This document shows, piece after piece, positions 1-64,000 of a DNA stretch of 64,000 nt. The stretch's first letter is position 1, and the number at the start of each line of letters is the position of its first letter. The notes under the pieces are model-generated. The model saw only the letters and a program-made list of their open reading frames with translations, was not told the origin of the DNA and ran no database searches. The position numbers and the translations under genes were made by a program. This DNA is from Phlebopus portentosus (Eukaryota > Basidiomycota > Agaricomycetes > Boletales > Boletinellaceae): positions 1,302,001 to 1,366,000 of the forward strand of contig JAYXKI010000013.1 of the NCBI GenBank assembly GCA_037892935.1, read 5' to 3'.

Positions 1-1127
1 TCCGCGATCTTCCTTCTAGAGGGAAGATCTATTGTGTCCGGCCAACGATTCCTCTCGTGATACTCCCGCAATTTCTCTGGGGCATTGCGCAGCCCTTCCA
101 CAGGTTCCCAGGTATTCTCTTCCTCCGGGTAGCCGAGCCATTTAACCTGATACTCCCATTTTCCGTGCCTTTTCCTCATGTCCCGGATCGCTTCAACCTC
201 GTATTCGGTTTCTCCAGCGATAACTTCTGGTGGTGGTCTTGTTCTCTGTGCCGGATCTTTTCTTTCTCGATAGGGAATTAATAGTCCTGCATAGAACACC
301 GGGTGGATCCTCAACTCTTTCGGGAGATCCAACTCGTAGTTGACTAGCCCATGCTTCGCGATAACTTGATAAGGTCCCAGGTTTCTATCTCCTAGCTTCC
401 TCGTGGGAACTAGCAAGGTTAGATTCCGACCATCTAACATAACTTTATCGCCAACTTCGAATGACGGCATCGGGCCTCGGTGTCTATCTGCAAATCTCTT
501 CATTGCGTCTCGTGCCTTCTCCAGCGCCTTTGTTGCTTCTTCTTGATTCTTCTTTCGCATAGCCACATAGTCCTGTGTTCCTCGGATCGGGAGCTTAAAT
601 CCTAATTCCGGCTGGAATCCATACACCAATTCAAATGGCGTCTTGCCTGTACTGGAGTGAGAGCGACTGTTATAGGTGAATTCTGCCATAGGCAAATGTT
701 CGTCCCAGTCGTCTTGCTGCAAGCTGGAATAGCAACGTAACAGCTGTTCCATTTCTTGGTTTACTCGCTCCGTTTGACCATCTGTTTGTGGATGATACGC
801 CGTACTAAGCTTCGTTTCGATCCCGAGGGCCTGGTTCACCTGTTCTGTAAACCGGCTAGCGAATTGAGGTCCCCTGTCGCTGATCACTGTCTTCGGAGTC
901 CCGACCTTACTGTAGACATAATTGATCATTAAGTCCGCAGTGGTCTTCGAGTTTGCTTTTACTGTAGTAGGTATAAAAGTTCCCATTTTAGAGAACCTGT
1001 CTACCACTACTAGTATCGCATTGTTTCCTTTGCTCGTTGTTGGAAGTCCGGTGACATAGTCCATAGTAATCTCGTCGTAGGGCCTTGTCGCTATCTGCAA
1101 TGGTTGCAGCGGTGGTTGCGTCTTTCC
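1..1127 (-). CDS. pol: Element A Pol, distal part: integrase core, GPY/F region and chromodomain (partial)
   Basis: Hand translation shows the pol frame reopening immediately after a single TGA (1130-1128) and staying open for 375 codons to the window edge. The integrase catalytic core carries the expected acidic residues in TMDYVTGL, ISDRGPQF and TERVNQE. A C-terminal integrase region with a GDRNLGPYQV motif follows. Near 60-240 lies a chromodomain with EYEVEAIRDMR and YQVKWLGYPEENTWEP, including the aromatic and acidic positions typical of chromoviruses. In that group the chromodomain directs integration towards marked heterochromatin. The real C-terminus and the 3' LTR are beyond position 1. 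Without readthrough of the TGA this part would not be made. Confidence 0.85.
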
Positions 1128-4100
1128 TCATCGCGCTTTCGTCCTCTGGCACACGTCGCATGTGCGCACATATTCTTCGACCCATTCCCTCATCTTCGGC
1201 CACCAAACTCTTCTTTCCAGTTTGTCTATAGTCTTCTGTAACCCCGGGTGTCCCGACGCCGGTGCGTCGTGGCACTGTCGTACAATTTCCTTCTTAACTT
1301 CTTCATCTGGTGGGATAACCAATTTATCATCCTTCCACCAATATCCTTCTTCGAACGTTCCGATTGCTTGCTCTTTGGATTGTTCATAGGCGTTTCGAAT
1401 CTTCTCTCCCAGTTCAGGACCCCCTGTAAGCTCAAATACCCGTACTGTGCGCATGGGCAAGTCCGATGTTCTGAACAATTGCGGAGGAAGTAGGACTTGT
1501 TCTGGCTGGTCCTCTTGGCCCTGTTCATAGTCTGGCCTTCTTGATAATGCGTCCGCTCGTGAATTCTTGGTTCCAGGTCGATACTCGATTCGAAATCGAA
1601 ATCTGCTGAGAAATGTCGCCCATCTTGCCTGGCGGCCACTTAGTTTCCTAGCTCCCATGAAATACCGAAGGTTCGCTTGGTCGCTAACCACTCGAATCTC
1701 ATGTTTCGCTCCTTCCAGGTGGTGCCTCCAGTTGCTCAGGGCCTTGACAATCGCTAGTAATTCCTTGTCCATTACTGGATAGTTATTTTCGGCATCTCGA
1801 TAGGTGTTCGACCAATATCCAATGGGGTGCAAAATTTCATCATCCCCGAGCTGCGAGAGCACGGCTCCCATCGCAAAGTTTGACGCGTCGGTCTCCAGCA
1901 CAAATTGCTTCTCGTGATCCGGTCGTACTAGCATTGGCGCAGTGGTGAAAGCTTCCTTGAGTTTCCTAACGCTTTCCTGTTGTCGTTCTCCCCAAGTAAA
2001 TGTCTTCTTGCCAGACATAAGTTCCGTAAGTGGCCTAGCGATCTTGGCGAAGCCTTCGATAAATTTTCGGTAGAAGTTTGCAAAACCGATAAACTTTCGA
2101 ATGTCTCGCTTGCTTGATAAATCCGGCCATTCTTGGACTGCCTTTACCTTGTAGGGGTCCATCTGCATGCCCGACTGGTTGACCACAAATCCTAAATAGT
2201 CGAGTTCCTTCTTTCCGAAGTAGCACTTCTCTGGTTTGCAGAAGAAGTCTGCTTCCCTTAACCTGCGCAATACCTCTGCTAGCAGGTCCCAATGTTTCTG
2301 TTCCGTTTCCGCATAGACTATAATGTCATCCAAATAAATGAGTATGCCCTGCCCAATCATGTCTTGAAAGAGCTCGTTCATTGCACGTTGGAATACCGCA
2401 GGTGCATTCATTAATCCGAATTGCATTACCATCGGCTGGTATACTCCCATGTGAGTCCTGAAGGCGGCATACTTCTCATGCCCAGGGTGTATTCGAATGT
2501 TGTTGTACCCACTTCGCAAATCCAGCGTAGAGAACCATTTGGCATGTGCAAGATCGTCTGGGAGCATATGTAACAGAGGCATCGGTTGGTGGTCTGGAAT
2601 AACCACCGCGTTCAGCCCTCTATAGTCGATAACAATTCTATACTCCGGCTTGCCATCCTTTCCTATCGTCTTCTTGGCTATGACAAATACCGGTGCACAA
2701 GTGTTCGCCTTTTCTTCAGCTGGTACTCGGTTTCCCACAACACGAATCCATCCCTTCTTCAGGTCCTCGCGAATCCATTCTTCTACCGCTCGCTTTTCAG
2801 CAGGAGCGAGTGGATATACCGGTCCAGGTTTCGGGAGCTCAGCCCCTGGTAGGAGCTCGATCTTCATGTCCCATTGTCCCGACCTTGGCAGCCGTTTGGC
2901 GGCGTCTTTGTCGAACCTATCCCTGAACTCCCATATTTGTTTCGGAAGAACTTCTTCGAGAGATTTGTCGCCCGCAGAGTCTGCCATCCTTTCATCGAGT
3001 GCTTTCTCTTGCGCATATTTCTGAGCTATGCTGTTATACTTGAGAAGGCGTTCTCTCCTGGATGCGACTTGTCGATGCTCTAGACGGCGAATCCAGTGAG
3101 GAGGCTTGGGTGACCTTCCTCTTCGAGAGGTGTCCTCTGCTTCCGCTGAGGTAGCAGGCTTGTGCGATCTTAGAATACCCTTGAACTCCGTCTCGGATCC
3201 AGCTCTTCTCTCTAGCACTTTTCCTTCCACTTTGGGCGGCTGCATGACCGAGTCAACAGGCGTGCGCCATCGGCGCCTCTTCTGCCCCTGCGAGAGCCCC
3301 TGCTCCATCGCGGCATAATTCGAAATGAACCTGTTACCTTTACCGTTTGTTTTCCCTGTCGGAGCAGGGCCCTGCATTTGGTTCTTAAACCGTGGTCTTC
3401 GCGGGCGCACTTGAGCTCCCGAAGCTAGCCTACTTGATGATTGCGGCGTACTAACTTCGGCCCTGTGCCAATTGAGTGGGACTACCCTCCCTTTGGGGTG
3501 GACCACTTTCCTAGACACTAGCCTACCCTTGAACGGCGTCTTATGTCTAGTCACTCCTCGGTCTCTCGTAGGAGGAGATCTCGCTAGGTGGCCGAACCTA
3601 GTACGCTTCGTAGCCTTAGTTCTACGGCGCTCCCGACCCGAAGTACTCCTGCTTGTACCTCTGCTTCGTGTGGTGAAGCTTACCGACTGCTTTTGCACTG
3701 CCAGGGTTGAGTCATTGTGGCCCTCGTGCACGGATGGAGGAGTCCACTCCACCCTTATACTCCTTATGACAGGGTTTGAATCCGTACCACTTTCTTTGCT
3801 CTTCTGTCGACGCATCTTGAGAGGATCAGGTGCATAGTGTCCAGGCTTTCCTCCTTTAGGTGGTACACTAGGCTTCTTCCTTCTACTCGTATCAGATCCT
3901 TCTGCGTCGATTGTCATTTGTGCCTGTATTTCTTCCCGCACTCTTGCTTGGTCTTCAGATGTTGTTGGTGAGGTCGTTGTTCCCAGGCCTCCCTGAATCG
4001 CTATCAGCTGAAGACGCGCCGTATACATGCCGCCATATTCATCAAGGAGTTCATCATGTTTGGCGCCCTTGTCCATTTCTCTGACCATGGTGCGGTATAC

Positions 4101-4979
4101 TGCACCATCTGCATCCTCGAGACTGTTAAAGTTGTGCCAGTTTTGATCGTCCTTCGTTATTCGGCACTTGTCCCCGAACCAAAAGAATCTCCATCTTCCT
4201 TCTTGCTTAGCGAAGGAGAGTTCTGGCGGCTTGTGCATGGCTTCTTCGAACATGACCAGCGGTGCTGCTGATTCCTTTTCTTTTCCCTTGTCTGGTGGTA
4301 CGATCGTAGGTTCTTCTTCTACGTCTTCCTTCTCGGTTTCTTGTCCTGTTTCGATGTCGCTGTGGTAATAGATCCTAGTTTCCCAAGCTTCTTCCTTTTC
4401 ATCATCGGCATCCCATTCGGGTGGAATGTAGTCTGGAATTCTTCGCCATCTTCTGCATTTCCGGAGCTTCCTTGGGGCTAGGATTAGCTGTATGGAACGC
4501 AATCGTGCCGTTCCATTAAATGCAATTTCCTTCCCGCCTTTGCGAAGAATCCCCTTTGTCCAGTCGATAGTTGGCTTATGCTGTTCAAGCCAATCATTTC
4601 CTATGAGAAACTTGTCTTCGTGTGTATCCACCACTGCGATGTCCATTAAACCTCTTGTAATCTCTGTGTCCACTATTGCTCTGACGTTCCGAGTCCATCC
4701 ACCATGATTAATCGATCCATCGGCATTCCGGATGGTATAATTACCTTCTGCAGGCACTGTTCTCAGCCCTAGGCTCTGTACAACCATGGGGCTAATAGTA
4801 GTGATCGCAGATCCGGAGTCAATCATAGCCGAGAGATTAACCTTTTTCTGTCCCTGAATGACGTCAATGGGTATAGTGGGATGGTTGGAGTTTGGTCTAG
4901 CAATAGTCCATCGGCGCTTTATCTCTTGTGTGTCCTTCGAGCCCTCGCCAGTGTCCGATGTTGACTGGTGGCCCTTCAA
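1128..4979 (-). CDS. pol: Element A Pol: protease, reverse transcriptase, RNase H, integrase zinc finger
   Basis: 1,283 codons ending at a premature TGA. Domains in order: retropepsin-like protease with AMIDSGSAI (catalytic Asp near residue 54); a long basic linker; reverse transcriptase with IDYRGLN, FGLMNAPAVF and the YLDD box near residue 880; RNase H starting at LETDASNFAMG near 1030; and the H2C2 integrase zinc finger near 1235-1280. The frame begins with TTG, not ATG, and overlaps the last gag codons, so it is probably reached by -1 frameshifting at 4985-4979. The terminal TGA falls where CGA (Arg) fits, so one C-to-T change, plausibly CpG deamination, would explain it. The frame resumes at once downstream. 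Confidence 0.9.
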   Translation of the reverse strand: MKGHQSTSDTGEGSKDTQEIKRRWTIARPNSNHPTIPIDVIQGQKKVNLSAMIDSGSAITTISPMVVQSLGLRTVPAEGNYTIRNADGSINHGGWTRNVRAIVDTEITRGLMDIAVVDTHEDKFLIGNDWLEQHKPTIDWTKGILRKGGKEIAFNGTARLRSIQLILAPRKLRKCRRWRRIPDYIPPEWDADDEKEEAWETRIYYHSDIETGQETEKEDVEEEPTIVPPDKGKEKESAAPLVMFEEAMHKPPELSFAKQEGRWRFFWFGDKCRITKDDQNWHNFNSLEDADGAVYRTMVREMDKGAKHDELLDEYGGMYTARLQLIAIQGGLGTTTSPTTSEDQARVREEIQAQMTIDAEGSDTSRRKKPSVPPKGGKPGHYAPDPLKMRRQKSKESGTDSNPVIRSIRVEWTPPSVHEGHNDSTLAVQKQSVSFTTRSRGTSRSTSGRERRRTKATKRTRFGHLARSPPTRDRGVTRHKTPFKGRLVSRKVVHPKGRVVPLNWHRAEVSTPQSSSRLASGAQVRPRRPRFKNQMQGPAPTGKTNGKGNRFISNYAAMEQGLSQGQKRRRWRTPVDSVMQPPKVEGKVLERRAGSETEFKGILRSHKPATSAEAEDTSRRGRSPKPPHWIRRLEHRQVASRRERLLKYNSIAQKYAQEKALDERMADSAGDKSLEEVLPKQIWEFRDRFDKDAAKRLPRSGQWDMKIELLPGAELPKPGPVYPLAPAEKRAVEEWIREDLKKGWIRVVGNRVPAEEKANTCAPVFVIAKKTIGKDGKPEYRIVIDYRGLNAVVIPDHQPMPLLHMLPDDLAHAKWFSTLDLRSGYNNIRIHPGHEKYAAFRTHMGVYQPMVMQFGLMNAPAVFQRAMNELFQDMIGQGILIYLDDIIVYAETEQKHWDLLAEVLRRLREADFFCKPEKCYFGKKELDYLGFVVNQSGMQMDPYKVKAVQEWPDLSSKRDIRKFIGFANFYRKFIEGFAKIARPLTELMSGKKTFTWGERQQESVRKLKEAFTTAPMLVRPDHEKQFVLETDASNFAMGAVLSQLGDDEILHPIGYWSNTYRDAENNYPVMDKELLAIVKALSNWRHHLEGAKHEIRVVSDQANLRYFMGARKLSGRQARWATFLSRFRFRIEYRPGTKNSRADALSRRPDYEQGQEDQPEQVLLPPQLFRTSDLPMRTVRVFELTGGPELGEKIRNAYEQSKEQAIGTFEEGYWWKDDKLVIPPDEEVKKEIVRQCHDAPASGHPGLQKTIDKLERRVWWPKMREWVEEYVRTCDVCQRTKAR

Positions 4980-5998
4980 AAATCCTCCTCGGAATCCTCC
5001 TCGAGGGCATACGAAGCCCGTTCCTTACGCTTTGGTAACTTCGTTTTCTTGTCCAGTAGTTCCTCCATTTCAGAATCGCTGCTAATCCCAACTTCCCGGC
5101 GTTTTAGGAAGCGGCCAGTCTTGCCAGATCGTCTCTTCTGCACCCGTCTCTTGTAGTTGGTTCGGTGTCCACGGCTTCCCTGTGTGTCTCGCCCTACATT
5201 ATTGCAGTCCCGTGCGAAGTGACCTGTCTTGCCGCATGCCCAGCATATCCCGGCATCTCCTCGGGACCCCCTAGTAAAGCGCCTAGACATGTCGATGTCC
5301 ATAGGCTCACCCAGAAACTCAGCTGGACGGCGAGCTTCTGGGGGCACTGGTGTGTACGATACTGCCTGCCCATCTTTAAACATAGGGGTGTACTTCCTAT
5401 TGCTGCCTATCACCTTGGCAGCCATCAGACTGGCCTCCAGATTACTAGCGTTCTCCTTCCATTGGTTCAGGTCCCATTCTGGGTGGTCTGTATTCGTAAG
5501 CAGGGCCTTTAGGATCGCTTGATTGAGTCCTCTCTTGTACTCGTAAATCAGTGCCTGATGATCGTAGTGCTTTGGCAGCCTCATCCTAATGTCGTCAAAG
5601 GCCCTGTTATACTGCTTCACCCGCGCCCGTTCCTGATAAATCGTCCTAATATTCCGCTCGGCTTCTTCTTGAAGTCCAAAAATGCCATTGTGGTTGAGCG
5701 CTAATTCGTTCCATAGATCGTCCTCGTCGTCCCATCCACCCTTCTTGTCCATAACAAGCTTGCCATCCGCATCTCGCTTGTAGGTGGAGACCAATTGATT
5801 TCTGTTTACGGCCCACTTGCCATTAACCCAAGTCTGAGCTTGACCTCGCAGACATTCCAAAATAATCTTAACCCTCTTGACTGGGTCGCTCGGATGTTTT
5901 TCATTCAACCGGCTGATCATTTGATTCTGGAAGTTCTCAAGCGACTCGTAAGGGTTTCCCTTAAACAAGGGATACTTCATGATATCTTTGTTTGACAT
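4976..5998 (-). CDS. gag: Element A Gag (capsid and nucleocapsid)
   Basis: 340 codons starting with ATG (MSNKD) and ending at the TGA beside the frameshift site. The N-terminal two thirds is a helical retrotransposon Gag core: YESLENFQNQMISRL, a conserved QAQTWVNG segment and KQYNRAFDDIRMRLP. A zinc knuckle of the CX2CX4HX4C type (CWACGKTGHFARDC) sits near residues 253-266, followed by an Arg/Lys-rich tail and an acidic end. Gag assembles the particle and the knuckle binds genomic RNA. The frame is intact. It overlaps pol by 4 nt, supporting translational coupling by frameshift. Confidence 0.9.
   Translation of the reverse strand: MSNKDIMKYPLFKGNPYESLENFQNQMISRLNEKHPSDPVKRVKIILECLRGQAQTWVNGKWAVNRNQLVSTYKRDADGKLVMDKKGGWDDEDDLWNELALNHNGIFGLQEEAERNIRTIYQERARVKQYNRAFDDIRMRLPKHYDHQALIYEYKRGLNQAILKALLTNTDHPEWDLNQWKENASNLEASLMAAKVIGSNRKYTPMFKDGQAVSYTPVPPEARRPAEFLGEPMDIDMSRRFTRGSRGDAGICWACGKTGHFARDCNNVGRDTQGSRGHRTNYKRRVQKRRSGKTGRFLKRREVGISSDSEMEELLDKKTKLPKRKERASYALEEDSEEDF
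4979..4985 (-). promoter_or_regulatory. -1 frameshift heptamer GGATTTT at the gag/pol junction of A
   Basis: In gag frame the sequence reads G GAT TTT TGA, so the heptamer directly abuts the gag stop codon. Slipping back one base after TTT enters TTG AAG GGC, exactly the pol frame. GGAUUUU is a known -1 slippery heptamer (red clover necrotic mosaic virus). Activity here is inferred. Confidence 0.6.
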
Positions 5999-6195
5999 AA
6001 TGACCTAGACGAATTCAACCAACATTTTTATGAGTATCACCTTCTTTCAGCGCATTACAATAATACATGGTTTAGTAACTAAGTTATCCAGCGAGTACCA
6101 CCTCCGCTTTCCAACTAGCCACCTTACCCTTCCTCCCCGGTCGGTTCTTGGGCGTCTTCCTTCCTCCTGGCAAGCTCCCAGCTCTAAACCAGGGC

Positions 6196-8112
6196 CTATC
6201 TCCCTTCTTCCCGAGCTTCGTATCGTTCCTCGCCGCTTTCGTGTTCCTCGCTTTCCTCTTCTGTCTCCCAGTCGTCGTTTGCATCGAAGTACTCTTGATC
6301 CTCGCTGGTTGGCTCTTCTATGTCATTACCTCGCACCCAAACTACCCTCGCCATATTCGCTACCCCCTGCCTCGGTGGTCCCTCTCGTATATCGAGAGAG
6401 ATCGATGGTATAGGGCAGCTGTTAGGACGAATGATAGGACCATAAATATAATCAGAGTCTGGGGAGTACTCACTGACCGCCTGGAGCCTTGCTTCTCTCT
6501 CCTCGAGCTCAAAAGCACTCAGAGTAGGCGATCCCGGCGGCGAGTCCTGGTGCGGGTGCTGGAGGTGGTTCCTTTCGACGTAGTGGCCGTTCCATCCCAG
6601 CCGTTGGATTGCTCCCTCGACGAGCTCTCCTTGCTCGTTCCACATGAGCTCCCGGATTCCCGTGCCATACCCCGTCTCTGCTGTGTTGTCCGCCTCCCAT
6701 GCTTCCCCAGCATCGGGAGGCGGTCCCCATCCGTCGTTGGATGGCCAGGGCCTTGGCGACTCCGGGATTACCCCTCTCAGCAGTTCTTCAGCTTGCTGGT
6801 CCAGGCTTCCGGGTTGGGCGTCTGTGGAGAGGTAGTCCGGGAGGTCTTCTTCTTCTTCCACTTCGATGCTTTCTTCGACTTCTTGTTCCTCTTCGTGGGC
6901 GAGCGCAGCCGGCGCTACCAGCCCTCCTTCTGCAACTACCTCAGCGACGTAGCTCCTTCCAACTTCTACTGCTTGCTGTCGCAACTGCGACGACGGTTGT
7001 CCTGTTCGAGTGTCCGTTCCTCCTGGTTCCCCGCTTTGGCGAATGATATCGACCATCTGATCTACAAAGCGTTCCCTCGCTGGGATCAGGCCGGGCATCT
7101 GGTCGTCGTCGGAGTCCGAGCTCACGCTTTCAAAGCGGCTAGCTAGACCTAGGCCTCTACCTTGCAGCGGGGAGTCAGGGCTCAACCTTGCCCCTCCTCG
7201 CCTAGCTCGCTGCGTCAGGTAGGATTGACGAAGCCTAATCGTTTGTTGGATCCGACGAATACCTTCCGTGATCGAGTACTGGGCCGCGAGTTCTTCCTCG
7301 GCATTACTGATCCGGGCTCGAATGGCCTCGACCTGTTCGACCAGGTAGCTAGCCTGCGTGTGTAACTGCAGGAAGTCCGTACCAGTGAGCCGAATAATCT
7401 CTTGCTGGGAGTTGACCACTTGTTGAGCAAGGGCTGACTGACTGCCCTGAATGGCCATTGTTACCGCTCCCAGAATACGAGCCTGAAGAATACCGAACGC
7501 GTAGTTGATCCGTACGTCACGCTGTTCGCCTTCTCGCCTGAGGTTGGTGATGACTGCCTCGGTGATTGCATCCCCGACATGTCCCTGGATATGTGCCAGA
7601 AACTCCCCCAGTGTCTGTCCTTCTACGGTAAGGTTCTCGGAGTATTGAGAGCCCATGTCGTAGAGTCGAGCGACAGTAGCTGTGAGAGTTCTGAGGGACC
7701 GATCAACGCTAGTAAGTCGATTGTCGAGGTCGATGACGGCGTGTCGCAGGGCGGAGACAACTTGGTTGGGTTGCCCGTCAGCACTGACCATTCGGTCCAA
7801 GCGTCCGTGTAGACTGTCGAGTCGTTCGCTGATACGTGCCAGAGCGGATTCCATACGTTCTCCAGGTCCGAGTTGAGGAACTGCCAGTCGTTGAGTTTGG
7901 AGTAGAAATCTCCGACCGGCACGACGGAATGGGGAACTTCTTTCGTTGTCTTGCCGTTCCACCCACGTCCATAGCGTTCCAAAGCCTCGAAGAAGGCTGA
8001 TTCGACCTCGGAGTTGTTGAGTAATGACGTATACCATGGAAGAAAACCAGACGATGCAGAGTGTAAACCAGAGACTAGACCAACCAACTTGCCACAGTTC
8101 CATCGGTGACAT
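6196..8112 (-). CDS. Extra ORF of element A, C-terminal frame: coiled-coil, acidic-tailed protein of unknown function
   Basis: 638 codons from an ATG at 8112. From about 7860 downwards the frame looks coding: long amphipathic helices (ERMESALARISERLDSLHG and following) predicted by eye as coiled coil, a charged linker, Glu-rich runs, and an acidic C-terminus (DDWETEEESEEHESGEER). It ends 198 bp upstream of gag. The first 85 or so residues, which would include a hydrophobic segment near the N-terminus, overlap another frame (7623-8540) that looks more protein-like there. I think the two frames are parts of one product joined by a short intron or a 1-2 nt indel near 7855-7862. I do not recognise the family. 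It lies between PBS and gag, where Ty3 elements normally have only a leader. Confidence 0.6.
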   Translation of the reverse strand: MSPMELWQVGWSSLWFTLCIVWFSSMVYVITQQLRGRISLLRGFGTLWTWVERQDNERSSPFRRAGRRFLLQTQRLAVPQLGPGERMESALARISERLDSLHGRLDRMVSADGQPNQVVSALRHAVIDLDNRLTSVDRSLRTLTATVARLYDMGSQYSENLTVEGQTLGEFLAHIQGHVGDAITEAVITNLRREGEQRDVRINYAFGILQARILGAVTMAIQGSQSALAQQVVNSQQEIIRLTGTDFLQLHTQASYLVEQVEAIRARISNAEEELAAQYSITEGIRRIQQTIRLRQSYLTQRARRGGARLSPDSPLQGRGLGLASRFESVSSDSDDDQMPGLIPARERFVDQMVDIIRQSGEPGGTDTRTGQPSSQLRQQAVEVGRSYVAEVVAEGGLVAPAALAHEEEQEVEESIEVEEEEDLPDYLSTDAQPGSLDQQAEELLRGVIPESPRPWPSNDGWGPPPDAGEAWEADNTAETGYGTGIRELMWNEQGELVEGAIQRLGWNGHYVERNHLQHPHQDSPPGSPTLSAFELEEREARLQAVSEYSPDSDYIYGPIIRPNSCPIPSISLDIREGPPRQGVANMARVVWVRGNDIEEPTSEDQEYFDANDDWETEEESEEHESGEERYEAREEGR

Positions 8113-8540
8113 AGTTGTTTCGCAGTAGTATAGTTGCCTTGATAAACTTGTAAAAGGACTTGATGGAGGAAATGAGAATGTTCGAGTAAGGTGTATTCGA
8201 ACGCTTTATATTCCTGACACAGAGCGAGTAGTTCTTCTTCAACCGGCGTAGGACCTCTGAGTGCTTCCCAATTAAAACTGTGTCCGTTCAATAGGTTGTC
8301 CGCGTGTACAAGCAAGAACTTCCTCCCAACTCTTTCGTGTCTTTCGGCGTTGATTCGAAGCTCCAGGGCGGATAGTATAACCGACCGGTAGGGTTCTAGG
8401 ATAGGGGTGTTTGAGTGCTTCTTACCTCGATAGAAGTTTATTGTGCGAAACGCCGAATTGACTTCTTCCTTGAATGTATGGAGCGCTCTAACAAAACTCC
8501 GATGGAGTGTGTAAGCCTGCTTTAGCCGTCGACGATACGC
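7623..8540 (-). CDS. Extra ORF of element A, N-terminal frame
   Basis: This frame is open from just after TAA (8543-8541) for over 300 codons and has no ATG in its first 300. The segment from 8540 to about 7860 looks globular and coding (for example EPYRSVILSALELRINAE, FNWEALRGPTPVEEELL, SEVESAFFEALERYGRGW), with mixed hydrophobic and charged residues. Beyond 7860 it turns Ser/Thr/Pro-rich, as an off-frame would, while the other frame becomes coiled-coil. The start is unresolved. The only ATG between the transcription start and this frame (8574-8572) opens a 7-codon ORF, and it lies inside a possible 54-nt intron (GTAAGT at 8608, TTAG ending 8555). Initiation could be non-AUG or use an unseen exon. 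Confidence 0.5.
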   Translation of the reverse strand, partial: AYRRRLKQAYTLHRSFVRALHTFKEEVNSAFRTINFYRGKKHSNTPILEPYRSVILSALELRINAERHERVGRKFLLVHADNLLNGHSFNWEALRGPTPVEEELLALCQEYKAFEYTLLEHSHFLHQVLLQVYQGNYTTAKQLCHRWNCGKLVGLVSGLHSASSGFLPWYTSLLNNSEVESAFFEALERYGRGWNGKTTKEVPHSVVPVGDFYSKLNDWQFLNSDLENVWNPLWHVSANDSTVYTDAWTEWSVLTGNPTKLSPPCDTPSSTSTIDLLALIGPSELSQLLSLDSTTWALNTPRTLP

Positions 8541-8664
8541 TTATCGATGATCAGCTAATTGTATGAACAGGCATAGAAGAAACCCTCCCAGGGCAGAGCA
8601 ATACTTACTGATCAATAGTGGGTATTGCACTATGAAACAGCAAGATTGTTTATCCCAGGATTGG

Positions 8665-8675
8665 AGCAAAATTAT
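8665..8675 (-). promoter_or_regulatory. Self-priming primer-binding site of element A
   Basis: In sense this 11-mer is ATAATTTTGCT, two bases inside the 5' LTR end (CCTAACA at 8684-8678). It is the exact reverse complement of AGCAAAATTAT at 8893-8883 in the LTR, 36 nt downstream of the TATA box start. In Tf1 of fission yeast the first 11 nt of the mRNA anneal to the PBS and prime reverse transcription; the match in length and place supports the same mechanism. Confidence 0.75.
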
Positions 8676-8677
8676 AA

Positions 8678-9177
8678 TGTTAGGACCAGTATTTTTGGAC
8701 GAGGTGGTTAGTCCGAGCGTACCGGAACAAGTCCCTGCTTCCTCCTTCTGACAATGTATAATTGGAGAGTAGAGTAGCGAAGGTTAGATATACTACTAAG
8801 AAGCGAGCTATAGGCTCAAGCTTGACCCAGTAGTAGAGCAGAGGTTCAATCAAAGGGGTACAGTTATGATTGAAAGTACAAAATAATTTTGCTGAGGGAC
8901 AACACCCCGCTCAGCTGGCGCCTTAAATAAAGTTTCTACTGAATACTACCGACTACCAAATACTACCGACCATGCCTCGCTATTGGTTAGGACAATGTGT
9001 TTCAGCTGGTGTCACTACTACTCTCTTGAGTCTGTAGTACCACTGACAACTCTGGTGGTGCTACCAAAACTCCTGGTTGCACCACCGACTATTTCCTTCC
9101 CTATTAGGCAGGCCCTAATTTCCTTCCGTTCCGAAGAAGCTTTCCCCAGGCTTCTATCGATCTCCGTTCCTATCACA
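8678..9177 (-). repeat. 5' LTR of element A (outer border tentative)
   Basis: The sense 3' end is CCTAACA at 8684-8678, the same terminal heptamer as the T-family LTRs. The outer end is set at 9177 (sense TGTGATAGG) because it gives about 250 bp of U3 before the TATA box, close to the T family; other TG starts (for example 8994) remain possible. The leader from the start site to the upstream ORF has a single ATG. An 8-bp inverted repeat (GGTGGTGC / GCACCACC) occurs in the U3 part. Confidence 0.5.
8883..8929 (-). promoter_or_regulatory. LTR core promoter of A: TATA box and inferred RNA 5' end
   Basis: The sense TATA box TATTTAAG is at 8929-8922. The inferred transcription start is AGCAAAATTAT at 8893, placed by its complementarity to the PBS rather than by any transcript data. 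Confidence 0.6.
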
Positions 9178-9274
9178 TGTTAATCCTTAACGCCAAACCT
9201 CCCACGAGAGACTTCTTCCCTGTGCCGCGATCTCGCTTCGCCGGCGCTCCGTTACTCCGGCCGAGCTTCTGCCG

Positions 9275-10258
9275 TTAGTCTTCCATCATGGGGCTGACCG
9301 TTATCTCGGGATTTGGGATCGGCAACCCCTGCCGATCATCGGAGATTAACCTCGGCGGCTGTGTAAATTTAGCAGACACCCTTCTGTGCCTAGCCGCGAT
9401 ATCGATGTCGGAGAATTGTAGTCCGGTACCCGACGTTAACCTGTATCTTCTTCCCAGGTGATTCGTCCCGCGCCATTCGTCGACTGTAATAACCCCTTCT
9501 TCCGATCGTTCCCATGCTTCTAGCATTCGATCCGTTGCTTCTTCGATAAGACTTTCGACGTCCGATGGCGCCCTGTAATAGATCGGCCAATCGACTTCCA
9601 CTGCAGTGTTTCGACACAAGGTCTGGTGACGATGCTGATTGATCCAAGCTCTCACGCCAACCTTTAGTGCATAGATATCTCTATCACCAAGCCATACAGA
9701 TACCTCATGGTCGTATGCGCTCATTCCGCGGTTCGGTAATGGTTGGTCAAACGTTCGTTCTGAGGGTCCGGGTTTATGCCGAATCTTGACATCGGCCCCT
9801 TCCCTAGTTACTAAGCGCTCCACGAAGTTCTTGAGGAGCCACTCCGAAAGAACCCAACTCCTTTGGTATGCCAAATAGCAGTTTGTACAGACCAGGCTTT
9901 CATGAACAAAGCGTCTGGTTGTACTATGTCGATATCGTCTCTTCTGCAGGAGTTCCACGTATCTTGCGATGTTCCGTTCTTCCATGTCCACGTAGCTTTG
10001 CTCGGGTGGAGGAGTATGTCCAATATGCATTCCAGCTAGTCCTTGCTGTAAATCGTATGGGTCCTCCCTTTCGTCGCGTTTGTCCTCGTAATATCGTCGA
10101 TCGGGTTCCTCTTGAATATATTCCACAGCGACCTCCCCAGGCCCTTGCTGTACTAGTTGGTGAGAATCGTCTCCACTATTCTGTCCTTGAAGCCTTTCGA
10201 AATGCTCTGGATTGGGCTGCATAATTCGATGTGTAAAGCGTCTGATACCACGCCGCAT
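9275..10258 (-). CDS. Hypothetical basic protein between elements A and T1
   Basis: The open frame runs from inside the T1 LTR to TAA at 9275. I start it at the first ATG outside the LTR (10258), giving 327 residues; a second Met 12 codons later is equally possible. It is rich in Arg, Tyr and Glu, with a CTNCYLAYQR pair of cysteines in the middle, a Tyr/Arg-rich N-terminal third, and a C-terminal half holding VEVDWPIYYRAPSDVESL. No domain is recognised, and there is no signal peptide or membrane segment. It reads towards the 5' LTR of A and ends just outside it. It could be a host gene cut by T1 or an ORF of a lost mobile element. Confidence 0.4.
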   Translation of the reverse strand: MRRGIRRFTHRIMQPNPEHFERLQGQNSGDDSHQLVQQGPGEVAVEYIQEEPDRRYYEDKRDEREDPYDLQQGLAGMHIGHTPPPEQSYVDMEERNIARYVELLQKRRYRHSTTRRFVHESLVCTNCYLAYQRSWVLSEWLLKNFVERLVTREGADVKIRHKPGPSERTFDQPLPNRGMSAYDHEVSVWLGDRDIYALKVGVRAWINQHRHQTLCRNTAVEVDWPIYYRAPSDVESLIEEATDRMLEAWERSEEGVITVDEWRGTNHLGRRYRLTSGTGLQFSDIDIAARHRRVSAKFTQPPRLISDDRQGLPIPNPEITVSPMMED

Positions 10259-10282
10259 TGTGTATCCACAATTTTCGTAACA

Positions 10283-10681
10283 GCGTCGATCTCGAGGCGG
10301 CCAACACAAACAACAAACAACTGGCTAAACGCGAGTTGCCGGGCTATACGCACGCTATGTCGCAGTGAAGGTAAGTAGATTTCAGCAAACTAATAATACA
10401 AGAGTAGATACCTATGTCGCAGTGAAGGTAAGTAGAATAGAAAGACAAGGAACGAAAGAGTCAAACTATCTACTTATATAGACTTTGAGCGCGGGAAAGG
10501 TCTACTCTATTAGGAAGTCACATGACAAGGAATGAGATGATTAGTGAGCGTGATAGAACATTGTGGAATGTTCCGGCAATTGGATGAATAAGCGCATAAG
10601 AAAAAATAAAAGAAAAGGAAAAAGAATATTAAAATGAGTGATGACATAAGAAAAGAAAAGGAAAATGTTCGAGTCCTTACA
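10283..10681 (-). repeat. 3' LTR of T1, outer 22 bp missing
   Basis: Aligns to 23134-23532 of the 5' LTR with one substitution. It starts abruptly: the TGTTAGGCGGCGAGACTAACGG expected at the left border is replaced by unrelated sequence. The inner end CTTACA adjoins a G-rich polypurine tract (sense AGAGGGGGG). Confidence 0.9.
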
Positions 10682-13408
10682 TCACCCCCCTCTCAAGGTT
10701 GGGCGTCCCGACCAACCACATAATCCTTCTGGCGACGTGAACCTATACAGTGCTCGCATGCTTTGTCGAGATATTGTTAACTTTCGTGGAGCTCCAGGAT
10801 GTTTGCGATAGAATTCTTGAATTGATTCCTGTGCATTATCCTTGACGTCGGATTCCGGCTGCCATGTCGCTTCCTCATATCCAACCCACTTGACCAAGAA
10901 CTGGAGCCTTCCTCGATGTAGACGTGAGTCGAGTATTTCTTCAACCTCGTACTCTTCTTGTTCGTCAATGATCACTGGTGGGGGTGGAGGCAGCTTCTTT
11001 TGTGATTCGAAAGACGGTTGAACGGCCGGTTTGAGCAGGATCTCGTTAAAGACGGGGTGAACGTGTTTCCATGTCTTCGGGATCTTTAGCTTATATGCGC
11101 TCGCGCCCACCCTTTCCATAACCTCGAATGGGCCAAACCATTTGTCATCCATCTTCTTCGTTGGTCGGATCGTCTTTATGTTTCGACCATCTAAGAAGAC
11201 CTTTTGTCCCATCTCATAGACTATCGATTTCCCAGCGTGACGATCGTAAAAGCGCTTCATGTCTTCATTGGCCTGGGTCAGATTGGCCTGAGCGAGTTCG
11301 TGTATTCCCTTGACATGTTTGGCAAACTCTTCTGCCGATAGATTGGACGAAGTCGTTCCAACACCCGTGAAGCCTGAAGGGTGTTGTCCCGTGTTGACGA
11401 AGAAGGGTGATAGTTTGGTCGCCGAATGTTCACGATTGTTGTGTGCAAACTCTGCGAGAGCTAGCCAGTCTGCCCAGTCTGATTGTCGATGATTGACGTA
11501 TAGTCGAAGGTACTGTTCGAGTTCTTGATTAACTCGTTCTGTCTGTCCGTCCGTTTGAGGGTGGTACGCCGTTGACGGATTGCCTTCGATGTGAAGGAGT
11601 TTGTACAACTCCCTCATCATCTTCGCATCGAACTGTACTCCTCGGTCGTGGATGATCTTTCGAGGTAAGCCGTGCAACCGGAAGACATGGTCCCTGTAAA
11701 TTCTGGCCATTCCTTCTGCCGTCAATTTTGTCGTCGTTGGTATCGCATGGATTTGTTTGCTAAAGCGATCGACTACCACACAAATCGCATTGAATCCATT
11801 TGACTCCGGCAACTCTCCGATCAGGTCGACCGTGACAACTTGCCAGGGCGCCTCCGGTACCTCGTTAGGGTGCAAAACCTTTGCCCTTGTCGTTCTGAGG
11901 GCCTTCGTTCGCTGACAACGATCGCATCCTCGCACATATTTTCTGACGTCGACGTACATGTTAGGCCACCAGAAACTCCTGTTCGCTAGCGCAACGGTTT
12001 TGTTCGCTCCTGGGTGGCCTGCCAATGTCGAGTCGTGACACTCCCTCATCACTTCCTCCCTCACACTCGTCGGTATGAAAATGTTTTGAAACTTCTTCGT
12101 CTTCGTCATCGAGAGCTTAACCGTCACCTCCTTTTTCCACAACCCATCTACGAGCACTAAGTTCGTCGGTCTCTCTTCCTCGTTCACCTCTGCTTGTGCC
12201 TTTCGAATCTTTTCAATCAGCACATCCCTTGACGTCTCCACCGTTCCTCTGACCAGCCATTCATCTCTAATGAACGTGACGCCTTCATTATCCCGTTCGC
12301 CCTTGTTGTAGTCTGCTCGTCGCGACAATATGTCTGCCTTGCCTAGCGTCTTCCCTGGCTTGTGCACCAGCGTGAAGTCAAACTCGGCTAAATCGAGCCG
12401 CCAACGAGCTTGTCGACGATTCAGCTTCTGAGGAGATCGGAAGTATGTCAGGTTCGCGTGATCAGTCCACACTTCAAAGGGTTTCTTGGCTCCTTGAAGG
12501 TACTGTCGCCATTCCTTGAGGGCTTGTACGATTGCGAGCATCTCTTTGTCATAGATCTCGTAATTCCGTTCAGCCTCTAAGAAGGTCGAAGATCGATAGG
12601 CTATCACTTTCCACTTGTCGTCTTGTTTCTGAAGGAGTACTCCTCCAGACGCAAAGTCCGACGCATCTGCTTCGACCCGGAAAGGACCCTCCTCGTTCGG
12701 GATGGCTAGAACCGGGGGACTACTCAACCGACCCTTCAACTCTTCGAAAGCTCGTTGTTCCTCCTCTCCCCACTTCCATTCCACCTTACCCGTCAGCGTC
12801 GTCAGGGGTTTAACGACAGAGCTATAGTCCTTTACAAATCGTCGCAACCAATTCCCTAGTCCCAGGAATTGTTGCAGTTCGTGAACGTTTCGCGGGATTG
12901 GCCACTCCTGAACCGCTGTTGTCTTTTCGGGTCCATTCGAACCTCGCCATTACCGATGATGTGTCCGAGATATTTAACTGTATCAACCTCGAACTCACAT
13001 TTCTGTGGCTTCAGGAAAAGTCCATTTTTACGCAGGATCTCAAAGACTCGTTTGGTGCGTTGGCGATGTTCTTCCAAATCGTTCGAGAAAATGAGGATGT
13101 CGTCGAGGTAAATGATGACGATACCCTCATGGATCATTTCTCGAAAGATATCATTCATGAAACCTTGGAATGTCGCCGGCGCATTGCATAATCCGAAAAA
13201 CATGACCGTTGGTTCGAATAAGCCTAAATTCGTCCTAAACGCCGCCTTCCACTCATCGCCCTCGCGAATCCGAATGTTGTAATATCCCCAGCGAACGTCG
13301 AGCTTCGTGATGTATTTTGCATCCTTGACCTTATCGATGAGCTCATTTATCAATGGCAACGGGTATTTGTTCTTAACCGTTCCTTCGTTAAGCTTTCGAT
13401 AGTCTTGG
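10682..13408 (-). pseudogene. pol: T1 Pol, distal part: RT, RNase H, integrase, chromodomain (one frameshift)
   Basis: Codes the RT fingers/palm with the [11 protein letters not shown] box, connection, RNase H (VEADASDFASGG), integrase H2C2 finger (HDSTLAGHPG to CDRCQRTK), the DD-35-E core (VTVDLIGE, HDRGVQFD, TERVNQE) and the chromodomain (EEYEVEEILDSR, FLVKWVGYEEATWQPES). The frame breaks once: at 12921-12932 one base is missing compared with T7 and T2 (GTCTTTTCGGGTCC instead of GTCTTCTTGGGATCC), splitting it into 12856-13359 and 10682-12847. At 13408 it is cut by T2 and resumes at 20076. The stop TGA overlaps the polypurine tract beside the 3' LTR. Confidence 0.9.
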
Positions 13409-13866
13409 TGTTAGGCGGACGGCTCAAGGACTGAGTCGAGGCAGGCCAACACAACAACAAACAAGCGTGAATGAGATAATCCCAAACACGTCGTTCAGGT
13501 CAAGACAGCTAAGACGAGGCTTAAGTCCAGACCGTCGAACGCTAGGTCGCAGTGAAGGTAAGTAGAATTCAGCAAACTAATAATACAAGAGTAGGTACCT
13601 AGGTCGCAGTGAAGGTAAGTAGAATAGAAAGACAAGGAACGAAAGAGTCAAACTATCTACTTATATAGACTTTGGGCACGGGAAAGGTCTACCCTAATGG
13701 GAAGTCACATGACAAGGAATGGGATGCTTAGTGAGCGTGATAGAACATTGTGGAATGTTCCGGCAAAAGGATGAATAAGCGCATAAGAAAAATAAAAGAA
13801 AAGAAAAAGAATATTAAAATAAATGATGACGTCAGGAAAGAAAAGGAAAATGTTCGAGTCCTTACA
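13409..13866 (-). repeat. 3' LTR of T2
   Basis: 458 bp, TGTTAGGCGG to CCTTACA on the plus strand. It differs from its partner at two sites, near 13596 (G/A) and 13678 (A/G). Confidence 0.96.
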
Positions 13867-16800
13867 TCACCCCCCCTTCAAGGTTGGGCGTCCCGACCAA
13901 CCACATAAGCCTTCTGAGGACGTGAACTTGTACAGCGCTCGCAGGCTTTGTCGAGGTATCGTTAACTTCCTTGGAGCTCCAGGATGTTTGCGGTAGAATT
14001 CTTGAATTGACTCCTGCGCATTATCCTTGACGTCGGATTCTGGCTGCCAAGTCGCTTCCTCATATCCAACCCACTTGACCAGGAATTGGAGCTTGCCTCG
14101 ATGCAGACGCGAGTCGAGTATTTCTTCGACCTCGTACTCTTCCTGCTCATCAATGATCACTGGCGGTGGTGGAGGTGGTTTCTTCTGCGATTCAAAGGAC
14201 GGTTGGACAGCTGGTTTGAGCAAGATCTCATTGAAAACTGGATGGACCTTCGTCCAGGTCTTCGGTAGCTTGAGTCTGTATGCGCTTGCGCCAACCTTTT
14301 CCACTACCTCGAAGGGACCGAACCATTTATCATCCATCTTCTTCGTCGGTCGGATCGTCTTGATATTTCGTCCATCTAAGAAGACTTTCTGCCCTGCGTC
14401 ATAGGTAATGGACTTCCCAGCATGGCGGTCGTAGAAACGCTTCATATCTTCGTTTGCTTGGGTTAGGTTACCTTGAGCGAGTTCGTGCACCTCCTTGACA
14501 TGTTTGGCAAATTCTTCTGCTGACAGGTTCGATGATGCCGTCCCAACCCCCGTGAAGTCTAAGGGGTGCATTCCCGTATTGACGAAGAAGGGAGATAGCT
14601 TCGTCGCTGAATGTTCGCGATTGTTGTATGCGAATTCTGCGAGAGCCAGCCAGTCCGCCCAGTCCGACTGCCGATGGTTGACGTATAGCCGCAGGTATTG
14701 TTCTAGTTCCTGATTAACCCGCTCTGTCTGTCCGTCAGTTTGTGGGTGATACGCTGTCGATGGGTTGCCTTCAATGTGGAGGAGCTTGTACAATTCCTTC
14801 ATCATTTTGGCGTCGAATTGCACCCCTCGGTCATGAATGATCTTCCATGGTAGTCCGTGTAATCGGAAGATGTGGTCTCTGTAGATCCTAGCCATGCCTT
14901 CCGCCGTTAACCTTGTCGTTGTTGGAATTGCATGGATTTGTTTGCTAAAGCGATCGACCACTACGCAAATCGCATTGAACCCATTCGATTCTGGCAACTC
15001 TCCGATTAGGTCGACCGTGACAATCTGCCATGGCGCCTCCGGCACCTCATTAGGGTGCAAAACCTTTGCTCTCGTTGTCCTTAGAGCCTTCGTCCGCTGA
15101 CAACGATCACACCCCCGCACGTACACTCGCACATCCGCACTCATCCTCGGCCACCAGTACCTGCGTGCTATCAGCTGGATCGTCTTTGTTGCTCCTGGAT
15201 GTCCTGCCAGGGTCGAGTCATGGTGTTCCTTCATGACGTCCTCTCTAATGCTCGCGGGTACATATAGTCGGCGGCCCTTTCTCCACATGTCCCCTCTCTT
15301 CTCGACATCCTTCGGCCTCACTCCCTCGTCCTCTTGTCTCTGCGCTTCCACGACCTTTTCAACGAGTACTTCTCTTGACGTCTGAACCATTCCTCTAACC
15401 AGCCATTCCTTCTTGATGAAAGTCACGTTCTCATTATCGCGCTCGCCCTTGTCATAATCTGTCCGGCGTGACAACAGATCGGCTTTTCCCAACGTCTTTC
15501 CGGGTTTATGGACTAGCGTGAAATCGAACTCAGCTAAATCGAGTCGCCAACGAGCTTGTCGACGATTTAACTTCTGCGGCGATCGGAAGTACGTTAGATT
15601 TGCATGGTCTGTCCATACCTCAAAAGGTTGGTTAGCTCCCTGGAGATATTGTCGCCATTCCTTTAGGGCTTGAACGATGGCGAGCATTTCCTTGTCGTAA
15701 ATCTCATAGTTTCGCTCTGCCTCTAGGAATGTTGACGACCGATAAGCGATCACCTTCCATTTACCGTCTTGTTTCTGGAGAAGGACTCCACCAGTCGCAA
15801 AGTCCGACGCGTCTGCTTCTACACGGAAAGGGTCCTCGTTGTTGGGTATCGCTAACACGGGAGGACTACTCAAACGACGCTTCAATTCCTCAAACGCTGC
15901 CTGCTCATCTTCGCCCCATTTCCATTCCACCTTACCCGTTAGGGTAGTCAAGGGTTTGACGACCGAACTGTAGTCCTTAACAAAACGTCGCAACCAATTT
16001 CCTAATCCCAGGAATTGTTGCAGTTCGTGGACGTTCTTCGGAACTGGCCAGTCCTGTACTGCCGCCGTCTTCTTAGGATCCATTCGAACTTCGCCATTGC
16101 CAATAATGTGCCCGAGGTACTTGACTGTATCAACTTCGAACTCGCACTTCTGCGGCTTTAGGAAAAGTCCGTTTTGGCGAAGGATCTCAAAGACTCGTTT
16201 GGTGCATCGGCGGTGTTCTTCTAGATCATTCGAGAAGATGAGAATGTCATCGAGGTAAATGATGACGACACCCTCATGAATTAGCTCCCGAAAGATGTCA
16301 TTCATAAAGCCTTGGAACGTCGCTGGCGCATTACACAAGCCGAAGAACATGACTGTGGGTTCAAATAAGCCTAGATTTGTCCGGAACGCTGCCTTCCACT
16401 CGTCTCCCTCGCGAATCCGGATGTTGTAGTATCCCCAACGAACGTCGAGCTTCGTGATGTACCTTGCGTCCTTAACCTTGTCGATGAGCTCATTTATCAG
16501 TGGCAACGGGTATTTGTTCTTGACCGTTCCTTCATTGAGCTTTCGATAGTCTTGGATTGCTCGTAAGCTCCCATCCTCTTTCTTGATAAAGAAGAATGGT
16601 GACGCCATTGGAGACTTCGACTGTCGGATACGTCCTGACGCTAGGTTTTCCTCAATGAACTCCCTCATCGCTTCTTGTTCTTTTGGTGATAACGGGTAAA
16701 CCTTGCAGTCACTGGGTTTGAAATCCGGTTTCAGGTCAATAGCGTGGTCCCACGTTCGGTGGTTTGGTAAGCGTTCGAACGATTCCTCACTAAAGACGTT

Positions 16801-17691
16801 GGCGTATTCCTCCAGGTAAGGTGGCCACTTTGCCGCTTCCTTCATCCGCACATTCCTCACAAACTCTTCATCTATCTCCTCGCTCGACAGTGGCAACTCA
16901 CATTCATCAGGGCAACGGGTGAACTTAACTGTTCCTAACCTCCAATCAATCTCAGGATTATGCTTCGTCAACCAGTCATGCCTGAGGAAGATGTTGCTTG
17001 ACGCTAAGGATGTTACTGCCAGTCGAATCTCTTCCTCGTGTTTCCCAAAGAACATTCGTGCGACTACGTATTCCTTGATCAATCCAGCCTCGTTGCTTGT
17101 TCCGTCAGCATTGAAGACTGGTCTAGGCCGAATGTACCTTTGGGTGGGGAAACCATACCGTTTGACAAAACCTTCATCGATGCATGAGCCCGTGCACCCT
17201 GAGTTGATCAGTGCATGAGCATCAATGAAGTTTTCCTCTTCGAGTAGGGGGTTCGACAAGTCTACTTCGTCATCACCTGCTACCTTTGGGTGTACGATGC
17301 TAACGAAGGCGTCTAACTCCTTTCCTCCCGTCCGTCGCACGAACTGATCTGCGTCCACAATGCCCTCGCGCCATACCTCAGCCGTGCGTCTGCCTACTAC
17401 ATCCCACACTGCTTCAGTGACGTTCGCCTGAGCAACAACGTTCTCGCGGTAAGGTGCTTCCGCCACAACCTCATTTTTTATAGCGGTTTGATTCCGCTCT
17501 TCCTCTCTCAATTCGCCTGCTTGCGCATCTGTTCTTCTGACAAATAAATCTTCATAGACTTCGAAATCATTGTTGTCATCTTCAGATTCATCTGGCAGTA
17601 CGTCGGTAAGGATCTTTCGAAGGGTGAAACCGTCACTGGTATTCGCATCTTGATATTGTACAACAGGACGATTATATTTTAACGAGTCCAA
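13867..17691 (-). CDS. pol: T2 Pol: protease, RT, RNase H, integrase, chromodomain; protease aspartate mutated
   Basis: 1,274 uninterrupted codons. Protease region HALINSGCTG near residue 160; RT YLDD near 479; RNase [13 protein letters not shown] near 627; integrase H2C2 finger about 820-868 and DD-35-E core about 890-990; chromodomain in the last 90 residues (EEYEVEEILDSR, LVKWVGYEEATWQPES). The listed start is TTG; the frame is open further upstream through the gag stop to the slippery heptamer at 17757-17751, so Pol is expected as a Gag-Pol fusion. The catalytic Asp seen in T1 and T7 (ALIDSG) is Asn163 here (AAC at 17205-17203), which should abolish processing. Confidence 0.95.
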   Translation of the reverse strand: MDSLKYNRPVVQYQDANTSDGFTLRKILTDVLPDESEDDNNDFEVYEDLFVRRTDAQAGELREEERNQTAIKNEVVAEAPYRENVVAQANVTEAVWDVVGRRTAEVWREGIVDADQFVRRTGGKELDAFVSIVHPKVAGDDEVDLSNPLLEEENFIDAHALINSGCTGSCIDEGFVKRYGFPTQRYIRPRPVFNADGTSNEAGLIKEYVVARMFFGKHEEEIRLAVTSLASSNIFLRHDWLTKHNPEIDWRLGTVKFTRCPDECELPLSSEEIDEEFVRNVRMKEAAKWPPYLEEYANVFSEESFERLPNHRTWDHAIDLKPDFKPSDCKVYPLSPKEQEAMREFIEENLASGRIRQSKSPMASPFFFIKKEDGSLRAIQDYRKLNEGTVKNKYPLPLINELIDKVKDARYITKLDVRWGYYNIRIREGDEWKAAFRTNLGLFEPTVMFFGLCNAPATFQGFMNDIFRELIHEGVVIIYLDDILIFSNDLEEHRRCTKRVFEILRQNGLFLKPQKCEFEVDTVKYLGHIIGNGEVRMDPKKTAAVQDWPVPKNVHELQQFLGLGNWLRRFVKDYSSVVKPLTTLTGKVEWKWGEDEQAAFEELKRRLSSPPVLAIPNNEDPFRVEADASDFATGGVLLQKQDGKWKVIAYRSSTFLEAERNYEIYDKEMLAIVQALKEWRQYLQGANQPFEVWTDHANLTYFRSPQKLNRRQARWRLDLAEFDFTLVHKPGKTLGKADLLSRRTDYDKGERDNENVTFIKKEWLVRGMVQTSREVLVEKVVEAQRQEDEGVRPKDVEKRGDMWRKGRRLYVPASIREDVMKEHHDSTLAGHPGATKTIQLIARRYWWPRMSADVRVYVRGCDRCQRTKALRTTRAKVLHPNEVPEAPWQIVTVDLIGELPESNGFNAICVVVDRFSKQIHAIPTTTRLTAEGMARIYRDHIFRLHGLPWKIIHDRGVQFDAKMMKELYKLLHIEGNPSTAYHPQTDGQTERVNQELEQYLRLYVNHRQSDWADWLALAEFAYNNREHSATKLSPFFVNTGMHPLDFTGVGTASSNLSAEEFAKHVKEVHELAQGNLTQANEDMKRFYDRHAGKSITYDAGQKVFLDGRNIKTIRPTKKMDDKWFGPFEVVEKVGASAYRLKLPKTWTKVHPVFNEILLKPAVQPSFESQKKPPPPPPVIIDEQEEYEVEEILDSRLHRGKLQFLVKWVGYEEATWQPESDVKDNAQESIQEFYRKHPGAPRKLTIPRQSLRALYKFTSSEGLCGWSGRPTLKGG

Positions 17692-17732
17692 CGAAAAGAG
17701 TCCTTTAGGAGACCGACCAGTCGTTCCGACGC

Positions 17733-19258
17733 CTACGTCTGGTCTCCTGGAAAACCCTCGCCTTCTACGAGTTCTTCCAGCTCAGCGGGTACCGCTCGTA
17801 CATCGACGTCGTCATCTTCTTCGAAGGAGGATTCCTTTACTTGGCCGAGTTCCTCGAAGAGCGCCTTTCTGTCTGCTGGGACGAAGGCTGCGATGATGGC
17901 ACGTATTGCTTCACGACCTCGCGGGCAGTCCCTGATGTAATGGCCCACCTGACCGCACTTGTAACAAGCACGTGTACGACGCGCCTGGTTCATCATCACC
18001 TCCATGGGTTGTCCTAAGCCTCCATACGTTACTCCTGTAGCATCACGACGATCTTGAGGGGGGGGTATGAAAGGACGGGCTGCTTGTTGAGGCGGCATAA
18101 AACGTCTCATTGGTGGTGTCGGAGCTGGTTTCATCGCTGTCGAACTAATTGTCTTCCTCCGACGTTCAGCCATCAGGTCCCTGATTTGGCGCTCGACCCT
18201 GTCGACCTTGACGGCGGCTTTCTTGAATTCTTCATACGACGTCGGTTCATTGGGCAATCTCATGACCCCTTCCACAACCTTCGGGTTTAGCGCCCTCTTC
18301 AGGCGACTCATCAACCATTCGTCGTGTGCCTCTGTTGCTAGGCCAGCATCCACTCGACAAATGTCAAACTTGTTGAAAAACTCGTCGGCGTTGAGGTCTC
18401 CTTGGTACATTGCATCTAGTCGTTTGAAGGCCTTTTGGGATCTGGCAGGGTCATCGAACGAAGTGTCCAGCTTCTTTAAGAAGGCTTCCCAGGCGTCCGT
18501 GAACGTCAGGTTGCCGTCTGCATCGACTGCTCCACTGGTGTAACTCTCTGCCCAGCGAGCCGCAGCACCACTCTTCATGTACGACAGGGCGAACATAATC
18601 TTACTCTTGTTCGTCCTGAACTCTGACTCAGATGCGTAGATGTAGAGGCGCAGCTCTCGCTTGAAGTCCACATAATCGTGTTCACCATCGAAGTCTCTTG
18701 GTTTGGCGACGTGGACCTTCTTCAACACCTTCGATCCTTGGTTCGCACCTTCGCCTGCAGCTTGGAGCGCTAGTGCGACCGCCGTCGCGAGATCAGTCAT
18801 CGTTTCCTTTGATAACGACATCTCGTGTTCTTCTTCTTCTTCTTCTTCTTCTTCACTCGGTATAAGCGGCGCTGGTTCTCGGAACTTCCCAAACGCCGGA
18901 GAAGGCTCGACAGGGGGGGCAACCCTTGGGTGGTCGAACCCGATGGTTCTGGTAAGGGGGCCGTTGGCTGCGTTGGAGTAGGAGGTGAGGGCTCGTCTAC
19001 GTCGTCTTCTTGTTTCACTCTCCAGTGGATGGACCTTCCTTCTCTCTGGGAGTACCACCTCTTGGCAGTCTCGTCCCACCAGGCGCCGAAGACTTGATTT
19101 CCTGCTTTGACGATATAATGTCCCCGCGAGGCGCTCCACCTAGAGTTCGCAGGGAGGGCCGCTCGTTGCTCGTCAGTTAGCTCCACCTTGATAGGCTGGG
19201 GGTGGAACGGGGATCGGGATGCTGTTCGGTCGGGACCGACTTCGGATAACCGGCTCGT
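17733..19258 (-). pseudogene. gag: T2 Gag with a 1-nt homopolymer frameshift
   Basis: The N-terminal part (LTDEQRAALPANSRWSAS, AWWDETAKRWY) is in one frame from 19258 and the rest in another down to the TAG at 17733. The switch is at a run of seven G (18913-18919, seven C in sense). T5 has eight C at the same place (29678-29685) and stays in frame, so T2 lost one. Downstream are a poly-Glu tract, the Gag core ([35 protein letters not shown]), the zinc knuckle [14 protein letters not shown] and a C-terminal [10 protein letters not shown] that carries the slippery site. The N-terminus has no ATG; an ACG in good context (19258-19256) aligns with the ATG used in T5. Confidence 0.85.
17751..17757 (-). 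promoter_or_regulatory. -1 frameshift heptamer GGGTTTT in T2
   Basis: Gag frame GAG GGT TTT; slipping -1 enters a frame open through the gag TAG into pol. GGGUUUU is the heptamer used by barley yellow dwarf virus. The same site is present in T1, T4, T5, T6 and T7. Confidence 0.7.
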
Positions 19259-19391
19259 CTTTGAAATTGATGACTAAACGAAAGGCTCCGAGGTAGATAA
19301 TGAAGGAGATACTTGTCGACGACTGGACTCTATGCGTTACCCACGAGAAGGTTTGATGGGAGTTCCAGAGAAGGGTGATTCGGAGCGCCAC
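19173..19391 (-). other. Conserved leader ORF upstream of T2 gag
   Basis: A 72-codon frame (starting GTG) that is conserved in T1, T7 and, truncated, in T5: [50 protein letters not shown]. Its TGA overlaps the gag reading frame by a few codons. No domain recognised. Conservation may reflect nucleotide function. Confidence 0.35.
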
Positions 19392-19600
19392 GGTGATGTG
19401 ATTGGTTGATACTTCGGGTACTATCGGGTACTATCGGGTCACGTCGGAGTCAATCGGACTTCGACGGGCAAGATAGGGGTTTGTTGTCTGCACGGTAGGA
19501 ACCGGGTTTCGTTCGATGTCGTCCTTCGAAGATATACTTCAGGGGACACGTCACAGGCGAGTGCTCGACGACAACGGAATCGGGCGTGAGCCAGAGGTAG

Positions 19601-19611
19601 GTCTTTCTATT
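19601..19611 (-). promoter_or_regulatory. Self-priming PBS of T2
   Basis: Sense AATAGAAAGAC, one base inside the 5' LTR. It exactly complements GTCTTTCTATT at 19837-19827 in the LTR, which starts 34 nt after the TATATAAG box (19871-19864). Confidence 0.8.
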
Positions 19612-19612
19612 A

Positions 19613-20070
19613 TGTTAGGCGGACGGCTCAAGGACTGAGTCGAGGCAGGCCAACACAACAACAAACAAGCGTGAATGAGATAATCCCAAACACGTCGTTC
19701 AGGTCAAGACAGCTAAGACGAGGCTTAAGTCCAGACCGTCGAACGCTAGGTCGCAGTGAAGGTAAGTAGAATTCAGCAAACTAATAATACAAGAGTAGAT
19801 ACCTAGGTCGCAGTGAAGGTAAGTAGAATAGAAAGACAAGGAACGAAAGAGTCAAACTATCTACTTATATAGACTTTGGGCGCGGGAAAGGTCTACCCTA
19901 ATGGGAAGTCACATGACAAGGAATGGGATGCTTAGTGAGCGTGATAGAACATTGTGGAATGTTCCGGCAAAAGGATGAATAAGCGCATAAGAAAAATAAA
20001 AGAAAAGAAAAAGAATATTAAAATAAATGATGACGTCAGGAAAGAAAAGGAAAATGTTCGAGTCCTTACA
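19613..20070 (-). repeat. 5' LTR of T2
   Basis: 458 bp; TATA box TATATAAG at 19871-19864 and the self-complementary RNA 5' segment at 19837-19827. A 24-bp direct repeat (sense TCTACTTACCTTCACTGCGA and following) lies just downstream of the start site. Followed by TSD CTTGG. Confidence 0.96.
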
Positions 20071-21279
20071 CTTGGATTGCTCGTAGGCTCCCATCTTCCT
20101 TCTTAATAAAGAAGAACGGAGATGCCATCGGGGATTTCGACTGTCGGATGCGTCCTGATGCTAGGTTCTCTTCGATGAACTCCTTCATTGCCTCTTGTTC
20201 TTTCGGCGACAATGGGTAAACCTTGCAATCGCTAGGCTTAAAATCTGGCTTCAAGTCGATAGCATGGTCCCACGTTCGATGGTTTGGTAGGCGTTCAAAC
20301 GATTCTTCACTAAAGACGTCTGCGTATTCTTCCAGATAAGGTGGCCACTTCGCCGCTTCCTTCATCTGCACATTCCTCACAAATTCTTCGTCTATCTCCT
20401 CACTCGGTAGTGACGACTCACATTCGTCAGGGCAACGCGTGAACTTGACTGTTCCTGACCTCCAGTCGATCTCAGGATTGTGCTTCGTCAACCAGTCATG
20501 TCCGAGGAAGATGTTGCTCGATGCTAAGGATGTCACCGCCAGTCGTATCTCCTCTTCGTGTTTCCCAAAGAACATTCGTACGACTACATATTCCTTGATC
20601 AATCCCGCCTCATTGCTTGTTCCGTCAGCATTGAAGACTGGTCTAGGCCGAATGTACCTTTGGGTGGGGAAACCGTATCGTTTGACAAAGCCCTCATCGA
20701 TACATGAACCCGTGCATCCCGAGTCAATTAGCGCATGAGCATCGATGAAGTTTTCCTCTTCGAGTAGCGGGTTTGACAAATCTACTTCATCATCGCCCGC
20801 TATCTTTGGATGTACGATGCTAACGAAAGCGTCCAACTCCTTTCCTCCCGCCCTCCGGATGAATTGATCTGCGTTCACTATGCCCTCGCGCCATACCTCA
20901 GCCGCGCGTCTGCCAACCACATCCCATACTGCTTCAGTATCGTTCGCCTGAGCAACAACGTTCTCGCGGTAAGGCGCTTCCGCCTCAACCTCATTTTTTA
21001 TAGCGGTTTGATTCCGCTCTTCCACACTAAGCGCGTTCGAATCGCCTGCTTGCGCATTCACTTTTCTAACCAACAAATCTGTGTAGACGTCGAAGTCATC
21101 GTCGTCCGCTTCAGGTTCATCAGGTATTACGTCGGTAAGGAGTTTTCGAAGGGTGAAAACGTCACTGATATTCGCATCTTGGTATTGTACAACAGGACGA
21201 TTATATTTTAACGAGTCCGACGAAAAGAATCCTTTAGGCGATCGACCAGTCGTTCCGACGTCTACGTCTGGTCTTCCGG
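20071..21279 (-). CDS. pol: T1 Pol, proximal part: N-terminal linker, protease and start of RT
   Basis: Continues the T1 pol across the T2 insertion. The frame runs from the frameshift site at 21286-21280 through a linker ([16 protein letters not shown]), an acidic segment, the protease with [12 protein letters not shown] (catalytic Asp intact) and [16 protein letters not shown], to the RT beginning GSLRAIQ, where the T2 LTR interrupts. No stop codons were seen in this part. Together with 10682-13408 it would be a near-complete Pol apart from the single deletion near 12926. Confidence 0.9.
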
Positions 21280-22785
21280 AAAACCCTCGCCTTCTACGAG
21301 TTCTTCCAAATCAGCGGGTACCGCTCGTACATTGACGTCGTCGACCTCTTCGAAGGAGGATTCCTTGGCTTGGCCGAGTTCCTCGAAGAGCGCCTTTCTG
21401 TCTGCTGGAACGAAGGCCGCAATGATTGCACGTATTGCTTCACGGCCTCGAGGGCATTCCCGGATGTAGTGGCCTACCTGACCACACTTATAGCAAGCGC
21501 GTGTACGGCGCGCCTGGTTCATCATCACGTCCATCGGCTGGCCTAAGCCTCCATATGTTACTCCAGTGGCATCACGACGATCTTGGACGGGTGGAGCAAA
21601 GGGGCGAGCTGCTTGTTGAGGTGGTGCCGGACGTTTTAATGGTTGTGGCGCTGGTTTCATCATCGTCGAGCTGATCGTCTTCCTCCGGCGTTCAGCCATC
21701 AGATCTCTGATCTGGCGCTCAACCCTGTCAACCTTGACCGCCGCCTTCTTGAATTCTTCGTACGTCGTTGGCTCATTGGGTAAACACATGATACCTTCGA
21801 CCACCTTCGGGTTCAGAGCCCTCTTGAGGCGACTCATCAGCCATTCGTCGTGAGCCTCCGTGGCCAGTCCAGCATCCACTCGGCAAATGTCAAACTTGTT
21901 GAAGAATTCATCTGCATTGAGATCGCCCTGATACATCGCGTCGAGTCGTTCAAATGCTTTTTGAGACCGGGCCGGGTCATCGAACGAGGTATCGAGCTTC
22001 TTTAGGAAAGCGTCCCAAGTGTCCTTGAATGCTATCCTACCATGTTCGTCAATTGCACCACTTGTGTAGCTTTCCGCCCAGCTCGCCGCAGCACCGCTCT
22101 TCATATACGACAGAGCGAACATGATCTTTGCTTTGCTTGTCCTAAACTCCGACTCCGATGCATAGACATACAGGCGCAGCTCTCGTTTGAAGTCGACATA
22201 TCCGTGCTCGCCATCGAAATCTCGGGGCTTGGCGATATGAACCTTGTTTGACTTTGATCCTTGGCCTGTGCCTTCTCCTGCTGCCTGGAGCGCTAGCGCG
22301 ATCGCCGTAGCAAGGTCCGTTATTGACTCTTTCGACAACGACATCTCTTGCTCTTCTTCTTCGTCCTCCTCTTCTTCGTCTGTTGGCACGAGCGGAGCAG
22401 GTTCTCGTGGTTCAGTGAAAGACAACGAAGGTGCTATAGGTGGAGCTGACGTCTGGCCTGTCGATGTTGATGGCCCTGGTAAAGGAGCCGTTGATCGCGT
22501 GGGGGTAGGGGGTGCAGGATCGTCTATGTCTCCCTCTCGCTTCGCTCGCCAATAAAGCGACTTTCCTTCTCTGTCAGAGTACCACTTCTTCGTGTTCTCG
22601 TCCCACCAGGCAGTAAAGATTTGATCACCTGACTTGACAATGTGATGTCCTCGTGACGCGCTCCACCTACAGTTTGTCGGGAGAGCCACCCGCTGGTCGT
22701 CAGTTAGATCCACCTTGATAGGCCGGGGGTGGAACGGGGATCGGTACGGTGTTCGGACGGGACCGACTTTGGATGACCGGCTCGT
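21262..22785 (-). CDS. gag: T1 Gag
   Basis: Intact frame: 483 codons from the GTG at 22713, or 507 from the ACG at 22785-22783, which I prefer because old copies have ATG at the same codon and it has A at -3. Order: N-terminal conserved region ([34 protein letters not shown]), a Pro/Ser-rich linker, an acidic tract, the capsid-like core ([46 protein letters not shown]), a basic region, the knuckle [14 protein letters not shown], and an acidic C-terminus. Its end overlaps the pol frame. Confidence 0.9.
21280..21286 (-). promoter_or_regulatory. -1 frameshift heptamer GGGTTTT in T1
   Basis: Near the end of gag (GEGF); the -1 frame leads into pol, as in T2. Confidence 0.65.
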
Positions 22786-23068
22786 CTTTGAAATTGATGA
22801 CTAGTCGGAAGGCACCGAGGTAGATGATGAACGAGATGCTTGATGATGATTGGACTCTATGAGTCACCCACGAGAACGTCTGATGCGAGTTCCACAGAAG
22901 AGTGATTCGGAGCGCCACGATTGGAGGGTTGATTGATTGTTTTCGGGAACTATCGGGACACGTCAAAGTCAGTCGGACCTTGACGGGCAAGATAGGGGTT
23001 GCTCGGATAAATCCGGGATGGGCGCGGTCGTTGACCGTCGATGTGTCTCCTGCGTGGAGTAGCGACAA
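22700..23068 (-). other. Conserved leader ORF upstream of T1 gag
   Basis: Same 72-codon segment as in T2, here extended upstream without a stop. It ends in TGA overlapping gag. Function unknown. Confidence 0.3.
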
Positions 23069-23099
23069 ACGAGTGGTTAAACCACGGGTTTGAGAGTAG

Positions 23100-23110
23100 G
23101 TCTTTCTATT
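23100..23110 (-). promoter_or_regulatory. Self-priming PBS of T1
   Basis: Sense AATAGAAAGAC next to the LTR end. Its complement is GTCTTTCTATT at 23297-23287, 34 nt after the TATA box at 23331-23324. Confidence 0.8.
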
Positions 23111-23111
23111 A

Positions 23112-23532
23112 TGTTAGGCGGCGAGACTAACGGGCGTCGATCTCGAGGCGGCCAACACAAACAACAAACAACTGGCTAAACGCGAGTTGCCGGGCTATAC
23201 GCACGCTATGTCGCAGTGAAGGTAAGTAGATTTCAGCAAACTAATAATACAAGAGTAGATACCTATGTCGCAGTGAAGGTAAGTAGAATAGAAAGACAAG
23301 GAACGAAAGAGTCAAACTATCTACTTATATAGACTTTGAGCGCGGGAAAGGTCTACTCTATTAGGAAGTCACATGACAAGGAATGAGATGATTAGTGAGC
23401 GTGATAGAACGTTGTGGAATGTTCCGGCAATTGGATGAATAAGCGCATAAGAAAAAATAAAAGAAAAGGAAAAAGAATATTAAAATGAGTGATGACATAA
23501 GAAAAGAAAAGGAAAATGTTCGAGTCCTTACA
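23112..23532 (-). repeat. 5' LTR of T1
   Basis: 421 bp, complete from TGTTAGGCGGCG to CCTTACA. It has the U5 end shared with T7 (GCGAGACTAACGGGC) instead of the one in T2 and T4-T6. Confidence 0.95.
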
Positions 23533-23559
23533 ATAATTCCGCCCATGGAGGGCAAGCAA

Positions 23560-25614
23560 TTGTCCAGTCCATAGTCCATAGTACTTTCAGCCTCTGACTA
23601 TAAAGCAAGGCTGGATGGACCCTGGCCCAACTCATGCCACCTTCGCCTTTGAACCCATCATTTCTGGCTCCTGATTCATCTGAACAGGCTTAACTGAATC
23701 CAACTATTTTAACAGAATAGCACTATCCATATATGTCATTCCTTTTCCAACCTCCAACTCTGCTTTGATGAACAAATCAATTGCTTTCTCCAGTGACATG
23801 CTGTCCTTATCTAAGTAATTGTCCTTTATAAGAAGCATATATGCCTCTTGGAGTTCCTCGGTATGTTGGGTTTCTTTTTCATCTTCCAGTAAGTTAGAGA
23901 ATCCCTTCAACAGCGAAGTATCAGCAATGAGTATTAGGCGGACGGCTCAGAGGCTGAGTCGAGACCGGCCAATATAATAACAAATAAGTGTAAATAAGAT
24001 AATCTTGAATATGTCATTCAGATCAAAACAGCTAAGATGAGACTTAAGACCAGACTATCAAACACTAAGTTGTCGTGATGGTAAGTAGAATAGTAAGATG
24101 GGAGATTAGGAAGTCAACTAGCTACTTATATACATAGCGCTTCATAGGAAAGGTCTACTCTATTAGGGAGTCACATGACAAAGGAGTGGAGTGATTAGTG
24201 AGCATTGTGGAAAATGATGGAAGGTTCTGATAAATGAATGAGTAATCATTAGTAAGAAAATAAAAGAAAAGGAAAAGAAAATTAAAATAGAAGATGACAT
24301 AAGAAAAATTAAAAGGAAAATGTTCAAGTCCTTACAATGAGGCCCTGCTGAGCCATCTTAAACAACTGCACGATGTCTTGTAAGCTCTCCTCGTAATCCT
24401 TATCATATGGGCACCTGGCATGTACTAGATGGTTTAACGCACTTCTCAATGCCAATGGGTCGGTTGCTGCAAGATGAAATTTGGTGTTGGAAAGGAGTAT
24501 ATGAAGACACTTTCAGTACATTTTGAATTCTTTCTTGGATTTGTCGAGTCTCTTGATAGTAACTTTCTTTGCCTCCAAATTTTCCTCCAGCTTTTTTGAA
24601 GAAGCGTGATAGGTGGAATGTTTATTACTGGAGGTTAGAATCTGCTCATGAGAAAGGGGGTGGAGGGCTTACCAGTATTTTGAGAGGGTGGGCCTGCATC
24701 CAGATAAATCAAATGAGCTCTCTTGAGCCCTTCGGCAGTATAACTATGGATTGAGATAAACATGTTGAGGTTGATTCAAGGTCATGGACCTCTATATGCA
24801 TCACCATCATCATCTGCCTTTCACTTTTGTGCTTGTCCTCCATCTCCCAACTGCTTCTCCTATGAAGATTTCAAATTGTCTAACCATACATACTAAGAAG
24901 AGCTCTGTCATAACTGTAGCACCGTTCCAAGAACAAGTTTGTCTTGAATGCCACCTTCATCCCTCTGCTCCTTGGGCACAGTCACATTTTTGAAGTGATT
25001 GAGCACCTGGGCAAAAGTCATTTTGGGGTTCTGCAGGGCTTCGAACCAATGTTGATAGTAGTTGTCTTGCTCCTCATGGTATCACACCTACTTGCTATCT
25101 TGGATCATAGTCTTCTTTGCCTCCATGTAGGCCCATATAAATACTGGCATGAAGAACTTCAATTGTCTCACAAGTATATATTCCCCACTTTTATGCAGCA
25201 TACGACGTCCCTCATCACAAGCTATCATGGGTCTGAGCTGGTCTAGGATTGTATAGCCAATAAAATCTATATATTTCTGATCTGCAGGGTGGGGCATACA
25301 CTTGAGGGCGTAATCTATCTGACTCATGCCACCCAGTTCAGACTGGTAAAATGACTTCCACTCTTCAAAAAGACTGTCAGTAAACTTCCACTATATCACT
25401 AAATAGTAAAGTGGATCATTACAATCGAGAAGTCTGTTACACATGAAGCGATCAGGCATAAGCTGCATGAATCCGTGTGTGATAGCAGAGCAAATATTAT
25501 CAAGGTCCCTGCAGACAGTGACAGCCTGATGGCTTCCCTTGTACTAGGAGTAAGGCAGCATTAGCAAAAAATGCATCTGAATGTTATGCACCATGCTCAC
25601 CCTGAGGGCCTTAA
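23560..25614 (-). pseudogene. Decayed protein-coding gene, unrecognised, interrupted by solo LTR T3
   Basis: Minus-strand remnants in several frames with stops: near 25330-25600 a segment with HQAVTVCRDLDNICSAITHG, then 25088-25327 (QIDYALKCMPHPADQKYIDF, PVFIWAYMEAKKTM), then KMTFAQVLNHFKNVTVPKEQ near 25000, ATDPLALRSALNHLVHARCP near 24430, and 23704-23910 (LLEDEKETQHTEELQEAY). The frame reads QLFKMAQQGLI on one side of T3 and ADTSLLKGFSNLL on the other once one TSD copy is removed, so T3 landed in a then-readable gene. T1 cuts its far side at 23533 and T4 at 25614. I cannot assign a family; it may be a host gene or an old DNA transposon. Confidence 0.45.
23932..24336 (-). mobile_element. T3: solo LTR of the T family
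   Basis: 405 bp, TATTAGGCGG (TG changed to TA) to CTTACA, with TSD ATGAG at 23927-23931 and 24337-24341. Clearly diverged from the T1/T2 LTRs, so an old insertion reduced by LTR-LTR recombination. Confidence 0.93.
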
Positions 25615-26076
25615 TGTTAGGCAGACAGCTCAGAGGCTGAGTCGAGGTAAGCTTACACAACAACAAATAAGCATAATCGAGTTAAACTTGAAAACGTTGC
25701 TCAGGTCAAGACAGCTAAGACAGGGCTTAAGTCCAGACCATCAAACACTATGTCAAAGTGAAGGTAAGTAGAATACAATAAACTATTAATACAAGAGTAG
25801 ATACCTATGTCGAAGTGAAGGTAAGTAGAATAGAAAGACAAGGAAATGAAAGAGTCAAACTATCTACTTATATAGACTTCGAGTGCATGAAAGGTCTACT
25901 CTAATAAGAAGTCACATGTCAAAGGAGTGGAGTGATTAGTGAGCATTGTGGAAACTGACAGAAGGTTCCGGTAAATAGATGAGTAATCATTAATAAGAAA
26001 ATAAAAGAAAAGAAAAAGGAAAATTAAAATAGAAGATGACATAAGAAAATAAAAGGAAAATGTTCGAGTCCTTATA
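25615..26076 (-). repeat. 3' LTR of T4
   Basis: 462 bp, TGTTAGGCAG to CCTTATA (terminal CA changed to TA). Beside it is an expanded polypurine tract of 16 G in sense (26097-26082), against six or seven in T1 and T2. Confidence 0.92.
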
Positions 26077-26097
26077 TCACACCCCCCCCCCCCCCCC

Positions 26098-28513
26098 TCA
26101 AGGTTGGGCGTCCCAACTAACCACATAGACCTTCTGACATCATGAATTTGTACAGCGCTCACAGACTTTGTCGAGGTATCGTTAACTTCCTCAGAGCTCC
26201 AGGATATTTGCGATAGAATTCTTAAATCGATTCCTGCGCATTATCCTTGACGTCAGCCTCCAGCTGCCATGTCGCTTCCTCATATCCAACCCACTTGACC
26301 AAGAATTGGAGCCTGCCTCAATGTAGATGCGAGTTGAGTATCTCTTCAACCTCATACTCTTTCTGTTTGTCAATGATCATTGGTGGCAGTGGAGGTGGCT
26401 TCTTTTGTGACTCGAAGGACAGTTGGATGGCCAGTTTGAGCAAGATCTCATTGAAGACTGGATGAACCTTTTTCCACGTCTTCAATAACTTGAGTCTGTA
26501 TGCACTTGCACCAACCTTTTCCACTACCTTGAAAGGACTAAACCACTTGTCATCCATCTTCTTCGTTGGTTGGATTGTCTTGATGTTCTGTCCGTCCAAG
26601 AAGACTTTCTGCCCTGCCTCGTAACTAATGGACTTTCCAGTATGACAGTTGTAGAAGCGCTTCATGTCTTCGTTCGCTTTGGTTAAGTTACTCTGGGCGA
26701 GTTTATGTATGTCTTTGACATGCTTGGCAAATTCTTCTGCTGACAGATTTGACGATGCTGTCTCAATCCCCATAAAGTCTAAGGGGTGTATTCCCGTATT
26801 GACAAAGAAGGGGGATAACTTTGTTGCCAAGTGTTCACAGTTGTTGTATGCAAACTCTGCAAGAGCTAGCCAGTCCGCCTAGTCTGACTGCCAATAGTTG
26901 ACGTACAGCCAAAGGTATTGCTCGAGTTCTTAGTTAACTCTTTTCATCTGTCCATCAGTTTGTGGGTGATACGCTGTCGATGGGTTGCCTTCAATATGAA
27001 GGAGTTTGTATAACTCTTTCATCATCTTCACATCAAATTGCACTCCTCAGTTGTGAATGATCTTTCGAGATAGTCCATGTAATCGGAAGATGTGATCCCT
27101 GTAGATCCTTGCCATGCCTTCAGCTGTTAACTTTGTCGTCATCGGAATCACATGGATTTGTTTGCTAAAGTGATCAACTACAATGCAAATTGCATTAAAC
27201 CCATTCGACTCTGGCAACTCTCTAATCAGGTCGACTGTGACAATTTGCCATGGTGCCTCCAGCACCTTGTTAGGGTGCAAAACCTTTGCCCTTGTTGTCC
27301 TTAGAGCCTTCGTCCGCTGACAATGATCACACCCCTGCACATACACCTGTACATCTGCACTCATCCTCAGCCACCAGTACCTTCGTGCTATCAACTGGAT
27401 CACCTTCATCGCTCCTGGATGTCCTGCCAGGGTCAAGTTATGGTGCTCCTTCATGATGATCTCTCTAACGCTTGTGGGCACATATAGCTGCCTACCCATC
27501 TTCCATGCCTCTTCTCTCCATTCAACCACCTTTGGTCGCTCCTCTCTGTCTTCCTGTCCCTGTGCTTCCTTAACCTTGTCGATAAGAATGTCTCTGGGCA
27601 TCTGAAATGTTCCTCTGACCAACCACTCCTTCTTGACAAATGTCACATTCTCATTGTCACACTTGCCCTTGTCGTAATCTGCCCATTGTGATAACAGATT
27701 GGCCTTACCCAACATCCTTCCAGGTTTGTAGACTAGTGTGAAATCGAATTCAGCTAAGTTGAGTCGCCAATGAGCCTGTCGATGATTTAATTTTTGTGGT
27801 GATTGGAAGTATGTTAGGTTTGCATGGTCCGTCCATACTTCAAAAGGTTTGTTGGCTCCCTGGAGGTATTGTTGCCATTCCTTGAGGGCTTGAACAATAG
27901 CGAGCATCTCCTTGTCATAGATCTCATAGTTACACTCCACCTCCAAGAAGGTCGATGACCGATAAGCGATTACCTTCCACTTGCCATCTTGTTTCTGGAG
28001 GAGTACTCCACTAGTCGCAAAATCTGATGCATCAGCTTTCATGCAGAAAGGGTCCTCATTGTTGGGTATTGTCAATACAGGAGGACTGCTCAAACGTCAC
28101 TTCAACTCTTCGAACGTGGCTTGCTCCTCTTTGCCCCACTTCCATTCCACCTTACCCATCAGTGTAGTCAATGGTTTGACGACCAAACTGTAATTCTTAA
28201 TGAAACACTGCAACCAATTTCCTAGTCCCAGAAATTGTTGCAGTTCGTAGATGTTCTTTGGAACCGGCCAGTCCTGTACCGCTGCTGTTTTCTTGGGATC
28301 CATTCGAACCTCACTATTGCCAATGATGTGTCCGAGGTATTTGACTGTATCTACTTCAAACTTGCACTTCTGCGGCTTTAGGAAAAGGCCGTTTTGACAT
28401 TTTGACATAGGATCTCAAAAACTCGCTTGGTCCGCTTCCGATGTTCTTCCAGGTCATTTGAGAAGATAAGGATATCATCGAGGTAAATGATAACAATACC
28501 CTCATGGATTAGC
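26098..28513 (-). pseudogene. pol: T4 Pol remnant: RT palm to chromodomain
   Basis: Recognisable RT end ([14 protein letters not shown]), RNase H ([14 protein letters not shown]), integrase finger and core ([29 protein letters not shown]) and chromodomain (QKEYEVEEILNSHLH), broken by many stops and short frameshifts. Most changes from T2 are transitions at CpG sites, for example HRQAHW where T2 has RRQARW. T5 cuts it at 28513 within the YLDD region. Confidence 0.9.
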
Positions 28514-28994
28514 TGTAAGGACTCGAACATTTTCCTTTTCTTTTCTTATGTCATCATTTATTTTAATATTCTTTTCCTTTTCTTTTTCTTTTATTTTATT
28601 TTACTTCTCTTTTCTTATGCGCTTACTCATCCATTCGCTGGAACATTCCACAACATTCTACTACGCTCACTAATCACCCCATTTCTTCATCATGTGACTC
28701 CCCATTAGAGTAGACCTTTCCCACACTCAAAGTCTATATAAGTAGATAGCTTGACTCTTTCATTTCCTTGTCTTTCTATTCTACTTACCATCACTTTGAC
28801 ATAGGTATCTACTCTTGTATTAATAGTTTATTGAATTCTACTTACTATCACTTTAACATAGTGTTCAACGGTCTGGACTTAAGCCTCATCTTAGCTGTCT
28901 TGACCTGAGCAACGTGTTTGGGATTATCTCATCCATGCTTGTTTGTTGTTATGTTGGCCTACCTCAACTCAATCCTTGAGCTGTCCGCCTAACA
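28514..28994 (+). repeat. 5' LTR of T5
   Basis: 481 bp, TGTAAGG to CCGCCTAACA. GTCTTTCTATT at 28770-28780 complements the PBS. Confidence 0.94.
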
Positions 28995-28995
28995 T

Positions 28996-29006
28996 AATAG
29001 AAAGAC
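28996..29006 (+). promoter_or_regulatory. Self-priming PBS of T5
   Basis: AATAGAAAGAC, unchanged in this old copy and still complementary to 28770-28780. Confidence 0.75.
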
Positions 29007-29338
29007 CCACCCTTGGATCATGCCTAATTCCGTTGTCGTCGAGTGCTCGCCTGTGACGTGTCCCCTGAAGTATATCTTCGAAGGACGACATCGAACAAAA
29101 CCCGGTTCCTACCAAGTAGACAACAAACCCCTATCTTGCCCGTCGAAGTCTGATTGACTCTGACGTATTCTGATAGTATCCGAAGTACCATCCAATCACA
29201 CCATCGTGGTGCTCTGAATCATGCTTCTTTGGAACTCCCATCAAACCTTCTCATGGGTGATGCATAGAGTTCAGTCGTCGACTAGTATCTTATTCATTAT
29301 CTACCTCGGAGCCTTTCGTCTAGTCATCAATTTCAAAG

Positions 29339-30886
29339 ATGAGCCAATTATCCAAAGCCGGTCCCATCCGAACAACATCCCGATCCCCATTCCACCCCCA
29401 GCCTATCAAGGTGAAGCTAACTGACAACCAACGAGCAGCTCTTCTGGCAAACTCTAGGTGGAGCGCATTGCGAGGACACTACATTGTCAAAGCAGGGAAT
29501 CAAGTCTTCAATGCTTGGTGGGACAAACCAGTGAAGAAGTGGTACAGCAACAGAGACGAGAAATCTCTCTACTGGAGAGCGAAGCGAGAAGGCGACGTAG
29601 ACGAACCCACGCCCCCTACCCTGACACAACTAATAACTCCCTTACCAGGGCTATCAACATCAATTACCCCAGCATTGCCCCCCCCTATCACAACTTCATC
29701 ATCATTCAGCAAACTACAGGAACCAGCTCTGATCATACCGAGCGAAGAAGAAGAAGAAGAAGAAGAAGAAGAAGAAGAAGAAGAAGAGGAGGAGAAAGAA
29801 TATGAGATGTCATTGTCAAAGAAAGCAATGACCGATCTTGCGACAGCGGTTGCGCTAGTGCTCCAAGCAGCAGGCGAAGGAGTGAACCAAGGCTCAAAGG
29901 TGTCAAAGAAGGTCCACATCGCCAAACCAAGAGACTTCGATGGCGAACACAATTATGTGGACTTCAAGCGAGAGCTGCATCTCTACATCTATGCATCTGA
30001 ATCAGAGTTCAGGACGAACAAGAGTAAGATTATGTTCGCCCTATCATACATGAAGAGTGGTGCTGCAGCTCGCTGGGTGGAAAGTTATACCAGTGAAGCA
30101 GTCGACGAAGATGGCAACCTGACATTCACAGATGGCTGGGATGCCTTCTTGAAGAAGCTGGATATATCATTTGATGACCCTGCCAGATCCCAGAAAGCCT
30201 TTGAACAACTAGACATGATGTACCAAGGAGACCTCAATGCTGACGAGTTCTTCAACAAGTTTGACATTTGCCAAGTGGACGCTGGCCTAGCAACAGAGGC
30301 ACATGATGAATGGTTGATGAGTCATCTGAAGAGGGCGCTAAACCCAAAGGTCATCGAAGGTGTCATGAGATTGCCCAATGAACTGATGTCATACGAAGAG
30401 TTCAAGAAGGCTGCCGTCAAGGTCGACAGGGTCGAACGCCAAATCAGGGACCTGATGGCCAAACGTCGGAGGAAGACAATTGGCTCGACAGCAACAAAGC
30501 CAGCTCCGGCACCACTAATGAGACGTCCCATGCTGCCCCAACAAGTGACTTGCCCTTATGCACCACCTCCCCAAGATTGTCGTGATGTGACAGGAATAAC
30601 ATATAGAGGTCTGGGCCAACCGATGGATGTGATGATGAGCCAGGTGTGTTGTACACACGCTTGTTACAAGTGTGGTCAGGTGGGCCACTATATCAGGGAA
30701 TGCTCGTGAGGTCATGAAGCGATACATGCCATCATTGCAGCCTTCGTTCCAGAAGACAGAGAAGCACTCCTCGAAGAGCTCAGTTAAGCGAAGGAATCCT
30801 CCTTCAAAGAGGTCGATGTTCAAGTGGTGCCCGCTGAGCTGGAAGAGCTAGTGGAAGGCGAGGGTTTTCTGGAAGACCAGGCATAG
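29339..30886 (+). pseudogene. gag: T5 Gag pseudogene
   Basis: Starts with ATG (29339), the codon that is ACG in T1, T2 and T7, and is open for 456 codons to a TGA replacing CGA just after the zinc knuckle ([14 protein letters not shown]); the frame then continues with another stop to TAG at 30884-30886. It contains an expanded poly-Glu tract encoded by GAA/GAG repeats (about 29748-29800). The slippery GGGTTTT is at 30862-30868. Confidence 0.9.
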
Positions 30887-31602
30887 ATGTCGGAACGACT
30901 GGTCGGTCTCCTAAAGGATTCTTTTGTTGGACTCATTAAAATATAATTGTCCTGTTGTACAATATCAAGATGCAAATATCAGTGACGGTTTCACCCTTTG
31001 AAAGATCCTTACCAACATGCTGCCAGATGAATCTGAAAATGATGATGATGACTTCAAAGTCTATGAAGATTTGTTGGTCAGAAGAGCAGATGCGCAAGCA
31101 GGCGAACTGAGAGAGGAAGAGTGGATTCAAACCGCTGTAAAAAATGAGGTTGTGGCGGAAGAACCTTACCATGAGAACATTGTTGCTTAGGCGAATGATA
31201 CCAAAGCAGTGTGGGATGTGGTTGGCAGACACGTGGCTGAGGTATGGCGTGAAGGCATCGAGGATGCAGAGCAATTCATCAGGAGGGCGGGTGGTAAAGA
31301 ATTGGATGCTTTTGTTAGCATCGTACATCCTAAGGTCACTGGAGATGATGAAGTTGATCTGTCAAATCCTGGGCTTGAGGATGAACACTTCATTGATGCT
31401 CATGCCTTAATCAACTTGGGATGCACAGGCTCTTGCATCAACGAGAGTTTTGTTAAGCGATACAGGTTCCCAACTCAAAGATATATCCGACCTAGACCAG
31501 TCTTCAATGCTGATGGTACCAGCAACGAGGGTGGACTAATCAAGGAGTACGTCGTGGTATAGATGTTCTTTGGCAAACATGAAGAGGAGATCTGACTGGT
31601 GG
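30869..31602 (+). pseudogene. pol: T5 Pol remnant, protease region
   Basis: Linker and protease region with several stops; the active-site segment reads HALINLGCTGSC, so both the Asp and Ser of DSG are changed. Cut at 31602 by X. Confidence 0.88.
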
Positions 31603-33580
31603 TGTAGTGCGCCGCACTAACCTGTACTGGTCTAGCGGCACAGGCCTGTAAGGGCTGTACTCCCCTATGCCATACCCAGGACACCCCATGTACTATTGTC
31701 AGCAAACCAGCCTTCACCACCATTACCCATAATACAGCCTGCTCAGTGGTCGCCGGACCTTCAGTGGCCTAGGAACAGCACCCATGCCACCGCCGCCACC
31801 GACCATATGAACTGGCAGCGACGCCTTCGCTTCTATCTTATGATCACCCTGTCCCCCCTTCGACCAAACCCTGGTTCCCCTTCTCCAGCCTCTCCTAAGA
31901 ACGGTTCCACTGAATCCAGTGATTCCAGACTTCGGAAATGCTCGCACGGCAGCTGGACACGCTGCAGCGGATGTATATTGCGCCATCACGGAGGTGTATG
32001 CCCGCCACCGTGCCGGCTGGGTAAATTATAACCTATCTAAGGTCTATTTTGTTGATTGTTTCATATTCCTATCATCCCACATTGTATGCCGAGCATGGTA
32101 GCATGCCTGGCAGCCATCCGTACATTCCCTCTTTTAGTTTCATTCGATCCCTTGGTGTTTCAGATCTACATAGAGCACGCCCTGACCGATCCGAATGGAC
32201 CCAACGCTCGACACGATGTACCAGCATCCACTGTTCTGATTGGGGCGCTCCTGGGTCTTAGTGGCTTGGCAGTACATCTCGGCGGTGGCCCCTGCCATCG
32301 CGGTGTGCCTGTCGCACCTCGCCGCCCACCGCTTTAGTGATATTTCTTATCAAGGACTCATAGTATATATAGAGAGCATGTATCTATCCTAAAAAGTGGC
32401 AGATATACCTTCTAAGACACAGCTACCAAAAACCAACTACAAGTAGAGAGCCCCCTTCAAGAAGCCAGTGTATTCAGTGAACCAGATAGCCGGATTGGGC
32501 AAATTCCTGGTCACGTGCCCCCGCCGATCCCATCCTGATGGCGCGGCCTCAATCTTACAGGAGTAGGCACTGTCACGACAGAATCTGCTGCCGAGCAACC
32601 TTGCACACCTAGAAGTGCAAGAGAGGTTGCTGAGCTCGCTCGCTGCCCCGAACATCTCTCTTCTACACAGCCATCACTCTTCTAGTAATCACTCCTGGGA
32701 TTTTTGATTTCTCCCCGCGCCTGAGGCCACCTTTTGTGCTTCTTCGCCGTCATCCGGCGTCAACCGATTGTGGTACTTCCTTGACACCTCAACGCAGCCG
32801 TCACTCTTCTAGTAATCACTCCGGGATTTTCGACTTTTATCTGCATTGGCGTCCCCTCTTGCGATCCTCCACTGCCGCTCGGTTCAGTTTGTTTGTGATT
32901 CTTCCTCAATGTCCCGACGCAGCCGTCACTCTTCTAGTAATCACTCCGGGAATTTTCGACTTTTATCTGCATCGCCATCCCCTCTCAGGATTCTTCGCTG
33001 CCATTCAGTTCAGGGGACTTGTGATACTTCCTCGACATCTCGATGCAGCTGTCACTCTTCTCATGCCCACAGCTACCACCGGCGCTGGTGCCTCCCCTGC
33101 GTCTGAATCCAGTTTGCCACTTCTCAACGTCTCCGCTGCCTCCGCATCATTCTACCGCTGACACCACTCCCCTTTTGAGTGGTGTCAACATACTCTCACC
33201 TCTGCCTTCTCTGTGTCGTTCCCACATCGTCTCCCCGACTACCAGCCGGAATCGCACAAGTGTGATTATCCGCTGCCGCCACACACAGCCTGCCGCTTCA
33301 ACCCCTTTGCCAGTTCAGTTGGACTCGGCAGTCTCTATTCATCCTTTCGGACCCCGCTGAGATTTGTATCGCCGTGGCGAGTTATTCGACATCGCGGCGG
33401 ATCTGTCTGATGCCTGGATCCTTGTGCATCTGAGCTGAGTGTCGCTTCTGAAAGTCTGTAGGTAGTCTGTAGATCTGGTAGGACTTCCCCTTTTTCCTCT
33501 CGATACCTTTGACATCGCCTCCCTGTGGTCAAACGCCGCCACTGCCTTTGTCCCTATCTAGGAGAGTCTGATAGTCTATA
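31603..33580 (+). mobile_element. Insertion X in T5: probable long solo LTR with internal 125-bp tandem repeats
   Basis: 1,978 bp between a 4-bp duplication (GTGG 31599-31602, GCGG 33581-33584; the C/T difference is a lost CpG, and T6 has GCGG there uninterrupted). Ends are TGTAG and CTATA, close to the inverted TG..CA of an LTR. A TATATATA stretch lies near 32362. No convincing ORF. The 4-bp duplication resembles element F instead of the T family, but the sequence matches neither. Strand is not established. Confidence 0.6.
32666..33075 (+). repeat. 125-bp tandem repeat array inside X
   Basis: Four starts of the same unit (GCAGCCGTCACTCTTCT and variants) at about 32669, 32794, 32919 and 33044, each 125 bp apart. 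The two middle units are the most alike; the last copy diverges after about 25 bp. Confidence 0.85.
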
Positions 33581-36500
33581 GCGGTCACGTCTTTGGCATC
33601 AAGTAACATTTTCCTTGGTCACAACTGGCTATAGAAACATAACCTGGAGATCGACTAGAAGGTTGGATCTGTCAAATTCACACGTTGCCCGGATGAATAC
33701 GATTTGATGTTGTCAAAAGAAGAAATAGATGATGAGTATGTGAGGAATGTGAGGATGAAGGAAGCGGCAAAGTGGCTGCCTTACCTGGAAGAATATGCCG
33801 ACGTTTTTAGTGAGGAATCATTCAAACATTTACCAAATCACCGAATGTGGGACCATGCTATTGACCTGAAACCAGACTTCAAACCCAGCAACTGCAAGGT
33901 TTACCCATTGTCACCAAAAGAACAAGAAGTGATGAGAGAGTTCATTGAGGAAAACCTAGCATCAGGACACATCTGACAGTTGGAATCTCCAATGGCATCA
34001 CCGTTCTTTTTTATCAAGAAAGAAGATGGGAGCCTGCGAGCAATCCAAGACTATCGGAAGCTCAACAAAGGGACGGTCAAGAACAAGTATCCGTTACCAT
34101 TGATAAATGAGCTCATCGACAAGGTCAAGGATGCAAAGTACATCATGAAGCTCGATGTTCGTTGGGGCTACTACAACATCCAAATTCGCGAGGGAGACGA
34201 GTGGAAGGCAGTGTTTAGGACGAATTTAGGCTTGTTCGAACCCACAGTCATGTTCTTTGGTTTGTGCAATGCACCAGCGACATTCCAAGGCTTCATGAAT
34301 GATATCTTTCAGGAACTGATTCATGAGGGTATCGTCATCATTTACCTCAATGACATTCTCATCTTCTCGAATGATCTAGAGGAACATCGTAGGCGCACCA
34401 AATGAGTCTTTGAGATTCTTCGTCAAAATGGACTTTTTCTAAAGCCACAGAAGTGCGAGTTCGAAGTTGATACAGTCAAGTACCTTGGGCACATCATCGG
34501 CAATGGCGAAGTTCGAATGGATCCCAAGAAGATGGCAGCAGTACAGGACTGGCCAGTTCTAAAGAACGTCCACGAACTGCAACAATTCCTGGGACTAGGA
34601 AATTGGTTGCGACGTTTTGTTAAGGATTACAGTTTGGTCATCAAACCCCTAACTACGCTGATGGGTAAGGTGGAATGGAAGTGGGGCAAAGATGAACAGG
34701 CAGCGTTCAAGGAACTGAAGCATCGTTTGAGTAGTCCTCCCATGTTAGCGATACCCAACAACGAGGACCCTTTCCGTGTGGAAGCAGATGCATCGGACTT
34801 TGCGACTGGTGGAGTCCTTCTCCAGAAACAAGATGGCAAATGGAAGGTGATCACTTATCAGTCATTGACATTTCTAGAGGCAGAGCAAAATTATGAGATT
34901 TATAATAAAGAAATGCTCACCATCGTTCAAGCCCTAAAGGAATGGCGACAATATCTCCAAGGAGCTAACCAACCTTTTGAGGTATGGACGGACCATGCAA
35001 ATCTAACGTACTTCTGATCGCCGCAGAAGCTAAATTGTTGACAAGCCCGTTGGCGACTCGATTTAGCTGAGTTTGATTTCACGCTAGTCCATAAGCCTGG
35101 AAAGACGTTAGGTAAGGCTGATCTGTTATCACGTCGAGCAGATTACGACAAGGGTGAGTGTGATAACGAGAATGTGACCTTCATCAAGAAGGAATGGCTG
35201 GTCAGAGGAATGGTTCAGACATCCAGAGATGTTCTTGTCAGCAAGGTCAGGGAGGCACAAGGACAGGAAGGTGAAGAGGAATGACCGAAGGTAGTTGAGT
35301 GGAGAGGAGAAGCATAGAAGATGGGTAGGTGGCTATACGTACCAGCAAGCGTCAGAGAGATCATCATGAAGGAACACCATGACTCGACCCTGGCAGGACA
35401 TCCAGGAGTGACAAAGACAATCCAGCTGATAGCATGAAGGTACTGGTGGCTGAAGATGAGTGCAGATGTGTGGGTGTATGTGTGAGGGTATGATCATTGT
35501 CAGTGGACGAAGGCTCTAAGGACAACAAGAGCAAAGGTTTTGCACCCTAATGAGGTGCCGGAGGCACCATGGCAAATTGTCATGGTCGACCTGATTGGAG
35601 AGTTGCCAGAGTCGAATGGGTTTAATGCGATTTGCGTGGTAGTTGATCGCTTTAGCAAACAAATCCATGTGATTCCGATGACAACGAAGTTAACAGCTGA
35701 AGGCATGGCTAGGATCTATAGGGACCACGTCTTCCGACTATATAGGCTACCCCAAAAGATCATTCACAACCGAGGGGTGCAGTTTGATGCAAAGATGATG
35801 AAAGAGTTGTACAAGCTCCTACACATTGAGGGCAACCCGTCGACAGCGTATCACCCACAAACCGATGGACAGATGGAGAGGGTTAACCAGGAACTTGAAC
35901 AATACCTTCGCTTATATGTCAATCATCGTCAATCAGACTGGGTGGACTGGCTGGCTCTCACAGAATTTTCATACAACAACCGTGAGCACTCAGCGACAAA
36001 ACTGTCTCCTTTCTTTGTCAACACCGGAATGCATCCCTTGGATTTTACGGGAGTTGGGACAGCGTCGTCAAACCTATCAGCGGAAGAATTTGCCAAGCAC
36101 ATCAAGGAGGTACATGAGCTTGCTCAGAGTAACCTGGCCCAAGTGAACAAAGACATGAAGCACTTCTATGATTGTCATGCTGGGAAGTCTGTCAATTATG
36201 AGGTGGGATCAAAAGTCTTCTTGGACGGACGGAATATCAAAACAATCCAACCGACGAAGAAGATGGATGACAAGTGGTTCGGTCCCTTCGAGGTGGTAGA
36301 AAAGGTTGGTGCAAGTGCATACAGACTCAAACTGCTGAAGACCTGAAAGAAAGTTCACCCAGTCTTCAACGAGATCTTGCTCAAACCGGCTGTCCAACCG
36401 TCCTTCAAGTCACAAAAGAAACCGCCTCCACCACCACCAGTGATTATTGACGAACAGGAAGAGTACGAGGTTGAAGAAATACTCAACTCACATCTACATC

Positions 36501-36733
36501 GAGGCAAGCTCCAGTTCTTGGTCAAGTGGGTTGGGTACGAGGAAGCGACATGGCAGCCGGAATCCAACATCAAGGACAATGCGCAGGAATCAATTCAAGA
36601 TTTCTATCGCAAACATCCCAGAGCTCTGAGGAAGTTAATGATACCTCAATGAAGTCTGCGAGCACTGTACAAGTTCACATCCTCAGAAGGCTTATGTGGT
36701 TGGTCGGGATACCCAACCTTGAAGGGGGGGTGA
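33581..36733 (+). pseudogene. pol: T5 Pol remnant: RT to chromodomain
   Basis: RT ([21 protein letters not shown]; the YLDD box reads YLND), RNase H, integrase and chromodomain are all recognisable, with about ten stops or frameshifts (for example TGA at 33975, 34402, 35014, 35038). Several stops are CGA to TGA. The region ends at a polypurine tract next to the 3' LTR. Confidence 0.92.
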
Positions 36734-37215
36734 TGTGAGGACTCAAACATTTTCCTTTTCTTTTCTTACATCATCATTCATTTTAATATTCTTTTTCTTT
36801 TCTTTTTCTTTTATTTTCTTTTACTTCTCTTTTCTTATGCACTTACTCATCCATTCGCTGGAACATTCCACGACGTTCTACTATGCTCACTAATCACCTC
36901 ATTTTTTCATCATGTGACTCCCCATTAGAGTAGACCTTTCCCATGCTCGAAGTCTATATAAGTAGATAGTTTGACTCTTTCGTTTCCTTGTCTTTCTATT
37001 CTACTTACCATCACTTTGACATAGGTATCTACTCTTGTATTAATAGCTTATTGAAATTCTACTTACTATCACTTCGACATAGCGTTCGACGGTCTGGACT
37101 TAAGCCTCGTCTTAGCTATCTTGACCTGAGCGACGTGTTTGGGATTATCTCATCTATGCTTGTTTGTTGTTGTATTGGCCTGCCTCGACTCAGTCCTTGA
37201 GCCATCTGCCTAATA
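36734..37215 (+). repeat. 3' LTR of T5
   Basis: 482 bp; begins TGTGAGG and ends CTGCCTAATA (CA changed to TA); followed by TSD TTAGC. Confidence 0.93.
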
Positions 37216-37306
37216 TTAGCTCTCGAAAGATGTCATTCATAAAACCTTGGAAAGTCGCTGGCGCATTGCATAGTCTGAAGAACATGACCGTTAGTTCAAA
37301 TAAGCC
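37216..37306 (-). pseudogene. pol: T4 Pol fragment between T5 and T6
   Basis: 91 bp of T4 RT (sense: [10 protein letters not shown] region through FQGFMNDIF), isolated by the two flanking insertions. It includes one TSD copy of each. Confidence 0.9.
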
Positions 37307-37771
37307 TGTAAGGACTCGAACATTTTTCTTTTCTTTTCTTACATCATCATTCATTTTTTTTAATATTCTTTTCCTTTTCTTTTATTTTTCTTATGTGCTT
37401 ACTCATCCATTCGCCAGAACATTCCACGATGTTCTATCACACTCACTAATCATCCCATTCCTTTATCATGCGACTTCCTATTAGAGTAGACCTTTCCCAC
37501 ACTTGAAGTCTATATAAGTAGATAGCTTGACTCTTTCATTTCCTTGTCTTTCTATTCTACTTACCTTCACTTAGACATAGGTATCTACTCTTGTATTAAT
37601 AGCTTATTGAAATTCTACTTACCTTCACTTCGACATAGCGTTCGACGGTCTGGACTTAAGCCTCGTCTTAGCTGTCTTGACCTGAGCAACATGTTTGGGA
37701 TTATCTCATCTATGCTTGTTTATTGTTGTGTTGGCCTACCTCGACTCAGCCCCTGAGCCATCTGCCTAACA
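37307..37771 (+). repeat. 5' LTR of T6
   Basis: 465 bp, TGTAAGG to TGCCTAACA. Confidence 0.93.
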
Positions 37772-37772
37772 T

Positions 37773-37783
37773 AATAGAAAGAC
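37773..37783 (+). promoter_or_regulatory. Self-priming PBS of T6
   Basis: AATAGAAAGAC, identical to the other T copies. Confidence 0.75.
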
Positions 37784-38116
37784 CCACCCTTGGCTCACAC
37801 CTGATTCCGTTGTCGTCGAGTGCTCGCCTGTGACATGTCCCCTAAAGTATATCTTCGAAGGATGACATTGAGTGAAACCCGGTTCCCACTGTGCAGATAA
37901 CAAACCCCTATCTTGCCCATTGAAGTCCGATTGACTCTGACGTGTTCCGATAGTACCTGAAGTACTAACCAATCATACCACCATGGCGCTCTGAATTACC
38001 CTTCTTTAGAACTCGCACCAGACATTCTCGTGGGTGACACATAGAGTCCAATCATCAACTAGCATCTCATTCATTGTTTATCTCAGGGCCTTTCATCTAA
38101 TCTATCAATTTCAAAG

Positions 38117-39639
38117 ATGAGCCGATCATCCGAAGTCGGTCCTGTCCGAACAACATCCCGATCCCCGTTCCACCCTCAGCCTATCAAGGTGGAGCTAAAT
38201 GATGACCAATGAGCAGCTCTTCCAGCAAATTCTAGGTGGAGCACTTCACGAGGACACTACATTGTCAAAGCAGGGAATCAAGTCTTTGACGCTTGGTGGG
38301 ACGAAACAGTGAAGAAGTGGTACAGTGACAGAGACAGGAAATCCCTCTACTGGAGAGCGAAGCGAGAAGGCGACGTAGACGAACTCATGCCCCCTACCCC
38401 AACACAACCAATGACTCCCTTACCAGGGCTATCAATGTCGATTGACCCAGCATCGGCCCCCCCTATCACAACTTCATCGTCGTTCGGCAGACTATGGGAA
38501 CCAGCTCCAATCATACCGAGTGAAGAAGAAGAAGAAGAAGAAGAGGAGGAAGAACATGAGATGTCATTGTCGAAGGAAGCAATGACCGACCTTGCGACAG
38601 CAGTCGCACTAGCGCTCCAAGCTGCAGGCGAAGGTGTGCACCAAGGGACGAAGGATCAAAGAAGGTCCACATCGCCAAACTGAGAGATTTCGATGGCAAA
38701 CACAACTATGTGGACTTCAAGCAGGAGTTATGTCTCTACATCTATGCATCCGAATCAGAGTTCAGGATGAACAAGAGTAAGATTATGTTCACCCTGTTGT
38801 ACATGAAGAGCGGAGCTGCGGCTCGCTGGGCAGAGAGCTACACCAGCGGAGCAGTCGACAAGGATGGCAACTTGGAGTTCACAGACGGTTGGGACACTTT
38901 CTTGAGGAAGCTTGACACATCATTCAATGACCCCACCAGGTCTCAAAAGGCTTTCGAGTGACTCGATGCTATGTATCAAGGAGACCTCAATGCTGATGAG
39001 TTTTTCAACAAGTTCGATATCTGCCGAGTGGATGCTGGCTTAGCGACGGAAGTGCATGATGAATGGTTGATGAGTCATCTGAAGAGGGCACTAAACCCAA
39101 AGGTTGTTGAAGGCGTCATGAGATTGCCCAACGAACTGACGTCATATGAAGAGTTCAAGAGGGCTGCCATCAAAGTCGACAGGGTTGAGCACCAAATCAG
39201 AGACCTGATGGCCAAACGTCGGTGGAAGGTGATAAGCACGACTATGATGAAGCCAGCTCTGGTGCCACCGACGCAACGCCCTGCACCACCTCAACAGGCA
39301 ACTCGTCCTTTTGCACCACCAGCCCAAGATTGTCATGATGTGACCAGAGTAACATACAGAGGCTTAGGTCAACCCATGGATGTGATGATGAACCAGATAT
39401 GTCATATGCACACTTGCTACAAGTGTGGTCAGGTAGGCCACTATATCAGGGAATGCCCACGAGGTCGTGAAGCGATACGTGCCATCATCGCGGCCTTCGT
39501 TCCAGAAGACAGAGAGGCCCTCCTCGAAGAGCTCGGTCAAGTGAAGGAACCCTCCTTTGAAGAGGTCGATATTCGAGTAGTGCCTGCTGAGCTGGAAGAG
39601 TTAGTAGAAGGTGAGGGTTTTCCAGAAGACCAGGCATGA
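38117..39639 (+). pseudogene. gag: T6 Gag pseudogene
   Basis: ATG at 38117 in the same position as T5. The frame is broken by a stop near 38210, a frameshift near 38650-38690 and a TGA near 38960. Recognisable pieces: acidic tract with EMSLSKEAMTD, capsid-like core ([14 protein letters not shown]) and knuckle [14 protein letters not shown]. Slippery GGGTTTT at 39615-39621. Confidence 0.9.
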
Positions 39640-42600
39640 ATGTCGGGATGACTGGTCAGTTCTCTAAAGGACTCCTTTCATTGGACTCATTAAAATATAA
39701 TCATCCTGTTGTACAATACCAAGATGCAAATATCAGTGACAGTTTCACCCTTTGAAAAATCCTCACCGACGTGCTGCCAGATAAATCTGAAGATGACAAT
39801 GATGACCTCAAAGTCTATAAAGATTTGTTTGTCAGAAGAGCAGATGCGCAAGCAGGCAAATTGAGAGAGAAAGAGCAGATTCAAACTGCTGTAAAAATGA
39901 GGTTGTGGTGGAAGAACCTTACCGTGAGAACATTATTGCTTAGGCGAATGATACCGAAGCAGTGTGGGATGTGGTTGGCAGATGCATGGCTGAGGTATGG
40001 CGTGAAGGCATTGAAGATGCAGAGCAGTTTGTCAGGAGGGCAGGTGGTAAAGAATTAGATGCTTTCGTCAGTATTGTACATCCTAAGGTCGCTAGAGATG
40101 ATGAGGTTGATCTGTCAAACCCTGGACTTGAGGACGAACACTTCATTGATGCTCATGCTTTAATTGACTCAGGATGCACTAGCTCCTGCATCAATGAAGG
40201 CTTCGTTAAGCGATACGGGTTCCCGACTCAAAGATATATCCAACCTAGACCAGTCTTCAATGCTGATGGTACTAGCAACAAAGGCAGACTAATCAAGGAG
40301 TATGTCGTAGTATGAATATTCTTTGGTAAACATGAAGAAGAGATCCGATTGGCGGTCACGTCTCTAGCATCAAGTAACATCTTCCTCGGTCATGACTGGT
40401 TACAGAAACATAACCTAGAGATCAACTGGAAGGTTAGATCCATCAAGTTTACATGTTGTCCAGATGAATGCAATTTGATGTTGTCGAAAGAAGAGATAGA
40501 TGATGAGTATGTGAGGAATGTGAGGATGAAGAAAGCGGCAAAGTGGCCGCCTTACCTGGAAGAATACGCTGACATCTTTAGTGAGGAATCGTTCAAACAT
40601 TTACCAAATCACCAAATGTGGGACCACGCTATTGACCTGAAACCAGACTTCAAACCCAGCAACTGCAAGGTTTATCCATTGTCGCCAAAAGAACAAGAAG
40701 CGATGAGGGAGTTCATTGAGGAAAACCTAGCGTCAGGATGCATCCGACAGTCAAAATCTCCAATGGCATCACCATTCTTTTTTATTAAGAAAGAAGATGG
40801 GAGCTTGCGAGCAATCCAAGACTATTGAAAGCTCAACGAAGGGACGGTCAAGAACAAGTACCCATTGCCGCTGATAAATGAGCTCATCGACAAAGTCAAG
40901 GATGTGAAGTACATCACAAAGCTCGACGTTCATTGGGGCTACTACAACATCCGGATTCGTGAAGGAGACAAGTGGAAGGCAGTGTTCAGGATGAATTTAG
41001 GCTTGTTTGAACCCACGGTCATGTTCTTCGGTTTGTGTAATGCCCCTGCAACATTCCAAGGCTTCATGAATGACATCTTTCAGGAACTGATTCATGAGGG
41101 TATCACCATCATTTACCTCGATGACATTCTCATCTTCTTGAACAATCTAGAGGAACATTGTAAGCGCACCAAATGAGTCTTTGAGATCCTTCATCAAAAT
41201 GGACTTTTCCTAAAGCCACAGAAGTGCGAGTTCGAAGTCGATACAGTCAAGTACCTTGGGCACATCATCAGCAATGGCGAAGTTCGAATGGATCCCAAGA
41301 AGATAGCAGCGGTACAGGACTGGCCAGTTCCAAAGAATGTTCATAAACTGCAACAATTCCTGGGACTAGGAAATTAGTTGCGACGTTTTGTTAAGGATTA
41401 CAGTTTGGTTGTCAAACCTTTGACTATGCTGACAGGTAAGGTGGAATAGAAGTGGAGTGAAGTGGAACAAGCAGCATTCGAGGAATTGAAGTGTCGTTTA
41501 AGTAGTCCTCCCATGTTAGCAATACCCAACAACGAGGACCCTTTCCGTGTGGAAGCAGATGCATCGGACTTTGCAACTGGTGGAGTACTTCTCCAGAAAC
41601 AAGACAGCAAATGGAAGGTGATTGCTTATCAGCTATCGGCATTCCTAGAGGCAGAGCAAAACTACGAGATTTACAATAAGGAAATGCTTGCCATCATTCA
41701 AGCCCTAAAGGAATGGCGACAATATCTCCAGGGAGCTAACCAACCTTTTGAGGTATGGATGGACCACACTAATCTAATGTACTTCCAGTCGCCACAGAAG
41801 CTAAATCATCAACAAGCTCATTGGCAACTTGATTTAGCTGAATTCGATTTCACGCTAGTCCATAAGCCTGGAAAGACATTGGGAAAGGCCGATCTGTTAT
41901 CATGTCGAGCAGATTACAACAAGGGCGAGTACGATAACGAGAATGTGACTTTCGTCAAGAAAGAATGGCTGGTCAGAGAAACAGTTCAGACATCCAGAGA
42001 TGTTCTTGTCAACAAGGTCAGGGAGGCACAAGGATGGGAAGGCAAAGAGGAACAACCGAAGGTAGTTGAGTGGAGAGGAGAAGTGTGGAAGATGGGTAGG
42101 TGGCTATATGTACCAACAAGCGTCAGAGAAATTGTCATGAAGGAACACCATAACTCGACCCTGACAGGACATCCAGGAGTGATAAAGACAATCCAGCTGA
42201 TAGCACGAAGGTACTGGTGGCCAAAGATGAGTGCAGACATGCGGGTGTATGTGCAGAGGTGTGATTGTTGTCAGCGGACGAAGGCTCTGAGGACAACAAG
42301 AGCAAAGGTTTTGCACCCTAATGGGGTGCTGGAGGCGCCATGGCAGATTGTCACAGTCGACCTAATCAGAGAGTTGCCAGAATCGAATGGGTTCAATGCA
42401 ATCTGTGCGGTAGTGGATCACTTTAGCAAACAAATCCATGTGATTCCGACGACGACGAAGTTAACAGCTGAAGGTATGGCTAGGATCTACAGGGACCACA
42501 TCTTCTGATTACACGGATTACCACAGAAGATCATTCACGACCGAGGAGTGCAATTCAATGCAAAGATGATGAAGGAGTTGTATTAGCTCCTCTACATTGA

Positions 42601-43504
42601 AGGTAACCCATCGACAGTGTATCACCCCCAGATGGACAGACAAACAGAGAGGGTCAACCAAGAACTCGAACAATATCTCTGCTTGTACGTCAATCATCAA
42701 CAATCAGACTGGGCGGACTGGCTCGCACTTGTGGAATTTGCATACAACAACCATGAGCACTCAGCGACAAAACTGTCTCCTTTCTTCATCAACACCAGAA
42801 TGCATCCCTTGGACTTTATGGGGGTCGGGATGGCATCATCAAACCTGTCAGCAGAAGAATTTGCCAAGCATGTCAAAGAGGTGCATGAACTCGCCCAAGG
42901 TAACCTAACCCAAGCAAATGAAGACATGAAGTGCTTCTACGACCGTCATGCTGGGAAGTCCATTAACTACAAGGCAGGGCAGAAAGTCTTCTTAGACAGA
43001 CAAAATATCAAGATGATCCAACCAATGAAGAAGATGGATGATAAGTAGTTCAGTCCCTTCGAGGTGGTGGAAAAGGTTGGCGCAAGCGCATACAGACTCA
43101 AACTACCAAAGACCTGGAAGAAGGTCCATCCAGTCTTCAACGAGATCTTGCTCAAACCAGCTGTCCAACCATCCTTCGAATCTCAGAAGAAGCCACCTCC
43201 ACCGCTGCCAGTGATCATTGATGAGCAGGAAGAGTACGAGGTTGAAGAAATACTCGACTCACGTCTACATCAAGGCAAGCTCCAATTCTTAGTCAAGTAG
43301 GTTGGATATGAGGAAGCGACATGGCAGCCGGAGTCCGATGTCAAAGATAATACACAGGAGTCAATTCAAGAGTTCTATCACAAACATCCTGGAGCTCCAA
43401 GGAAGTTAACAATACCTCGACAAAGTCTGCAAGCGCTGTACAAATTCACGATGTCAGAAGGTCTATGTGGTTGGTCAGGACGCCCAACCTTGAAGGGGGG
43501 GTGA
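39622..43504 (+). pseudogene. pol: T6 Pol pseudogene
   Basis: Protease ([12 protein letters not shown]), RT (YLDD retained near 41118), RNase H, integrase and chromodomain recognisable in order, with stops near 40315, 40828, 41176, 41374, 42508 and 43048. Strong CpG loss: a 26-nt RNase H stretch reads NHQQAHWQL where T2 has NRRQARWRL, each Arg changed by a CpG transition. Confidence 0.92.
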
Positions 43505-44103
43505 TGTAAGGACTTGAACATTTTTCCTTTTCTTTTCTTACATCATCATTCATTTTTTTTAATATTCTTTTTCTTTTCTTTTATTTTTCTTATGTGCTTA
43601 CTCATCCATTCGCTGGAACATTCCACAATGTTCTATCATGCTCACTAATCATCGCATTCCTTTGTCATGCAACTTCCTATTAGAGTAGACCTTTTCCACA
43701 CTCGAAGTCTATATAAGTAGATAGCTTGACTCTTTTGTTTCCTTGTCTTTCTATCACAGGGGGCAGAATTACGTTTCTGGGCCGCTTATATAGGAAACAG
43801 AATTGGAAAGCTCGCCTCTGATTGGCTGGATGCCAGTTCCGGATCAAATTTTTCAGGTTCGGAAATAGGGTTTCGCCCCTTGTGTATTCTACTTACCTTC
43901 ACTTAGACATAGGTATCTACTCTTGTATTAATAGCTTATTGAAATTCTACTTACCTTCACTTCGACATAGCATTCAACAGTCTGGACTTAAGCCTTGTCT
44001 TAGCTGTCTTGACCTGAGTGATGTGTTTGGGATTATCTCATCTACACTTGTTTGTTGTTGTATTGGCCTGCCTTGACTCAGCCCCTGAGCCATCTGCCTA
44101 ACA
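43505..44103 (+). repeat. 3' LTR of T6, containing a MITE
   Basis: 599 bp, of which 130 bp plus a 3-bp duplication are a later insertion; without it the length (466) matches the 5' LTR. Confidence 0.92.
43755..43884. mobile_element. 130-bp MITE-like insertion with terminal inverted repeats
   Basis: Begins CACAGGGGGC and ends GCCCCTTGTG (inverted repeat with one mismatch), flanked by TAT at 43752-43754 and 43885-43887. Compared with other LTR copies it interrupts GTCTTTCTATT, the inferred RNA 5' end. A 3-bp duplication and CAC ends point to a CACTA-like or PIF-type DNA transposon; the autonomous partner is not in the window. Confidence 0.75.
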
Positions 44104-45487
44104 AAGTCTAAGTTCATCCTGAAAGCTGCTTTCCATTCATCACCCTCACAAATCTGAATGTTGTAGTATCCCCAGTGAACATCAAGCTTTGTGATGTATC
44201 TTGCATCCTTGACCTTATCGATGAGCTCATTTATCAATAGCAACAGGTACTTGTTCTTGACCATTCCTTCATTGAGCTTTTGGTAGTCTTGGATTGCTCG
44301 CAAGCTCCCATCCTCTTTCTTAATAAAGAAGAAAGGTGATGCCATTGGAGATTTCGACTGTCGGATATATCCTGATGCTAGATTCTCCTCAATGAACTCT
44401 TTCATCACCTCTTGTTCCTTTAGCGATAACGGATAAACCTTGCAGTCACTGGGTCTGAAGTCCAGTTTCAAGTCGATAGCGTGGTCCCACATTTGATAGT
44501 TTGGTAAACATTTGAACGATTCCTCACTAAAGATGTCAGCATATTCTTCCAGGTAAGGTGGCCACTTTGCCACTTCCTTCATCCTCACATTCCTGATATA
44601 CTCATCATCTATCTCTTCTTTCGACAACATCGAATCGCATTCATCTGGACAACGTGTGAACTTGATGGATCCAATCTTCCAGTTGATCTCTGGGTTATGT
44701 TTCTGTAACCAATCATGGCTGAGGAAAATGTTACTTGATGCCAAAGATGTAACCGCCAATTGGATCTCTTCTTCATGCTTGCCAAAGAACATCCATACTA
44801 CAACGTATTCCTTGATTAGTCCGCCTTCATTGCTGGTACCATCAGCATTGAAGACTGGTCTAGGTCAGATATATCTTTGAGTCAGGAACCCGTATTGCTT
44901 AACAAAACCTTTGTTGATGCAGGAGCCAGTGCATCCTGAGTCAATTAAAGCATGAGTGTCAATGAAGTGTTTGTCCTCGAGTCCAGGATTTGACAGATCA
45001 ACTTCATTGTCTCCAGCAACCTTAGGATGTACGATACTGACAAAAGCATCCAATTCTTTACCACCTGCCCTCCTGACAAACTGCTCTATATCCTCTATAC
45101 CTTCGCGCCATACCTTAGCTGCGCATCTGCCAACCACATCCCACACTGCTTCGGTAACATTTGCCCAAGCAACAATATTCTCACGATAAGGTGCTTCCAC
45201 CACAACCTCATTTATTATAGCGGTTTGAAGCCGCTCTTCCACTCTCAACTGGCCTACTTGTGCATCTGCTCTTCTGACAAACAAATCTTTATAGACTTCG
45301 AAGTCGTTGTTGTCATCTTTAGATTCGTCTGGCAGCACGTCGGTGAGGATTTTTCAAAGGGTGAAACTGTCACTGATATTTGCATCTTGGTATTGTACAA
45401 CAGGACAATTATATTTTAATAGGTCCAACAAAAAGAGTCCTTTAGGAGACTGACTAGTCGTTCCGACGTCTACGCCTGGTCTTCTGG
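44104..45487 (-). pseudogene. pol: T4 Pol remnant: linker, protease and RT start
   Basis: Two open stretches (44865-45338 and up to 44792) hold the linker, protease ([12 protein letters not shown]), [19 protein letters not shown] and the RT start ([15 protein letters not shown]). Stops and frameshifts lie near 44865 and 45350. It joins the T4 fragments at 37216 and 26098 across T6 and T5. Confidence 0.9.
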
Positions 45488-45604
45488 AAAACCCTCACCT
45501 TCCACTAGTTCTTCCAGCTCAGTAGGCACTGCTTGCACGTCGACCTCATCAACCTCTTCAAAAGAGGATTCCTTCACTTGGCTGAGCTCTTCAAAGAGTG
45601 CTTT
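45484..45604 (-). pseudogene. gag: T4 Gag, last 40 codons
   Basis: Acidic Gag C-terminus ([11 protein letters not shown]) with slippery GGGTTTT at 45494-45488, cut at 45604 by the T7 LTR. The rest of this gag does not reappear anywhere to the right. Confidence 0.85.
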
Positions 45605-46067
45605 TGTTAGGCGGCGAGACTAATGGGCATCGATCTCGAGGCGGCCAACACAACAACAAACAACTGGCTAACGCGAGCTGCCGGGCTATACGCACGCTAT
45701 GTCGAAGTGAGGGTAAGTAGAATTCAATAAACTATTAATACAAGAGTAGATACCTATGTCGAAGTGAGGGTAAGTAGAATAGAAAGACAAGGAAACAAAT
45801 GAGTCAAACTATCTACTTATATAGACTTCGAGCCTGGGAAAGGTCTACTCTAATAAGGAGTCACATGATAAGAGAGTGGAGTGATTAGTGAGCGTCATAG
45901 TCGGAAGGAGCGGATTTAGTCATGGCTGATGACTGAAGATGAATAAGCCACGACAGAGAGAATGGAATTAGTAAATGAGGATTAGTAATGTAAAAGAAAG
46001 GTGAAATAAAATAAAATAAAGCGAAAGATGATATGAGAAAATAAAAGAAAATATTCGAGTCCTTACA
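45605..46067 (-). repeat. Left (3') LTR of T7, divergent U3
   Basis: 463 bp, TGTTAGGCGGCGAG to CCTTACA. The U5 half matches T1, but from about 45895 to 46050 the U3 sequence is unlike any other T LTR here. Confidence 0.9.
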
Positions 46068-46832
46068 TCACCCCCCTCTCAAGGTTGGGCGTCCCGACCA
46101 ACCACATAATCCTTCTGACGACGTGAACCTATACAGTGTTCGCATGCTTTGTCGAGGTATTGTTAACTTTTGTGGAGCTCCAGGATGTTTGTGATAGAAT
46201 TCTTGAATTGATTCCTGTGCATTATCCTTGACGTCGGATTCCGGCTGCCATGTCGCTTCCTCATATCCAACCCACTTGACCAAGAATTGGAGCTTTCCTC
46301 GATGTAGATGTGAGTCGAGTATTTCTTCAACCTCGTACTCTTCCTGTTCGTCAATGATCACTGGTGGAGGTGGAGGTGGCTTCTTCTGTGATTCGAAAAA
46401 CGGTTGAACAGCCGGTTTGAGCAGGATCTCGTTAAAGACGGGATGAACGTGTTTCCATGTCTTTGGGATCTTTAGCTTATACATGCTCGCGCCCACCTTT
46501 TCCATTACCTCGAATGGGCCAAACCATTTGTCGTCCATCTTCTTCGTCGGTCGGATCGTCTTAATGTTTTGACCATCCAAGAAGACCTTTTGTCCCATCT
46601 CATATACTACTGACTTTCTGGCATGACGATCGTAAAAGCGCTTCATGTCTTCATTGGCCTGGGTCAGATTGGCCTGAGCGAGTTCGTGTATTCCCTTGAC
46701 ATGTTTAGCAAACTCTTCTGCCGATAGATTGGACGAAGTCGTTTCAACACCCGTAAAGCCTGAAGGGTGTTGTCCCGTGTTGACGAAGAAGGGTGATAGT
46801 TTGGTCGCCAAATGTTTGCGATTGTTGTGCGC
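46068..46832 (-). pseudogene. pol: T7 Pol, C-terminal fragment: integrase end and chromodomain
   Basis: Intact frame from NNRKHLATKLSPFF through the GPF/Y region (KWFGPFEVMEKVGASMYKL) to the chromodomain (EEYEVEEILDSHLHRG, LVKWVGYEEATWQPES) and stop. Cut at 46832 by F; codons upstream of that in the open frame come from the F LTR and are not genuine. Confidence 0.92.
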
Positions 46833-48174
46833 TGTAAGAAGCATCGACACGCTAGGTCCGAGATCGCGCACGTGACACGTGTTCCGCGGTGATCCGCATC
46901 GTAACAGCGGAACTCGGTGCGGATCGATTCGATTCGAAGTGGAACGGACTACTGTAGCCTCTCGCACTCGACCGCTGCGTAGGAAGAACCTTCGGACGCT
47001 CGAGCCACCCAGTCGAAAACTTACAAAGGCTGACTTAGCTAGCTCGTCTTACTAAACCCAGGCACGAGAGGTAAATTGAAGGATCCGCAATCGGCCCCCG
47101 ACACCTCCCAAGTTTCGACCCGACGCGACGCACTCCGGCTTTTCCCCTTTTTGAGTCCCATATGCGTTCATATTTTGTTTTGTTCCTTATGATTCTTATG
47201 CTCATTATTCCGTGTGCGCTCACATTTCGTATTATGCTCTATGGTCATTATCTCGCCACCTTCCAGATATGCTCACCTCGTACTTTGTTCCCGTGTGTTC
47301 CCTTATGATTTTCACTTCCGATTTCCTTTCGTTATGCTCCCTGACGCTCCGATGGCTCAGGTTCGGACAAAGTTATAAATAGGCGAGCAACTTGTAGTAG
47401 GAGCCCAGTTTTAGCCCGGAGAGTTTTAGCAGAAAACAGTTTAGCTCGGGCTTGAACCCACTTTAGCTACAGTCGAGACCAATTCGACTCTTCCTGTACT
47501 CTCCTCGACTCTATCTCCCACAAATACACGATAGTTCTGTCTCATACGCCTCGAGTCTCCTGCTCTGCAGTCGTACCCGAGCCCAGTGTGATCAGTTCAA
47601 CCCGTGTTGAAGTCGGAGACCCTCATCTCTCCTCCCTACGCCCCTACGCGAGGTCTCACTTGAGTCCCTTGCGTATCGCTTCGTTCCGCGTCGTATCGCT
47701 CCGTTTCGCTTCGTAACCCACCGAAACCCGTCGTAACTCGTCGTAACCCGTTATATCGTGTCGGATCCTCGAAAGGATCACCTTCGAATCGTCAGCGCTT
47801 AGGGGAAGTCCTTCTCTAAGCTTCGTCTCATCGTCTTCCGCCTTCAGGGTTCGAATCCATCGAGGGATTACCTGTGAGGACATCGATTACCTTCGCACCG
47901 CCACCGCCGATCCCCCCTTGCTTCGACTTCTCCCGCCTTGCTTCTTCACCTATCTCCTTTAATCCAATCCCCCCTCGCATACATCCAGCCGCCTTCAATC
48001 CCATTTCTCCTCCATCCCTTCCGGAACTGCTCCGGAACCCAGATCGACGCATCAGCCCTTCTCTAGTTTTCCCCCCAAAGATCACCCTTCTCTTTCCCAC
48101 TCGTTTTAATCTTACCGAACAGCCCCCAAGAACTGTGACACTCCTCAGCTATCAGACAGTGCACAGGAGTTTCA
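46833..48174 (+). repeat. 5' LTR of F
   Basis: TGTAAGAAGC to GAGTTTCA. TATA box TATAAATA at 47374-47381. A stretch of short GTCGTAAC/TCGCTTCG-like repeats occupies about 47665-47765. Confidence 0.96.
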
Positions 48175-48175
48175 A

Positions 48176-50779
48176 GTGGAGCCCACGGCGAGGGGGGAAA
48201 TTCACTGTTCGTCCAAAACGAGTAACCAAACTCCAGGTAGTACTCGGACTACCCGAAGCCAATCAGCCCGTATCCCCGTAGTTCACCAAGCCTTACCCCA
48301 AGTCACACCTCGGACACCTAGGCAGAGGGCAAGCGCTAGAAGCACCACAGCATCGTCGCTAAGTTCTTCAGTAATTCAACCTTCACCTCTGACCGAGTCC
48401 AGTACCCTACCATCGTTCGAGCCGTCGGCCGAATCGTCTCCTTTTAGTTTCCAAGAAACCGATCTACCTACCGAATTCTCCGAGCAAGAATCCTCGTCGC
48501 CTGAGGATATCACTGTTCGACTCGATTACCCAGACCCCGCTAGGCTCAGACAGCCTCAAACCTCCAATCAAGCGATCCAAGTCGATCCGCTTGCGCAACA
48601 GTCGCAACCAAGCGGATTAACTCTCGCTCACCACCTCCAAGGACTGGGAAGTAACCTGCAGATCCTTAACCAACTTCAGACCAATTATCAGCAGTTGCAG
48701 CGTATATCGAACCAGATGGCTGCAGTTAGACCACCTCTTCGAGGTGACAAGAGAGCACCAGTATTCGACGGTTCCGATCCGAAGGAACTGTTCCGCTTCT
48801 TCGACGACGTGGATGCGATCGCAATAGATTCCAACTGGGATGCGTCGACTACCATCAGACGTGGGTACCTGTACTATGCGAAGACTGACGTTGCAGAAGT
48901 ATGGGAGACCCTCCCCGAAGTTTCTGCCGCCCCTGCGAGTGTCGGAGATTTCAAAACGGCCGTCAAGAAGCTTTATCCAAGTTTGGCAGACGGCAAGAGA
49001 TACTCTAGGGGCGAATTGGAGCAGTTCATCGCCGAATGGGCCGAAAAAGGTATTCACACCAGAGATGAATTCGGCACTTATCATCGCGAGTTCCTACGCA
49101 GAGCCAGGTATCTAGTTGCCAGCAACAAACTTACCGAGAACGACTCGAAATTCGCGTTTCTTCGAGGCATTTCTGGCCAGACTAGGAAGGATATCCTGCA
49201 AAGGCTCGAAATCAAGGACCCGGACCACGAGAGGGGCGACCCCTACGACATCGAGAAAGTAGCAAACGCAGCTATGTACATTCTTTCGGGATCCGCAGTC
49301 GATCAGATCGGATCCGACCCGATGAGCGGCGGAACGAGCGCAACGATGAGCGCGTCGTCGGGAGGACATGGAATGACCGTCAAGAAGGAAGAAACGGACT
49401 TGAGTAAAGTTTGGGAAACGCTGAAGGGTTTTCAGGTAACACTGGAATCGCTCACTAGAGGCCAGGGCCCTCGAATCGCAACAGGTCCGCAACCGGCCCC
49501 ATTGGCTCGCACGCCCGGATGTGCGTTCTGCAGCGATCCCGGCCACTTTATAAGGTCGTGCCCGAAGGTACTCGAGTATATCCAGGCCGGAAAGTGTCTA
49601 CGTGACTCGAACGGACGAGTAGTCATGCCAAACGGAGCCTTCGTATCAAGTAGGGTTTCGGGCCGGAACCTGATGGAGCGAATTGACAACTTGCTAAAGC
49701 CGAACCCGTCACATCCAGTCAACATCATCGAAGTCGCCGAGCACCCGGGAACCCCGGCCGAGCCGATAGCATCAGCTATGCTCCAGGAAATCGGCGAGGA
49801 TCAGACAGAAGAGACCGATTACGAAGTAGAACGTTTAGAAATCTTGCTCAACGAGGCAAAGAAGAAAGCGGCGACTGGTAAAAGGCAGAAGTTCGACGGA
49901 GTAGTCATTCCGACAAAAGTGGGACCGCCGGGAAGAGGGGCTTCGAAGGCGCAGCAGTCGCCACCCCCTATTCCTAAGTCCCCGGCGGTTTCACGTTCGT
50001 CACCGCAGCGGGATGATATTAGAAAACCCTCGAACCCCCAACCCCAATACCGCTACGTAGTCCCCGTTGAAGATTCTAACGCTGTCTCTAACGTGCTCAC
50101 TCGGACGCTCGACACGAGCATTACGCTTAGCCAAAGGGAACTGTTATCGATCGCCCCCGAACTACGAAAGCAACTAAAGGAACTCACTACCGCAAAGAGA
50201 TATAACGCTGCCGATGTGAATCTCGTCGAATCGCCGAGTTACGCCATGCAACTGTGCGGAACCGCATCGCAACAAACTGAGGACTCGATTCTGTCCATCG
50301 GAACGTCGGGAGTGACCGCGGAAGCAACTCTCCCCCTTCGTACGATTACAGCCGTAGTGGAGGACGCGATGGAAGTGGAGTGCGTACTCGATCAAGGCGC
50401 AGCAGTGTGTCTGATTAGGGAAGACGTTTGGGAAAAACTTCAAGTGCCCCTATCACCGGACCAGAGCACGACCATCGAGATGGCGGACACAGCGAAGTCG
50501 GCCACCGTAGGACTAATCCCGAACGCCAAGTTTACGATAGCCGGGATTGATCTTTCCCTGCAAGTGCATGTCGTTTGTCAGGCGCCGTTTCAGGCGCTAC
50601 TCGGACGACCCTTCTTCGCAGTAACCGAATGCGAAACCAAGGATTATACCTCGGGAGACCAGCATATAACGCTATCAGACCCCAACGACAGGAATCGACA
50701 TAGCAAAGTCGCGACTGGAATTCGGAACGTGTTGCGCAACGTTGCGCAACAGGGTTTTCAGCAGACGTCGAGGAACTGA
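48176..50779 (+). CDS. gag: F Gag-protease
   Basis: 867 codons counted from a GTG. The first ATG is at 48716 (687 residues), and the 180 codons before it are Ser/Pro-rich with no ATG, so the true start is open. Gag core around residues 200-320 (KRAPVFDGSDPKELFRFFDD, REFLRRARYLVASNKLTEND), zinc knuckle CAFCSDPGHFIRSC near 448, then a linker and a retropepsin-like domain from about 710: VLDQGAAVCLI near 737 and ALLGRPFF. The protease triad is D-Q-G, not the usual D-S/T-G. Unlike the T family, protease is encoded with Gag. The stop at 50777 lies 19 nt past a slippery heptamer. Confidence 0.88.
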   Translation: MEPTARGEIHCSSKTSNQTPGSTRTTRSQSARIPVVHQALPQVTPRTPRQRASARSTTASSLSSSVIQPSPLTESSTLPSFEPSAESSPFSFQETDLPTEFSEQESSSPEDITVRLDYPDPARLRQPQTSNQAIQVDPLAQQSQPSGLTLAHHLQGLGSNLQILNQLQTNYQQLQRISNQMAAVRPPLRGDKRAPVFDGSDPKELFRFFDDVDAIAIDSNWDASTTIRRGYLYYAKTDVAEVWETLPEVSAAPASVGDFKTAVKKLYPSLADGKRYSRGELEQFIAEWAEKGIHTRDEFGTYHREFLRRARYLVASNKLTENDSKFAFLRGISGQTRKDILQRLEIKDPDHERGDPYDIEKVANAAMYILSGSAVDQIGSDPMSGGTSATMSASSGGHGMTVKKEETDLSKVWETLKGFQVTLESLTRGQGPRIATGPQPAPLARTPGCAFCSDPGHFIRSCPKVLEYIQAGKCLRDSNGRVVMPNGAFVSSRVSGRNLMERIDNLLKPNPSHPVNIIEVAEHPGTPAEPIASAMLQEIGEDQTEETDYEVERLEILLNEAKKKAATGKRQKFDGVVIPTKVGPPGRGASKAQQSPPPIPKSPAVSRSSPQRDDIRKPSNPQPQYRYVVPVEDSNAVSNVLTRTLDTSITLSQRELLSIAPELRKQLKELTTAKRYNAADVNLVESPSYAMQLCGTASQQTEDSILSIGTSGVTAEATLPLRTITAVVEDAMEVECVLDQGAAVCLIREDVWEKLQVPLSPDQSTTIEMADTAKSATVGLIPNAKFTIAGIDLSLQVHVVCQAPFQALLGRPFFAVTECETKDYTSGDQHITLSDPNDRNRHSKVATGIRNVLRNVAQQGFQQTSRN
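48177..48190 (+). promoter_or_regulatory. Candidate tRNA-type PBS of F
   Basis: TGGAGCCCACGGCG begins two bases after the LTR, as expected for a tRNA 3'-end complement. The primer tRNA is not identified; the implied discriminator base is U. No complement occurs near the inferred RNA 5' end. Confidence 0.4.
50731..50750 (+). repeat. Tandem palindrome upstream of the F frameshift site
   Basis: Two adjacent copies of the perfect palindrome GTTGCGCAAC, ending one base before the slippery heptamer. Confidence 0.85.
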
Positions 50780-50791
50780 TACTAAGACGTC
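50752..50791 (+). promoter_or_regulatory. -1 frameshift signal of F: GGGTTTT plus downstream hairpin
   Basis: Heptamer G GGT TTT in gag frame (50752-50758). Slipping -1 gives TCA GCA GAC, open through the gag TGA into the RT ORF. Five bases later GACGTC (50764-50769) can pair with GACGTC (50786-50791), extended by flanking G-C pairs, a plausible stimulatory stem-loop. Confidence 0.65.
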
Positions 50792-53700
50792 AGCGAGACG
50801 TAGGCGATTATTCATGTTCAAGCCTCAACAATACGTTTTCTATCTATTCTATTGATGTTTCCGACGCTTTCACCTCTCTATTTAGTAACCAGCTTCGGAA
50901 GCTGATGAAAGACCCAATGCGTTTTGCTACTGACTATTCAAATCGACCTTATAGATCATGTATTCTAGAGACCCCGGACGACGACGACCCGGCGGTACTC
51001 ATGTACAAACGCGTCGCTCAGAAAGTACGGCCCGTCCCCGGGGTACTACCAGAAGAATTTCGGATCGTTCGAAGAAGGCATCCGAACCCGCTCGAAGGAC
51101 TGTCCGAAATACCAAAGAAACCGAAACCGTTTACGCCCATAGGCAGACTTACGAAGGAGCGGTTTGAAGCCCTCAGGATTGACGAGAATCAGTTCTTATG
51201 GCCCGAAGAAAGGCTGCTAGTGGCTAACCTACTTATGCTGCAGGAAGGAGCACTAGCGTGGACGGAAGCGGAACGGGGTAGTTTCGATGCGCAATACTTC
51301 GATCCGATTCGCATCCCGACGGTACCGCATGTACCGTGGGTACACAAGAACATACCTATTCCTCCGGGTATTCTCGAGCGTACCATCAACCTGATTCGCG
51401 AGAAAATCAAGAATGGAGCCATTGAACCGTCTAACTCCTCGTACCGATCACGATGGTTTTGCCTAGTCAAGAAAGATGGAGTCTCCCTTCGATTTATACT
51501 CGACCTGCAAGACATGAATGGCGTTTCCGTCCGAGACTCAGCCGTTCCGCCGAATATAGAGACCATTGCGGAGCGTTGCGGCGGACGAAGTTGTTATTCG
51601 AGCCTCGATTTCTATGTGGCTTTTGACCAGCGAGTTCTAGACGAACGCTCTCGAGATCTCACGACATTTCAGACTCCCTTGGGAACGTTCAGAATGACGG
51701 TTCTCCCGATGGGATACACGAATTCCCTTCAGATTATGCACAATGACGTCGCTTTCATCCTACAAGACGAGATTCCGCACTGTACCGATCCGTATGCAGA
51801 CGATTCGCCCGGATTAGGCCCCAAAACGCGCTACGAACTCCCGGATGGCTCTTACGAAACCCTGCCAGAGAATCCAGGGATTAGGCGATTTATTTACGAG
51901 CATATATGCGACGTAAATCGAATTTTGCAGCGAGTCAAGGCAGTGGGAGGAACGTACTCAGGAAAGAAAATGGAGATCGGCGTTGAGTCAATCGTATTTC
52001 TCGGACACAAACTGACATATTACGGACGAGAGCCAGACGAATCGAAAGTCCAGAAGGTCAGGGACTGGCCGCCGTGCCGATCGGTAACCGAAGTCAAAGG
52101 ATTCCTCGGAACGGTGGGAGTCCTGCGAATTTTCATTAAGGACTTCGCCAAGATCGCACGCCCCCTCAATCGACTCACTCGGAAGAACAACATTTTCGAT
52201 TGGACAGACGAAGAACAGGAATCAATGAACGAGTTGAAAGAAGCGGTCATTAGGTGTCCAGCTCTATGCGCAATAGACTATCAATCGCAACTCGAAGTCG
52301 TACTTGCGGTGGATTCATCGATTATCGGAGTAGGATGGTATTTGGGTCAAGAACACGTAGATGGACGAAGAAGGATTAATCGCTTCGGTTCCATAAACTG
52401 GAATGCCACGCAAGCAACATACTCCCAACCGAAAATCGAACTTTACGGACTATTTCGTACGTTACACGCCATGCGACTATATCTCATCGGAGTGCGCAAG
52501 CTTGTCGTAGAAATGGACGCAGCATACATTAAAGGCATGATTAACAACCCGGACTTACAACCTAACGCTACGATCAACCGCTGGATCGCCGGGATACTTC
52601 TATTCGACTTCGAGATTCGCCACATCCCGGCGGCAAACTTCAAATGCACCGACGGACTTTCTCGACGACCCCCGGCACCCGAAGATCCACCTCCGGACAA
52701 AGGATACGAAGAGTGGATAGACGACACGTATGGATTCTACATCGAAAACCCAGTTACGACGTATTGCGCAGACTTACGTGCGCGCAACCAAACGAAACGA
52801 CTCCCATCGAGCCCTGGAAATGCGCAAGCAACTCTCGGATCAGTAGGATACCTCGAGGGCTCGAACAGTAAACGCCGGAAGGGAAACGGCAGCTCTGACT
52901 TCCCGAAGATGACTGACATCGCGTTGACCTTGTTTCCCAGCTCCGAGAGAGCTAACCCGAAAGATGCTCGCTTGGATCACGTCAAGAGCTTCTTGATCGG
53001 CCAGAAGCGACCGGATCAGTTAGACGATCGTGGCTATGCAGCGCTGATCAGGTACGCGGCAAATTTCTTCGCTAGAGACGGACGTTTGTGGAAGAAGGTG
53101 CGGAACGGACGACACCAAGTCGTAATCGAACCGGAACGCAGATGGAACCTCGTAAAGCAAGCGCATGACGATCTAGGCCACAAGGGAGTATACTCTGTTC
53201 GAATTCGACTCCTGGAACGATTTTGGTGGCCTACCCTCGGTCCAGACGTCAAATACTACGTGCGCACCTGTCATGAGTGCCAAGTTCGCCAGACGAAGAA
53301 CATTCTAATTCCCCCGGTCGTACCAACAATACCATCGATTTTCCAGCGCATACACATCGACACCAAGGTAATGCCGAAGTCTGGAGGATACCGGTACATC
53401 GTACAAGCCCGATGCGCTTTATCCGGTTACCCCGAATTTCGACTCTTGCGCGAAGAAACCGGCAAAGCGATAGCCCAGTTCATTTTCCAAGACCTCCTTT
53501 GCAGATACGGCGCTTGTCCCGAGCTCGTAACAGATAATGGGAAACCGTTCATCGCAGCACTCGATTACCTCAAGAATCGATATCACATCAATCACATACG
53601 CATCTCAGCATACAACTCTCGCGCTAATGGAATTGTAGAAAGACGCCACTACGATGTGCAGGAAGCCCTGATAAAGGCTGTAGACGGTAATGACAAACGA

Positions 53701-53937
53701 TGGAGCGACCAAGCTTACTCAGTATTTTGGGCAGAAAGAATCACCATCCAGAAGGCGACCGGAATGTCCCCGTATTACATGGTACACGGAGTAGAGCCTA
53801 TTCTACCTTTCGACCTCGCCGAAGCCACGTACTTAGCCCCCCGGTCGATACGCCTGTTCCGACTGCGGAACTCATCGCAACTCGCGCGAAGCAGCTCCAG
53901 AAGCGTCCTGAGGAACTGGATCGAATCGCCAGATTAG
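50758..53937 (+). CDS. pol: F Pol: reverse transcriptase, RNase H, integrase
   Basis: The frame is open from the slippery site; the first ATG is at 50905 (1,010 residues). RT: RFILDLQDMNG, CYSSLDFYVAFDQ, TVLPMGYTNSLQ and a YADD box near residue 296 in place of YLDD/YVDD. RNase H begins near 468 (LAVDSSIIGVGWYLG). Integrase H2C2 finger about 753-795 (HDDLGHKGVY, CHECQVRQTK) and core with IHIDTK, TDNGKPF (Asp near 877) and NGIVERRH (Glu near 912). Reading runs out of frame at a C6 run (53837-53842); the last 30 residues before the stop at 53937 are not genuine integrase. Confidence 0.92.
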   Translation, partial: SADVEELILRRQRDVGDYSCSSLNNTFSIYSIDVSDAFTSLFSNQLRKLMKDPMRFATDYSNRPYRSCILETPDDDDPAVLMYKRVAQKVRPVPGVLPEEFRIVRRRHPNPLEGLSEIPKKPKPFTPIGRLTKERFEALRIDENQFLWPEERLLVANLLMLQEGALAWTEAERGSFDAQYFDPIRIPTVPHVPWVHKNIPIPPGILERTINLIREKIKNGAIEPSNSSYRSRWFCLVKKDGVSLRFILDLQDMNGVSVRDSAVPPNIETIAERCGGRSCYSSLDFYVAFDQRVLDERSRDLTTFQTPLGTFRMTVLPMGYTNSLQIMHNDVAFILQDEIPHCTDPYADDSPGLGPKTRYELPDGSYETLPENPGIRRFIYEHICDVNRILQRVKAVGGTYSGKKMEIGVESIVFLGHKLTYYGREPDESKVQKVRDWPPCRSVTEVKGFLGTVGVLRIFIKDFAKIARPLNRLTRKNNIFDWTDEEQESMNELKEAVIRCPALCAIDYQSQLEVVLAVDSSIIGVGWYLGQEHVDGRRRINRFGSINWNATQATYSQPKIELYGLFRTLHAMRLYLIGVRKLVVEMDAAYIKGMINNPDLQPNATINRWIAGILLFDFEIRHIPAANFKCTDGLSRRPPAPEDPPPDKGYEEWIDDTYGFYIENPVTTYCADLRARNQTKRLPSSPGNAQATLGSVGYLEGSNSKRRKGNGSSDFPKMTDIALTLFPSSERANPKDARLDHVKSFLIGQKRPDQLDDRGYAALIRYAANFFARDGRLWKKVRNGRHQVVIEPERRWNLVKQAHDDLGHKGVYSVRIRLLERFWWPTLGPDVKYYVRTCHECQVRQTKNILIPPVVPTIPSIFQRIHIDTKVMPKSGGYRYIVQARCALSGYPEFRLLREETGKAIAQFIFQDLLCRYGACPELVTDNGKPFIAALDYLKNRYHINHIRISAYNSRANGIVERRHYDVQEALIKAVDGNDKRWSDQAYSVFWAERITIQKATGMSPYYMVHGVEPILPFDLAEATYLAPRSIRLFRLRNSSQLARSSSRSVLRNWIESPD

Positions 53938-54491
53938 TTTCCGATGCCCGGCATGCATACGCGCGACAATTCGAAGAGATCAACAAGGCCAAAATCAAAG
54001 ACTACGATTTCCAGCCAGGACGACTCGTATTGTTGCGAAATACGCGCATCAAAATGGAACTTAATCGCAAGACGAAGCCCCGATACCTAGGACCCTACGT
54101 GGTAGTACGCAAAACAAAGGCCGGTTCATATGTCATTGCGGAACTCGACGGATCAGTCTCGAAGATCCGAGTAGCTGCGTTTCGCCTGATTCCTTACTTT
54201 CCTCGTTCGAATCTCTCTGTACCCGTTACTAAACTCGTAAACGCAGCAGATGACGAACTCGAGGACGACGCCAACCCCCAATCGAACCAGAAGAAGACGA
54301 CGTTTCCGACGCCCAGTCGGAATCTCAAAACCTCAACTTATAAACACCATTCAGTTCTGATACCTTCCATGCAAACCACTGACATTCTTCTTCTATTAGA
54401 TCCCTTCGATTATTCGTTTCATTTCATTCCTCTCCCGATTTTCCTCTCAATTTTTCCTTCCTTCGAATTATTCGCGCTCAACCGCATTTAG
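53843..54491 (+). CDS. pol: F integrase C-terminal region in shifted frame
   Basis: After a -1 shift at the C6 run the integrase continues: VDTPVPTAELIATRAKQLQK, a helical segment (HAYARQFEEINKAKIKDY), then PGRLVLLRNTRIKMELNRK and KPRYLGPYVVV, the GPY/F-type module, to FRLIPYFPRS. The remaining codons to the TAG at 54489 are Ser/Phe-rich and may be nonfunctional. No chromodomain. The cause is either one C lost from the homopolymer, a second programmed shift, or an assembly error. Confidence 0.8.
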
Positions 54492-54918
54492 ACCCTCGGA
54501 AAAGTGTTCGCGCAAACCGAGATACGCGTTCAACCGCGTGTTCACCTTCATGCGCTCAGTTGCGAATCGCAACCCGGCGTAGCGCTGCGCAAAACAGCGC
54601 AACTAGCTTATTTTTCTCTCAGTCCTTTCGACTCAATAATCACCGCTTATTTTCTCTAATCTCTCATTTTCTCATATCTCAATCCTCATTCTTCCATTAT
54701 TCTTCGACCTCGCCTCATTTACCTTCACCCCAAACGTCAAAACCGCAAACAAAAATTCATAACATTCAAAAACGCACAAAAACTATATATACAAAAGTTC
54801 AAATTATTTTTTTCTTTTTCTTCTTTTTCTTTGTTTTTATTCGTCCCATGAGGGGACACTAGACGAAAAGCGTCGTTTTTGACGCACTCTACCCCCACCT
54901 CCTCACTCCTCTTACTCC
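54492..54918 (+). other. Noncoding spacer of F between pol and the antisense gene
   Basis: 427 bp with no credible ORF. It contains a GC-rich stretch of short inverted repeats (GTTGCGAATCGCAAC, GCGCTGCGCAAAACAGCGC) near 54560-54605 and a long T/C-rich tract (about 54800-54850). Both genes end here, so it probably holds the facing 3' UTRs. Confidence 0.5.
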
Positions 54919-56839
54919 TTACTCTTCCTCCTCACCCCTTACCACCCTTCCTAGCGCACTGGTCTCGGCCAGCATCTCCTCCGCTAGGTTGCGCAGTTGA
55001 TCCGCAGCGCGGAACAACACGCGCGCGCGCCTCTCCAAGGCCGCCATCCGGAAATGGACGGCGCTCTCGTCCGTCCCGGCGACCAACTCCTCGATGTCAC
55101 TCACCTCGAGGACAGGCGCAACCGGCATCCTCAGCACCTGCGCCGTTGCGCGCTGACGAGCTTCGCGCGTCTCGCGTTCCACCTGCTCGTTCCGCAGGCG
55201 ACGCGCAGCCCTCCCGTGCGTAGCCAGCTCGCATCGCCGCCTGGCCTTCGTGCGGCAGTAATCACAGGCCTGCCCAGGGAAACCCTCACAGACCCGGCCT
55301 GTCCTCGCGCACCTCTCACACCCCTCATCATGCACGACCCAGCCACCAGCAGACGAATTGCTGCTGCTGCTGCTACTGCTGCTGCCGTCCCCGCCATCGC
55401 CTTGGCTTCCCTCATCCTCTTCCATTCGTTCTGCACTCGGAGACTCGCTCGCAGCCGGAGGATTGCTGTTGCTGCTGTTGCTCTCGCTGACAGCACCGTC
55501 CGGAAGAAAGAGGGGCGCTTCGTCAAAAGCCCCAAAGTCGTCATCTCCAGCCGGACCCCCAGAAGAGAAACCGTTGGCAGCAGAAGGAATGTTGCTGCTG
55601 CTGTTGTTGCAGTTCCCCTCTACCGACTCCTCGTCGCTCGAATAATCGACAATCCGAGGCCGCTTCGTGGGCCTCTCATCTCTCTCGCGATCCGAAGACG
55701 GCGACGGAACCCTGACCGCGCTTGCCATCTTCTCCAGCTCGCTCAAGTACGAAACTCGGTCCGCACGATCTTCCAGCTCGCTGATGACGGACTCCCGCTC
55801 CACCTGACTCAAGTCTTGACGACCCAGCAGCGTCCTGAGGGCAGACTCGGTCAATTCGGATATACCCGACGAAAAGGGGCCCGATCCGCCGAGATGCGCG
55901 TCGGAACGCAGCGCAACGAGGGCGTCTGCGGCTTTGACCGAGCACGGGCAGCACTTCTCCTCATACGCAGTCCAGCACCGCAGGGCCTCGTGGACGTGAC
56001 TCTTCAGCGGCGCTGAGAGGAGGATTCCCCGGATCTCCGCCCAAGCGAGCCACCCGAATTCGGTCCAGACGTCGTCAATCTCCGTGCCGGGAGGACGACG
56101 ACCGACCCAAAACATCCGCCATAGCTAGAAGTTCAACAGTTAGCAAGATTTGAAGAAGAAGCGAGAATGAGCACTCACCTGGTCCAGATCGATCTTCATG
56201 ACCGTGTTCTCCAGCTCGTCCTTCCTTTCGTCGAAATGGCCAACCAGTGGCCGTAGCAGATCGCGGTGACGACCGATCGCCCCTTCTAGACCGGTCAAAC
56301 CCGCGCGCCATTGCTGAACGTAGACTTCGGTGTCCGGCTTCGAACGCTTTTCGTCCTCGAGGTACGAAGCCTTGAGCGCATCGAGCTGGTCGCAGTTGAT
56401 GTTGAGGGTTGCGCAACGATCCGCAAGCGCAACCACGCTTTCCGCCCAGAAACGCGCGGCATATGGCGGCCACATCAAATCGATGGGCACCCACTCGGGC
56501 CGAAGGTCCTCGAGTCTCTTTCTCGCAGTCTATGAAGTTCAGGAAGTCGGAACGGAACGAAGAGAATAGATGAAGACAGAAAAGAAAGCGCACCTGGATC
56601 TCACGCATTTCCTCCGCCCTCTCAACGGACTGCGCAACGGTCATCCTCACGAACCGTCTCTGATCCACGTCCTCGTGCAAACGCTCGATGACCTGGACCT
56701 GGTTTCCGACACCGTAAAGCCACGTATCGCTGAACACGAAGCCCTCCGCTGAGACAGGGATCTCGTCGAACAGCGGCTGTTGTTGCTGCTGTTGCGGTTG
56801 TTGCTGTTGTCGCTGTTGTTGTTGCTGTTGATGGGACAT
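54919..56839 (-). CDS. Antisense three-exon gene in F: Zn2Cys6-type cluster protein
   Basis: Exons 56839-56594, 56529-56179 and 56124-54919; introns of 64 nt (CAG/GTGCGC to CATAG) and 54 nt (CAG/GTGAGT, branch CTAAC, TTCTAG). All joins keep frame, giving 600 residues from the ATG at 56839. Residues 1-25 are Gln-rich. Exon 2 is helical (WVPIDLMWPPYAARFWAES and following). Exon 3 has an NLS-like TKRPRIV, long Ser/Gly/Asp-rich acidic segments, and at about 468-497 the spacing CX2CX6CX7CX2CX7C (CERCARTGRVC to CDYC to RRRC), fitting the fungal Zn(II)2Cys6 consensus; a charged helical tail follows. This suggests a nuclear DNA-binding regulator, by motif only. It lies inside the LTRs, convergent with pol, and its ATG is 134 bp from the 3' LTR, which may drive it in antisense. 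Confidence 0.85.
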
Positions 56840-56958
56840 GACGGAGAGAAGAGAGGATAGATGAACGGAACGCGTCGCGAACCGCGTTTTACGCGTCAAG
56901 AATCTAGAGACGCCGAGTCTAACCCTATTGGGAGTGTGACTGCGGACAGTCACGATTT

Positions 56959-56973
56959 CAAGAAACCGGGAGA
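56959..56973 (+). promoter_or_regulatory. Polypurine tract of F
   Basis: Purine-rich stretch (AAGAAACCGGGAGA) directly before the 3' LTR, the expected plus-strand primer. Confidence 0.55.
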
Positions 56974-58315
56974 TGTAAGAAGCATCGACACGCTAGGTCC
57001 GAGATCGCGCACGTGACACGTGTTCCGCGGTGATCCGCATCGTAACAGCGGAACTCGGTGCGGATCGATTCGATTCGAAGTGGAACGGACTACTGTAGCC
57101 TCTCGCACTCGACCGCTGCGTAGGAAGAACCTTCGGACGCTCGAGCCACCCAGTCGAAAACTTACAAAGGCTGACTTAGCTAGCTCGTCTTACTAAACCC
57201 AGGCACGAGAGGTAAATTGAAGGATCCGCAATCGGCCCCCGACACCTCCCAAGTTTCGACGCGACGCGACGCACTCCGGCTTTTCCCCTTTTTGAGTCCC
57301 ATATGCGTTCATATTTTGTTTTGTTCCTTATGATTCTTATGCTCATTATTCCGTGTGCGCTCACATTTCGTATTATGCTCTATGGTCATTATCTCGCCAC
57401 CTTCCAGATATGCTCACCTCGTACTTTGTTCCCGTGTGTTCCCTTATGATTTTCACTTCCGATTTCCTTTCGTTATGCTCCCTGACGCTCCGATGGCTCA
57501 GGTTCGGACAAAGTTATAAATAGGCGAGCAACTTGTAGTAGGAGCCCAGTTTTAGCCCGGAGAGTTTTAGCAGAAAACAGTTTAGCTCGGGCTTGAACCC
57601 ACTTTAGCTACAGTCGAGACCAATTCGACTCTTCCTGTACTCTCCTCGACTCTATCTCCCACAAATACACGATAGTTCTGTCTCATACGCCTCGAGTCTC
57701 CTGCTCTGCAGTCGTACCCGAGCCCAGTGTGATCAGTTCAACCCGTGTTGAAGTCGGAGACCCTCATCTCTCCTCCCTACGCCCCTACGCGAGGTCTCAC
57801 TTGAGTCCCTTGCGTATCGCTTCGTTCCGCGTCGTATCGCTCCGTTTCGCTTCGTAACCCACCGAAACCCGTCGTAACTCGTCGTAACCCGTTATATCGT
57901 GTCGGATCCTCGAAAGGATCACCTTCGAATCGTCAGCGCTTAGGGGAAGTCCTTCTCTAAGCTTCGTCTCATCGTCTTCCGCCTTCAGGGTTCGAATCCA
58001 TCGAGGGATTACCTGTGAGGACATCGATTACCTTCGCACCGCCACCGCCGATCCCCCTTGCTTCGACTTCTCCCGCCTTGCTTCTTCGCCTATCTCCTTT
58101 AATCCAATCCCCCCCTCGCATACATCCAGCCGCCTTCAATCCCATTTCTCCTCCATCCCTTCCGGAACTGCTCCGGAACCCAGATCGACGCATCAGCCCT
58201 TCTCTAGTTTTCCCCCCAAAGATCACCCTTCTCTTTCCCACTCATTTTAATCTTACCGAACAGCCCCCAAGAACTGTGACACTCCTCAGCTATCAGACAG
58301 TGCACAGGAGTTTCA
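56974..58315 (+). repeat. 3' LTR of F
   Basis: 1,342 bp; TATA box at 57515-57522. Followed by GCGC and T7 pol. Confidence 0.96.
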
Positions 58316-61300
58316 GCGCAAACTCTGCAAGAGCTAACCAGTCCGCCCAGTCTGACTGCCGATGATTGACGTATAGTCGAAGGTACTGTTCGAGTTCTTG
58401 ATTAACTCGTTCTGTCTGTCCATCAGTTTGAGGGTGGTATGCTGTTGACGGATTACCTTCGATGTGAAGGAGTTTGTACAACTCCCTCATCATCTTCACA
58501 TCGAACTGTACCCCTCGGTCATGGATGATCTTTCGAGGTAAACCATGCAATCGGAAGACATGGTCCCTATAAATCCTGGCCATCCCTTCTGCTGTCAATT
58601 TCGTCGTCGTTGGTATTGCATGGATTTGTTTGCTGAAGCGGTCGACTACCACACAAATCGCGTTAAATCCATTTGACTCCGGCAACTCTCCGATCAGGTC
58701 GACCGTGACAACTTGCCATGGTGCCTCCGGCACCTCGTTAGGGTGCAAAACCTTTGCCCTTGTTGTTCTGAGGGCCTTTGTCTGCTGACAACGATCGCAT
58801 CCTTGCACGTAATTCCTGACATCGATGTACATATTAGGCCACCAGAAACCTCTGCTTGCTAGTGCGACGGTCTTGTTTGCTCCTGGGTGGCCTGCTAACG
58901 TCGAGTCGTGACACTCCCTCATCACTTCCTCCCTCACGCTCGTCAGTATGAAAACGTTTTGAAACTTCTTCGTCTTCGTCCTCAAGAGCTTAACCGTCAC
59001 CTCTTTTTTCCACAACCCATCTACGAACACTAAGTTCATCGGTCTCTCTTCCTCATTCAACTCTATTTGTGCCTTTCGAATCTTTTCGCTCAGCACATCT
59101 CTTAATGTCTCCACCGCTCCCCTGACCAGCCATTCGTCTCTGATGAATGTGACGTCCTCATTATCCCGTTCGCCCTTGTTGTAGTCCGCCCGCCACAACA
59201 ATATGTCAGCCTTGCCCAACGTCTTCCCTGGCTTGTGTACTAACATGAAGTCGAATTCGGCTAAATCGAGTCGCCAACGAGCTTGTCGACGATTCAACTT
59301 TTGAGGCGATCGGAAATACATCAAGTTTGCGTGATCGGTCCATACTTCGAAAGATCTCTTGGCTCCTTGGAGGTATTGTCGCCATTCCTTAAGAGCTTGA
59401 ACAATTGTGAGCATCTCTTTGTCATAGATCTCGTAATTTCGTTCGGCCTCCAAGAAAGTCGATGATCGATAGGCTATCACCCTCCACTTGTCGTCTTGTT
59501 TCTGAAGGAGCACCCCTCCAGATGCAAAGTCCGACGCATCTGCTTCGACCCGGAAAGGACCCTCCTCGTTTGGGATGGCTAGAACCGGGGGACTACTCAA
59601 CCGACCCTTCAACTCTTCGAATGCTCGTTGTTCCTCCTCTCCCCACTTCCACTCCACCTTACCCGTCAGCATAGTTAAGGGTTTGACGACCGAGCTGTAA
59701 TCCTTGATGAAACGTCGCAACCAATTCCCTAGTCCCAGGAATTGTTGCAGTTCATGGACGTTCCATGGGCTTGGCCACTCCTGGACTGCTGCCGTCTTCT
59801 TGGGATCCATTCGAACTTCGCCATTGCCAATGATGTGTCCGAGGTACTTGACTGTGTCAACTTCGAATTCGCACTTCTGTGGCTTTAGGAAAAGTCCGTT
59901 TTGGCGAAGTATCTCAAAAACTCGTTTGGTGCATCTGCGATGTTCCTCTAGGTCATTCGAGAAGATGAGAATGTCATCGAGGTAAATGATGACGATACCC
60001 TCATGAATTAGCTCCCGAAAGATGTCGTTCATAAAGCCTTGGAACGTCGCTGGTGCATTACACAAGCTGAAGAACATGACTGTGGGTTTGAATAAGCCTA
60101 GGTTTGTCCAAAACACTGCCTTCCACTCGTCTCCCTCGCGAATCCGGATGTTGTAGTACCCCCAACGAACATCAAGCTTCGTGATGTACCTTGCATCCTT
60201 GACCTTGTCGATGAGCTCATTTATCAATGGCAACGGATATTTGTTCTTGACTGTCCCTTCGTTGAGCTTTCGATAGTCTTGGATCGCTCGTAAGCTCCCA
60301 TCTTCCTTCTTGATAAAGAAGAATGGAGACGCCATCGGGGATTTTGACTGTCGGATACATCCCGATGCTAGGTTCTCTTCGATGAACTCCTTCATCGCCT
60401 CTTGTTCTTTCGGCGACAATGGATAAACCTTGCAATCGCTGGGTTTGAAATCCGGTTTTAGGTCAATAGCGTGGTCCCACGTTCGGTGGTTTGGTAAGCA
60501 TTCGAACGATTCCTCACTAAAGACGTCCACGTATTCTTCCAGATAAGGTGGCCACTTCGCTGCCTCCTTCATCCGCACATTCCTCACAAACTCTTCGTCT
60601 ATCTCCTCGCTCGATAGTGACAACTCACATTCATCAGAGCAACGTGTGAACTTGACTGTTCCCAACCTCCAATCAATCTCAGGATTGTGCTTCGTCAACC
60701 AGTCATGTCCGAGGAAAATGTTGCTCGATGCCAAGGATGTCACTGCCAGTCGAATCTCCTCCTCATGTTTCCCAAAGAACATCCGCACGACTACATATTC
60801 CTTGATCAATCCCACCTCATTGCTTGTTCCGTCAGCATTGAAGACTGGTCTAGGCCGAATGTACCTTTGGGTGGGGAAACTATATCGTTTGACAAAACCC
60901 TCGTCGATACATGAACCCGTGCATCCCGAGTCGATTAGCGCATGAGCATTGATGAAGTTTTCCTCTTCGAGTAGAGGGTTTGACAAATCTACTTCATCAT
61001 CGCCTGCTACCTTTGGATGTACGATGCTAATGAAGGCATCCAACTCTTTTCCTCCCGCCCTCCAGATGAATTGATCTGCATCCACTATGCCCTCGCGCCA
61101 TACCTCAGCCGCGCGTCTGCCAACCACATCCCATACTGCTTCAGTATCGTTCGCCTGAGCAACAACGTTCTCGCGGTAAGGTGCTTCCACCTCAACCTCA
61201 TTTTTTATAGTGGTTTGATTCCGCTCTTCCACACTAAGCTCGTTTGAATCGCCTGCTTGCACATTCACTTTTCCAACCAACAAATCTGTGTAGACGTCGA

Positions 61301-61486
61301 AGTCATCGTTGTCCACTTCAGGTTCATCAGGTATCATGTCGGTAAGGAGTTTTTGAAGGGTGAAACCGTCACTGATATTTGCATCTTGGTATTGTACAAC
61401 AGGACGATTATATTTTAACGAGTCCAATGAAAAGAGTCCTTTAGGAAACTGACCAGTCGTTCCGACGTCTACGCCTGGTCCTCTGG
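58316..61486 (-). CDS. pol: T7 Pol, main part: linker, protease, RT, RNase H, integrase to the F insertion
   Basis: Uninterrupted from the frameshift site (61493-61487) to the F junction. Linker [16 protein letters not shown]; protease [12 protein letters not shown] with the Asp intact; RT with [11 protein letters not shown] and [11 protein letters not shown]; RNase H VEADASDFASGG; integrase H2C2 finger ([23 protein letters not shown]) and DD-35-E core (VTVDLIGE, HDRGVQFD, TERVNQE). Ends at WLALAEFA, continued at 46832. The integrase linker is of the T1 type (KKFQNVFI). A few substitutions at otherwise conserved positions (for example FFSLCN for FFGLCN) suggest mild decay. Confidence 0.93.
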
Positions 61487-62992
61487 AAAACCCTCGCCAT
61501 CCACGAGTTCTTCCAGTTCAGTCGGCACTGCTCGCACATCGATGTCGTCGACCTCTTCGAAGGAGGATTCCTTCACTTGGCCGAGTTCATTGAAGAGCGC
61601 CTTTCTGTCTGCTGGAACAAAGGCCGCAATGATTGCGCATATTGCTTCATGGCCTCGGGGGCATTCTCGAATGTAGTGGCCCACTTGACCACACTTATAG
61701 CAAGCGCGCGCGCGACGCGCCTGATTCATCATCACCTCCATCGGCTGACCTAGGCCTCCATATGTTACTCCAGTTGCATCACGACGATCTTGGGTGGGAG
61801 GGATGAGAGGGCGAGTCGCTTGTTGAGGCGGCACCGGACGTCTTAGTGGCGGTGGCATTAGTTTCATCACTGTTGAGCTGACCGTCTTCCTTCTATGCTT
61901 GGCCATCAGATCCCTGATCTGATGCTCGACCCTGTCGACCTTGACCGCAGCCTTCTTGAATTCCTCATACGTTGTCGGCTCATTGGGTAGGCGCATGATA
62001 CCTTCAACCACCTTCGGGTTTAGTGCTCGTTTCAAGCGACTCATCAGCCATTCGTCATGAGCCTCTGTGGCCAGTCCAGCGTCAACTCGACAAATGTCGA
62101 ACTTATTGAAGAACTCGTCGGCGTTAAGGTCCCCTTGGTACATCGCGTCAAGCCTTTCGAAGGCCTTCTGGGAACGAGCCAGATCATCAAACAAGGTGTC
62201 AAGTTTCTTTAGGAAAGCGTCCCAAGTGTCCTTGAATGCTATCCTACCCTGTTCGTCAATTGCGCCACTCGTGTAGCTTTCTGCCCAGCTTGCAGCAGCA
62301 CCGCTCTTCATATACGACAGAGCGAACATGATCTTTGCTTTGCTCGTCCTAAACTCTGACTCCGACGCATAAACATACAGGCGCAGCTCTCATTTGAAGT
62401 TGACATATCCGTGTTCACCATCGAAGTCTCGGGGCTTGGCAACATGAACCTTGTTCATCTTCGATCCTTGGCTCGTTCCTTCTCCTGCTGCTTGGAGTGC
62501 TAGTGCGATCGCTGTAGCAAGGTCCGTTATTGACTCTTTCGACAGCGACATCTCTTGTTCTTCTTCTTCGTCTTCCTCCTCTTCGTCTGTTGGTACGAGC
62601 GGAGCCGGCTCTCGTGGTTTGGTGAAAGACAACGAGGGTGCTATGGGTGGAGCTGGCATCTGACCTGTCGATGTTGATGGCCCTGGTAATGAAGCCGTTG
62701 ATCGTGTGGGGGTAGGGGGTGCGAGATCGTCTACTTCACCCTCTTGTTTCGCTCTCCAATATTGGGACTTGTCCCCTCTGGTAGAGTACCACTTCTTCGC
62801 AGCCTCGTCCCACCAAGCAATGAAGGTTTGATCGCCCGACTTGACAATATACTGTCCTTGCGACGCGCTCCACCTAGTGTTTGTCGGGAGAGCCGCCCGC
62901 TGATCGTCAGTTAGATCCACCTTGATAAGCCGGAGGTGGAACGGGGATCGGGATGGTGTTCGGATGGGACTGACTTCGGATGACCGGCTCGT
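61469..62992 (-). pseudogene. gag: T7 Gag with one nonsense codon
   Basis: Two open parts in the same frame, from 62992 (ACG) to 62393 and from 62389 to 61469, separated by a TGA (62392-62390) where T1 and T2 have CGA (FKREL). N-terminal conserved region (DDQRAALPTNTRWSAS), acidic tract, capsid-like core ([17 protein letters not shown]) and knuckle [14 protein letters not shown] are otherwise complete. Confidence 0.9.
61487..61493 (-). promoter_or_regulatory. -1 frameshift heptamer GGGTTTT in T7
   Basis: Same position in gag as in T1 and T2. Confidence 0.65.
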
Positions 62993-63125
62993 CTTTGAAA
63001 TTGATGACTAGTCGGAAGGCACCGAGGTAGATGATAAACGAGATGCTTGATGACGATTGGACTCTATGAGTCACCCAAGAGAACGTCTGATGCGAGTTCC
63101 ACAGAAGAGTGATTTGGAGCGCCAC
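62907..63125 (-). other. Conserved leader ORF upstream of T7 gag
   Basis: Same 72-codon segment as in T1 and T2, ending in TGA within the gag frame. Function unknown. Confidence 0.3.
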
Positions 63126-63305
63126 AATTAGAGGATTGATTGATTGTTTCGGGAACTATCGGGACACATCAAAGTCAGTCGGACCTTGACGGGCAAGATA
63201 GGGGTTGCTCGGATAAATCCGGGATGGGCGCGGTCATCGACCGTCGATGTGTCTCCTGCGTGGAGTAGCGACGAACAAGTGGTTAAACCACGGGTTCGAG
63301 AGTAG

Positions 63306-63316
63306 GTCTTTCTATT
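63306..63316 (-). promoter_or_regulatory. Self-priming PBS of T7
   Basis: Sense AATAGAAAGAC, one base inside the right LTR, complementary to the same element in the LTR (63490s). Confidence 0.78.
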
Positions 63317-63317
63317 A

Positions 63318-63737
63318 TGTTAGGCGGCGAGACTAACGGGCGTCAATCTCGAGGCGGCCAACACAAACAATAAACAACTGGCTAAATGCGAGTTGCTGGG
63401 CTATACGCACGCTATGTCGCAGTGAAGGTAAGTAGAATTCAGCAAACTAATAATACAAGAGTAGATACCTATGTCGCAGTGAAGGTAAGTAGAATAGAAA
63501 GACAAGGAACGAAAGAGTCAAACTATCTACTTATATAGACTTTGAGCACGGGAAAGGTCTACTCTAATGGGAAGTCACATAACAAGGAATGGGATGATTA
63601 GTGAGCGTGATGGAACATTGTGGAATGTTCCGGCAATTGGATGAATAAGCGCATAAGAAAAATAAAAGAAAAGGAAAAAGAATATTAAAATGAATGATGA
63701 CATAAGAAAAGAAAAGGAAAATGTTCGAGTCCTTACA
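63318..63737 (-). repeat. Right (5') LTR of T7
   Basis: 420 bp, close to the T1 LTR throughout, including U3, unlike the left LTR of T7. Confidence 0.94.
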
Positions 63738-64000
63738 GCATGACTGTATGTAACACATATCATGTTTACTATTGAACATGATTGTCTTTATCGTTCAGCC
63801 AATGTCCTCCCGGGCATAGAAAAGCATGGCGGATGCAAGCCCGCGCATGATGTGAACACCCAACTGTGACGCCATTGAAATCAATTCATCGGTTGTCAAC
63901 CTGAGTAGAATCAGGTTGATGCGCAGATATCCATTACATTTCAGAACATCGGCCAGCACTGAGTAATTCATGTTGTTGCACCCTCGTTCCATGTGATCAT
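63738..64000. other. Right flank of T7, unassigned
   Basis: 263 bp with no recognised feature. A 65-codon minus-strand frame (63795-63992, containing NGYLRINLILLRLTTDEL) is open but too short to judge; it could be part of a host gene continuing to the right. Confidence 0.3.

Follow-up and report, generated by a model that had tools for sequence, protein, structure and literature searches.

A predicted three-exon antisense gene with a putative zinc cluster in Ty3-type LTR retrotransposons of a mushroom

The window, by which we mean the whole 64-kb stretch of DNA that was analyzed, contains a young Ty3-type LTR retrotransposon, element F, which extends from position 46833 to position 58315, is bounded by GCGC on both flanks, and carries two LTRs that differ from one another by three substitutions and two gap positions (Table 1). 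The gag-like frame gave Pfam matches to DUF4100, an aspartyl protease, and a zinc knuckle, of which only that to DUF4100, a family of unknown function, exceeded the cutoff (E = 6.1e-10). Matches of the pol frame to RNase H and the integrase zinc domain were above the cutoff, and that to reverse transcriptase fell just below it; the frame is 1077 aa long in the window copy and in the copy at C15:1006513 and 1212 to 1213 aa long in several other copies. Element F is nested within another Ty3-like element, whose minus-strand frames flank it on both sides (46068 to 47048 and 58293 to 61517) and whose pol frame it interrupts; we take the C-terminal part of that pol to be chromodomain-like.

Table 1. 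Positions of the features of element F within the window
Feature	Position	Strand	Description
5' LTR	46833..48174	+	TG...CA, 1342 nt
TATAAATA			541 nt into the LTR sequence of element F (5' LTR)
gag-like/protease frame	48110..50779	+	Stop to stop, 889 aa
pol frame	50704..53937	+	Reverse transcriptase, RNase H, integrase zinc domain
Antisense gene	54919..56839	-	600 aa, three predicted exons; between pol and 3' LTR
Exon 3	54919..56124	-	1206 nt with stop; Ser/Asn-rich linker, zinc cluster, predicted C-terminal helices
Six-cysteine cluster	55231..55320	-	aa 468-497, CX2CX6CX7CX2CX7C
Predicted intron 2	56125..56178	-	54 nt, GTGAGT...TAG, phase 0
Exon 2	56179..56529	-	351 nt
Predicted intron 1	56530..56593	-	64 nt, GTGCGC...TAG, phase 0
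Exon 1	56594..56839	-	246 nt; Gln-rich start, phase 0 end
18-bp dyad GTGACTGCGGACAGTCAC	56936..56953	.	Between antisense ATG and 3' LTR
3' LTR	56974..58315	+	1342 nt
Four CGG-type heptamers, 3' LTR	57022..57066		GTTCCGC 57022, GATCCGC 57032, GCGGAAC 57048, GCGGATC 57060; candidate binding sites

Between pol and the 3' LTR, the minus strand carries a predicted gene of three exons that, when joined, form one frame of 600 codons, as the original prediction held; the joins that it proposed, at 56594/56529 and 56179/56124, proved to be correct, and the two introns are short, begin and end with the consensus GT..AG, and are both of phase 0, so far as splicing can be predicted. The gene thus occupies the position, antisense to gag-pol and between pol and the 3' LTR, that characterizes the class of antisense additional ORFs termed aORF-3R. 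Introns that are antisense to the genomic RNA would remain unspliced in that RNA and would therefore be inherited at each transposition. A plus-strand frame of 342 codons (54988 to 56016) overlaps exon 3.

The 38.4-Mb genome (23 contigs) was searched for further copies, and 40 loci around matches were fetched. The 3' part of the gene gave 37 matches and exon 2 gave 25, alongside at least 40 DNA matches to the integrase in the scored list, which also includes a second family (family 2, below). Nineteen full-length gene copies belonging to the family of element F (family 1), with that of the window included, were aligned. All 19 retain both introns, at lengths of 64 and 54 nt and with GT..AG borders, and the complete frame is kept in 13, 12 of which preserve the cysteine pattern as written in Table 1; the claim that the gene belongs to the element and moves together with its introns is therefore upheld in this family. 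Copies without the gene, or with random stops in it, had been named at the outset as evidence that would speak against it, and such copies do exist beside the 13 that are intact: the frame is broken in 6 of the 19, older copies carry stops, and most of exons 1 and 2 has gone from nine further loci (L024, L028 to L031, L033, and L044 to L046), at which the deletion ends near or in CAG/CTG-type repeats. These broken and shortened copies look like the products of ordinary decay after insertion. The deletion limits are identical in L024, L028, and L030, as if the deleted form had itself been copied, and since shortened loci multiplied nonetheless, the gene is not needed in cis. We considered a short functional form of the gene; a start-like site was found in eight of the nine shortened loci, the frame that follows stops within 38 codons, and the idea is thus unsupported.

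A corresponding antisense gene is present in two diverged families, with integrase proteins that are up to 82% (family 2) and about 53% (family 3) identical to that of family 1. The family 2 gene, at L039 (4049 to 1752, minus strand), encodes 732 aa in three exons, separated by introns of 52 and 47 nt that are both of phase 0. Its 130-aa cluster region occurs at 66 places in the genome, 57 of them free of stops. Eight copies were aligned, five of which are open throughout; L050 is truncated and badly aligned, L041 is frameshifted, and in two of the eight, L049 and L053, the donor site of intron 2 reads AT instead of GT. The family 3 gene, read in a single copy (L055), has five exons and phase 0 introns of 60, 54, 63, and 54 nt; for intron 4, the frame needs an acceptor two bases downstream of the first AG, which would place the cluster out of frame. 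The 87-aa cluster exon of this family lies at 33 genomic places (32 without a stop), with an integrase match no more than 4 kb away on the other strand at 31 of them; conversely, the cluster exon lies within 4 kb of 32 of the 34 integrase matches listed. To judge by the counts for families 1 and 3, the gene occurs in all or most copies of a family, a further characteristic of aORF-3R genes. Homology between families 1 and 2 was detected in the C-terminal part of the protein (tblastn, 30.5% identity over 131 aa, E = 3.5e-7; hhalign, E = 1.5e-7), and none was detected by hhalign between their exons 1 and 2. Family 3 scored 65 against family 1, where the best of 2000 shuffles reached 60, and 64 against family 2, where the best of 2000 reached 63, a narrow excess. 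Retention of the introns and, in most copies, of the frame within family 1, together with the corresponding genes of two diverged families, confirms on sequence grounds that the antisense gene of element F goes beyond chance.

Protein searches against 5.8 billion sequences returned one, one, and four matches, all from Sanghuangporus, but the first two scored only the best 7984 and 7997 word-sharing candidates and simple repeats abound in the query, so that a wider absence of relatives does not follow from these numbers. Among the proteins found, P0001, from S. sanghuang, belongs to family 1; of the four that belong to family 2 (P0002 to P0005), two come from S. sanghuang and one each from S. 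weigelae and S. baumii. These relatives would make Sanghuangporus the likely host. In the annotated models of P0003 and P0004, the residues that flank both predicted introns adjoin one another as in the splice that we predict. Exon 1 of P0001 is 23 residues shorter than in the splice given here and that of P0003 is also shortened; these differences are perhaps effects of gene prediction on damaged copies.

Low dN/dS had been proposed as a test of constraint on the antisense frame. Pairwise values between 18 family 1 copies and the window ranged from 0.10 to 0.90, and as the mutation spectrum lowers such values, we rejected them as the main proof; changes were instead redistributed by simulation over sites of equal three-base context. 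Among substitutions shared between family 1 copies, 31 changed an amino acid, compared to an expected 39.5 (P = 0.013, this and the P values that follow being guides because the copies are related), whereas among private substitutions the observed and expected numbers agreed (98 and 97.7). Taken over all family 1 substitutions, the deficit was not significant (129 versus 137.3; P = 0.13). For the eight family 2 copies, 18 shared amino acid changes were observed versus 28.9 expected (P = 0.0005), and the deficit persisted when one or two poor copies were dropped (9 versus 16.1, P = 0.0035, for seven copies; 9 versus 14.1, P = 0.0275, for six), with a weak deficit then also appearing among private changes (77 versus 89.1 and 73 versus 84.1, respectively). 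Constraint is thus indicated by the shared substitutions, and the family 1 total does not bear it out. A pattern in which shared changes are depleted is the one expected if transposing lineages are constrained while inserted copies drift. Where two groups of family 1 copies differ in their majority codons, six differences are silent and six are changing in the antisense gene, compared to five and one, respectively, in pol. The overlap with the 342-codon plus frame raises the question of whether the antisense frame could, as a by-product, simply reflect base composition or a gene that lies opposite to it on the sense strand. That plus frame displays no deficit of its own (88 changing substitutions versus 91.0 expected, P = 0.31, all substitutions), and a by-product would account neither for the introns and cysteines nor for the relatives in other families and species; we disfavor this explanation and find it scarcely credible.

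A solitary relative of the gene was observed at L054 (1099 to 1833, plus strand; C3:2959398-2960132), a frame of 244 codons with a cluster, CSRCARAGIACAGKEGRACFTCRAHRQGC, that is related to the clusters of the elements and scored above 1000 shuffles against each of families 1, 2, and 3. No second full match to L054 was found in the genome, a weaker match lies at C19:108156, and no integrase was found on contig C3 among the matches listed. L054 could be either a host donor of the gene or a domesticated copy. Its location away from integrase matches would suit a captured host gene that the element carries along as a passenger and from which it derives no benefit, and LTR elements are known to transduce genes, as the available text of one source relates (PMC7264820). 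We regard a mere passenger as highly unlikely: three families of elements carry the gene, with about 100 places in families 2 and 3 alone, the signal of constraint among shared substitutions would not be expected of it, and L054 may equally have come from an element.

What the gene might encode is indicated by its cysteines. Over all six reading frames of the window, the Gal4-type spacing appears a single time, compared to no occurrence in 20 first-order Markov windows, and families 1, 2, and 3 and L054 all have the Zn2Cys6 spacing CX2CX6CX5-12CX2CX6-8C. When six clusters were aligned (family 1, family 2 from three species, family 3, and the solitary L054), the six cysteines were the only invariant columns. 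Whole-protein Pfam scans at E values of up to 1 and up to 10 did not return Zn_clus (PF00172), and the 46-aa family 1 cluster scored 9.2 bits against a gathering cutoff of 21; all six cluster peptides matched this family at E values of up to 10, the best being 0.0016. A profile of the six clusters matched solved Zn2Cys6 structures of AlcR (1f4s, E = 0.0033), Pho7 (6o19, E = 0.0047), 6e33 (E = 0.0081), and Lac9 (1cld, E = 0.067), and L054 alone matched Leu3 (2er8, E = 0.44). In canonical Zn2Cys6 domains, the basic CxxCRxxKxxC half comes first. The alignments to 1f4s, 6o19, 2er8, and 2erg place the second half of the element cluster on the canonical first half and vice versa, and the alignment ranges of the other two profile matches agree with this swapped order; when halves were tested singly against Pfam, one of eight matched, namely the first half of L054, on profile positions 14 to 31. 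From these weak matches, the cluster is apparently a half-swapped Zn2Cys6 domain at the C-terminal end of the protein. The Gal4-type assignment made originally is accordingly retained for the spacing, which, with the weak profile matches to AlcR, Pho7, Lac9, and Leu3, constitutes the likeness to fungal Zn2Cys6 factors, whereas the C-terminal location, the swapped halves, the score below the Pfam cutoff, and the retrotransposon-borne gene set it apart from them. An AlphaFold model of residues 455 to 600 (pLDDT 75, pTM 0.35) contains helices at 33 to 77 and 98 to 145 and leaves the cluster poorly defined, with values of about 59 to 71; the structure prediction that had been suggested for the cluster residues thus yielded predicted helices and a cluster region of low confidence, and a fold search with a model of that quality gave no convincing match.

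These features of the protein bear on whether antisense RNA might be the active agent, by forming double-stranded RNA or by interfering with transcription of the sense strand, with the protein incidental. Antisense RNAs of retroelements can work without a protein, according to the parts of two sources available to us (PMC7264820, PMC10186651), but action through RNA does not predict six conserved cysteines at about 35 to 45% identity, a deficit of amino acid changes among shared substitutions, or phase 0 introns that restore the frame in three families, and we judge it to be quite improbable.

Candidate target sites lie in and beside the LTRs. The 18-bp dyad has a counterpart in family 2, GTGACCGCGGACGGTCAC, in which both arms are changed, and a tolerant search of the fetched loci, which was built on this dyad sequence and so favors such sites, recovered 41 distinct sites (42 rows, with one site on both strands), 36 of them with all six arm pairs. 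Within the LTRs, GCGGAAC is the top heptamer common to families 1 and 2, with three and four copies versus 0.3 and 0.2 expected, respectively, for a heptamer that had been noticed before it was tested; in both LTRs it is found near position 49, as part of the tandem arrangement GTTCCGC-N3-G(A/T)TCCG. The exact tandem pattern has 260 matches, a number inflated by LTR copy number, compared to 4 for the backward control. Neither the CGG-type heptamers nor the dyad was found in the 2501 bases of family 3 that were read; a link between family 3 LTRs and GTTCCGCAGAGTTCCG was considered from positions and was not established. For families 1 and 2, the presence of the dyad and of CGG-type sites in or beside the LTRs is suggestive of self-regulation.

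On balance, we favor the view that the predicted product of the antisense gene is a putative zinc-cluster DNA-binding protein that would likely bind CGG-type sites in the LTRs of its own element and regulate transcription of that element. A spliced antisense mRNA would arise from an antisense promoter situated within the 3' LTR or next to it. In the 3' LTR, the CGG-type heptamers of U3 are 183 to 221 nt away from the antisense ATG, and in the 5' LTR they precede the sense TATA box; the protein would return to these sites, common to the antisense and sense promoters, and would act on both its own gene and gag-pol. By analogy with HBZ, discussed below, we lean toward repression, or a brake on copy number, as the sign of this regulation. 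The protein could instead act elsewhere, binding DNA or chromatin in order to steer integration or to bring cDNA into the nucleus rather than to influence transcription. A DNA-binding cluster together with the predicted helical C terminus would fit such functions equally, the antisense protein of Grande is nuclear, and roles of this kind have been proposed for plant antisense ORFs in the text available from a published source (PMC7264820). On its own, a role in integration or nuclear entry leaves unexplained the CGG-type heptamers of U3 and the LTR-side dyad that families 1 and 2 share, and we think it rather unlikely.

The plant Ty3-type elements Grande (gene23), RIRE2, Retand (TRP28), and PvRetro13 have been described as carrying an additional antisense ORF in the interval from pol to the 3' LTR; these ORFs, as far as the accessible parts of these publications relate, resemble the gene of element F in place, orientation, many copies, and a suspected nuclear or DNA-binding role (PMC7264820, PMC11963269). 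The element F gene differs in its fungal host, its six-cysteine cluster, and its two to four predicted introns across families 1 to 3; the word "intron" is absent from the main texts of both publications (PMC7264820, PMC11963269). In Botrytis cinerea, Boty-type elements carry brtn (Zhao et al. 2011, Virology), likewise an additional antisense gene of a fungal LTR element between pol and the 3' LTR, compared here through its description in parts of the papers that cite it (PMC7264820, PMC8365987, PMC4227169); its host is an ascomycete, and Boty-like elements are credited with a CHROMO domain in the portion of the source available (PMC4227169). The original prediction had likened the position and orientation to those of retroviral antisense genes such as HBZ, and both are indeed those of known antisense accessory genes in the available descriptions (PMC7264820, PMC10186651): HBZ and APH-2/3/4 of HTLV are antisense genes beside the 3' LTR with a spliced transcript and a nuclear product that regulates its own LTR (PMC10186651, in part). 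It is the antisense gene next to the 3' LTR that HBZ and APH have in common with element F, and we use them as a guide to a possible mode of action and claim no relationship. HBZ is a bZIP protein, and a Pfam scan of the 600-aa protein at E values of up to 1 gave no bZIP family match.

Since antisense accessory ORFs are already known from plants and Botrytis, the novelty here lies in the multi-exon zinc-cluster variant. Among the matches listed from the open-access literature, in which subscription papers are largely missing, none was found to describe a fungal LTR element with an antisense gene for a zinc-cluster protein, and none of those listed for swapped Zn2Cys6 halves mentions "circularly permuted". 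To the extent of that literature, we thus found no account of the zinc-cluster product, of the division of such a gene into several exons, or of its persistence through three families.

Antisense genes of LTR elements in plants and Botrytis have been described for years without a known function, as the consulted parts of the literature present them (PMC7264820, PMC11963269). The recognizable zinc-cluster design, the many intact copies, the candidate sites within the same element, and a fungal host that can be cultured make the idea of a self-encoded transcriptional regulator directly testable. The antisense placement, by hiding introns from the splicing of genomic RNA, indicates how a multi-exon gene can survive reverse transcription. 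More tentatively, we entertain the possibility that a lineage of mushroom retrotransposons has a transcription factor of its own, namely a Zn2Cys6 protein with swapped halves that a spliced antisense gene encodes and that would read tandem CGG-type sites in U3 and exert feedback on every copy in the genome, with solitary relatives such as L054 as its donor or as a domesticated offshoot.
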